Part shown: positions 1-35,272 of the stretch, one piece after another | Layout of the letters: every line of letters starts with the position of its first letter | Position numbering within the stretch: position 1 is the first letter of the stretch | IMG/VR virus record: IMGVR_UViG_3300032285_002075 | Span: 1-35,272 of that record | DNA from: a virus | Strand: one strand, 5' to 3' | Length of the DNA: 35,272 bases | Notes under the pieces: model-generated | What the model was told of the DNA's origin: nothing | The model's input: only the letters and a program-made list of their open reading frames with translations | The model's database searches: none | Made by a program: the position numbers and the translations under genes

Positions 1-101
1 ACAACCGGCGCTTCCATCACAATGGAGCGCTGCATCTTTGGCATCTTCAGGCGGGTTTCGCCTGCTCTAGCGAGTCCGGCTGGATTAGCCACGGCGGTCA
101 T
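1..101 (-). CDS. Prohead protease, N-terminal fragment (runs off left edge)
   Basis: Only the first 33 codons are inside the window; translation starts at the ATG at 101-99. The start codon overlaps the stop of the upstream gene as ATGA, the coupling used throughout this operon. The visible peptide contains KMQRSIVMEAPV near its end. This resembles the opening of HK97-type prohead proteases, alone or fused to the major capsid protein, which typically begin with an MQRS-like strand. The gene sits directly after the portal and a small accessory gene, where a lambda-like phage encodes its head maturation protease. The catalytic region is not visible, so the assignment rests on position and a short motif. 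Confidence 0.5.
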   Translation of the reverse strand, partial: MTAVANPAGLARAGETRLKMPKMQRSIVMEAPV

Positions 102-484
102 TGCAGGAACCTCAGTTTGTAGATGGTGGAATCAAACAACTGCGCAATCTCATCGCAGAGATTTTGCAGCTCGGAATCTGAGCCAATGCTAGCCCGCGAG
201 GCTGTGAAGTAATCCGACAACGCACTGACAAACTCGATGGCGGGACCAGTGAACGGTTCATAGCCAGACGGGTAATCGGCCACGATGCCGTATTTGCCCT
301 GGTACGCCTCAATGAGGTCATCGGCCAGCTCGGGCAACTCGCTATAGAACGTGTTCAACGCCATGTGCTCGCTGAAGCTGCGGGATTGCAAATGCAGCAT
401 GTGCCCTGTTGTTGCCGCGTGCAGCAGCGTTGCAAAAACTTCAGCGGCTGTTGGATTGGCGGAACGCTCTGGTGGGATCATCAT
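98..484 (-). CDS. DUF5856-like (Dps/ferritin-like fold) phage protein
   Basis: This 128-aa protein lies between the portal and the protease and overlaps each by an ATGA. It is mostly helical. A histidine-rich stretch has H22, H28, H31 and H40, followed by S-x2-FY-like residues (ALNTFYSEL, 42-50) and a DDL at 55-57. This pattern recalls the first helices of Dps/ferritin-like bundles, and the sequence resembles the cyanophage family DUF5856, whose function is unknown. Two adjacent ATG codons open the frame; the first gives the overlap with the portal stop. A structural or DNA-associated head role is inferred from position only. Family recognition is from memory, not a search. Confidence 0.65.
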   Translation of the reverse strand: MMIPPERSANPTAAEVFATLLHAATTGHMLHLQSRSFSEHMALNTFYSELPELADDLIEAYQGKYGIVADYPSGYEPFTGPAIEFVSALSDYFTASRASIGSDSELQNLCDEIAQLFDSTIYKLRFLQ

Positions 485-2067
485 TGTTTTTTGGGTTTGG
501 GTGCCACAGGTGTTGGCGCAGGCTCAACAGGGGCGGTGCCATCGGGCGATGCAGGTTCAGGGGTCGCATCAGGAGTGGCTTGCTCTGTGCCCTTCGCGTC
601 AACGGCACCGCTATCCGTATCAAAGGTGAGGCCAAGCTCTTGCGCTTGCTCCAACTCGGCGGCACGAGCAGTCAACAGCTCTTCAAGGTCGCCACCAGAT
701 TGGGCAACGACTTCTGCTTGGGTCATGAACCCACAGCGCACAGCCTCTTTGTACGCCTGGACTTCTTTAAGCGGGTCAACCCATGCCCAGCCGCGAGGCA
801 TCCATCGCGCGGCGTTGTAACGCTTGGCGTCAAGGTCGTAACCCGGCAGATTTAATTCACCGGAAAGCACGCCAAGATCCAACCAGGCGTCAAACACCAC
901 CTGATGGAGGTTTTCAACTAGCCAATCTTGAAGCACGCGGTAGTGATCACGATCTTCAAGCAGTGACAGCCGGCTGCTGCTGTAATTGGTTTGGCTGAAG
1001 TCGCGGCTGACGGTTTCGTAGCTCACCCCAAGGCCAGCCGCCACGGCACGCAGCATCTGCCGCATAAAGGGCTCAAACGTATCCGGCCGCTGGAGGCTGG
1101 GCACCGTGAAGGATTCACCCGGCGCCAAATACTTGATGGTCCCAGGCTCAAACGATGTGACGCGCTCGCCATCTTCAATCGCTTCCTCCACCAGCTGGCC
1201 TTCAGGGGAGGACACAAAGCCCATCAGCGATGCGCCAGCGCGTGCCGCAATCACCTCGCTTTGCTCGTAGCCCGAGAGATGGTGAAGCCGGGTCAGCGCC
1301 GAAGCAAACCAAGGAATGCCCCGTGTTTGAAGCGGACGATCGGCGCGGAACAGATGGATGACTTCTTCAGCCGGCACCCGAACCCGTTTTTGATAGGGGT
1401 TGCCTTTTTGCCCGTACTGAAAATCACCGGGGTGTTTTTGGAAAAAGTAGTAGGCCACTGGCCGCTGCCAGCGATCTACCTCAACACCCATCCTGACTTC
1501 ATTGCCGTTCTCGCCAACGCCGTTGTAGTTGTCATCCAGTAGATCAGATTCAATGATCTCCAGCGCCAAGGGGATCTTCGAGCGCCCAAACGGCTGTTTA
1601 ATCAGGCGCAGGATCACCTCACCTGATTCAGCCACGCTGGTGATCGCAAGCCGTTCAATGTCGGCAAAGCACATGCGGCCGGCCACATCACAGCTGTCCT
1701 TGCGGCACCAATCCGCCCATGCCGCCTCGATGGCATCGTTGATCTTGGTGTCGAGTTTGCCGCCGCGCTGCTTGCGCACCTGCGACTGAAACTTGATGCC
1801 GGTGCCCACCACGTTGGTGGCAATGGCACGCAACGCCTGGCGGGCGTAATCGTTATCCCTGACAAGCTGCCGGACGCGGTTGCGCAAGATGCGCAAGCTG
1901 CCGCGCACCTCAGCATCCTGGCTGGTGCCCTGGCTGATCCAATCGCTGGTCAGCCGCGACAGCATCGCGCCTTCATACGACCGGCGCCGTGGTGTCACCG
2001 CCGGCACCTGCGGCTCAGCCTTGGCCTTGAAACCAAGGGCTTCACGAATAGAGAATCCGAATGGCAT
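481..2067 (-). CDS. Portal protein (lambda gpB family)
   Basis: This 528-aa protein matches the lambda-type portal family, which forms the dodecameric ring at the unique capsid vertex through which DNA is packaged. Recognisable segments are the N-terminal RRRSYEGAMLSRLTSDW region (28-44), RNRVRQLVRDNDYARQA (62-78, the usual arginine-rich helix) and NVVGTGIKFQSQV (about 85-97). The middle contains EEVIHLFRADRPLQTRGIPW, the typical HxF/RxxRPxQxRGxPW motif of this family. The C-terminal 50 residues are acidic and Pro/Ala-rich. The length matches the family (about 500-530 aa). The start at 2067 overlaps the gpW-like stop as TGATG, implying translational coupling. Confidence 0.95.
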   Translation of the reverse strand: MPFGFSIREALGFKAKAEPQVPAVTPRRRSYEGAMLSRLTSDWISQGTSQDAEVRGSLRILRNRVRQLVRDNDYARQALRAIATNVVGTGIKFQSQVRKQRGGKLDTKINDAIEAAWADWCRKDSCDVAGRMCFADIERLAITSVAESGEVILRLIKQPFGRSKIPLALEIIESDLLDDNYNGVGENGNEVRMGVEVDRWQRPVAYYFFQKHPGDFQYGQKGNPYQKRVRVPAEEVIHLFRADRPLQTRGIPWFASALTRLHHLSGYEQSEVIAARAGASLMGFVSSPEGQLVEEAIEDGERVTSFEPGTIKYLAPGESFTVPSLQRPDTFEPFMRQMLRAVAAGLGVSYETVSRDFSQTNYSSSRLSLLEDRDHYRVLQDWLVENLHQVVFDAWLDLGVLSGELNLPGYDLDAKRYNAARWMPRGWAWVDPLKEVQAYKEAVRCGFMTQAEVVAQSGGDLEELLTARAAELEQAQELGLTFDTDSGAVDAKGTEQATPDATPEPASPDGTAPVEPAPTPVAPKPKKQ

Positions 2068-2657
2068 CAGTGGAACCGCACGAATAGGTTGCGGGGGTTG
2101 CCAAGGCCGTTGGCCATGTCCTCCGCGATTCTCTCGCGGTAAACCCGTGCCTTCAGTCTGCCTTCTAATTCCATCAGATCAGTCATCGACATCTTCCGCA
2201 GATGCCGGTTGCCGATTGTGTACTCCTGCACGGCGCCGCCGCTGACCATGGAGCGGATCGCAGCTTGCACCGCCTCTAAATCAATCGCGCTTTGCGTCCG
2301 CCCATCAAACGCGCCAGGGGTGCCCGTATAGCTCAGCGCGGCCTTGACAGTGACCTGACCAGCACCAGCCGTGATGCTGTCCGTGCCCTTGGTGGCAATG
2401 GCCTGGAAATAGTAAGTCCCAGCAGCCAGCGTGGCGCTCACGGCCGCCGACAGGGTGAAAGCCCAGCCGGATCCATAAGCTGTGCCCACCACTGTCGTCC
2501 CCGCGCTTGCCGTGTTTGTGCGCAAGTAATACTTCAGCGTCCAGTCAGTGCTGGTAACTGCATTGCCGAGATAATCCGACGTGGCATCGTCACGCCACTG
2601 CACCGTGTCACCGGCCTGGATTGTCGCGGGGATGTTCACGGCCTTACCAGTTGGCAA
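2067..2657 (-). CDS. gpW-like head-tail joining protein with N-terminal beta domain
   Basis: This 196-aa protein sits between terminase and portal, as W does in lambda. Its last ~75 residues (AVQAAIRSMVSGGAVQEYTI, then TDLMELEGRLKARVYRER) match the two-helix plus beta-hairpin pattern of gpW, which seals the filled head and joins the tail. The first ~105 residues are rich in Thr/Ala and beta-like (AGDTVQWRDDATSDY, GTYYFQAIATKGTDSI), consistent with an Ig-like or similar beta-sandwich. I believe this two-part architecture occurs in other phages. The start is TTG at 2657, inside the terL end. It is preceded on the coding strand by AGAAGG at good spacing, which favours it over a GTG six codons later. 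Confidence 0.75.
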   Translation of the reverse strand: MPTGKAVNIPATIQAGDTVQWRDDATSDYLGNAVTSTDWTLKYYLRTNTASAGTTVVGTAYGSGWAFTLSAAVSATLAAGTYYFQAIATKGTDSITAGAGQVTVKAALSYTGTPGAFDGRTQSAIDLEAVQAAIRSMVSGGAVQEYTIGNRHLRKMSMTDLMELEGRLKARVYRERIAEDMANGLGNPRNLFVRFH

Positions 2658-4512
2658 CGAATGCCTTCTGGTTCGATCTTAGCTGCGCCGGCTTTGCCTT
2701 CTCTACTGGCTTTTCAAGGCGCTTTTCTAGCTGGTCCCAGATGGTTCTGCGGTCGTAACGCTGATACATCCGATTTAACGCCGCATAGGCGTACACCAGG
2801 CAATCCAATGCTTCATTCCTGGCGCTTGGTTTTTTAACCCATTCCCGAACCGGAAAGCCCTTTACATAACGCAACGACTGTTTTTCAGCCGTTAGCTGAT
2901 CGAAATACTCGTTTCCAGTTTGCGCATGAAAGTGCAAATAGCCTGGTCCGGGTTCGTTGTGCTTAAGCCGGCCGAACAACGTGGTCTTGATCGTGTCGCC
3001 GCCCACCGGAAACACCATTGCGCCACGTTTCAACGTTTGACCTCGCGCGTTGATGTCCACCTTCGTCGCCTTGCCAATCGGCGGCTTGCCCCGCTGGCTT
3101 TGACCCTTGATCGCTATCACGCCCTGCGCCTGCCGCTCCCGCGCGTATTGGTACACCTCCGCTGTCGCGTGGCCGCCGGAATCGCACGCCACTACATCGG
3201 CTCGCAATTTTGCGCCGCTCACGTGTTCCCATTCATGCAGCACCACAACGTCCAGCTGTTTCCACACTTCTGGCCGGCATGGATCCCCGTAGATCTCTTG
3301 GTGGTCCACCAACCAGCCCTCTTCCTCGCGCCCCCACGCCCACACACTCACCGCCAGGCGATCGCCCGCAGATCCGCCGCCACCCTGTACGTCAACGCCG
3401 ATCGTCACGACCAGCGCGCCTTCCGGCAAGCGGCCGGCTGCATAGGGTTCGCAACGTTGCAACAAAGCGTCGGCGCTCACCTTGCTCGCGTAATCCTCTT
3501 CCCAGGTTTCCGCCAACCGGGTGTTTACAAACGACTTCAACATCGGCGCATCAGCCTTTGCCCGCAGGAAGTCATCCACCATGTCCGACCAACTCAGCCA
3601 ACCAAGCGGGCTGTAAAGCCCCGACAACTGGAACCCTGCCGTCTTGCCATCGCTTGGTGCCGTCGCGCGCCACTCGCCCTTGCGCAGCATCACCGGCTTG
3701 TGGATCTCAGCAAACCGCTCGCGGCATTTCTCGCACTCATATTTCGCCGTGCTTGGGTCGTTATCTTGCCACTTCAACTGCGACCACTTCAGCCATTGCA
3801 TTGCCTCACAGTGCGGGCATGGCACAAAGTACCGCCGCTGATCGCTGCGCTCATACTCCGCCTCAATCCGGCTGAAGTCCTTCACCGTTGGGGTGCTGGT
3901 CAACAAGATCTTGCGCCGCGCAAATGTCGTTGCCCGCTTCTCCGCCAAGCTCACCGGGTCGCCCTCGCCGTCAACGTCCAGCGGGAATGCGTCCACCTCA
4001 TCGCAGAAAATGTACCGGCACGGCGTTGAGCGCAGCCCAGTCGCTGAGTTCGCCCCAGTCAGCAGCATCATCCCGCCGGGGAACTCTTTCGAAAACATCG
4101 TGTTTCCACTGTCTCGGCTGCGACTCGGTGCGATCCGTTCGCTCAGGCATGGCGTCTCGGTAATCATTGACTCCAGCCGCTGCTTACTCAGCCTCTTGGC
4201 CATCTCAACGGTTGGCTGCACCGCAAGCATCGGACCAGGCGCGTGCGCGATCACATAGCCCAGCCAGTTACTGCCGGCCTCGGTCTTGCCTGTCTGCGCC
4301 GCAAACATCAGCACCACCCGTTGGATCGGGCTGTTGCTGCTCAACACATCCATCGGCTCGCGCAGATACGGCGTCCGATGCGTGCGCCATGGTCCAGGCT
4401 CAGCACTCGCCTTGCTGCTCAGCATCCGGTAACGATCAGCCCATTCGCTCACCGTCAGATCAGGCTCAGGCCGCAAGCCTTCTAAGAATGCTTTCCGGTA
4501 AACCTCAGCCAT
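2644..4512 (-). CDS. terL: Terminase large subunit (lambda gpA family)
   Basis: This 622-aa ATPase-nuclease packages and cuts phage DNA. Walker A is AAQTGKTE (71-78), Walker B is RYIFCDEVD (166-174) and a coupling motif LLTSTP lies at 203-208. A zinc-binding insertion has cysteine pairs at 232/235 and 260/263. The C-terminal RNase-H-like nuclease shows the acidic residues D374 (IGVDVQGG), D444 (VVACDSGGH) and a late DCLVYAYAAL segment. Length and motif order fit the lambda gpA/GpA family rather than T4- or HK97-type terminases, which suggests cos packaging. It overlaps terS by 8 nt. The 369-aa open frame on the opposite strand (2920-4029) is a shadow. Confidence 0.96.
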   Translation of the reverse strand: MAEVYRKAFLEGLRPEPDLTVSEWADRYRMLSSKASAEPGPWRTHRTPYLREPMDVLSSNSPIQRVVLMFAAQTGKTEAGSNWLGYVIAHAPGPMLAVQPTVEMAKRLSKQRLESMITETPCLSERIAPSRSRDSGNTMFSKEFPGGMMLLTGANSATGLRSTPCRYIFCDEVDAFPLDVDGEGDPVSLAEKRATTFARRKILLTSTPTVKDFSRIEAEYERSDQRRYFVPCPHCEAMQWLKWSQLKWQDNDPSTAKYECEKCRERFAEIHKPVMLRKGEWRATAPSDGKTAGFQLSGLYSPLGWLSWSDMVDDFLRAKADAPMLKSFVNTRLAETWEEDYASKVSADALLQRCEPYAAGRLPEGALVVTIGVDVQGGGGSAGDRLAVSVWAWGREEEGWLVDHQEIYGDPCRPEVWKQLDVVVLHEWEHVSGAKLRADVVACDSGGHATAEVYQYARERQAQGVIAIKGQSQRGKPPIGKATKVDINARGQTLKRGAMVFPVGGDTIKTTLFGRLKHNEPGPGYLHFHAQTGNEYFDQLTAEKQSLRYVKGFPVREWVKKPSARNEALDCLVYAYAALNRMYQRYDRRTIWDQLEKRLEKPVEKAKPAQLRSNQKAFVANW

Positions 4513-5038
4513 CGCTCAACTGCACCAAAGCATTGCGGTGCTCATCGCTCAGCAATTTGTGAATCACCTGAGGGTCGGTTTCACCCGCTAGCTGGTGGCT
4601 CAACCTATCAGCCAAATTGGCCAGCGCCTCGCGCACACTACGGCCAAGGTTGAAGGCTTCTTTCTTCACCTCATCAGCCGGCACCAATTCCTTGCGCTGC
4701 GTCGCCACTTGCAGCTTGGCTAGTTCCGCCTGGTAATGCTCACGCCGTGCCCGGCTTTCATTCAGCTCGGGGATCGCATCATCCGGCAACGCATTGATCG
4801 CCGCACGCAACGCCTGTGGCGTCCTGGGTCGCGGTTCAACCGGATCAGCCTCGCTCACCTTCGCGTTGTGCGTCCGTTTGGTGTTCTTGCTCCACAGCTC
4901 CAACGCAAGGTCGCGATCAAGCCATCGCTTGCCATCCTTTTCCACCACGGCCGCAGCAATGCGCGATTTGGTGGCAGCAGTCACAGTGCCCTTCGCGCAT
5001 CCTTTCAATGCAGCAAACTCGCTAAATGTGACCAGCAA
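4505..5038 (-). CDS. terS: Terminase small subunit (Nu1-like)
   Basis: This 177-aa protein lies directly upstream of terL. The first ~27 residues (VTFSEFAALKGCAKGTVTAA region) form a winged-helix/HTH-like DNA-recognition motif as in Nu1, which binds cosB. Residues 84-120 (ELNESRARREHYQAELAKLQ) are a charged helical stretch suited to oligomerisation, followed by a region likely to bind TerL. The only plausible start is TTG at 5038, because the remainder of the protein lacks Met. The next 200 bp upstream are non-coding and hold repeats that it could bind. Confidence 0.85.
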   Translation of the reverse strand: MLVTFSEFAALKGCAKGTVTAATKSRIAAAVVEKDGKRWLDRDLALELWSKNTKRTHNAKVSEADPVEPRPRTPQALRAAINALPDDAIPELNESRARREHYQAELAKLQVATQRKELVPADEVKKEAFNLGRSVREALANLADRLSHQLAGETDPQVIHKLLSDEHRNALVQLSDG

Positions 5039-5245
5039 AATCTTGTGGAGCCTTAAAGTTCAATCAAATCATATTGAACTATTGAACTACCAAACAGGTG
5101 GGGATGCTATGGCCGTTTTTCTCATCCCGCGTCCCGTTTGAGACGTTTTGGCGCTGACGCTAGATTTTTTCTGCGGTTTTGCGTGACCCGCTGGCGGCCG
5201 GCCAGGAGGGACCCGCGCGCCAGATCCCTTGCAGCGCAGTCAATC
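5039..5245. other. Non-coding terS leader; likely cos/terminase-binding region
   Basis: This 207-bp gap has no convincing gene on either strand. It lies immediately upstream of the small terminase gene, where lambda carries cos. It contains the ATTGAACT repeats nearest terS. Next comes a block with CATCCCGCGTCCCG, a T-run (5162-5168), and a very GC-rich stretch with CCGGCC (5196-5220). The nicking site itself cannot be identified by eye. A late promoter is also possible here. Confidence 0.4.
5057..5088. repeat. Three ATTGAACT octamers (one inverted, two tandem)
   Basis: ATTGAACT occurs twice head-to-tail at 5073-5080 and 5081-5088, and once inverted (AGTTCAAT) at 5057-5064, with an 8-bp AT-rich spacer. 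The first pair forms a dyad. Spacing is one octamer per 8 bp. The cluster starts 19 bp from the terS start codon, so it could be a TerS (cosB-like) binding site or an operator. The repeats are seen directly; the function is inferred. Confidence 0.6.
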
Positions 5246-5866
5246 TCAGCGAGCAGTGGCAATGGCTGCCTCCAGGCGTTGAGCGATGGCTGCCTGGAAG
5301 TCTCGCTGAACGATGGGCAGGCCGATGTCGTGAAGGCCAAGGCGGGGCTTCACGTCAGCCCTGGGTGCCAAGAGATAGAGGAAGCGTAGGTTGCGGTTGT
5401 TGCCGCGTTGCTGGGCGCCCTTGCCGCCTCTGAGCGCCAACCAGTAGTGGCCGTTGTATTGCTCAACGAACACCTTGTCGCCTAGCTGCCGTGGCTTGTC
5501 CGCTTTGCTGATGAGCTGCGTCTTGGTACGCCGCACCAATGGGGTGGGGATGGCAACGAAGTTGCCATGGGGCAGCTTAATGCCGCCGAGTTCTTGGAGG
5601 TTGAGGAAGGGAGCAGTTGGCTTGGGTCCGATGGTGACGGACAGGTTGGACTTGGTGGCTTTATCAAGCACATCAACTTGATTGACGACCCAGGGTTTGC
5701 GGATGGTGAAGCGAGTGGGCATTTGAGTGCGGGTTGCATTGCGCACTTGGTAGCCCATGTCGTTAAGGGCTTGCGAGGTGGCAAACGGCAGCTGCTTGGT
5801 CATCGCATCGGTCCATGCGATGGCCTTAGGCAGCTCTGACTTGATGTCGAGGGTGATGGCGGTCAT
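5246..5866 (-). CDS. Putative gpZ-like minor tail / tail-completion protein
   Basis: This 206-aa protein resembles the lambda gpZ-type/neck families. It has an early helical segment with ATSQALNDMGYQVRNATR (29-46), then RFTIRKPWVVNQVDV and strands ending in PFLNLQELGGIKLPHG. A basic middle includes RRTKTQL. Lambda Z joins tails to heads and is coded between head and tail genes, whereas this gene lies upstream of terS, separated from it by the cos candidate. The ATG at 5866 is the natural start. The N-terminus reads TAITLDIKSELPKAI, with no signal peptide. The family call is by pattern only. Confidence 0.5.
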   Translation of the reverse strand: MTAITLDIKSELPKAIAWTDAMTKQLPFATSQALNDMGYQVRNATRTQMPTRFTIRKPWVVNQVDVLDKATKSNLSVTIGPKPTAPFLNLQELGGIKLPHGNFVAIPTPLVRRTKTQLISKADKPRQLGDKVFVEQYNGHYWLALRGGKGAQQRGNNRNLRFLYLLAPRADVKPRLGLHDIGLPIVQRDFQAAIAQRLEAAIATAR

Positions 5867-6056
5867 GCGCCAAGGGTAAGGCGGGAGCGGTGTGATGTGA
5901 ATCGAAAAGGGGTGAAGGAGGGGGTGTTCCGACTTGTTCCGTTCCTAACAACGCCTAACACTTACCCGTTTTCTCTGTACTGCTCCCTTTCTCTTTTATT
6001 TTAAATAAATAGTTAGAACATAGAACAAGTAGGAACAAGGTAGTGATAGCAGCGGA
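5867..6056. promoter_or_regulatory. Non-coding control region; origin or promoter candidate
   Basis: This 190-bp gap separates the primase gene from the gpZ-like gene. It holds the GTTCC/GGAAC repeat arrays, a CCTAACA direct repeat (5944-5950 and 5954-5960), and an AT-rich core (5988-6012, TATTTTAAATAAATA). The core could unwind as an origin or supply a -10 element for minus-strand transcription. No gene fits it. Confidence 0.45.
5925..6040. repeat. Inverted GTTCC / GGAAC repeat arrays
   Basis: On the left, TGTTCC (5925-5930), TTGTTCC (5934-5940) and GTTCC (5941-5945) are closely spaced. On the right, GAACA (6016-6020), GAACAAG (6023-6029) and GGAACAAGG (6032-6040) run in the opposite sense. 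CTTGTTCC at 5933-5940 is an exact inverted copy of GGAACAAG at 6032-6039. The arrays flank the AT-rich core. They may be iterons for the adjacent primase-helicase or an operator. Confidence 0.6.
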
Positions 6057-8108
6057 TTAGGGCGTTCCAACCTTGCCATCCGAGATAGGAACAAACGCCC
6101 AAATCAGGCCACCAGCGACCCGTTTGCGGGCTCGACCAAAGCCAAGCTCTCTCATGATTGTTCCGATCTGCATTTGGTCGGCACGGGTTTGGCGCTCGAC
6201 GGGCTTGTCGATGGCCTCGCTCAGGAGCACATCGCTGGTGATGGGGCGATCGACATTGCTGGGCTTTTGAAGCCAGCGGATGATGGCGGGCTTCCATGGG
6301 CTTTCGACCATGTAGGACTCGTTCTCACGGTCCACAGCGGCTGCTAATTCCTGACTGAGGTGGTTGGGTTCACCAGCGCGGTAGGCAGCGACGGCTGCGG
6401 ACCAAATGGCGTCACGTTCAAGCAGGAGGCCATCGACCTGGATCATCTGGCCGTTGGTGTCTACGGGGATGACCCAGAAGCGGCGGTTGCCGGTGTCATC
6501 GACTAGGAAGCCGGTGTCCTTATTGGTGGAGCCGACGATGATGCAGCGCCGTGGGAAGGCTTCGGTGGTGCGCCCGTAGGGCACGCGGAAGGTGTCGGTC
6601 TGCTGCGAGAGGAAGGCTTTGACGTTGCCGGCATGACGGCGGCCGGTGATGTGATCGAGTTCTGCCCACTCCATAATCCAAGAACGATGCAGCACCAGGA
6701 GGTCGTCCTTGCTGGATACATCACGCAGGGCATCGGAAAACCAAAGGCCACCGAGGTTGCGCCAGAAGGTGGACTTACCGCAGCCTTGTGGACCCATGAG
6801 CACGCAAGCGGTGTCGTGCTTGGTGCCGGGTTCGTAGACGCGACGAACAGCAGCGACCAGGGTCGCCTTGATCATGGCGTCGTAGAGGGTGTGGCCGTTA
6901 TCGCGTGGCCGTAGGTACGCGGATGCGAGGCAATCAATGGGAACAAGCGGAACGTTCTCGGCTACGTGGTCCAGGTATTCGCGGACGGGATCGTATGGGT
7001 TTTCAAGGGCGACGGTGAAAAGAGCATCGGCGGTGAGTTCCTTGGATACCTTCACGCCCATCTGGGCGAATTGGAGGTAGTACAGCTCGATCTTGTCGAG
7101 GGGTTTTTGGTCGAGCTCGATGGCTTGGAGGAAGACGTTCCAACGCAAGCGGGTGCCGAGCTGCTGACGCATGAGCGCCAGGAGTTCATTGGATTCGAGC
7201 TTCAAGAGTTTGCCTGAGCTGGCGGCGGTGCTAGGTTCGCTCTGGAGTGTTTGTTTCGAGCCCTGGCTATGGAGATGGCCGGGGCTTTTTTGTGCGCCGG
7301 CTAGATGGAAGAGCGTGCCAAGGCCAACGCCGTTACCGGTGAAGGTGGACCATTTGGCTTCGCAGATGCCGGGCTCGAACTTGCCGGATGCTGCGGACCA
7401 GTCGATCCAATCGGTAAGCAGGGAATCATCACCGACGCTATGGAGCGCCATGCCGACCTTGACCCATTCGTCGTAATCGTCAGCAGCAGAGGCTGGGATG
7501 CGTGCCAGGTAGTCGCGTGCGCGCTGGGCGTCGGATGCTGGATCAGGAATGCGCAGCAGCGGTGCCGGTTCAGGCTTGCGGTGCATCTGCTGAAGGATCA
7601 GCGATGGCGCCTCGGCCATGGGTAGATCTGAAGGCGAACGACCGCGGAGCCACTTGTATGAACCGGTGATGGGGTGAGCACCGAGCACAACGGATTGGCA
7701 ACCAGTCCAGCGAAGTTCGAGCTGCTCGCTTGGCGTGGAGGATTTGAGCTTGGTGGTCTTGATTTGGTCCCAAAACGGGCGTGGGACTTGATAGATGATT
7801 TGCAGGCGGCCATCGCGGCCGGATGTGACCGCCCATGACTTGGGAAGTTCAGAACGGCGGATGCCGATGGATTCGAGCACCTCGGATGCACCGAGGCCGT
7901 CGTGATCGACAAACAGCAGGCCACCGGATGATGGACCGGCTAGGACACCGACTGCGACGGCACGGCCGGCGGTGATTTCAGCGGAAAGCTGATCCTTGGT
8001 GAGTGGGTTCTTTTGCCACTCGGGTTGGTAAGGGCGTTTGTCATTACCGACCGCAACAAAGCCCCAGTGGTCGGGCAGCTCAGCGAGCTGCGCAATAAGC
8101 GAATGCAT
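6057..8108 (-). CDS. PrimPol-PriCT-VapE primase/helicase
   Basis: This 683-aa replication protein has three modules. Residues ~1-170 are an AEP-type primase-polymerase with the acidic motif LFVDHDG (65-71) and GAHPITGSYKW (143-153). Where many relatives have a histidine in the second motif, this one reads GRLQIIY (about 100-106). Residues ~195-270 match PriCT_2 (YLARIPASAADDYDEW, WIDWSAASGKFEPG). Residues ~375-640 are a VapE/SF3-like helicase with Walker A GPQGCGKST (439-447), WIMEWAEL (478-485), PRRCIIVGSTN (519-529) and RRFWVIPVD (542-550). It would prime and unwind phage DNA and probably rely on the host polymerase. A repeat-rich origin candidate lies just beyond its stop codon. Confidence 0.92.
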   Translation of the reverse strand: MHSLIAQLAELPDHWGFVAVGNDKRPYQPEWQKNPLTKDQLSAEITAGRAVAVGVLAGPSSGGLLFVDHDGLGASEVLESIGIRRSELPKSWAVTSGRDGRLQIIYQVPRPFWDQIKTTKLKSSTPSEQLELRWTGCQSVVLGAHPITGSYKWLRGRSPSDLPMAEAPSLILQQMHRKPEPAPLLRIPDPASDAQRARDYLARIPASAADDYDEWVKVGMALHSVGDDSLLTDWIDWSAASGKFEPGICEAKWSTFTGNGVGLGTLFHLAGAQKSPGHLHSQGSKQTLQSEPSTAASSGKLLKLESNELLALMRQQLGTRLRWNVFLQAIELDQKPLDKIELYYLQFAQMGVKVSKELTADALFTVALENPYDPVREYLDHVAENVPLVPIDCLASAYLRPRDNGHTLYDAMIKATLVAAVRRVYEPGTKHDTACVLMGPQGCGKSTFWRNLGGLWFSDALRDVSSKDDLLVLHRSWIMEWAELDHITGRRHAGNVKAFLSQQTDTFRVPYGRTTEAFPRRCIIVGSTNKDTGFLVDDTGNRRFWVIPVDTNGQMIQVDGLLLERDAIWSAAVAAYRAGEPNHLSQELAAAVDRENESYMVESPWKPAIIRWLQKPSNVDRPITSDVLLSEAIDKPVERQTRADQMQIGTIMRELGFGRARKRVAGGLIWAFVPISDGKVGTP

Positions 8109-8305
8109 CAGCAGTTCTCCAGGATCTGCTGCGCTTCAGCGATGATCGCGGCGGCTTCGGGTGTGGTCATGCCGCGATAGCGGACGTGGAAATCGGTGTA
8201 GGCGGAGATGTGCTCAGCGAAATGGCGAGCTGATTCGATGCTTGGCCGCTTGGCTGGTCCAAGGCAGCGGCGATAAAAAGCGATGAGGGGATCCTGTTGC
8301 GGCAT
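8108..8305 (-). CDS. Small helical protein, unknown function
   Basis: This 65-aa protein is coded between the VRR-NUC nuclease and the primase-helicase. Its stop overlaps the primase start as TGATG. It begins PQQDPLIAFYRRCLGPAKRP and ends in an amphipathic helix (TPEAAAIIAEAQQILENC). I do not recognise the family. The tight coupling supports a real gene with a possible accessory role in replication. Confidence 0.65.
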   Translation of the reverse strand: MPQQDPLIAFYRRCLGPAKRPSIESARHFAEHISAYTDFHVRYRGMTTPEAAAIIAEAQQILENC

Positions 8306-8334
8306 GGTTGCTGCGTTTCTGCTCCGTGGTGCGG

Positions 8335-8724
8335 TCAGACAGTGGCGGATCCGCCGCAGGCTGGTGGCTCTGATGTTGTAATTCGTAACGCATCCGCAAC
8401 AGAGCGAGCGATGCCAGCTATGCCACCGGCCTTGCGGACGGCTTCAAGGAAGTTGTGCTGAGCAGGCGTGATGCGGCCTGTGGCGGTTTTGATTTCGATT
8501 GCGGTGAAGACAGCGAGCTGCTGCCCGACGTGCTCGGGTTCGACCGTGATGGTGCGCCAGCCAATGAGATCGGAACCACCGGGTGATGCGACACCGAACT
8601 GGACGTAGCGACCGGTGCGCGGGTCGGGAAGCTTGCCGCTGTTATTGCGAAACACTCGCAAATGCGGATGCGTGCCAAGCGCTAGGCGGATTCGTTGCTG
8701 AAGATCTGTTTCAGCATTAGCCAT
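8335..8724 (-). CDS. VRR-NUC domain nuclease
   Basis: This 129-aa stand-alone PD-(D/E)XK nuclease is of the VRR-NUC family, common next to SF2 helicases in phages. Visible motifs are RVFRNNSG (23-30), PGGSDLIGW with D52, FTAIEIKTATG with E77 and K79, and Q89 (PAQHNF). Such proteins probably process branched DNA during replication or recombination. Its ATG lies 8 nt inside the end of the helicase gene. The stop is followed by a 29-nt gap before the next gene. Confidence 0.88.
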   Translation of the reverse strand: MANAETDLQQRIRLALGTHPHLRVFRNNSGKLPDPRTGRYVQFGVASPGGSDLIGWRTITVEPEHVGQQLAVFTAIEIKTATGRITPAQHNFLEAVRKAGGIAGIARSVADALRITTSEPPACGGSATV

Positions 8725-10090
8725 GACGCGCCCCGCGGGCGCTGTGAATGCGATACGCCCAGCCGGGAGCGTAGCCCCGCTGTTTAGCTACGGCCAGCAA
8801 CTGATCCAGTGAGCGGGCTTGGGATTGCTCACGACGTGCACGTAGATAATCCGCGCGGGCTTGTTGGCGTTGCAGTTCACGCAACTGGCCATCACGTTGT
8901 TCGATCTCGCGTGAACTGGGTTGAGATTCAGCGCCGCAGCAGGGGCAGATCGGTGCCGGTTTGAAAGCTGCATAACAAACCGAGCACTGACGCACTGCAG
9001 GGTGTGAGGCGTCGGAACGCCCCCGCCGCGGCTTATCGGATAGTGAATGGTCGCGTGGATCGTCGGGGAATCCGTGCCTGGAAACGTTGCCGACATGATC
9101 CAAGATGATGGCGGCCGCCTTCCCTGGCGCAGGACGAAGCACGCGACCAACTTGCTGGAGATAGAGCGCCTGTGATTGCGTGGGGCGTAGAAGGATTGCA
9201 ACACCGGCATCGGGGCAATCGAAGCCTTCGCTGACGACATCTACGGTGACCAGCACCTTGATGGTGCCGGAAGCAAGGCCGGCGACAAGTTGATCGCGGA
9301 TGTCGGGCGCTGTGGTGCCGAGCAATGTGGCGGCGGGTATGCCTGCGGCGTTGAAATTGGCAGCGACGTGCTCAGCGTGTGAGGTGGTGCACGTGAAACA
9401 AATGGCTGGCAGGTCAGCACCGAGCTTTTGGTAATGGCTGATGGCATCACCCGTGATGCTGGGCTTGTCGATGCGTTCGGCTGCTTGCTCGGGTTTGTAA
9501 TCACCAGCGCGTGTGCGCAAGCCTGAGAGATCGGCCTGGACTGGTGGCGCAAAGATGCGCGCGGGCGTGAGATAGCCATCGGCCACCAGCTCGGCAACGG
9601 ATGGACCGATGACAATGTGGTCAAAGGTGCCACCAAGGCCGCGGCCATCAAGGCGTGTTGGTGTGGCGGTGACACCAAGGCGAAAAGCATCAGGCCAGTG
9701 GTTTAGGACGCGCTCCCATGAACCAGCGCAGGCGTGGTGCGCTTCGTCAATGATGATGAGGTCGGGTTTGTAGCTGCACAGATCGAGCCTGCGAACGAGC
9801 GTTTGCACGCTGGCCACTTGCACCTTGCTGGTGGTGCTGCGGTTGCCGGAAGCGATGATGCCGTGCTCGACGGCGGCGGCTGTGAGCTTGCTCGATGCTT
9901 GGCGCACCAGCTCACGGCGGTGCACGAGGATCAGGACGCGGCGGCCACGTTTGGCGGCGCTGCGGGTGATCTCAGCGAAAACGACGGTTTTGCCTGCACC
10001 GGTTGGCAGGACCAACAATGGTGCGCGAACGCCTTGGCGGTAAGCCTGGCGAAGGTCTGCGACCGCTTGGGCTTGATAAGTACGAAGCAT
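8717..10090 (-). CDS. SF2 DNA helicase (SSL2/DEAD-like)
   Basis: This is a superfamily-2 helicase of 457 aa from the ATG at 10090. The frame extends to a GTG at 10123, but GGGGAG sits a suitable distance before the ATG, and the family usually opens with an LRTYQ-like motif as here. Motifs numbered from the ATG are LPTGAGKT (Walker A, 28-35), IIIDEAHH (112-119) and GVTATPTR (139-146), and a later QQVGRVLRPAPGK motif VI. A cysteine cluster (CSVCYAAF, then CPCCG) near residue 370 is a zinc ribbon. It is the first gene of the leftward replication operon and is followed by VRR-NUC, PrimPol-VapE and the small protein. Confidence 0.92.
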   Translation of the reverse strand: MLRTYQAQAVADLRQAYRQGVRAPLLVLPTGAGKTVVFAEITRSAAKRGRRVLILVHRRELVRQASSKLTAAAVEHGIIASGNRSTTSKVQVASVQTLVRRLDLCSYKPDLIIIDEAHHACAGSWERVLNHWPDAFRLGVTATPTRLDGRGLGGTFDHIVIGPSVAELVADGYLTPARIFAPPVQADLSGLRTRAGDYKPEQAAERIDKPSITGDAISHYQKLGADLPAICFTCTTSHAEHVAANFNAAGIPAATLLGTTAPDIRDQLVAGLASGTIKVLVTVDVVSEGFDCPDAGVAILLRPTQSQALYLQQVGRVLRPAPGKAAAIILDHVGNVSRHGFPDDPRDHSLSDKPRRGRSDASHPAVRQCSVCYAAFKPAPICPCCGAESQPSSREIEQRDGQLRELQRQQARADYLRARREQSQARSLDQLLAVAKQRGYAPGWAYRIHSARGARHG

Positions 10091-10248
10091 GTATTGACGG
10101 CTCCCCGAAGCACAGGCATACACGGAGAGCGCGGGCGATTGTACAGCAAAATCAATGAGTTGGCGGGAACTTTAAAGAGATGCGACGAGACGGGGGGAAA
10201 ATGCGGGAAGCTGCGGTAAGGTGCTGCGGAACCAGAAATCCACTGCCT
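10091..10248. promoter_or_regulatory. Divergent early control region
   Basis: This region lies between the leftward helicase operon and the rightward recombination operon, so promoters for both must lie here or nearby. On the minus strand a TACAAT -10-like hexamer (plus-strand ATTGTA, 10138-10143) would start transcription about 40 bp before the helicase ATG; no good -35 is evident. On the plus side AACTTTAAAGAG (10168-10179) is a weak AT-rich candidate. No clear operator palindromes are seen. Confidence 0.4.
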
Positions 10249-11094
10249 ATGGACAATGCCGAATACCACGCGCACCCGGCTGTCTCGAAGTCTCACCTCG
10301 ATCAGGTGGCTCGCAGCCCGCTGCATTACTGGGCTCGCTACGTGGACCCCAAGCGCGAGGTGCCAGAACCCACGCCAGCCATGACCATCGGCTCAGCGCT
10401 GCACACCCATGTGCTGGAGCTGGATCAGTGGGACGCCAACTACGTGGTCATGCCCGAGGGCATCGACAAACGCACCAAAGCAGGCAAGGCGGAATGGGAA
10501 GCTTTCTGCGCTATTGCTGGTTCACGCACCGTGCTCAGCCGCGCTGATGCCGATCTGGTGATGCGGATGGGTGAAGCGGTTTATGGCCACCCAGCTGCTG
10601 CTGCGCTGCTTGCTTTACCAGGTATGGCGGAAACCACTTGGATGTGGCGCGATGAAAGCAGCGGCCTTCAATGCAAATGCCGCCCCGATTGGCTGACCAA
10701 CGACGGCAGTTTGGTGATCGACTTGAAGACCACCGAGGATGCAAGCCCCAAGGGGTTTCAGAAGTCGGTGGCCAATTTCCGCTACCACGTGCAGGCCGCC
10801 TGGTATCTGCACGGGTTAGAGCAAGCGACCAAGCGTTGCCCTGAGCAGTTTGTGTTTATCGCCGTTGAGAAGAAGCCACCATTTGCGGTGGCGGTTTATG
10901 CGGCTGATGCGGACATGATCCGCGAAGGTTGGCGCACGGCTGAGCGTGATCTTGAGGTGCTTGCTGTTTGCAAGGACATGGACCGCTGGCCTGGTTACAG
11001 CGAGGCGGTTGAGCCGATCAGCTTGCCGCCATGGATGCTGCCGCGGCCACAGGGAGCAGCAATGACCCAACCACCTGAAATCGAGACTTACTGA
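10249..11094 (+). CDS. RecE/ExoVIII-like PD-(D/E)XK exonuclease
   Basis: This 281-aa protein starts at the ATG at 10249. The open frame extends 69 nt upstream, but the family typically begins near a YHAHPAVSKSHL motif, here at residues 6-17. Nuclease motifs are GSALHTHVLE (48-57), CRPDW (D147), VIDLKTT (D158, K160) and YHVQAAWYLHG (179-189). It would resect double-stranded DNA 5' to 3' to make single strands for the RecT-like annealase encoded next (TGATG overlap). Together these genes form a RecET/Red-type recombination module. Confidence 0.88.
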   Translation: MDNAEYHAHPAVSKSHLDQVARSPLHYWARYVDPKREVPEPTPAMTIGSALHTHVLELDQWDANYVVMPEGIDKRTKAGKAEWEAFCAIAGSRTVLSRADADLVMRMGEAVYGHPAAAALLALPGMAETTWMWRDESSGLQCKCRPDWLTNDGSLVIDLKTTEDASPKGFQKSVANFRYHVQAAWYLHGLEQATKRCPEQFVFIAVEKKPPFAVAVYAADADMIREGWRTAERDLEVLAVCKDMDRWPGYSEAVEPISLPPWMLPRPQGAAMTQPPEIETY

Positions 11095-11771
11095 TGACTG
11101 AATCAACAGCACTAACGACCACCAGCTCGGTGTTCTCTGGTATCCAGGCTTTTGAGGATGCCCAGCGCATTGCAAAGGCATTGGCTAGCAGCACACTGAT
11201 CCCCCCACAGTTTCAAGGGCAGCAGGGCTTTGCCAACTGCCTTGTGGCACTTGAGATCGCAAACCGGATGCGGATGAGCCCGTTCCAGGTAATGCAGAAC
11301 CTGCACATCATTCACGGCCGCCCTAGCTGGAGCAGCCAATTCATCATTGCGATGATCAACGGTTGCGGACGGTTCAGCCCGTTGCGCTATGAGATGAGCG
11401 GTCAAGGCGACAACTTGTCTTGCTATTGCGTGGCGACCGAGCTGTCCACAGACAAAGAGTTGAAGGGTCCAACCGTCACGATGGCGATGGCCAAGAAGGA
11501 AGGCTGGGCTACCAAGACCGGCTCTAAATGGATCACCATGCCGGAGCTAATGATTCGCTACCGCGCTGCTGCTTTTTGGGGCAGACTTTTCGTTCCTGAA
11601 CTTTTAGTAGGTATCCAGGCAGAGGAGGAAGTGCTCGATATTCAGCCAGTGACCGTTAGTGAAAAGCCTCCGGCGGTAACGCTTGAGAAGTTGAACGAAA
11701 AAATCAAACAACCACCGCCGCCGAAGGAGGAAGTGGTCCATGATGGGGAGATTGATGATGAGCTTTTCTGA
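11094..11771 (+). CDS. recT: RecT-family single-strand annealing protein
   Basis: This 225-aa protein follows the RecE-like exonuclease with a TGATG overlap. RecT features include the ANRMRMSPFQVMQNLHIIHG segment (about 57-76), SWSSQFIIAMIN, and the conserved C-terminal part MIRYRAAAFWGRLFVPELL. It would anneal complementary single strands during phage replication and recombination. The last 50 residues are Pro/Lys-rich and end in an acidic GEIDDELF tip, like the SSB C-terminal tail. The following gene overlaps the last 32 nt in another frame. Confidence 0.87.
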   Translation: MTESTALTTTSSVFSGIQAFEDAQRIAKALASSTLIPPQFQGQQGFANCLVALEIANRMRMSPFQVMQNLHIIHGRPSWSSQFIIAMINGCGRFSPLRYEMSGQGDNLSCYCVATELSTDKELKGPTVTMAMAKKEGWATKTGSKWITMPELMIRYRAAAFWGRLFVPELLVGIQAEEEVLDIQPVTVSEKPPAVTLEKLNEKIKQPPPPKEEVVHDGEIDDELF

Positions 11772-11976
11772 CTATCTGACGCCAAAGGAGTTGGCTGAGC
11801 GTTGGCGCAATATCGTCACGCTGAGCACGCTCGATAACTGGCGCTCTAGCCAGAACCGCGGACCAAGATTTGTGAAGATCGGCGGGCGGGTTTTGTATCC
11901 GCTTGCCGAAGTCGAGGCTTACGAAACCCGCAATCTTCGCGGTATTCCCAACCATCCCCCTACCCAACGACCATGA
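11740..11976 (+). CDS. HTH protein, MerR/excisionase-like
   Basis: This 78-aa protein has a helix-turn-helix of the excisionase/AlpA type: YLTPKELAERWR (about 11-22), then LDNWRSSQNRGPRFVKIGGRV, the recognition helix and wing. Similar small proteins act as Xis factors or regulators. The first ATG (11740) is preceded by AAGGAGG at good spacing; ATGs at 11755 and 11758 are alternatives. It overlaps the end of recT and is coupled by ATGA to the SSB-like gene. With no CI-like repressor seen, it is a main candidate for control of integration/excision or early transcription. Confidence 0.75.
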   Translation: MMGRLMMSFSDYLTPKELAERWRNIVTLSTLDNWRSSQNRGPRFVKIGGRVLYPLAEVEAYETRNLRGIPNHPPTQRP

Positions 11977-12341
11977 CCTTCAAAGCCAACGGCGCATTAT
12001 TCAAGAACACACCCGAAAAGCTCCAGCAGCGCTTGGGTGATCGGTACGACGCAAACCGGAACTACCCACTGTTTGATGGCGTATTCAGCATCAAAGAAGA
12101 AGACCGGCTGGCGTTTGCCACTTATGTGATGAATGCTGAGCCAAACGATCGGAGCGAAATTCCGGTGAAGATCAGCGGCTGGGCAAAACAAGCCAGCAGC
12201 GGTCAAAGCTATTTGAGCTTGGCTTTTGAGCCGGACTACAAAACCCAAAAAGCCATTGACGAAAAGATGGCTGCCGCGGGCGCTGCCCAGAGCCTGGCCA
12301 AGGCAACAGGTGGTGAGGTTATCGACGCGGATCTGTTCTAG
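11973..12341 (+). CDS. Putative phage single-stranded DNA-binding protein
   Basis: This 122-aa protein follows recT and the HTH gene. The central segment (EIPVKISGWAKQASSGQSYL, then SLAFEPDYK) has the shape of an OB-fold strand pair, like SSB-type or DUF736-type proteins. The C-terminus is disordered-looking and ends in EVIDADLF, an acidic tip with a final Phe as in bacterial SSB. An ssDNA-binding role is inferred from these features and the recombination neighbourhood; no family match is certain. Its TAG stop shares a CTAG with the stop of the convergent gene. Confidence 0.55.
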   Translation: MTFKANGALFKNTPEKLQQRLGDRYDANRNYPLFDGVFSIKEEDRLAFATYVMNAEPNDRSEIPVKISGWAKQASSGQSYLSLAFEPDYKTQKAIDEKMAAAGAAQSLAKATGGEVIDADLF

Positions 12342-12541
12342 CGATCCATTAGCGCCAGCTCCAGTCGGGCGATTTCATTGACCGCCCGCTGGAGTATTTC
12401 CTGCTGGTGGTAGACCTGCTTGAGAAGCTGCCCCGCGAGCTTGCCTGCTTGCGGGGTGTTCTCTAGGAGCCGGCAGTCGGCTTCGAGCTTGAAAAGCTTT
12501 TCGGGCGGGATTTCAATGGACAGCCACTCACCAAAGTTCAT
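12338..12541 (-). CDS. Small helical protein, faintly NblA-like
   Basis: This minus-strand 67-aa gene sits inside the plus-strand early block. I start it at the ATG at 12541; the frame extends 25 codons further, but that stretch looks non-coding. The protein is nearly all helix: IPPEKLFKLEADCRLLENTP, then LAGQLLKQVYHQQEILQRAV. Its size and the spacing of FKL, QA, L-x-KQ and QE resemble NblA, the phycobilisome-degradation adaptor carried by some freshwater cyanophages. This resemblance is weak and by eye; a coiled-coil protein of unrelated function is equally possible. Confidence 0.5.
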   Translation of the reverse strand: MNFGEWLSIEIPPEKLFKLEADCRLLENTPQAGKLAGQLLKQVYHQQEILQRAVNEIARLELALMDR

Positions 12542-12564
12542 TAGACCGGGGGTGTACCGTCCCC

Positions 12565-12867
12565 ATGATGCCCATGCAATGCCCAAAGTGCAGTAGTAGG
12601 AACCACCGAGCACCAATCACGAACAGCCAACTTGAAGATCAAACCGTCCGCAAGCGCAAATGCGTTGATTGCGGTGAGGTGTGGTTCACGGTGGAGTTGA
12701 AGGTGCCGAGCTATGCGGTGGGCTGGTCGTCGGGACACCAAAGCAAACCTGTGCTGCGGGTGCCGCTGGAGCTGACGGCTAGCCACTTGGAGCCGATGGA
12801 TTCGCGTGAGGCATTGGCTAAAGCCAACCGCGAGCGGTGGGCAGCCGTGAATCATGACGAAACGTAA
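12565..12867 (+). CDS. Zinc-ribbon protein, NrdR-like N-terminus
   Basis: This 100-aa protein starts at 12565, though the ATG at 12574 is also possible and gives a cleaner MQCPKC start. The first ~45 residues form a four-cysteine zinc ribbon: CPKCSSRNHR, then RKRKCVDCGEVWFTVE. This is the layout of the NrdR zinc ribbon. The ATP-cone of NrdR is absent, so it is not a full NrdR; the remaining ~55 residues are unrecognised. It may bind nucleic acid. It opens the string of small early genes. Confidence 0.7.
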   Translation: MMPMQCPKCSSRNHRAPITNSQLEDQTVRKRKCVDCGEVWFTVELKVPSYAVGWSSGHQSKPVLRVPLELTASHLEPMDSREALAKANRERWAAVNHDET

Positions 12868-12927
12868 CAGACCCGCAGCACTGTGCACCGTGTGCGGTGT
12901 AAAGTAGCAGCGTTCACCACACTCCAC

Positions 12928-13071
12928 ATGATTACCAACCCTTGTATTAACCGCATCGGCGCTCTTGTGCTGTTGCTCGCGGTCTATACCGCCGGCCGGT
13001 CAGATGGCCACCAACAAGCCGTTGCCTCGATGGCTAACCGTCCTGCTTGCCACACGGAGCTGAAGCCATGA
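12928..13071 (+). CDS. Small membrane protein (47 aa)
   Basis: From the ATG at 12928 this codes 47 residues with one hydrophobic segment (IGALVLLLAVYTAG) after a short polar N-terminus and a polar tail. The stop overlaps the next start as ATGA, which supports reality. The frame is open further upstream to 12883, but that part has no membrane character. The function is unknown; small phage membrane proteins can act in host takeover or superinfection exclusion. Confidence 0.5.
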   Translation: MITNPCINRIGALVLLLAVYTAGRSDGHQQAVASMANRPACHTELKP

Positions 13072-13238
13072 CCGAACGCCGTTTTTACTTCCAAATCACC
13101 AGCGCCAACATTTGCGAGTGCATCTGGGCGCACAGCTTCACCGATGCAAAAGCCAAGGCCGCTCAAGAGTGGCTGCCTTGGTGGAACGAGCTGGAATGGC
13201 TCAACCCTGAAACCGTTACCGACCTGCCCCGCGATTGA
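13068..13238 (+). CDS. Hypothetical protein (56 aa)
   Basis: From ATG 13068, overlapping the previous stop (ATGA), it begins TERRFYFQITSANICECIWA and contains FTDAKAKAAQEWLPWWNELE. It is aromatic-rich and looks like a small alpha/beta domain. It resembles phage proteins with a 'transit of a variable per-residue translation' type beta-hairpin plus helix, but I do not recognise the family. Its stop overlaps the next start as TGATG. Confidence 0.6.
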   Translation: MTERRFYFQITSANICECIWAHSFTDAKAKAAQEWLPWWNELEWLNPETVTDLPRD

Positions 13239-13528
13239 TGGCGCCAAAGTCCAAGATTTCTGAAGCGACCGTTCGCGCCATTCTTCTTACTAAAGGCACC
13301 CATCAAGCCACAGCTGCGATTCATGGCGTTTCGTGGCAAGCTGTCCAGCAAATCCGCCTGGGCAAAATCCACAAGACCACAGCTCCAGAGGTGCCGCGCT
13401 GGGCAAATCCTGGCAAACACTCTTGTGAGCTGTGCCGCCACTGGCTCAAAGGTGGCTGCACCCTGGGATTTCCAGAACCAACCGAAAATTTGCTATTCGC
13501 AAATGAGTGCAACCTCTATTCCAAGTGA
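13238..13528 (+). CDS. HTH plus four-cysteine module protein
   Basis: This 96-aa protein starts at ATG 13238 (TGATG overlap); an in-frame TTG lies one codon upstream. The N-terminal half (ATVRAILLTKGTHQATAAIH, then GVSWQAVQQIRLGKIHK, up to about residue 46) is a helix-turn-helix like those that accompany homing nucleases or resolvases. The C-terminal part holds C63, C66, C74 and C91 around W69, GFPE (77-80), F87-A88 and Y94. The same cysteine module recurs in the protein at 14461-14841. It is probably a metal-binding domain fused to a DNA reader; the function is unknown. Confidence 0.7.
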   Translation: MAPKSKISEATVRAILLTKGTHQATAAIHGVSWQAVQQIRLGKIHKTTAPEVPRWANPGKHSCELCRHWLKGGCTLGFPEPTENLLFANECNLYSK

Positions 13529-13688
13529 TTTCACGGCTTTTCAAGCGGGCATCCAAGAGGAACGCCAAAGGATGAAATTCTTGATTGACCTAAGGGTTGA
13601 CCAACTCAAAGCCATCCCTAGTCTCAAGAACCGCTCGCAGCTTTGCGAAGAGCTGTGGCGCCTTCGTCAGTATTGCGACCTCGAATGA
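13503..13688 (+). CDS. Hypothetical helical protein (61 aa)
   Basis: It starts at ATG 13503 inside the end of the preceding gene (26-nt overlap) and ends with an ATGA overlap into the next gene. The upstream part of this frame (from 13323) is a shadow of the HTH-cysteine gene. The protein is largely helical and charged, with FQAGIQEERQRMKFLIDLR and KNRSQLCEELWRLRQY. The family is not recognised. Confidence 0.6.
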   Translation: MSATSIPSDFTAFQAGIQEERQRMKFLIDLRVDQLKAIPSLKNRSQLCEELWRLRQYCDLE

Positions 13689-13948
13689 AATCCCACGAAC
13701 TTGACCTGAACCGTGCCCGTTTCATGGACCAGCTCTATGACGCCAGCGGCCGCACTTGCGGCCTTTACACCGGACTGTGGCAGGAGTTTTGCGCCAGCCT
13801 TGGCGCTAATTTCCGCGACATCGACGGCGCTGAGATCAAAGCCGACTGCATCCGCGCCATCGGTATCACCGAGAGTGTGCTTGCTGAGAAACACGCCACG
13901 GCTTGCATGGAAGTGATCCGCAAGCACCTATGCCGGGGGTGGGAATGA
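13685..13948 (+). CDS. Hypothetical protein (87 aa)
   Basis: It starts at ATG 13685 (ATGA overlap) and reads KSHELDLNRARFMDQLYDAS. The middle has LYTGLWQEFCASLGANFRD and the end IRKHLCRGWE. It contains four cysteines spread along the chain, and its helices are amphipathic. I do not recognise it. It is coupled to a 27-codon membrane peptide by another ATGA. Confidence 0.65.
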   Translation: MKSHELDLNRARFMDQLYDASGRTCGLYTGLWQEFCASLGANFRDIDGAEIKADCIRAIGITESVLAEKHATACMEVIRKHLCRGWE

Positions 13949-14028
13949 ACCCCTGGATTGAGCTGAGCGTTGGCTATCTGCTGGTCTGCGCCGGGCTGCT
14001 GTGGGTCGCATCGAAGGTGTTGCCATGA
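13945..14028 (+). CDS. Single-span membrane micro-peptide (27 aa)
   Basis: This is a 27-codon ORF bounded by ATGA overlaps at both ends: ATG 13945 overlaps the previous stop, and its TGA at 14026 overlaps the DUF3310 start. The peptide is almost entirely one membrane helix (LSVGYLLVCAGLLWVASKV) with a short MNPWIE start and a Lys near the end. Without it, the gap between the flanking genes would be unusual in this tightly packed operon. The function is unknown. Confidence 0.6.
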   Translation: MNPWIELSVGYLLVCAGLLWVASKVLP

Positions 14029-14237
14029 CCGATCAGATCAACCCTGAGCACTACCGCCAGGGCGGGATCGAGTGCATCGACGCGATCGAGGCCGCCCTGA
14101 CGCCGGAGGAGTTTCGGGGCTACTGCAAAGGCAACATCCTGAAATACACCTGGCGGGAGCGTTACAAAGGCGGCGCAGTATCCCTGGCCAAGGCTCAGTG
14201 GTATCTGCGGCGGCTACTTGCCAAAATGGAGCAATGA
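14025..14237 (+). CDS. DUF3310 family protein
   Basis: This 70-aa protein has the classic phage DUF3310 layout: NPEHYRQGGIECIDAIEA (6-23), FRGYCKGNILKYTWRER and LAKAQWYLRRL. The family is widespread in phages and is sometimes labelled a nucleotide kinase; its biochemical role is not established. It is coupled on both sides by ATGA overlaps. Confidence 0.9.
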   Translation: MTDQINPEHYRQGGIECIDAIEAALTPEEFRGYCKGNILKYTWRERYKGGAVSLAKAQWYLRRLLAKMEQ

Positions 14238-14464
14238 TCTACCCACCCGGCCTGAATTGGATTGAACGCTGGGCGGTGCGCACCCTGACGCACAGCTCAC
14301 GGGTTGGGATGTTGGTGGTCAAAGAGTTTGGCTCGCCCTTGCTCTATGTTGCGCGTGACCGGGATGATCTGGTGATGCCCGCCGAGTTTGGCGAATCAAC
14401 CGAGCCTGCATCGATGCAGCTAGAGCGGTTGTATCACGCGCCGAGTTATGGCGAAGATGAATGA
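14234..14464 (+). CDS. Hypothetical protein (76 aa)
   Basis: It starts at ATG 14234 (ATGA overlap with DUF3310); the longer frame to 14072 is a shadow. The sequence IYPPGLNWIERWAVRTLTHS is followed by GSPLLYVARDRDDLVMPAEF and an acidic end, YGEDE. It looks like a compact alpha/beta domain. No family is recognised. The stop overlaps the next ATG. Confidence 0.6.
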   Translation: MIYPPGLNWIERWAVRTLTHSSRVGMLVVKEFGSPLLYVARDRDDLVMPAEFGESTEPASMQLERLYHAPSYGEDE

Positions 14465-14841
14465 TTGTTTTATACGGCGGGCGCCTGGTGATTGAGCGGC
14501 GCAAGCTGTCTGAAAACTGGCGTGGCATCTTCAAGATGCCCCGCGATCAGGAGCGGATCATTGATCTGGGCACGCCGGACGTGCGCGAAGCCTTTATCCG
14601 CGGCCAGTACCACTACATGGCATTGCATCGCAAACAACCTGTTGAAGAGGTGGCTGCGGTTTTCCATGACAAAGCCAAGTGCTGGAGCTGCGTCCAGTGG
14701 TTGCCGCGCTCTAACGAATGTTCGTTTGGATTCCCTGAGGCTCGGCAGACTGGGGGAAGGTTTGCCGCTCGCTGTGAGCTGTACGACGATGGAACGCAAG
14801 GTACGGGAACGGATGGAACGGGGCGAAGGTTGCTGGATTGA
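14461..14841 (+). CDS. Cysteine-module protein, second copy of motif
   Basis: This 126-aa protein begins at an ATGA overlap. The first 70 residues are unrecognised (KLSENWRGIFKMPRDQERII). Residues 74-108 carry C74, C77, W80, C87, GFPE (90-93), F101-A102, C105 and Y108, the same pattern as in the HTH-cysteine protein at 13238-13528. The last 17 residues (GTQGTGTDGTGRRLLD) look disordered and lie where the next gene starts in another frame. A metal-binding role is inferred. Confidence 0.65.
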   Translation: MIVLYGGRLVIERRKLSENWRGIFKMPRDQERIIDLGTPDVREAFIRGQYHYMALHRKQPVEEVAAVFHDKAKCWSCVQWLPRSNECSFGFPEARQTGGRFAARCELYDDGTQGTGTDGTGRRLLD

Positions 14842-14959
14842 CGTGCTTGAAGTGAGTTGGGGTGAAGAGCCGCTCTATCGCGCTTGCGGCCAGAACGGCG
14901 CCATCTGCCGGTACACCAACGACCTGTGGCAGGCTGAGATTTACGTGCAGTATTACTGA
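14789..14959 (+). CDS. Hypothetical protein (56 aa)
   Basis: It starts at ATG 14789 within the end of the previous gene (53-nt overlap); ATG 14813, after GGAACGG, is an alternative. The sequence GCWIDVLEVSWGEEPLYRAC and ICRYTNDLWQAEIYVQYY is consistent with a small beta-rich domain. No family is recognised. Its stop overlaps the stop region of the convergent HNH gene by 7 nt. Confidence 0.5.
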   Translation: MERKVRERMERGEGCWIDVLEVSWGEEPLYRACGQNGAICRYTNDLWQAEIYVQYY

Positions 14960-15252
14960 TTGAGCCACGAGGCGATTGCCCATTCCCGCTCTGGTGTCCA
15001 GAACTCTTGCGCTCGATACCAGGCAATCCAATCGGTCTTGCCCTTGCGGCTGTTGCACGACAAGCAACAGCTGATCAGGTTGGAGCGCACGGTGAGGCCG
15101 CCATTGATCTTGGGCACCACGTGGTCAAGCGTTGGGCTGCGGCCTAGCTGATCGTTGCAGTAGGCGCACTGGTAGTTCCAAGCAAGGTGGATCTGATCAC
15201 GGGCGCCTTTGCGCGAGACCAGGCGGGTCTCATCAATGTGATGATCCATCAT
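14953..15252 (-). CDS. HNH endonuclease
   Basis: This 99-aa minus-strand protein has a complete HNH motif: CAYC (29-32), LDHVVPK (D43, H44), N58 and CCLSCNSRKG (C63, C66, N67, K70). Small HNH proteins are often free-standing homing endonucleases or packaging cofactors. Here the gene is embedded between plus-strand early genes, far from the terminase, with a 61-aa gene overlapping its start. It may be a free-standing homing endonuclease. The start is ATG at 15252; the next codon is also ATG. Confidence 0.85.
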   Translation of the reverse strand: MMDHHIDETRLVSRKGARDQIHLAWNYQCAYCNDQLGRSPTLDHVVPKINGGLTVRSNLISCCLSCNSRKGKTDWIAWYRAQEFWTPEREWAIASWLNQ

Positions 15253-15418
15253 CCTTTTGGCCAGGGAGCAGAAACGCGGCGACTTCTAGGTCCACGATCT
15301 CGTCATCGCTTGGGATGAACTCGACTAGCTGGCTGTAGATGTTGGCGGGAAGTTCGTCTGGGTCGACATCGCTGCGGACGAAGAGCTTGGCGGTGATCTC
15401 CACCAGGAAGGACCGCAT
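15233..15418 (-). CDS. Hypothetical protein (61 aa)
   Basis: I start this at the ATG at 15418; the open frame extends to 15505 but that stretch is Cys/His-rich and looks non-coding. It reads RSFLVEITAKLFVRSDVDPD, then LPANIYSQLVEFIPSDDEIV. The pattern is a beta strand, helix, beta arrangement like small phage proteins of unknown role. It overlaps the HNH start by 20 nt and is likely co-transcribed with it. The function is unknown. Confidence 0.55.
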   Translation of the reverse strand: MRSFLVEITAKLFVRSDVDPDELPANIYSQLVEFIPSDDEIVDLEVAAFLLPGQKDDGSSH

Positions 15419-15533
15419 GAGCAAACCGCTGCTACACCGATGGTAGTGACGGCAACAGTGGTTACGAAATGCGACGTGCTGCGGCATACCAGCAGCGATT
15501 TGCATCTAAGGTCTGCTGGTTCTTGATTGACCC

Positions 15534-15719
15534 ATGACTTACAGCCTTGCCATTGGCGCTAAGGAACCCTGGCACGTTGGACCATTTCCAACCGCTGCTG
15601 CTGCTCAGTATTGGGCTGAAAGCCAAGGGGTGGAAAACTGGCGTTTGGTAGAAGTGGAAGACCCAGCCGAGGCGCCAGGGTTGCTAGCCGCAATGAGACC
15701 TGTCGCCTTGCACGCTTGA
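15534..15719 (+). CDS. Hypothetical protein (61 aa)
   Basis: It follows a 115-bp non-coding gap between divergent genes. The sequence TYSLAIGAKEPWHVGPFPTA, AQYWAESQGVENWRLVEVED suggests a small beta-helix-beta fold. No family is recognised. The stop TGA overlaps the TTG start of the next gene, so the two are probably co-translated. No clear Shine-Dalgarno precedes the ATG. Confidence 0.6.
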   Translation: MTYSLAIGAKEPWHVGPFPTAAAAQYWAESQGVENWRLVEVEDPAEAPGLLAAMRPVALHA

Positions 15720-16207
15720 AGATCCGGCTCACGGGCGACTTACTGCGTAAGGCGCAGGCGGTTGCTCATTCACGGCAAGCAAACCGCAAGCGGGCAAGGT
15801 CGCATGATTTTGCCCGTGGTGCGTCATTGGCAGCCACTGGGTTGCCGGGTGCCATCAGCGAAGTGGCGTTTCACGTTTATTGGGGTGCGCCGATCGACTG
15901 GGACTTCCTGGCCACCGATGCGGGCTTTGGCAAGGTGGACGTTGGCGGCTTGTGGGAGGTGCGCTCGACACCCAGAGCAAGCAACCGCCTGAACCTGTTC
16001 AAGCGTGAAATCAGCCCAAGCAAGCTGGCCTCACCGTTTGCTTGGATTTACGTCGAGGACCACCTCAGCGATGCACCGACCTGTCACCTGCAAGGGTGGG
16101 CACGGGGGTGGGAGATCGTGCTGAGCGGTAAGCTGCAAACGATTGACCGCGGTCCTTGCTACTACCTGGACAACCGGCTGCTGCATCCGTTTTCTTCTAA
16201 TGACTGA
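15716..16207 (+). CDS. Putative PD-(D/E)XK-like nuclease family protein
   Basis: This 163-aa protein has a TTG start at 15716 overlapping the previous stop; no internal Met exists. The core reads GAISEVAFHVYWGAPIDW, then KVDVGGLWEVRSTP, AWIYVEDHL and CHLQGWARGWEIV. The E, D and E-x-R in consecutive strands, followed by a Gly-Trp-rich segment, recall phage nuclease-like proteins of the PD-(D/E)XK fold, with Arg in place of the usual Lys. Nuclease activity is not certain. A conserved basic N-terminus (RQANRKRARSHDFARG) may bind DNA. Confidence 0.55.
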   Translation: MKIRLTGDLLRKAQAVAHSRQANRKRARSHDFARGASLAATGLPGAISEVAFHVYWGAPIDWDFLATDAGFGKVDVGGLWEVRSTPRASNRLNLFKREISPSKLASPFAWIYVEDHLSDAPTCHLQGWARGWEIVLSGKLQTIDRGPCYYLDNRLLHPFSSND

Positions 16208-16406
16208 ACTTTCCCCCGCCGCTCAGGCGGTACTGGACGCAGCCAATACTCACGCAACTCAAGCGTGGTCCCTTGCCACTCACCAGCGCTTTAAGTCTGG
16301 CGTTGCCGCAGCCCTTCGCGCCGTGGCGGATCAAGCACCAGTAGCAGTGTGCCCATGCCAGTCTTGGATCATTGCTATCGCCGCCGAGTTGGATAAAGGA
16401 CGCTGA
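16200..16406 (+). CDS. Small cyanobacterial-type LSPAAQAVLDA protein
   Basis: This 68-aa protein starts at ATG 16200 with an 8-nt overlap. It has the pattern LSPAAQAVLDAANTHAT at the start, VAAALRAVADQAP in the middle and IIAIAAELDKG at the end. I associate this layout with numerous small proteins in Synechococcus-type genomes and their phages; the role is unknown. It supports a cyanobacterial host. Confidence 0.7.
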   Translation: MTELSPAAQAVLDAANTHATQAWSLATHQRFKSGVAAALRAVADQAPVAVCPCQSWIIAIAAELDKGR

Positions 16407-16513
16407 TCCGGCCTTTGTTACGGACTGTTTCAAGAGTGACCATCGATCCACCGATGCCACTGCCGGCGGTGCATAATTAGGTCACCGGGGACAACCCCAC
16501 CGCACCGACCGAC

Positions 16514-16696
16514 ATGCCCGCCGCCCGCTTCCGCGTCATCATCCGCAAGCCCGGCACCACCGGTCCCGAAAACATTCACTGCGGTTTCTACGCCAAGGAC
16601 AAGATCGAGGGTCGCGTGCGCCTCCAGGAAGAGCTGGCGATGCTGATCGACCCCCAGGCCTGGCAGGTGGAGATCTACGACTTGCAGGCCGACTGA
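16514..16696 (+). CDS. Hypothetical protein (60 aa)
   Basis: It starts at ATG 16514 after a 107-bp gap that holds a CATAAT -10-like hexamer (16472-16477) and a small GGGG-ACAA-CCCC hairpin (16487-16498), but no other gene. The protein reads RFRVIIRKPGTTGPENIHCG, ending WQVEIYDLQAD. It looks like a compact beta-rich domain. It is separated from its neighbours on both sides, unlike the overlapping genes before it. The family is not recognised. Confidence 0.55.
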   Translation: MPAARFRVIIRKPGTTGPENIHCGFYAKDKIEGRVRLQEELAMLIDPQAWQVEIYDLQAD

Positions 16697-16961
16697 GCCC
16701 CTGGGCTGGAACCAAGGCAGGAATTGTCGCTTTTTTCTGTGCGAATAGTGCGCGAACGGTTATATAAAAGTTTTTATGTTATTGATACTGTTCAGTGTTT
16801 CCAAGGGATTTGCAGGTTCTTCGCCTCCAGATCTACCCTCCAGCCCAGTTCCCGCTGCGTCCTGATAGCTCACGGAATCCAATGATTCCGGGGGTTTACA
16901 GCTCACGCTGATTTGCGCAGATTCACCGCCGTTCCCGCCAATCGGTGCAAACGGTGTGCAA
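16697..16961. promoter_or_regulatory. Integrase leader with repeats; attP candidate
   Basis: This 265-bp gap has no convincing gene. It holds an AT-rich TTATATAAAAG (16757-16767), GTGCGAA and GTGCGCGAA near-repeats (16739-16755), a hairpin (16873-16890), two AGCTCACG repeats and two GTGCAAA repeats just before the integrase ATG. Such clusters are typical of attP/integrase arm sites or an int operator. No tRNA gene or obvious tRNA fragment was found by eye. Confidence 0.45.
16867..16907. repeat. AGCTCACG direct repeats flanking a hairpin
   Basis: AGCTCACG occurs at 16867-16874 and 16900-16907, 33 bp apart. Between them lies a perfect 7-bp inverted repeat, CGGAATC (16873-16879) and GATTCCG (16884-16890), with a CAAT loop, followed by GGGGTTT. 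The arrangement is suggestive of a recombinase core with arm sites or a repressor operator. The repeat is directly visible; the role is not. Confidence 0.5.
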
Positions 16962-16962
16962 A
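16945..16962. repeat. GTGCAAA direct repeats at int start
   Basis: GTGCAAA occurs at 16945-16951 and 16956-16962, an 11-bp period (about one helical turn). The second overlaps the integrase start codon. It may be an Int arm-type or autoregulatory site. The GTG of the second repeat is an alternative start, two codons before the ATG. Confidence 0.45.
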
Positions 16963-18071
16963 TGGCATGGAAGTGGATTCCCGACAAACGAGTGCAGGGA
17001 CTGGGCACACTGACGTTGCCGAGCGGTGTGAGCACTTGGTATGTGCGGTTCAGGGTGCCGGGCGGCAAGCAAGTGATGCACCGCCTTGGCCGCGCCAACA
17101 TCATCAACGCCACCATCGCCCGCGAGATGGCGATGCAGATACTCGCTTCCTCAATAAGAGGCGAATACAAGGCACGCAACTACAAGGCCATCACAATCGC
17201 CAGCCTGCTGGAACGCATCAAGCGCGAGCATTGGCCGCGGCTGCGACCCAACACCAGACGCCAGCAGGAAATCCTTTGGCGCGTTCATCTGTTGCCGGCC
17301 ATTGGCCGTACAAAGGTTGCGGCGTTGACATCCGACGATGTAGCCCGATGGTTCCACCAGGCCAGCGGCAAACCGATCACCGCCAACCGTGCGCTGGAGG
17401 TGTTGAGCAAGGCGATGAACTTGGCCGAGCTGTGGAACCTACGCCCGCAGCATTCCAACCCATGCCGGCACATCACCGCCAACCGCGAGCGCAAGCGGCG
17501 CCGCTACCTGAGCCGCGATGAGCTTGCCAGGTTGCTGGTGGCGCTTGAAGAGTTCACCGTCACTACCAACCAGGTTCGGTTTGCGCAGTTGATCCGCTTG
17601 CTGCTGCTTACCGGCTGTCGTGTGGGCGAGATCCAGCGTGCGCAATGGAATTGGATCAACTTTGACGCTGGCATCCTGGTGATACCGGCCGCAGAACATA
17701 AAACAGGTGGCGATGGCAATGACCGCGTGGTGCATTTGCCTCCTATCGCGGTTGAAATCCTACGCCAGCTCCGCGAACGCACCAATGGGCGCTGGGTCAT
17801 CGCCGGCCGTGGTGATGCGCCGCTGGTGGCCTACAGCGAGCTGTGGGCACGGCTGCTGAAGCGTGCTGGCATCGAAAACCTGCGGGTGCATGACCTTCGC
17901 CACAACTGGGCATCCACGGCCATCAGCGCCGGGCTGACGTTGGCACAAATCGGTGAGCAGCTTGGACACCGGAGCATGCAAACGACCCAGCGCTATGCCC
18001 ACCTGATTGATGAAGCCGCCGCGGCCAACGTGACGAAGGTGGCGGCGTTGATCAGCCTTTTGAAGCCGTGA
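16962..18071 (+). CDS. int: Tyrosine-recombinase integrase
   Basis: The protein is 369 aa from ATG 16962 (a GTG at 16956 would add two residues). Catalytic residues, numbered from the ATG, are R220 (LLTGCRVGEI), K247 (EHKTGG), H310 and R313 (VHDLRHNW), H336 (LGHRSM) and nucleophile Y345 (TTQRYAHL). The N-terminal ~80 residues are the arm-binding region; residues ~85-175 are the SAM-like core-binding domain (WPRLRPNTRRQQEILWRV). All key residues are present. It would integrate and excise the phage. Its 3' end overlaps the convergent dCTP deaminase by 20 nt. Confidence 0.95.
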   Translation: MAWKWIPDKRVQGLGTLTLPSGVSTWYVRFRVPGGKQVMHRLGRANIINATIAREMAMQILASSIRGEYKARNYKAITIASLLERIKREHWPRLRPNTRRQQEILWRVHLLPAIGRTKVAALTSDDVARWFHQASGKPITANRALEVLSKAMNLAELWNLRPQHSNPCRHITANRERKRRRYLSRDELARLLVALEEFTVTTNQVRFAQLIRLLLLTGCRVGEIQRAQWNWINFDAGILVIPAAEHKTGGDGNDRVVHLPPIAVEILRQLRERTNGRWVIAGRGDAPLVAYSELWARLLKRAGIENLRVHDLRHNWASTAISAGLTLAQIGEQLGHRSMQTTQRYAHLIDEAAAANVTKVAALISLLKP

Positions 18072-18567
18072 CGGCTAGGTCCGCGTTATAGCGGCCAGTT
18101 TGCGCGTAGGACCGTTCCGGCTGACCAGACACCAACAGGAACTTCATCTGCCCGATGCGCAGTCCAGGCCAGATGGCTAGCGCGTGGTGCTGGCGGCCGT
18201 TCTTCAGCTCCATCGTCAGCCGTGATCCATTCCAGCCGGGATCACACCAACCCGCCTCGGCATGATCCCAGCCTTCCCGTGCGCGGGATGACTTCAGCAC
18301 AAACTGAGCGCCAACGTGATCCGGCAGGTTAAAGATCTCACGAGTTTCAGCAAGGAACCATTCGCCGGGATGGATCAGGAACGGATTGTCCTTGGTGTAC
18401 TCATGGATCCCAACGATTTGTAACTCTGGGCTTTCCTCTTGCTCAATCATGATCCGATCCCCCAGCACCACATCCAAGCTGGCGGGATTGAGATTGTCTT
18501 CGTTGTACGGAGTGACCATCGCCTTCATCTTGCAAAGGCGCCGGATTTCGTGGTCGGGAAGGATCAC
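18052..18567 (-). CDS. dcd: dCTP deaminase-like protein
   Basis: This 171-aa member of the dCTP deaminase/dUTPase family makes dUTP or dUMP for thymidylate synthesis, keeping nucleotide pools suited to phage DNA. Motifs are NPASLDVVLGD (27-37), KSSRAREG (92-99), GWCDPGWNG (106-114) with E120 in MELKN, and GLRIGQMKF (135-143). The start is GTG at 18567; the only internal Met is too far in. It lies at the end of the lysis cassette, so it is expressed late unless another promoter exists. Confidence 0.87.
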   Translation of the reverse strand: MILPDHEIRRLCKMKAMVTPYNEDNLNPASLDVVLGDRIMIEQEESPELQIVGIHEYTKDNPFLIHPGEWFLAETREIFNLPDHVGAQFVLKSSRAREGWDHAEAGWCDPGWNGSRLTMELKNGRQHHALAIWPGLRIGQMKFLLVSGQPERSYAQTGRYNADLAVTASKG

Positions 18568-18577
18568 AAAAGCTAAT

Positions 18578-19201
18578 TCAAGCGATCCAGAGTTTACCCT
18601 CTTCTACCCTGCGCCGCTTGAGGCCAGCTTCAACGCTGGTGCCAGGGTTGCGGTAAAGCTGAAGCGCGTTGGGCACATCCTTCCAACGGCGGTCACGCAA
18701 CGCGCGGGTGATGGTGTTGAAGTTCCCGTTGCCGTAGAAATGGGCACCGAGGTTGTAGGCAAATGAAGTGAGCGCCCCACGTTGGTTGGCGTTCATTTCA
18801 CCCCAGTACGGGATTGTTTTGGCCAACGTGTCGTAGGTGTATTGCACCTCATTGGCCAGATACTGATCTGCCTGCGCTTGGGTGATCACATCGCCATAGG
18901 CAATGGAGCGACCATCGGGATAGCGGGTAGTGCCCCAACCGATGGTGCAAACACCAACGCCATCGTTGTATGCCTTGAGGCTGCAACCCTCGAACTCTTT
19001 GATGATCCTTAGCGCTGGTCCAAGCTCACCAGGAGCAGCGGCTTCTACCTTGCCGCCAGCCTGCCAGGTTTTGTACCACTCAGCATCGCGGTTGAGGATG
19101 CTGGCGTCAGCCTTGTTGATGGCCTCTTCCAGCATGGCGATGGCCGCATTTTGGTGCGGCGTCCCCTTGCGGTAGTAGGTGAAAAAGTCGAGCAGCTGCA
19201 T
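18578..19201 (-). CDS. Endolysin, GH24 lysozyme
   Basis: This 207-aa muramidase is of the T4/lambdoid lysozyme family. Catalytic residues by alignment are E71 (EFEG), D80 (KAYND) and T86 (CTIGWGTT). The sequence continues with DVITQAQADQYLANEV and NQRGALTSFAYNLG as in GH24. An N-terminal extension of ~55 residues (TPHQNAAIAMLEEAINKADA) precedes the domain. It may bind the wall or another partner. There is no signal peptide, so a holin is needed to reach the wall. Confidence 0.9.
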   Translation of the reverse strand: MQLLDFFTYYRKGTPHQNAAIAMLEEAINKADASILNRDAEWYKTWQAGGKVEAAAPGELGPALRIIKEFEGCSLKAYNDGVGVCTIGWGTTRYPDGRSIAYGDVITQAQADQYLANEVQYTYDTLAKTIPYWGEMNANQRGALTSFAYNLGAHFYGNGNFNTITRALRDRRWKDVPNALQLYRNPGTSVEAGLKRRRVEEGKLWIA

Positions 19202-19210
19202 GGGTTCCAG

Positions 19211-19360
19211 TCAACGGCGACGGGGAAACACCACGCCCAGCACCTGAAGGATCAGCTGGATGCAGCTGTTGGCCTTGAGTGGGGTGAGGGCAAGAATCTC
19301 GCTGGTGGCAGCAACGCCGATGGCGACAGCTGTGGCAGTGTTGTGGTCCATGAAATCCAT
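19211..19360 (-). CDS. Micro-gene with hydrophobic helices (49 aa)
   Basis: This short gene starts at ATG 19360 and stops at TGA 19211-19213. It is preceded by GAGG on its strand. The peptide has NTATAVAIGVAATSEILALT, then PLKANSCIQLILQVLG and an RRR tail. I associate this pattern, a hydrophobic helix plus KANS-x-QLIL motif, with small cyanophage proteins. It lies next to the lysozyme, so a role in lysis is possible but unproven. Confidence 0.65.
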   Translation of the reverse strand: MDFMDHNTATAVAIGVAATSEILALTPLKANSCIQLILQVLGVVFPRRR

Positions 19361-19377
19361 GGGTGGATAGCCTCAGA

Positions 19378-19617
19378 TTACTGTTTGTGCATCTCTAACG
19401 CACGCACCCTGTTCTCAAGGTCTGTCATTTGGGTTTTGGTATCGGTCTTCAACTCTTCGATGGACTTGACCAGTTGCTGAACGTTGGCATCAACGCGGGT
19501 GAAACTCACCTGCATACTGAACAGCAAACCGCCGATGGCCACTAAGGCGATGGACAGCACCTGCGGCATGGCTTCCGCGAACAAGGCGCCAACTGATTTG
19601 GGTTGGTCGTCGCCCAT
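19378..19617 (-). CDS. Membrane plus coiled-coil protein, holin candidate
   Basis: This 79-aa protein has a single membrane helix (VLSIALVAIGGLLFSMQV, 20-37) followed by a coiled coil (VQQLVKSIEELKTDTKTQMT, then LENRVRALEM). The order resembles lysis-cassette holin or accessory proteins, and it lies directly upstream of the lysozyme. Known XhlA-type proteins have the reverse order (coiled coil then membrane helix). It is the best membrane-permeabiliser candidate in the window, but it could instead be a spanin-like or anchoring protein. Confidence 0.6.
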   Translation of the reverse strand: MGDDQPKSVGALFAEAMPQVLSIALVAIGGLLFSMQVSFTRVDANVQQLVKSIEELKTDTKTQMTDLENRVRALEMHKQ

Positions 19618-19629
19618 CGCCAGAGCATG

Positions 19630-19785
19630 TCACCCCTTCAGTTTACCCAGCGGGTTCTGATCAAAAGGATCAGGTGATCCGGCCAGGATGGCAAGGGCAC
19701 GGCGGTAGTAGTGGTTGTCGGTCTTCCCCGCTGCTTCCAGCGCATCCTTGATGCGTTGCCAGTTTGCGCGGGTTTGTTGATCCAC
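19630..19785 (-). CDS. Small helical cyanophage-type protein (51 aa)
   Basis: It starts at a GTG (19785) that overlaps the TAG stop of the previous gene (TAGTG) and ends at TGA 19630-19632. It reads DQQTRANWQRIKDALEAAGK, then TDNHYYRRALAILAGSPDPF. This layout (W-x2-IK, AAGKTDN-x-YYRRA) is like a small protein I associate with cyanophages. The function is unknown. Confidence 0.6.
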   Translation of the reverse strand: MDQQTRANWQRIKDALEAAGKTDNHYYRRALAILAGSPDPFDQNPLGKLKG

Positions 19786-19922
19786 TACCGGCCTTGCCCT
19801 CTGAGTGGTTTGCGGCCACGCCGACGTGGGCGCGAGTGTGCGCCTTGGCCTTGGCGGGTGGTCTTGGGTGGACCTGCTTTGTGCTCGATCCTGGCGGTGC
19901 CGACTTTGGATTTAACGGCCAT
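19785..19922 (-). CDS. Small basic protein (45 aa)
   Basis: Start ATG 19922 overlaps the previous stop as TGATG; stop TAG is at 19785-19787. The peptide is strongly basic: AVKSKVGTARIEHKAGPPKT, then HSRPRRRGRKPLRGQGR. Small K/R-rich proteins with a KSKVGT start are known to me from cyanophages, often near fibre genes. It may bind nucleic acid or be a structural filler. It is too short for domain assignment. Confidence 0.6.
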   Translation of the reverse strand: MAVKSKVGTARIEHKAGPPKTTRQGQGAHSRPRRRGRKPLRGQGR

Positions 19923-20413
19923 CAGCCTTCGCTGCTACCGACAACAGGCTCCACCCCATCAGCAGGAGCATCGCTAGCGAGCTGAGGCCAAACAGGGTAA
20001 GCATCACCAGTGATGTAAGCGGCCAGGGTTTCGGTGTCGGCGGTGGCTTCGATGGCCGTCACCTTGTCATTGCAGGCAGTGCGAATGGATTCGCGCCAGG
20101 CTTTGATGTCAGCAGGGACTGGGGTGGCGTTATCAGCCTCGCGGATGATCATCCAGTCGCTGGGCGCAAGCAGTGTGCCAGCCGTGGTGCGCGTTTGCGC
20201 CACCCATTGCGTCACCAGCTCGGTATGGTCCATGGGCAGTTCCGGTCCCCAGTAGAAGCGCTGGTCGTAGGCAGCCGGATCAGGTTCTTCGGTGATACCG
20301 ACGCGCTTGCGATCAGCGGCACTGGATAAGCGCAGCCAGTTGGCGGGGTACTGGATGCCGTCGTGGGTGAACGCCACGTCGGGGGATAGGGGGCGGCCGT
20401 CGAGAAGGAACAT
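19922..20413 (-). CDS. Tail fibre assembly-like protein
   Basis: This 163-aa protein lies right after the fibre gene. The N-terminal part (LSPDVAFTHDGIQYPANWLR, then AYDQRFYWG) matches the small beta domain found in phage tail-fibre assembly and DUF4376-type proteins, including cyanophage ones. The middle has WVAQTRTTAGTLLAPSDWMI, then a helical region AWRESIRTACNDKV. The C-terminus is acidic and Pro-rich. It may chaperone the fibre trimer. Confidence 0.65.
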   Translation of the reverse strand: MFLLDGRPLSPDVAFTHDGIQYPANWLRLSSAADRKRVGITEEPDPAAYDQRFYWGPELPMDHTELVTQWVAQTRTTAGTLLAPSDWMIIREADNATPVPADIKAWRESIRTACNDKVTAIEATADTETLAAYITGDAYPVWPQLASDAPADGVEPVVGSSEG

Positions 20414-20437
20414 GGCAGTTAAGACCGTATGTGAAGG

Positions 20438-22900
20438 TTAGCGGGCGCGGGCATAAGCGAATGGATTAAGGGCAAATGCCGCATAGATAAAAGTGCCAGC
20501 GCTGCCGTTGGTGTCAGCAGTGCCGTTACGCAGTTTGAAGCCATTGCTTAATAGGTCAATGGTGCGCACGGTGTCGTTAGTTTCCGCAACAGCTTGATCG
20601 GAAAACAATTGACGTTGCACTTGGTTGAAGCCGGGGCGTTGATAATCAGAAATTGCCCAGCTGTAGCCGGCCGTGTCAGTCCGTTTGATCATGACAAAAG
20701 CGGGAGCAAAATTGCACGCTACAAATGGACCATCTGAGCTGCCGTTGCCGGTGTAGGAACCGAAAGCGCTGTAGGAACTCACTGGGGCGAAACAGTAAGC
20801 CACATAGGTCCATCCACTGTTGTTATTCAAGCCGACGTTCCCAGGGACGCTGAATACCGTTGAGGTCGGAGCAGATGATCCCCAGATTCCCGAATAAGCG
20901 GTACTGGCTCCTGTTGAATCAAGCAGCAGGTAGTTATTGATCCCAACGTCTTTGTGGTAAACGCCCCAGCTCTGAGCGTTGCTTCGTGCTTTGCAAATAA
21001 TTAGACTCGGCGCCACACCAAGGCCATGACCAATAGTCCCAGCCGACGCTTGACCTGTCCATGTGATCACCGACAACCCCGCCGTCGCATTAGCCCTCAC
21101 AGTTGAGCTAATGCTGCCGTTGTTATTTGTGGCACTAGAGCTGCCTGCATCCCAGCACCAAGCAACGTAGGTAGCGGAACTGGTGTTGTAATTTCCACCA
21201 GTGCCCAATGTAAAACCGTTGCTATTAAAAGCCGTCACGCCACTGTCTACGGTTTCAGCAGCAGCGGTGTCTGTCACCAAGCCATTGTTCACGCCACGCA
21301 CTGTGTCGCTGATCTTGTTGCTGGTTGCATTAGACCGTGACTTAAGCCAAACCAGATCAGGGCTGAAACCAAGCGAACTGGTTGGTGTCTGAGCAGATCC
21401 TGTGCCCGTATAAAGCACCACGTCCATCACCGTGGAAGGCTTCACAACGGTGGGCGCGGGTAGGTTTGCCGTGCAGAGCGCCTTGAAGCCGCTGGGGGCG
21501 GTGTAGGCGAAGGGGCGTTGGCCGAAGTTGGCTTGCATAGTGGAACTACCCGTGGCTCCGCGTATGGCACAAAATGGATAAAGCGTTTTGTTTGCGGTAA
21601 TCGTTTGAATAGCATTTGTTCCCGCCCCAGGATTCCCGCTAGTTCCACCGCCGCTGCTATACCAAGTGTTATTTTTAGACAGCCATAGTTTAATGTTTGC
21701 GTAGTCTGAAGCATCAACTGCTACACCAATTACATCGCCATTAGCGACTGAGCTTGCACCCCAAGGATTTCCGCTGCCATCAATGTAGTTAATTGCAGGG
21801 TTCATGTAAAACCCGTATTCATTGGTTAATGTCACACCCGGATCAGCAGTCAGGCTTCTGCTGTCATTGAGGATTCCTACAAATGGAGTTGACACTGTTT
21901 CAAGCGTTACCTCCCAATACCATTTGCCAACAGGAATGCCAAAAGATCCTTGAAAGCCACCCGTTATTGAGCCAGAGACTTGAAGGTTGCCGTTTGAAAG
22001 ACCGCTTGTAGGCGCTGAGCTTGAACCGTTACCAAGGGGGGTAAAGACGCAGTAGTTCCCCTTAACCTCACCGCCCGCTCCGGTATCCGTCTGCGCCCCG
22101 TTAGTGGGAACGTCTACGAGGCTGTCGTTGCCTGCACCAGCGGTGACACTGAAGTTATTTGGTGTCCAATTATTCGACCCCGCAGAGTCCTTCCCTAGTG
22201 TGGTGGCGGTTGCTGCCGAGTTGTCCGCGAAATCGAGGTGCCAGCCATTGGTCCCGTATGATCCGCCGCTAAAAGCTTTCGGGATGAGCTGGCCGGTGGT
22301 GGCGTCGGTGGTGGTGAAGCTGCTGGGGTCAAGTGCTTGGCCGTCGATGAAGTAAACGTCGGCTAGGTATGCGTCTAAATAGCCAGAGTTGCCAGCGTCG
22401 TAGCCAATGCGATGCGCAACAGCAGAGTTTATAACGCTGGCCTGAGACGAATCTGGATATGTGACTGTATTAAATGCAGTAATACGATTGCCGTTGATGT
22501 ACACCCTAAGACGGTCAGTTGAGGTGCCATTTGCGGAGTCGTAAACAAATACTAAATGGAACCATGCACTTACATCCCTGAAAACAGCCGTTGTCTGCAA
22601 AACTGCGATGGTGCCGCTGGTCGGTCTATTGGCAAACCTGACTCCATTATCAGAAAAATCTAAATACGCATAATTAGAGCCTGACCCAGCGTCAAAAATT
22701 CCGCGATAATCGGTAGAAGTGGTGTTAAGAGTCTTTTTGATCCAGCCAGCCCACGTCCATGCCGTGCTTGAGGTAGGCGTTGAAAATGTACGAGGTCCTA
22801 GATATGCAGAATCCGGGGAATTGAAGCGGAGGGATCTACTCACCCCGGTGGCCGATGCAGCCGGTGCAGTGAGCAGGAGGTTGTTGTTAATCACGCTCAT
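20438..22900 (-). CDS. Tail fibre with LamG- and SPRY-like domains
   Basis: This 820-aa protein is probably a receptor-binding fibre. Residues ~20-200 form a LamG/concanavalin-like domain (WTWAGWIKKTLN, FHLVFVYDSANG, RLRVYINGNRIT, YLADVYFIDG). A SPRY-like region follows at ~320-345 (GKWYWEVTLETVSTPFVGIL). The C-terminal half carries motifs such as SPDLVWLKSRS, GFTLGTGGNYN and AFVMIKR, recurring in DUF7483-like cyanophage fibres. It overlaps the preceding fibre gene by ATGA. Thr/Ser/Gly-rich composition is typical of fibres. Confidence 0.8.
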   Translation of the reverse strand: MSVINNNLLLTAPAASATGVSRSLRFNSPDSAYLGPRTFSTPTSSTAWTWAGWIKKTLNTTSTDYRGIFDAGSGSNYAYLDFSDNGVRFANRPTSGTIAVLQTTAVFRDVSAWFHLVFVYDSANGTSTDRLRVYINGNRITAFNTVTYPDSSQASVINSAVAHRIGYDAGNSGYLDAYLADVYFIDGQALDPSSFTTTDATTGQLIPKAFSGGSYGTNGWHLDFADNSAATATTLGKDSAGSNNWTPNNFSVTAGAGNDSLVDVPTNGAQTDTGAGGEVKGNYCVFTPLGNGSSSAPTSGLSNGNLQVSGSITGGFQGSFGIPVGKWYWEVTLETVSTPFVGILNDSRSLTADPGVTLTNEYGFYMNPAINYIDGSGNPWGASSVANGDVIGVAVDASDYANIKLWLSKNNTWYSSGGGTSGNPGAGTNAIQTITANKTLYPFCAIRGATGSSTMQANFGQRPFAYTAPSGFKALCTANLPAPTVVKPSTVMDVVLYTGTGSAQTPTSSLGFSPDLVWLKSRSNATSNKISDTVRGVNNGLVTDTAAAETVDSGVTAFNSNGFTLGTGGNYNTSSATYVAWCWDAGSSSATNNNGSISSTVRANATAGLSVITWTGQASAGTIGHGLGVAPSLIICKARSNAQSWGVYHKDVGINNYLLLDSTGASTAYSGIWGSSAPTSTVFSVPGNVGLNNNSGWTYVAYCFAPVSSYSAFGSYTGNGSSDGPFVACNFAPAFVMIKRTDTAGYSWAISDYQRPGFNQVQRQLFSDQAVAETNDTVRTIDLLSNGFKLRNGTADTNGSAGTFIYAAFALNPFAYARAR

Positions 22901-23694
22901 TTCACGTCGCTAACAAGGCGGGCAGTAATGCGGGTGGAACTTTCCACGTAGTAGGCCAACACATCCACAGCGCTGGCAGTTGTGGTGAGTGTTGGTGCGG
23001 TGCCGCCTGGGAACTTCCAATACGACCCATAGGCCAGCGTGCGGCTACCGGTGGCGTCCTGGGTGATCACGATCACGCCACTTTGCCCTGCCGTCAGGTT
23101 GTTGGGGTTGGCCAGCGTTCTCGATCCACCGAGCGTGACCGAGTAGTTATTGCCGAGGCTGAAATCTGGGGTGATGGTGGCGCCATCGGTCAGGGCGGTG
23201 ATTGCTCCGCGTTGGGCGGCCGTAAAGCTCTGCGCCGTGGCTAATGCTGCCCTTGTGGTATCCGTCGGGTGGACGTGATCTGCCCTGGCATACCGAGTGC
23301 TGGTGCCAACTGCCGCAGTCCCGTTAATGACCGGCGTTGCCGCTGCCGCTTGCGCCAACACGTAGGCCGTTGTGGCCAGCTGGGTGGTGTTGGTGTCTAC
23401 CGCTGCCGTCGGTCCTGCAGGTGTGCCCGTGAACGTGGGTGATGCCAGAGCCGCAAGCCCAAGGTTGGCGCTGGTTGTGTCACCCACCACAACCCACGCA
23501 TTATTTGCCGCGTTGCGGATCCGAAGCAGCGCTGGCGTAACGCTGGTATCGACCCACAACATATAGGCATAGGTTGTGGTTGGTGCCGTTGATCCAGAGT
23601 TCAGCGTCGCTATGGCACCAAGCAATGTGTTCAGGTCTGACCTGAACAAAGCCCCGCTTTCGTTGGGAATGTTGTACTGAGTGGCTTGGCTCAT
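22897..23694 (-). CDS. Tail fibre / collar-type protein
   Basis: This 265-aa protein contains LASPTFTGTPAGPTAAVDTN and TQLATTAYVL, the repeat phrase common in tail fibre and collar proteins, plus RADHVHPTD, a metal-binding HVHP motif of collar-type fibres. The C-terminal ~100 residues are beta-rich with SGVIVITQDATGSRTL. It is coupled by ATGA to both neighbours. It may link the J-like tip to the longer fibre at 20438-22900. Confidence 0.75.
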   Translation of the reverse strand: MSQATQYNIPNESGALFRSDLNTLLGAIATLNSGSTAPTTTYAYMLWVDTSVTPALLRIRNAANNAWVVVGDTTSANLGLAALASPTFTGTPAGPTAAVDTNTTQLATTAYVLAQAAAATPVINGTAAVGTSTRYARADHVHPTDTTRAALATAQSFTAAQRGAITALTDGATITPDFSLGNNYSVTLGGSRTLANPNNLTAGQSGVIVITQDATGSRTLAYGSYWKFPGGTAPTLTTTASAVDVLAYYVESSTRITARLVSDVK

Positions 23695-26600
23695 GCGATT
23701 TGCCTGCCGTGACCCACGGCCTGATAGTCGAAGACCTTACTCACAATGCTACCCCCGCCATTTCGGAATGTGACCTGGAACCCGGTGCGTGTCGCGTTAG
23801 AAACCGTGAAATACCCACCAGTGCCGAGATCCTGGGCTGTAATGCCGATGCTGGGCACGTCATAAAACGCGGTTGGGAAGGTCACGGTGTAGGTGCTGCT
23901 GCCGCTGGTTAGGTTCCGTTGCAGCTCGGTGCGGCGTTGGAATTGCGTGATCACACCAAGCTGTTCAACGACCAAATTCTGCCCTGGGTTTGAAGCATTG
24001 GCCACCAGCTTGAATTGGAAACCACGGCCGCGGCTGGTGTTGTTGATAAACGGTTGCCAATCGGACCACGTGGGTGAGCTGCTGGGGTTGTTGTTGGTTG
24101 TTCGCACGTAGAGGCTGGCATTGACTGAACCAAGATCGTCCCCATCCACGGCATCCCAATCATCAACCAAAGCAATGCGATCATCCCAGTAATTACCGGG
24201 TTCAAACGCACGGCTTTTTAAAACTGACAACAGGTCAACGTCATAGACACCGCCAAGGTCCAGCGTTGAAGCAAATTGGTAGTTTCCTTCGCTGACTGAC
24301 CCGCCGATGTAATCGATGACACCCAGGCCATCCCAGTTACCACTAGGCGCCATGCTATCCACAAGTGTTTGAGCCGTAAGAGTCAGCCCGCCTTCACTGG
24401 TGTTGTAAACCATGAAGGAAGAGGTCCCGGCAAAGGGTGGGCTGCTGGTTTCTTCTTCGTATTGCTGGATTAGGAACGCATCTTGTGGGGCGGGGAGACT
24501 GACCACCACGCTGGCGGTATCAGCAGACTCGTTGCCCAGCGAATCAACCGCCCGGATGAAGTAGGTGCCCGCAAGCAACGGCACAATTTTGCGGGTGGCC
24601 GAGCCAGGCACCGCCGGCACCACATCGTTTGATTGACCCCAGCTGGCGGTGTTATCGCTTAGCGGGCAATGCCGAATCCTGATCTCGCCGCCGATCCGCA
24701 CGTCAATATCCACGGCTTGAGGCCAGTACAGCTCGGCGCTCTTGTCATCAATTGGCGCAATGAACAGGTCTGGAATGGACTGAGGTGGTGCGGTCTTGCC
24801 GATGGCGTTGAAACTGAGCAAGCCAGGGGATGAACGCTTGCCGCTAGCGCCAATGGCATACACCTCAATCGAATAGGTACCGACATCGCTGTTAATGATT
24901 TCAGCGTCAGGAGCGCGAGTGGTAATTGAGGCGTAGTTTCCGTTATTGAGGCGATAGCGCAGTTCGTATTGGGTTGTGCGACTTGAAGGCGACCAGCTGA
25001 CAATGATCTTTTGCTGAACCTGGCCGTTGCTTTCGTACAGCACCTCAAGTGCCTGGACGTTCAGCGGTGTTGACGGTGGTTGATTAAGGTCGCTGACATC
25101 CCGATATTGCAGCGGCACGCCCCTTTCAATGTAATCGTATTTTGTGGAGTTATATGAAAGTGCCGAAATCGCATAGGTGGCGCCGTCTTGTTCTTGTACT
25201 CCCAGCACGCGCCATAGCGACAAGCTAACGTTTGCATCACCGAGGCTGTAGGGTGCGCCAGCAACGGGCGCTTGAGATAGGGCGGTGCCAGGGGTGACAA
25301 TGTTGCCACTACTGGTGGAACCATGGGCAATCCCAAGAGTGCCATCGGGCAACATTACGTTTAAAGTGAAACCCTGCGTGATGTCTGTAATTTCACGATC
25401 AAGCACCACGCGGTTGATGGTGGAACCAGCCGAACAACGCCCAGAGCGAACAACACCAGCGCGAGCAGGATCAGCAATTTTGATAATGTCACCTGGCCTG
25501 ACAGTTGTGCCAGCGGCAATATCAGTGGTGAAAGTAACCGTCTCTGTTTCGTTTTGTTCAGAGTAGATAATCCATTCGCCAAGTCTTCGCGCTTGGCCGC
25601 GGCTGGTGCAACCAAAAGCTTCGACTTCAGTTTTAACAACGCCAAACTTGTCGATGCCCTCTTTGTCTTCGACAACCTCCCAAGCCTTGTCCCTTAGGTC
25701 GAGGTCAAAATATGAAACCGCAACAACCGTGTGCCTGGTCTTAAGACTGCTGCCGCTGTAATTGAAGCCAGCCTCTGTGCAATTGGATTGGTTGAAAACA
25801 TAAGCAAAATCCGCTGGGGCATCCTGCGAAAGGGTAAGGCTGCCAGCCGACCAAAATGGCATCACACGCATGGTTGATGCCAAGCTATTGATCAATTTAA
25901 AAGCTTCGTCTTGCGTTTGGATATTGACGTTACAAGAAAACCTTGGCTCTTTACCGCCTAGGCCATCATCGACCAAAGCTGAGGCATACTGACTGCAAGA
26001 GTAGAAACTCCATTTATCAAGCTGGTTGGCATTAACGTGATCCCCCAGGCCATAGCGTTTTGAAACAAGTAAATCCCACAAAATCCAAGCAGGATCTGAA
26101 CACCATTTGGCGGCCTGAAATGTACCGTTCCAGACTCCGCTATAGATTAGACGCCCATTGTCGGGATCGACCGAAGCATTGCTGGGGATGGCAACTTTGA
26201 TGCCACGGATTCGGTAGCTCCGAGTTGGAATCGAGCTGAATTGCTCGGCGTTAATTTTCAGGCCGAATAGGGCGCTGTTGGGATAGGTAGTCTTGGCGTT
26301 GATCTTTTCGGTGTAGGAAGCCCAATAGAGATCGTTGTTAACGGTTTCGCCGTTGGTCCCAGATGCCGGCGCATCATCTGTGACGCGCACCACACGGATA
26401 TTGACCGGGGCTGCATGGGTCAGTGTGATCAACTGCTTGCGTTGGTACAGGTCAGCAGTCCGACCTGTAATGGAGTCAGTGACCACCGTGGTGTAAGGTC
26501 CGCCGCTATAGCTTGTTTGGATTTGGTAGGTGACTGACGATCCTTCGACGTTGCCGTTGTTTTTGAAAACCTGTAGCGCAGGCACCGAAAGCGTCACCCG

Positions 26601-27071
26601 CACTGACGTGACATCCGTGTCAGTGATTGACCGTGTTACCGGGACATTCTTGCCAACCTTGACATTGACCGAGTGCTCTTGCTGGTTGGCGTCGCCAATG
26701 ATGTCTGTATAGGATTGGTCCTGTGTGCCTTTGCGAATTGCAAAAACCGCGTTGGAAACGTCGAAGTTGTAGTCGGAGGCTTGTACATTATTGACATCAG
26801 CCTCTTCACGCAGCACGGGGGTGTTGTTGAAATAAACGTTCTTCAACGCTGCCCGGTTGTATTGATCAGTGCCCCAGGTGTAAGCCCTAGCTGCGGGGAA
26901 ACCTTCAATCTCACCTTCGCTGAGAAGATCGAGGATCCGGGCTACTTGTGTTGAGTCAAGATTATCAGGCGCAACGCTTGCGCCACCACCGCCACCACTT
27001 CGGCCGCCGCCTTTGCCACCGCCACCACCACCGCCGGCACCAATGATCAAGTTGCGATCTTTGTGTGCCAT
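23691..27071 (-). CDS. Tip attachment protein J (lambda gpJ family)
   Basis: This 1126-aa central tail tip/host-specificity protein has a glycine-rich start (GAGGGGGGGKGGGRSGGGGG, 11-30) followed by LDSTQVARILDLLSEGEIEG and YNRAALKNVYFNNTPVL, hallmarks of gpJ. Middle parts include YTEKINAKTTYPNSALFGLK and WILWDLLVSKRYGLGD. Fibronectin-like domains lie around residues 660-860 (PSTPLNVQALEV, IVSWSPSSRTTQYELRYR). The C-terminal ~250 residues differ from lambda J and would carry receptor contact. The length matches the family (about 1100-1200 aa). Confidence 0.92.
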   Translation of the reverse strand: MAHKDRNLIIGAGGGGGGGKGGGRSGGGGGASVAPDNLDSTQVARILDLLSEGEIEGFPAARAYTWGTDQYNRAALKNVYFNNTPVLREEADVNNVQASDYNFDVSNAVFAIRKGTQDQSYTDIIGDANQQEHSVNVKVGKNVPVTRSITDTDVTSVRVTLSVPALQVFKNNGNVEGSSVTYQIQTSYSGGPYTTVVTDSITGRTADLYQRKQLITLTHAAPVNIRVVRVTDDAPASGTNGETVNNDLYWASYTEKINAKTTYPNSALFGLKINAEQFSSIPTRSYRIRGIKVAIPSNASVDPDNGRLIYSGVWNGTFQAAKWCSDPAWILWDLLVSKRYGLGDHVNANQLDKWSFYSCSQYASALVDDGLGGKEPRFSCNVNIQTQDEAFKLINSLASTMRVMPFWSAGSLTLSQDAPADFAYVFNQSNCTEAGFNYSGSSLKTRHTVVAVSYFDLDLRDKAWEVVEDKEGIDKFGVVKTEVEAFGCTSRGQARRLGEWIIYSEQNETETVTFTTDIAAGTTVRPGDIIKIADPARAGVVRSGRCSAGSTINRVVLDREITDITQGFTLNVMLPDGTLGIAHGSTSSGNIVTPGTALSQAPVAGAPYSLGDANVSLSLWRVLGVQEQDGATYAISALSYNSTKYDYIERGVPLQYRDVSDLNQPPSTPLNVQALEVLYESNGQVQQKIIVSWSPSSRTTQYELRYRLNNGNYASITTRAPDAEIINSDVGTYSIEVYAIGASGKRSSPGLLSFNAIGKTAPPQSIPDLFIAPIDDKSAELYWPQAVDIDVRIGGEIRIRHCPLSDNTASWGQSNDVVPAVPGSATRKIVPLLAGTYFIRAVDSLGNESADTASVVVSLPAPQDAFLIQQYEEETSSPPFAGTSSFMVYNTSEGGLTLTAQTLVDSMAPSGNWDGLGVIDYIGGSVSEGNYQFASTLDLGGVYDVDLLSVLKSRAFEPGNYWDDRIALVDDWDAVDGDDLGSVNASLYVRTTNNNPSSSPTWSDWQPFINNTSRGRGFQFKLVANASNPGQNLVVEQLGVITQFQRRTELQRNLTSGSSTYTVTFPTAFYDVPSIGITAQDLGTGGYFTVSNATRTGFQVTFRNGGGSIVSKVFDYQAVGHGRQIA

Positions 27072-27072
27072 A

Positions 27073-27672
27073 TCAAGCTTCCTCCGTGTTGATACCGGCA
27101 GAGATCACAATGGATCCGATTAAACATTCGCCGAAAACAATTGGGACTGGCACGCCTTGCCTGGCTACGTTTTGAATGCCGCTGAAAGAATAGCTTTTGC
27201 GAGGATCATTAGTTGAATCGGTACCAGTGGACATTTTTTGAGTCGGCGTCAAAAGTTGAGAAACGCCACCCAATAGAAGGCTGGCACCAACGCCAAACAA
27301 CACAGAGCTGCCAAAAGCACCTGCAACTCCCACGCCAGCAAATGCGCCAGCGCCAAAACTGACGAACGAAAGCGCCACCAATGCAACGCCAGCAAGAATG
27401 CGCCCTACGGCACCGGCTCCAGTCACAACCGGCACAATGCGAATAGGCTCAGCCTGGGCGACTGGGTAATGCAATTGCTCTGGATGCGCACCAGCTTCTA
27501 GTTCGGCTTTGCCAACTCCCACTTTGTAGTGCTGGTCAGCCATGTGCACCTTCAGGCCGGGGAAATTGGCCACCAGGAATCTGACTGCTTCAGCCGGGGT
27601 ACTTACTGCTGCTTTGAAAGTGCGCTTGCCGAGGAACTTGGCCAGCGACCCATAAACCTTGATGACGCGCAT
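27073..27672 (-). CDS. Tail assembly protein I (lambda gpI family)
   Basis: This is 199 aa from ATG 27672, which overlaps the K-like stop (TGATG); GTGs three codons upstream (27681) and one codon upstream are alternatives. It shows the gpI pattern: RVIKVYGSLAKFLGKRTFKA, a glycine-rich hydrophobic stretch (GRILAGVALVALSFVSFGAG), and a C-terminus with YSFSGIQNVARQGVPVPIVF near GECLIGS. Lambda gpI is needed to build the tip but is absent from virions. Position between K and J fits. Confidence 0.87.
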   Translation of the reverse strand: MRVIKVYGSLAKFLGKRTFKAAVSTPAEAVRFLVANFPGLKVHMADQHYKVGVGKAELEAGAHPEQLHYPVAQAEPIRIVPVVTGAGAVGRILAGVALVALSFVSFGAGAFAGVGVAGAFGSSVLFGVGASLLLGGVSQLLTPTQKMSTGTDSTNDPRKSYSFSGIQNVARQGVPVPIVFGECLIGSIVISAGINTEEA

Positions 27673-28382
27673 CACTGGCACCTGCTGGAATGGCGAAGCA
27701 CACGGCCTGTGTTCTTCTGATAGTAGCCACCATAAATGTCGCGTGAGCTGAGGCGGCCTTGGATGTGGTGAAGGATGAGTTGATCACCCACATAAACAGC
27801 GCAATGGTTGAGGCCGGGGCTATTCAACGAAATCAGCAGCAAGTCGCCAAACTGGATGTCATCACGATCAATTTCGACAAAGCCGGTCTCTTTCCAGCAG
27901 CGGTCAAACATCGGATCCTGGTTGAACTCAGATTGCAATGCAGGACGCGGCCAATCACGCAGTTCAAGCATCCATGTTTCCTGATACCACTGATGAGCAA
28001 GGCTCCAGCAGTCCTGCACACCCCACACCCATTCACGTCCTAGCAATGGGGCTTTGAAGCCTGATGGCTTGGTCTCGGTCCATGCTTCGGTGCCAGGATT
28101 GACAATAAACCACGGCAAACCGGACTTTTCGCAGGCCACCAGATCCGCTTGGCTTGGTGTCGCTGGTGTGGTGGGGTGGCTATGGACAACCGCCATCACC
28201 TCGCCTGCTTCCTCAGCAGCAACAAAATCATCCGGCGCTAGAACAAAAAACTCATCGCCCTCGGCCAGGTTGTTGCAAGGCCAATAACGCTGTCTGCCCT
28301 TGACTACGACCAGCAAACCACAAGCCTCCCTTGGCGCTTCAGCCAAGGCGTGCTCAAGGGCGTCTTGCTTCCAATTATCCAT
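27672..28382 (-). CDS. Tail tip assembly peptidase (lambda gpK family)
   Basis: This 236-aa two-domain protein has an N-terminal JAB/MPN metalloprotease with E19 (REACGLL) and [16 protein letters not shown] (H67, H69, D80), the JAMM signature. The C-terminal NlpC/P60 domain has C125 (VQDCWSL), H193 ([10 protein letters not shown]) and a following HH pair at 205-206. Lambda gpK acts in tip assembly and such proteins may also cut peptidoglycan crosslinks on DNA entry. Both catalytic sites appear intact. It overlaps gpL by 8 nt. Confidence 0.92.
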
Positions 28383-29958
28383 AGAAAGTACCTAGCGAGG
28401 GGAAACTGCCAAATGGCAATTCCGCATTCGCACCAAATCTTGCTTTGCAACTAGACAATCGCTTTCCGCAAACGTCTTTGGCAGGATCGACGGTGATTAA
28501 CGATGAAGCGCCGGAAACAATCCTTGGCTCAACACTTGACGTATAGCCCGAAGCCCAAATGGCTCGATTGCCGCTGTCAAATAGGACAAGGTTGCCGTCA
28601 TTTTGCATCACTAAATTGTTGTTGGCGTACCCGCTGGTGCCAGTGATTTGAATCTGAGGACCGGCATAGGTAAGAGTGCCAACAGGTGTATTGCGGAACG
28701 GGTTATTGCCGCTGAGGTTGACCGTTGCATTAAAGGTTTCGTTGACCTGCCAAAAGCCTTGGGATCCGACAATGGTTGCCGACTGCAATTCCCATTTGTA
28801 ATTTTGACCGCTCCAGTGACCGGGTGGGAACTGAACTGCGCTGGCTGTAAACCTGATGCTTGCGTAGCGGCCTGGGGATAGGTCCGTTGGTGAAGCAAAG
28901 GTGCGTGTTACAGAGGCAGACCCGCCGCCATTGGCACTACCAAATAACTCCCATCCAAACGATGCTGAGCGGCCTTGCGAAATGTCCGCTGGCACCCAGC
29001 CAATAGCGCCTCCCGAATCTCGAATAAAGTCAATGCTAGTAACGCCTACGCCAGTGTTTGCCGTGTGAGTTTGCCATATGTATTTATTGGCATTGACATC
29101 AATAATTGTCAGATCACCATCAATCCCGTTGCGAAGTCTGTAGGATCCATTTCCAAATACAGTGTTGCTAGTCCAAACTGCAGTTCCATTTTTGGAGTAA
29201 ACAACAAGGTTCCCATCAGCCTGCATGATGGCGCGATACCAACCGTTGTTGGAAACCATCTGGTTGGATGAATACAGACTTTGGCCAAAACCGAGACTGC
29301 TAAATGTATTGGTAATGTTGGGCGCTGGGTCTGTGAGAACCGTGTCGTCGTATTCGTTGAAGTAGGTGGTGCCTGTGTAGCCGCACTCGGGACCGCGATA
29401 GGTCCATTGGCAGATGTTGGCAATGCACTGACGTTTTGGAGCACGAACACCGGCAAGATCAAATACGGCAGCCAACTCAAACTCGACAAAATCACGGTTT
29501 TCGTTGGCTTTGCGATCCACGTAATAGATCTCACGGGGCATTTCATCGTTACTTGGCGTGCCATAAGGATTGACACCACCTGCAAAATTGATGGGATCAA
29601 GAAAACGGCTAAGGGTGCGAATGCGAATAAACTTTGCGCCGGTCAGGTCATTGCCAGGCGTAATCTCGTTAACGCCAAGCAACAATGCCGAAATGCTGCC
29701 AAGCAAATTAGCGACTTTTACCTTGGGTCGGGGCAATTGACCGTTGCCACTGTATTCAAAACCTTCGACTTCAACAGGCAAGGCTTGATACACGTTGGTC
29801 TGCCACACAACATCACCCGATGGAAGAGTTTGATTGACACCACCGTGAAAACGCACGATTCCATTACTGCCGTGCAACTCTTGAACAAGATGCAGCTCAT
29901 ACAGCTCGATGATGGCGTAAGGGGAGCTTTTGAGCAGCTCCTGAAACATCTCGCTCAT
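28375..29958 (-). CDS. gpL-like minor tail protein with inserted lectin
   Basis: This 527-aa protein is more than twice the usual ~230. Residues 1-195 match lambda gpL ([33 protein letters not shown]). The family's C-terminal end follows only at 495-527 ([20 protein letters not shown]). In lambda gpL four cysteines hold a [4Fe-4S] cluster; here C183 and C192, then C497 and C504, keep the two internal spacings. About 280 residues intervene. They carry bulb-type lectin repeats: QADGNLVVY (246-254), a weaker one at 280-297 (DGDLTIID...IWQT), and QNDGNLVLF (452-460) with WTS/WAS ends. A further ~140-residue domain sits between repeats two and three. Confidence 0.88.
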
Positions 29959-30290
29959 GGCTCAAACACCTGCACAAACGTTGCCGTGATGCTGTTGTTG
30001 TTGTAACTGCTCATTTCCATATTCCATTCGCTGCAAACGTATTTGCCGGCGCTGCCGCGTGGTGGTGTCCAGTCAAACGATTCAACGCCTGCCCTTGCTT
30101 CTAAAAATGCCAATATCCCATCGCGTTCAGCATTGGTCCGATTGGCAAAAGTGAGCTGCCAGGATTTGGAATCGGTATTGAGCCCATAGCGCAACCGCTG
30201 TTCATAACCGTCGCCAAATTGCACCTTGGCAACACGCGGCTTGCTGGCTTCGCTAGCGCTATAGCTCGGGGTGTAGGTGAAGGTTGCCAT
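29955..30290 (-). CDS. Minor tail protein M (lambda gpM family)
   Basis: This 111-aa protein has the gpM layout: YSASEASKPRVAKVQFGDGY, RLRYGLNTDSKSWQLTFANR, then AFLEARAGVESFDWTPPRG and a C-terminal beta strand. gpM connects the tube end to the tip. It starts 3 bp after the tape measure stop and overlaps L by ATGA. The length is close to lambda M (109 aa). Confidence 0.92.
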   Translation of the reverse strand: MATFTYTPSYSASEASKPRVAKVQFGDGYEQRLRYGLNTDSKSWQLTFANRTNAERDGILAFLEARAGVESFDWTPPRGSAGKYVCSEWNMEMSSYNNNSITATFVQVFEP

Positions 30291-30292
30291 AA

Positions 30293-33055
30293 TTATGCCG
30301 CCAGGAGGCCACCTGGGCGTTTCTGTTTAATCATCTCAGCTTGCACCGCTGCTGCAACCACCCGAGCCAACTGATTGCCCTTGCCAGAGTCGCCCTGCAC
30401 GCTGCTGCCTTTGGCATCCACGCTCACGTTAATGGTGGTGCCACCGCCGCCGCCAGCAACGCCGAGCTTGCCATCAGCGCCACGCTTAAGGGGGATGATA
30501 GCCTCAGGACCAGCTTCGCCCATCAGGCCAATGCCCTTGGCAAAGGGAAAAATGGTGGGGCGATCCACGATGCCGCCCATCGCGTAAGGCACGATGCCGT
30601 TGGCAGCAAAGACGTTGCCGTTGGCGTTGAGTTTCAAGGCGGGAAATAAATTGCCAATCCCTTGCAACAGCGGCTTCATGATGGCCTGTTGAATCGCAAT
30701 GCGGATCAGCTGCTTGATGATCTCGTTTGCGAAATCCTTGAAGCTGGCTTTGCCAGTGGTGACGAACTCCACCAGCTTGTCTTCCAACCCTTGAAATACG
30801 TTTTTGGTGACGTTGGAAATGCTATCCGCCAGGCTGCCGATGCCCTCCAGATAGCCGCGAATGCCTTTAGCAAAACCAAAACCGGCATCGTTGGCTAGGC
30901 GGTCCATCTCTTTAAATTGCTGCATGAGCGCATCAAGCTGCTCTTGTAGTCGCCTTGCCTCATCCGTAGCACCGCGCCCGTTGGCCTCTTGAATGCGGCG
31001 TTGGTAATCGTCGATTTCACGCTGGCGCTGCTCAGCCTCGCTGCCCTGCGTGGCACCGATGATGGCGTATCTGCTGCGGTTGCGAATATCCCCAATAGCT
31101 TTGGCTTGCTCTTGTGCTTGCTGTTTAAGCGCTTGAGTGGTTGCTTGGGTTTCAAGTTTTTGGTCTTGTTGAAGCTTAAGGCGTGCCTCGGCTTTTTTAA
31201 CAATTGAATCGGTGTAAGCAATTTGCTCTTTGAGCGCACGACTTTGCGGATCCATTTCTTTAACTGCATCTGCCAGCTTTTTTTGAAGCTCGTTTTCAAT
31301 CTTTAGCTCTTCAAGCTTTTCCTGTTTGTTAAGTGCATTCAAATGCGTTGCAGAAGTTGCCGCAATTAACCCGCGAGCCTTGAGGTCATTTTCTTGCAGT
31401 AGCAGATCGTTAATTTCTTTTTGACGTTCTAAATATGTAAATTGTTCTTGAGATGCAATTAGGTCTAGCCTTAGCTTTTCGCGTTCGGCGGCAAGCCTTG
31501 CGGCTTTATCGGCTGCATCTTTGGCGCCGGTATCTAGCGCGGAGAGATTGGGAATAAAAGCATCGGGCTTGAAAGAATTTGTTTTTTCGTTGTTGCTTTT
31601 TGCATTTGGGTTATTTGAAGCGCCCATGCTAAACGCCCGAAAATATACTGAAGCTGCATACCCGCCAGGTAGCGTATTCAAAACATTTTGCCCCGCTTGC
31701 CCTATTGCTGAACGTAAAGGGGCGGGAAGGCTGTTCCACCAGCCGGCAACAGTGGTGCTAATAGTAGCAAAAGCACTTCTGGCTTTAGAAACAAGCCAGC
31801 CAAACATTTTGCCAAAGCCATCTGCGACAACACTGGTGACATTTGCTGATGTTTCAACAAAGCCTTTCATGCTTTTGTTGACTGCTTCAAACGCAATTTT
31901 GGCGCTATCCGCAATGGCTTGCATTGCGCTTTGAAAATCTTCTTTTACGACAGTCCAAACATTGTTTGCCCAGTTCTGAAAATCTTTATTGTTGTTGTAA
32001 AGCGCCACACTTAAAGCCGTGAGCGCTGCGACGCCAGCAAGCGCCCAGCCCCATCCAGGGATCGCGTAAATGGCTGCCGATAGCGCTTCAATGCCACCAG
32101 TGAGCAAAGGCATCACGCCACCTGCTAGGGCAGCCTGATAACGCAAAATTTCGAGCCCGTTAGCGGCGATGGCAAACGCTGCTCCTGCGCCGCTAATCAA
32201 CCCGGTGATCGGTCCCCATGAGATAGCCAAGATGGCGCCGGCCACGGCGGTTGCTTTAACCGGTCCTGGCAATTTGTTGAACGCATCAATGGCGCCGCCG
32301 ACTACATCGGTGATTTTTTCCAACGCCGGCAGCAGCGCGATCAACAAATCAGCGCCAAGAGCACCGACTTTGCCGCTGAGCATTGCAAGCTTATCGCTGT
32401 ACTCATCCGCCCTTTGCGCAAAGGCGGTGGTCATTTTGACCTTGAGCTTGTCAATAGCATCGCCGCCCATGTTGAGCAGCGGGATCATGTCCGCGCCCGC
32501 CTTACCGAAATACTTCAGCGCCAATGCCGTTTTGGCGACGCCATCAGGCATCCGTTTGAAGCGGTCTGCGATTTCAAGAAAGACGGAATCGGCAGATTTC
32601 AAATTGCCGCTGGAATCTTTAACGGAAATGCCGAGCGCTTTGAAAGCTGCTTGCGATTGCGTGCCACCAGTGCCGGCGTCGAGCATGGCCTTGCTCAGCT
32701 TCACAAGGGCTTTGCTGACGCTTTCCAGATCCGTGCCGCTAACCGCTGCGGCCTTTTTGAATCGCGCTAACGCCTCAACGCTGACGCCCGTGCGCTGAGA
32801 CATATCGTTCAGCGCATCACCGGCTTCCAATGCGTTCTTGGCCAGCCCCACAAGGCCAGCCACAGAGGCAAGCGGAGCCAAGGCGCCCAACGCACCGGAT
32901 AGGCCAGCAGACGCGCCAGCGAGACCACGCATGGCGCCTGTGACGCCCTTGGCCGTGCCTTCCACGGCGGCAAGGCCACGGTTGAGCGAAACGATATTGT
33001 TGACGCCTTCAACGTTGGCTTTGATATTCAGCGCGGCGTTCATATTCATCGCCAT
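30293..33055 (-). CDS. Tape measure protein (lambda gpH-like)
   Basis: This 920-aa protein sets tail length. The N-terminal part has LNRGLAAVEGTAKGVTGAMR, followed by LNDMSQRTGVSVEALARF (tape-measure family). Two hydrophobic regions lie at about 270-305 and 330-358 and may enter the host membrane. A long coiled-coil region (about 510-690, LRLDLIASQEQFTYLERQ) is AT-richer than its surroundings at the DNA level. The lambda-type C-terminal domain reads FVTTGKASFKDFANEIIKQL, with RIAIQQAIMKPLL. At ~1.5 angstrom per residue a tail near 130-140 nm is expected (inference). Confidence 0.93.
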   Translation of the reverse strand: MAMNMNAALNIKANVEGVNNIVSLNRGLAAVEGTAKGVTGAMRGLAGASAGLSGALGALAPLASVAGLVGLAKNALEAGDALNDMSQRTGVSVEALARFKKAAAVSGTDLESVSKALVKLSKAMLDAGTGGTQSQAAFKALGISVKDSSGNLKSADSVFLEIADRFKRMPDGVAKTALALKYFGKAGADMIPLLNMGGDAIDKLKVKMTTAFAQRADEYSDKLAMLSGKVGALGADLLIALLPALEKITDVVGGAIDAFNKLPGPVKATAVAGAILAISWGPITGLISGAGAAFAIAANGLEILRYQAALAGGVMPLLTGGIEALSAAIYAIPGWGWALAGVAALTALSVALYNNNKDFQNWANNVWTVVKEDFQSAMQAIADSAKIAFEAVNKSMKGFVETSANVTSVVADGFGKMFGWLVSKARSAFATISTTVAGWWNSLPAPLRSAIGQAGQNVLNTLPGGYAASVYFRAFSMGASNNPNAKSNNEKTNSFKPDAFIPNLSALDTGAKDAADKAARLAAEREKLRLDLIASQEQFTYLERQKEINDLLLQENDLKARGLIAATSATHLNALNKQEKLEELKIENELQKKLADAVKEMDPQSRALKEQIAYTDSIVKKAEARLKLQQDQKLETQATTQALKQQAQEQAKAIGDIRNRSRYAIIGATQGSEAEQRQREIDDYQRRIQEANGRGATDEARRLQEQLDALMQQFKEMDRLANDAGFGFAKGIRGYLEGIGSLADSISNVTKNVFQGLEDKLVEFVTTGKASFKDFANEIIKQLIRIAIQQAIMKPLLQGIGNLFPALKLNANGNVFAANGIVPYAMGGIVDRPTIFPFAKGIGLMGEAGPEAIIPLKRGADGKLGVAGGGGGTTINVSVDAKGSSVQGDSGKGNQLARVVAAAVQAEMIKQKRPGGLLAA

Positions 33056-33058
33056 GGC

Positions 33059-33385
33059 CTAGCCCTCCCGTTTGGCGATCACAGCAAGCACCGCGCCTTC
33101 CATCACCTGCAAATCCTCCAGGAGCGAACGCTGGTCTTCCACTTCGTACAGTTTAAGCAGCCACGCCACGGCGCCATAGTCCAAGCCGGTGATGCCATTC
33201 ATGCCAACGCGCCATTGCGTCTGCGCACGCATGAACATTTCAAGCGCTGGCCAGTTTTCTTCCCACACCTCGAAGTCATCCGACTCCCCATGGTCGGCCG
33301 GCAGCACCACGCCCAGCACTGCTGCATCTTCGGGTGTTTCATCCTTCACCCCGCCGCCAGCCCAGTGCTCGGCGGCCTCTATTAG
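33059..33385 (-). CDS. gpT-like half of tail chaperone GT, DUF1799 (reached by frameshift)
   Basis: This frame lacks a convincing own start (the first possible is GTG at 33349). Read from the slippery site after a -1 shift it begins LIEAAEHWAGGG and continues VKDETPEDAAVLGV without interruption. The rest (GITGLDYGAVAWLLKLYEVE, LLEDLQVMEGAVLAV) matches DUF1799, the T part of tail assembly chaperones. The G-T fusion would be about 234 aa. In lambda GT binds the tape measure; the small fraction of frameshifted product is essential. Confidence 0.85.
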   Translation of the reverse strand, partial: LIEAAEHWAGGGVKDETPEDAAVLGVVLPADHGESDDFEVWEENWPALEMFMRAQTQWRVGMNGITGLDYGAVAWLLKLYEVEDQRSLLEDLQVMEGAVLAVIAKREG

Positions 33386-33762
33386 TTTTTTCTCTTGGCT
33401 CCCTTGAGGGAATCAAAAAACGCTTCGACCACAGCAGCCGTGACAGCAGGCACGTCTAGAACCTGCTGCTTGGCCTTCTCGGAAAATGGCACCTCGCCAC
33501 CTTCGCCATCTTCAACGCCGGACCAGCCGACCAGGATCTCATCAGCGATTTCCTGGTCGGTGATCATGCCGTCGGTGTCCTCATCGCGCTGAATGGCGCG
33601 AAGGCGTTTCATCACGGACTCTTGGATCTCAATGATCCGACTTTGCTTGGGGCGTTTGAACTCAGCGTCAAACGTTTGTTTGGCAAAGCGCCCACCATCA
33701 ACGGGGATGTCAAAAGTGACAGGCCAGTTGTAAGTGTCGGATTGCTTGAGAACAAAGGCCAT
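33382..33762 (-). CDS. Tail assembly chaperone gpG-like
   Basis: This 126-aa protein lies between the major tail protein and the tape measure. It shows FVLKQSDTYNWPVTFDIPVD near the start and FKRPKQSRIIEIQESVMKRL; the C-terminal part ends in FFDSLKGAKRKN. It is the expected G partner of the frameshifted GT product, wrapping the tape measure before tube polymerisation. The stop TAA (33382-33384) directly follows the A-AAA-AAC slippery site. The N-terminal part is shared by both products. Confidence 0.85.
   Translation of the reverse strand: MAFVLKQSDTYNWPVTFDIPVDGGRFAKQTFDAEFKRPKQSRIIEIQESVMKRLRAIQRDEDTDGMITDQEIADEILVGWSGVEDGEGGEVPFSEKAKQQVLDVPAVTAAVVEAFFDSLKGAKRKN
33385..33391 (-). promoter_or_regulatory. 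A-AAA-AAC slippery heptamer for -1 frameshift
   Basis: The coding strand reads AGA AAA AAC TAA in the gpG frame, giving the perfect X-XXY-YYZ heptamer AAAAAAC with the gpG stop immediately after it. Slipping one base back continues CTA ATA GAG into the DUF1799 frame. Position, frames and the gene pair match the conserved G/GT arrangement of lambda-like phages. The stimulatory downstream structure was not identified by eye. Confidence 0.88.
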
Positions 33763-33772
33763 GCAGTGCTCC

Positions 33773-34708
33773 TTAGGTGAAGGCGAGACTCATCTCATCG
33801 TTGCCTGCGGTGGTCGGGGTGAACACCAAGGGCAGGGACAGCATTTGAATGCCGTTGAGATCAGAATACGCCGGTTGGGAAAGATCTGCTTGGTTTGCGG
33901 TGAAAGTCACCTTATTGCCAGCAGTGGTTCCATGCAGGAAGCTAACCGCACCAGTGGTGGTGCCAGTGCCAATGCTGAAAAAATCCTTCGTGGCAATGGT
34001 GGGTGCTTCAATCATCGCAGTGCCAGAAGGCTTGCGATCAGTGATCAGCACTTGCTTGGTGCCGCCGACCAGCTCGCGGTAAAGCACGCTGTTGGCCATC
34101 TGGAAGTCAAACGACTGAAGGATGCCGGAATAGCTGTAGATCGAGAACGAGCTGGTATTGCCGTTCTTGAAGATCAGCGGCGTGGCTTGGTTGGTGTAAG
34201 TAGCAGAAGGCAGCGCCGTATCGGTGGGGGCGTTGTAAACGCCGGTCATCGTGAACTTCAGGGTTGGAATAGCCCCAACCTGACAGTTCATCTCAAATGT
34301 GCCACGAGCGCCGGTAACAACGTGTTTAATGCCATCGTTGTGCATGTAGATGGTGCAGGAGCTAAAGCTGCTGCTGACCGGGGCATAAGTTACCGAAGTG
34401 GTCGCCACGACGGTTTCACTCAAGCCACAGGCTTTTAAAAGAGCGCCGTAGTTAGGAGCAGTACCAGCGGCACCAGAACCAGCCAGTTCCACTTCAAACG
34501 TCACTTCGACGCGAGTGTTGGCCAGCAGTTGCTCGTAATTGCCCAGGTAAGGACGGATTAGATCACGAGAAACAACGTCCGACTGCATAGGCACGATGTC
34601 CAAGTTGCGCACTAGGACAGCATTGGTCGTTCCTGTTGGGACGGAATCAGTCCCTTCAGTCGTTTCCGTTTTGGCCAAGATTAGGCGCTTGCGTGTCAGC
34701 AGAGCCAT
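33773..34708 (-). CDS. Major tail tube protein (gpV-like)
   Basis: This 311-aa protein begins ALLTRKRLILAKTETTEGTD, then VLVRNLDIVPMQSDVVSRDL, as in siphophage tail tube proteins. The middle has FEVELAGSGAAGTAPNYGAL and repeated Thr/Ser-rich strands. Such proteins stack as hexamers around the tape measure. Its position between the tail terminator and chaperone genes is as expected. A strong opposite-strand open frame (33734-34438) is a shadow. Confidence 0.9.
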   Translation of the reverse strand: MALLTRKRLILAKTETTEGTDSVPTGTTNAVLVRNLDIVPMQSDVVSRDLIRPYLGNYEQLLANTRVEVTFEVELAGSGAAGTAPNYGALLKACGLSETVVATTSVTYAPVSSSFSSCTIYMHNDGIKHVVTGARGTFEMNCQVGAIPTLKFTMTGVYNAPTDTALPSATYTNQATPLIFKNGNTSSFSIYSYSGILQSFDFQMANSVLYRELVGGTKQVLITDRKPSGTAMIEAPTIATKDFFSIGTGTTTGAVSFLHGTTAGNKVTFTANQADLSQPAYSDLNGIQMLSLPLVFTPTTAGNDEMSLAFT

Positions 34709-34841
34709 CGCTCAATTCCTCGGGTTCAGGGTTTAGAGGTTTGGCCGGCTCTGTCCGCTCAATGAGCTTCCTCTTGCCGGTTTTAGAGTCCAGGAGGTAA
34801 GTGCCACCTTGACCCCAGTATTCGTCTTCCATCGTAGCCAT
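34656..34841 (-). CDS. Small tail-operon protein (61 aa)
   Basis: It starts ATG 34841 overlapping the terminator stop (TAATG) and extends 53 nt into the major tail gene. The sequence EDEYWGQGGTYLLDSKTGKR is followed by KLIERTEPAKPLNPEPEE and an acidic, likely disordered tail. Similar small proteins with a WG-x-GG-x-Y-x-x-D-x-x-TGKR start lie at this position in other siphophages. The role is unknown. Confidence 0.6.
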   Translation of the reverse strand: MATMEDEYWGQGGTYLLDSKTGKRKLIERTEPAKPLNPEPEELSDGSADTQAPNLGQNGND

Positions 34842-35269
34842 TACGGGTTCGCCAGATTTGTGAGGGAGGTGCGATAACGAATGATGTAATCACACATGAC
34901 GACGCCGGCTGGTTGGTCGGCTTCGACTAGCTCCCAGTTTACGGACTGCGGAATGGTGTCCATCGCATAGCCGCCTTGAGTGAGGTCAGCCATCACCTTG
35001 CCGTGCAGGGATTGAATGGTGGCATCAGCCAATTGATCTGGTGCGGTGCCTCGAACGATCACGGCGATGCGCACGGTCAAGCTCCAGTCCAACGTGGGCA
35101 GGCTTGTATTTTCTTGCGCTGTGTCGCTGATGGGTTCCACCACAATTGCGGGACTTTCCCCACGCGCCATGGCTTCCACGCGACTTCGATAGATCCGTGT
35201 GCTGACACCAGTGGTCCCCGCCAATGCGGTGACGATGTTGCTGATGATGGATTCGCGGCGGGTCGTCAT
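34841..35269 (-). CDS. Tail terminator / tail completion protein (gpU-like)
   Basis: This 142-aa protein begins TTRRESIISNIVTALAGTTG and continues STRIYRSRVEAMARGESPAI, VVEPISD, DWSLTVRIAVIVRG, and VMCDYIIRYRTSL at the end. This alpha/beta pattern is that of siphophage tail terminators, which cap the tube and bind the head connector. Its ATG is 3 bp from the right edge, so its upstream neighbours (head completion and capsid genes) are not in the window. Confidence 0.8.
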   Translation of the reverse strand: MTTRRESIISNIVTALAGTTGVSTRIYRSRVEAMARGESPAIVVEPISDTAQENTSLPTLDWSLTVRIAVIVRGTAPDQLADATIQSLHGKVMADLTQGGYAMDTIPQSVNWELVEADQPAGVVMCDYIIRYRTSLTNLANP

Positions 35270-35272
35270 GCG

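Follow-up and report, generated by a model that had tools for sequence, protein, structure and literature searches.

The window, that is, the whole stretch of DNA analysed here, is a 35,272-base IMG/VR virus record (IMGVR_UViG_3300032285_002075), whose tail genes keep the lambda-type order tape measure-M-L-K-I-J (Table 1). The gene at the L position encodes a homologue of the tail-tip hub protein gpL, which matches PF05100 over both the HDI and the Fe-S domain (E = 5.3e-56, 189.6 bits against a cut-off of 25) as well as PHROG 18 (phrog_18, 2.8e-80). With both ends of the protein aligned, it also matches lambda gpL (8iyk_L, 1.4e-23) and the BHP of the F2-pyocin (25vf, 1.2e-32) in the PDB. Membership in the PF05100 family is indicated jointly by the profile match, the gene order and a 9-x-7 cysteine spacing. 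The tail region of the window found no close DNA match among 50,697 annotated phage records.

Table 1. Features of the tail-tip region of the window (residue numbers refer to the gpL homologue)
Feature	Coordinates	Strand	Basis
Tape measure	30293-33055		lambda-type gene order
gpM homologue (distal tail protein)	29955..30290	-	PF05939 1.1e-30
gpL homologue (tail-tip hub protein L), 527 aa, ATG start	28375..29958	-	PF05100, phrog_18, PDB
HDI (tail-tube-like) domain of gpL, residues 1-182	29413..29958	-	aligns to lambda gpL N-terminal domain
Predicted [4Fe-4S] site, first half, C183 and C192	29383..29412	-	match lambda C173/C182
Whole insert, about residues 207-489	28492..29340	-	missing from close homologues L193-L217
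Bulb-type lectin repeats 1 and 2, residues ~215-302	29053..29316	-	PF01453 at 245-302; PDB MMBL chains; pLDDT 73-91
Putative sugar-binding motif 1, QADGNLVVY, 246-254, strict, intact	29197..29223	-	
Motif 2, GIDGDLTII, 278-286, degenerate in the window	29101..29127	-	
Nested beta-rich domain with one helix, residues ~303-430	28669..29052	-	family or fold match none
Bulb-type lectin repeat 3, residues ~431-476, closes the beta-prism	28531..28668	-	three-repeat Foldseek alignment 1xd5/1xd6
Putative sugar-binding motif 3, QNDGNLVLF, 452-460, intact by relaxed definition (F for Y)	28579..28605	-	
Predicted [4Fe-4S] site, second half, C497 and C504	28447..28470	-	match lambda C205/C212
gpK homologue (JAB and NlpC/P60)	27672..28382	-	PF14464 and PF00877
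gpI homologue	27073..27681	-	phrog_32 3.6e-49; PF06805 9.5e-5, slightly under cut-off
gpJ homologue (hub and central fibre), 1126 aa	23691..27071	-	phrog_31 1.6e-206

In lambda gpL the cluster is held by Cys173, 182, 205 and 212 (PMC10721106). The cysteines of the window protein lie at positions 178, 183, 192, 497 and 504, and the initial annotation had proposed that C183/C192 and C497/C504 keep the outer spacings of lambda while the middle gap is stretched. The proposal proved exact, with spacings of 9, 305 and 7 residues in the window against 9, 23 and 7 in lambda. The four ligands and their 9-x-7 spacing occur in all full-length relatives, the C183/C192 pair in every relative spanning that region, and D495, V496, C497, G498, K499, R500, S503 and C504 are invariant across 33 relatives, while C178 is an additional cysteine common to only some of them. 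The AlphaFold2 model of the protein falls below a pLDDT of 50 precisely in the Fe-S region (residues 166-195 and 490-527), and conservation together with homology are the grounds on which the four cysteines are taken here as a predicted [4Fe-4S] site.

A close inspection of homologues defined what has been added between the second and the third ligand. Our scans of IMG/VR recovered insert-bearing relatives (L001-L058, plus more) with the same insertion point, and insert-free homologues (L193-L217 and most of L218-L297) that mark the site by closing the Fe-S loop at 23 residues, their best-matching segments being ~50-62% identical to the inserted query. Because one of these, L193, runs straight across the site, the bounds of the insert can be set at about residues 207 and 489, and by alignment it is a clean loop insertion. 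At least 81 distinct sequences carry it, all from metagenomic viral contigs, and a search with the insert by itself through the 50,697 annotated phage records found none that carries it (best E 0.1). On a quick maximum-likelihood tree of 144 distinct gpL cores, the 68 lectin-bearing cores all lie to the same side of one branch (SH-aLRT 99), a topology consistent with one origin for the lectin insert.

The initial description of the insert as a bulb-type lectin is upheld by the predicted fold and by matches to MMBL chains in the PDB, the B_lectin profile being borderline for the window protein. PF01453 matched the window protein at 1.6e-7 with 32.2 bits, just under its cut-off of 32.4, and recognized 32 of the 33 alignment members at E<=0.1, with a best value of 2.9e-10. 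The two QxDxNxVx(Y/F) motifs reported at 246-254 and 452-460 were found exactly at these positions, and they are the sole matches in a six-frame scan of the window, when 0.002 would be expected per protein of like composition. The degenerate repeat that had been placed at 280-297 also exists, its motif aligning a little earlier, at 278-286. AlphaFold2 modelled the insert mostly at pLDDT 80-93, and Foldseek superposed the model on gastrodianin, a monomeric lectin (1xd5, 1xd6), with a TM of 0.88-0.90 by target, so that in the predicted fold the three repeats form one beta-prism. The alignment runs over 255-257 columns for a target of 110 residues, and the nested domain is therefore a gap in the lectin. 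Repeat 3 was also considered as the beginning of a second lectin, which could be ruled out because the relatives L114, L126, L136 and L164-L170 carry all three motifs intact and in register, as expected of a genuine third repeat, and because the Foldseek alignment closes a single prism.

The nested domain itself, originally estimated at ~140 residues between repeats 2 and 3, is indeed there, with ~128 residues. From an alignment of 37 sequences it was modelled with a pLDDT of 90.2 and a pTM of 0.84. A known family was sought in several ways, and nothing convincing emerged: Foldseek against the PDB gave a best E of 0.5, a profile search against PDB sequences returned a chance-level match, and the window's domain hit no family in Pfam or PHROGs, where its relatives showed scattered weak matches. 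A chain of the Sf11 tail (9occ_F) came up in the full-length Foldseek search, was absent from the nested-domain matches listed and was set aside. No conserved catalytic set is apparent in the 37-sequence alignment, whose invariant or near-invariant residues are T, W, G, F, N and P.

Altogether, we favour, with a probability of about 0.7, that this protein is a gpL hub carrying a monomeric bulb-type (MMBL, beta-prism II) lectin in its Fe-S loop, which would serve for reversible adhesion to sugars before gpJ or a fibre makes contact with the cell. In lambda, the Fe-S domain lies at the outer surface of the tip and gpL is present in three copies (PMC10721106, PMC11101478). By analogy with this outer position, the insert should be accessible in the assembled tip, and its display at the surface and binding of sugar are likely. 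With the stoichiometry of lambda, three copies of a lectin carried by the surface loop between ligands two and three of the [4Fe-4S] domain would ring the exterior of the tail cone in each virion. Each of them may then use its intact QxDxNxVx(Y/F) pockets to bind mannose- or deoxymannose-/rhamnose-like sugars in LPS, capsule or sheath, giving a reversible, avidity-driven adsorption that would orient the tip ahead of the committed contact through gpJ or a fibre. A contribution of the nested domain to specificity, by adding to it or tuning it, is probable, and the Fe-S cluster would act as a rigid clip or mount for the module, a sensing role not being indicated by the data.

How many of these pockets are kept is the point on which another explanation turns, in which the lectin would have a mainly structural part, decorating the tip or, as a brace, touching a neighbouring tail protein and not a cell sugar. 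By a relaxed definition, the motif is intact in 66 of the 81 distinct sequences for repeat 1, in 59 for repeat 2 and in 17 for repeat 3, and the pockets retained vary by lineage, the window keeping 1 and 3 and most relatives 1 and 2. The structural explanation is helped by the ten relatives that retain the insert with no canonical motif left, on account of which some copies of the lectin may not bind mannose-type sugars. On the other hand, 71 of the 81 hold at least one intact pocket, and the motif positions Q, D, N, V and Y of repeats 1 and 2 show a majority residue in 73-95% of the sequences, against a mean of 66% in the surrounding lectin, so we regard a mainly structural lectin as unlikely. 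Degenerate pockets are normal for this lectin family (PMC3585409). The QxDxNxVxY motif builds the mannose pocket of LlpA, and pyocin L1 binds D-rhamnose (PMC3585409, PMC6240691).

The initial annotation went further and suggested gpL as a primary receptor binder. In its full form, lectin-bearing gpL would determine the host range and open the tail by relaying ligand binding via the Fe-S domain. During opening of the tip, the 4Fe-4S domain of lambda rotates rigidly (PMC11101478), which would couple a mounted module mechanically to that event, and the insert evolves faster than the HDI core, with dN/dS values of 0.033 for HDI (the lowest), 0.054 for the lectin and 0.086 for the nested domain, the fastest-evolving part. 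Against this, gpJ is full length and has a candidate receptor-binding C-terminus of its own, with gp53-like (PF21882, 6.7e-5) and H-type-lectin-like (PF09458, 0.008) matches both below cut-off, and two genes further downstream resemble fibre or virion structural proteins. MMBL sites are usually weak binders of common sugars. A low affinity has indeed been described for LlpA (PMC6240691), and the trigger in lambda is gpJ (PMC11101478). With a candidate binding domain already present on gpJ, the claim that gpL is the primary receptor binder is possible but unsupported, and a host-range-determining gpL looks improbable to us. As for the genes themselves, the weak matches at the gpJ C-terminus probably provide the tip of this phage with another candidate sugar binder, unrelated to the lectin, and an 820-aa protein encoded at 20438-22900(-), which contains DUF7483 (2e-106) and strongly matches the 'virion structural protein' family PHROG 19943, is a probable fibre or decoration.

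All parts of gpL are under strong purifying selection. An origin of the insert in misassembly, or its being a decayed insertion, as the frame-shifted copies of lectin gpL in L187 (1989-2984 and 2617-3555) and in a MAG, L138, might suggest through sequencing error or decay, is refuted by intact frames on many independent contigs, by the 81 distinct sequences and by dN/dS values of 0.05-0.09, and has a negligible probability. In a prophage survey of the phylum of the MAG, PF05100 appeared in 1 of 388 genomes, which was the MAG itself.

The lectin is one of several modules found at this position of gpL. Between the same cysteines, the L253-L262 group and L303-L311 carry an apparent antiparallel coiled-coil hairpin of ~165-175 aa with a globular tip (examples are L253 2474-3727, L256, L257, L259, L262 and L303-L311), whose single origin (SH-aLRT 95) is separate from that of the lectin. 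In L312-L314 (ORF from 1447), gpL reaches ~690 aa, with an Fe-S loop of 107 residues including a weak CBM5/12-like segment (E 0.042) and with a second insert of ~330 aa after the fourth cysteine, for which no Pfam family was matched. With two further types of insert in the same gpL loop, the Fe-S loop qualifies as a recurrent insertion site. Changes also occur in the opposite direction, with a loop shortened to 9 residues in L272, L290 and others. Large inserts are not the rule, as the two lineages nearest to S-H1 and KBS-S-2A have the standard loop of 22-23 residues in 158 of 160 sampled loci, the loop not being measurable in the other two. A broader proposal would make the gpL-type [4Fe-4S] loop a general display port, on which unrelated modules are mounted independently and their binding is coupled to tail opening via the rotating Fe-S domain; such modules would be the bulb lectin with its nested domain of unseen fold, a coiled-coil stalk with its tip, and the CBM5/12-like and oligosaccharide-binding domains. 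We consider this generalization doubtful.

Other departures from the lambda plan were observed along the way. The entire Fe-S domain is missing from gpL in L299 (Cyanophage MED4-117, 1414-1986(-)) and in L060 (marine virus AG-345-A17, 1983-2975(+)), where the chain passes from SAPKR or RAPKR straight into a C-terminal FPS(V/I)GTF tail, one of the two viruses having been isolated on Prochlorococcus from station ALOHA. PMC13243795, with reference to Tam 2013, mentions lambda homologues in which the cluster has been lost. The gpL of AG-345-A17 additionally has, at residues ~130-270, an insert of ~120 aa in HDI that looks cupredoxin-like by eye only (FDVSDNTNATHPLRI...YYCSTHGNSMGN). An insert of 65 aa directly after the fourth cysteine occurs in L399, L462, L465, L469 and L471 (read in L399 and L462), and in L399/L462 it resembles, by eye, a small domain inserted into the gpM of cyanophage KBS-S-2A (L301 1122-1643). 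Finally, a 624-aa ORF from 972 in L290 has the gpL frame fused upstream to a long repetitive sequence (DAG..ALTGQDAGL-like), an apparent N-terminal fusion.

Regarding the host, the nearest terminase from an isolate is that of Synechococcus phage S-CBS3 (47%), the nearest gpJ that of Prochlorococcus phage MED4-117 (35%), and one of the best matches to gpL comes from Synechococcus phage S-H1 (45%). With cyanophages as the closest terminase, gpJ and one top gpL match, these similarities point to a cyanobacterial host. They are suggestive only, and gpL also has many relatives in proteobacterial phages.

PMC10721106 locates the gpL cluster at the outer surface and describes its functions as still to be characterized. 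In the proteins compared here it looks like a constant frame enclosing a loop into which phages have placed various modules, and a role in mounting surface-binding domains is suggested by this. The lectin family supplies, on a common scaffold, a natural series of proteins in which three, two, one or none of the sugar pockets are intact, together with insert-free homologues whose cores are ~60% identical.

No paper on bulb-type lectins in phage tails was found among those searched. Of the known systems, the closest architecture is that of the gene transfer agent RcGTA, in whose hub g13 (Rcc01696) an oligosaccharide-binding domain (168-249) interrupts the ion-binding domain (143-167 and 250-263) (PMC7296036). 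The hub of phage R4C (vBDshSR4C_014) follows the same plan, with 142-161, 162-243 and 244-266 (PMC10276861). In the R4C sequence we located the cysteines at 147, 157, 244 and 251, with spacings of 10, 87 and 7. Both are gpL-type hubs with a four-cysteine Fe-S domain interrupted by an insert that the authors named oligosaccharide-binding, and the insert sits between the second and the third cysteine in R4C (C157 to C244) as in the window (C192 to C497). The statement in the initial annotation that nested insertion is unusual thus has to be qualified, as RcGTA and R4C set a precedent for a sugar-binding-type domain between the Fe-S halves. Their ~82-aa domain, in contrast, is not a bulb-type lectin and has no domain nested in it, and its sugar binding was proposed by the authors from similarity of fold (PMC7296036, PMC10276861). 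Moreover, the R4C hub belongs to PF09931/PF09356 and not to PF05100, whereas the window protein matches PF05100 and B_lectin only, weak PF09356 matches appearing in 7 of 33 alignment members (best E 0.0054). In a profile comparison of gpL with the R4C hub, the sole alignment was a short segment including CDRTADTCRNRF, at very low probability, so the parallel rests on the cysteine pattern and the published structures. The gpL of the window would work like the RcGTA and R4C hubs without being a member of PF09931/PF09356. A sugar-binding-type domain between the two halves of a hub Fe-S site was already published for RcGTA and R4C; new here are the bulb-type lectin, the nested domain, the hub family PF05100 and the further types of insert.

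Lambda gpL (8iyk_L), T1 gp36 (9l9p_J) and the F2-pyocin BHP (25vf) share the HDI and Fe-S domains and the cysteine pattern, but are insert-free proteins of 231-260 aa, with a loop of about 23 residues in lambda. On the lectin side, gastrodianin, snowdrop lectin, pyocin L1 and LlpA (MMBL) share the beta-prism and its three QxDxNxVxY pockets, of which some are degenerate; they are, however, free-standing or tandem lectins or bacteriocins and not part of a tail hub, and in none of the PDB matches examined is there a nested domain separating repeats 2 and 3. The evolved Dit (evoDit) of lactococcal skunaviruses differs in that Dit is not the hub, the hosts are Gram-positive, the CBM folds are others and there is no metal cluster. 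It nevertheless carries a carbohydrate-binding module in a loop of a conserved tail-tip protein, and the inserted domain was shown to promote adsorption to EPS+ hosts (PMC10688798), making it the nearest demonstrated functional parallel to the lectin-bearing gpL described here.
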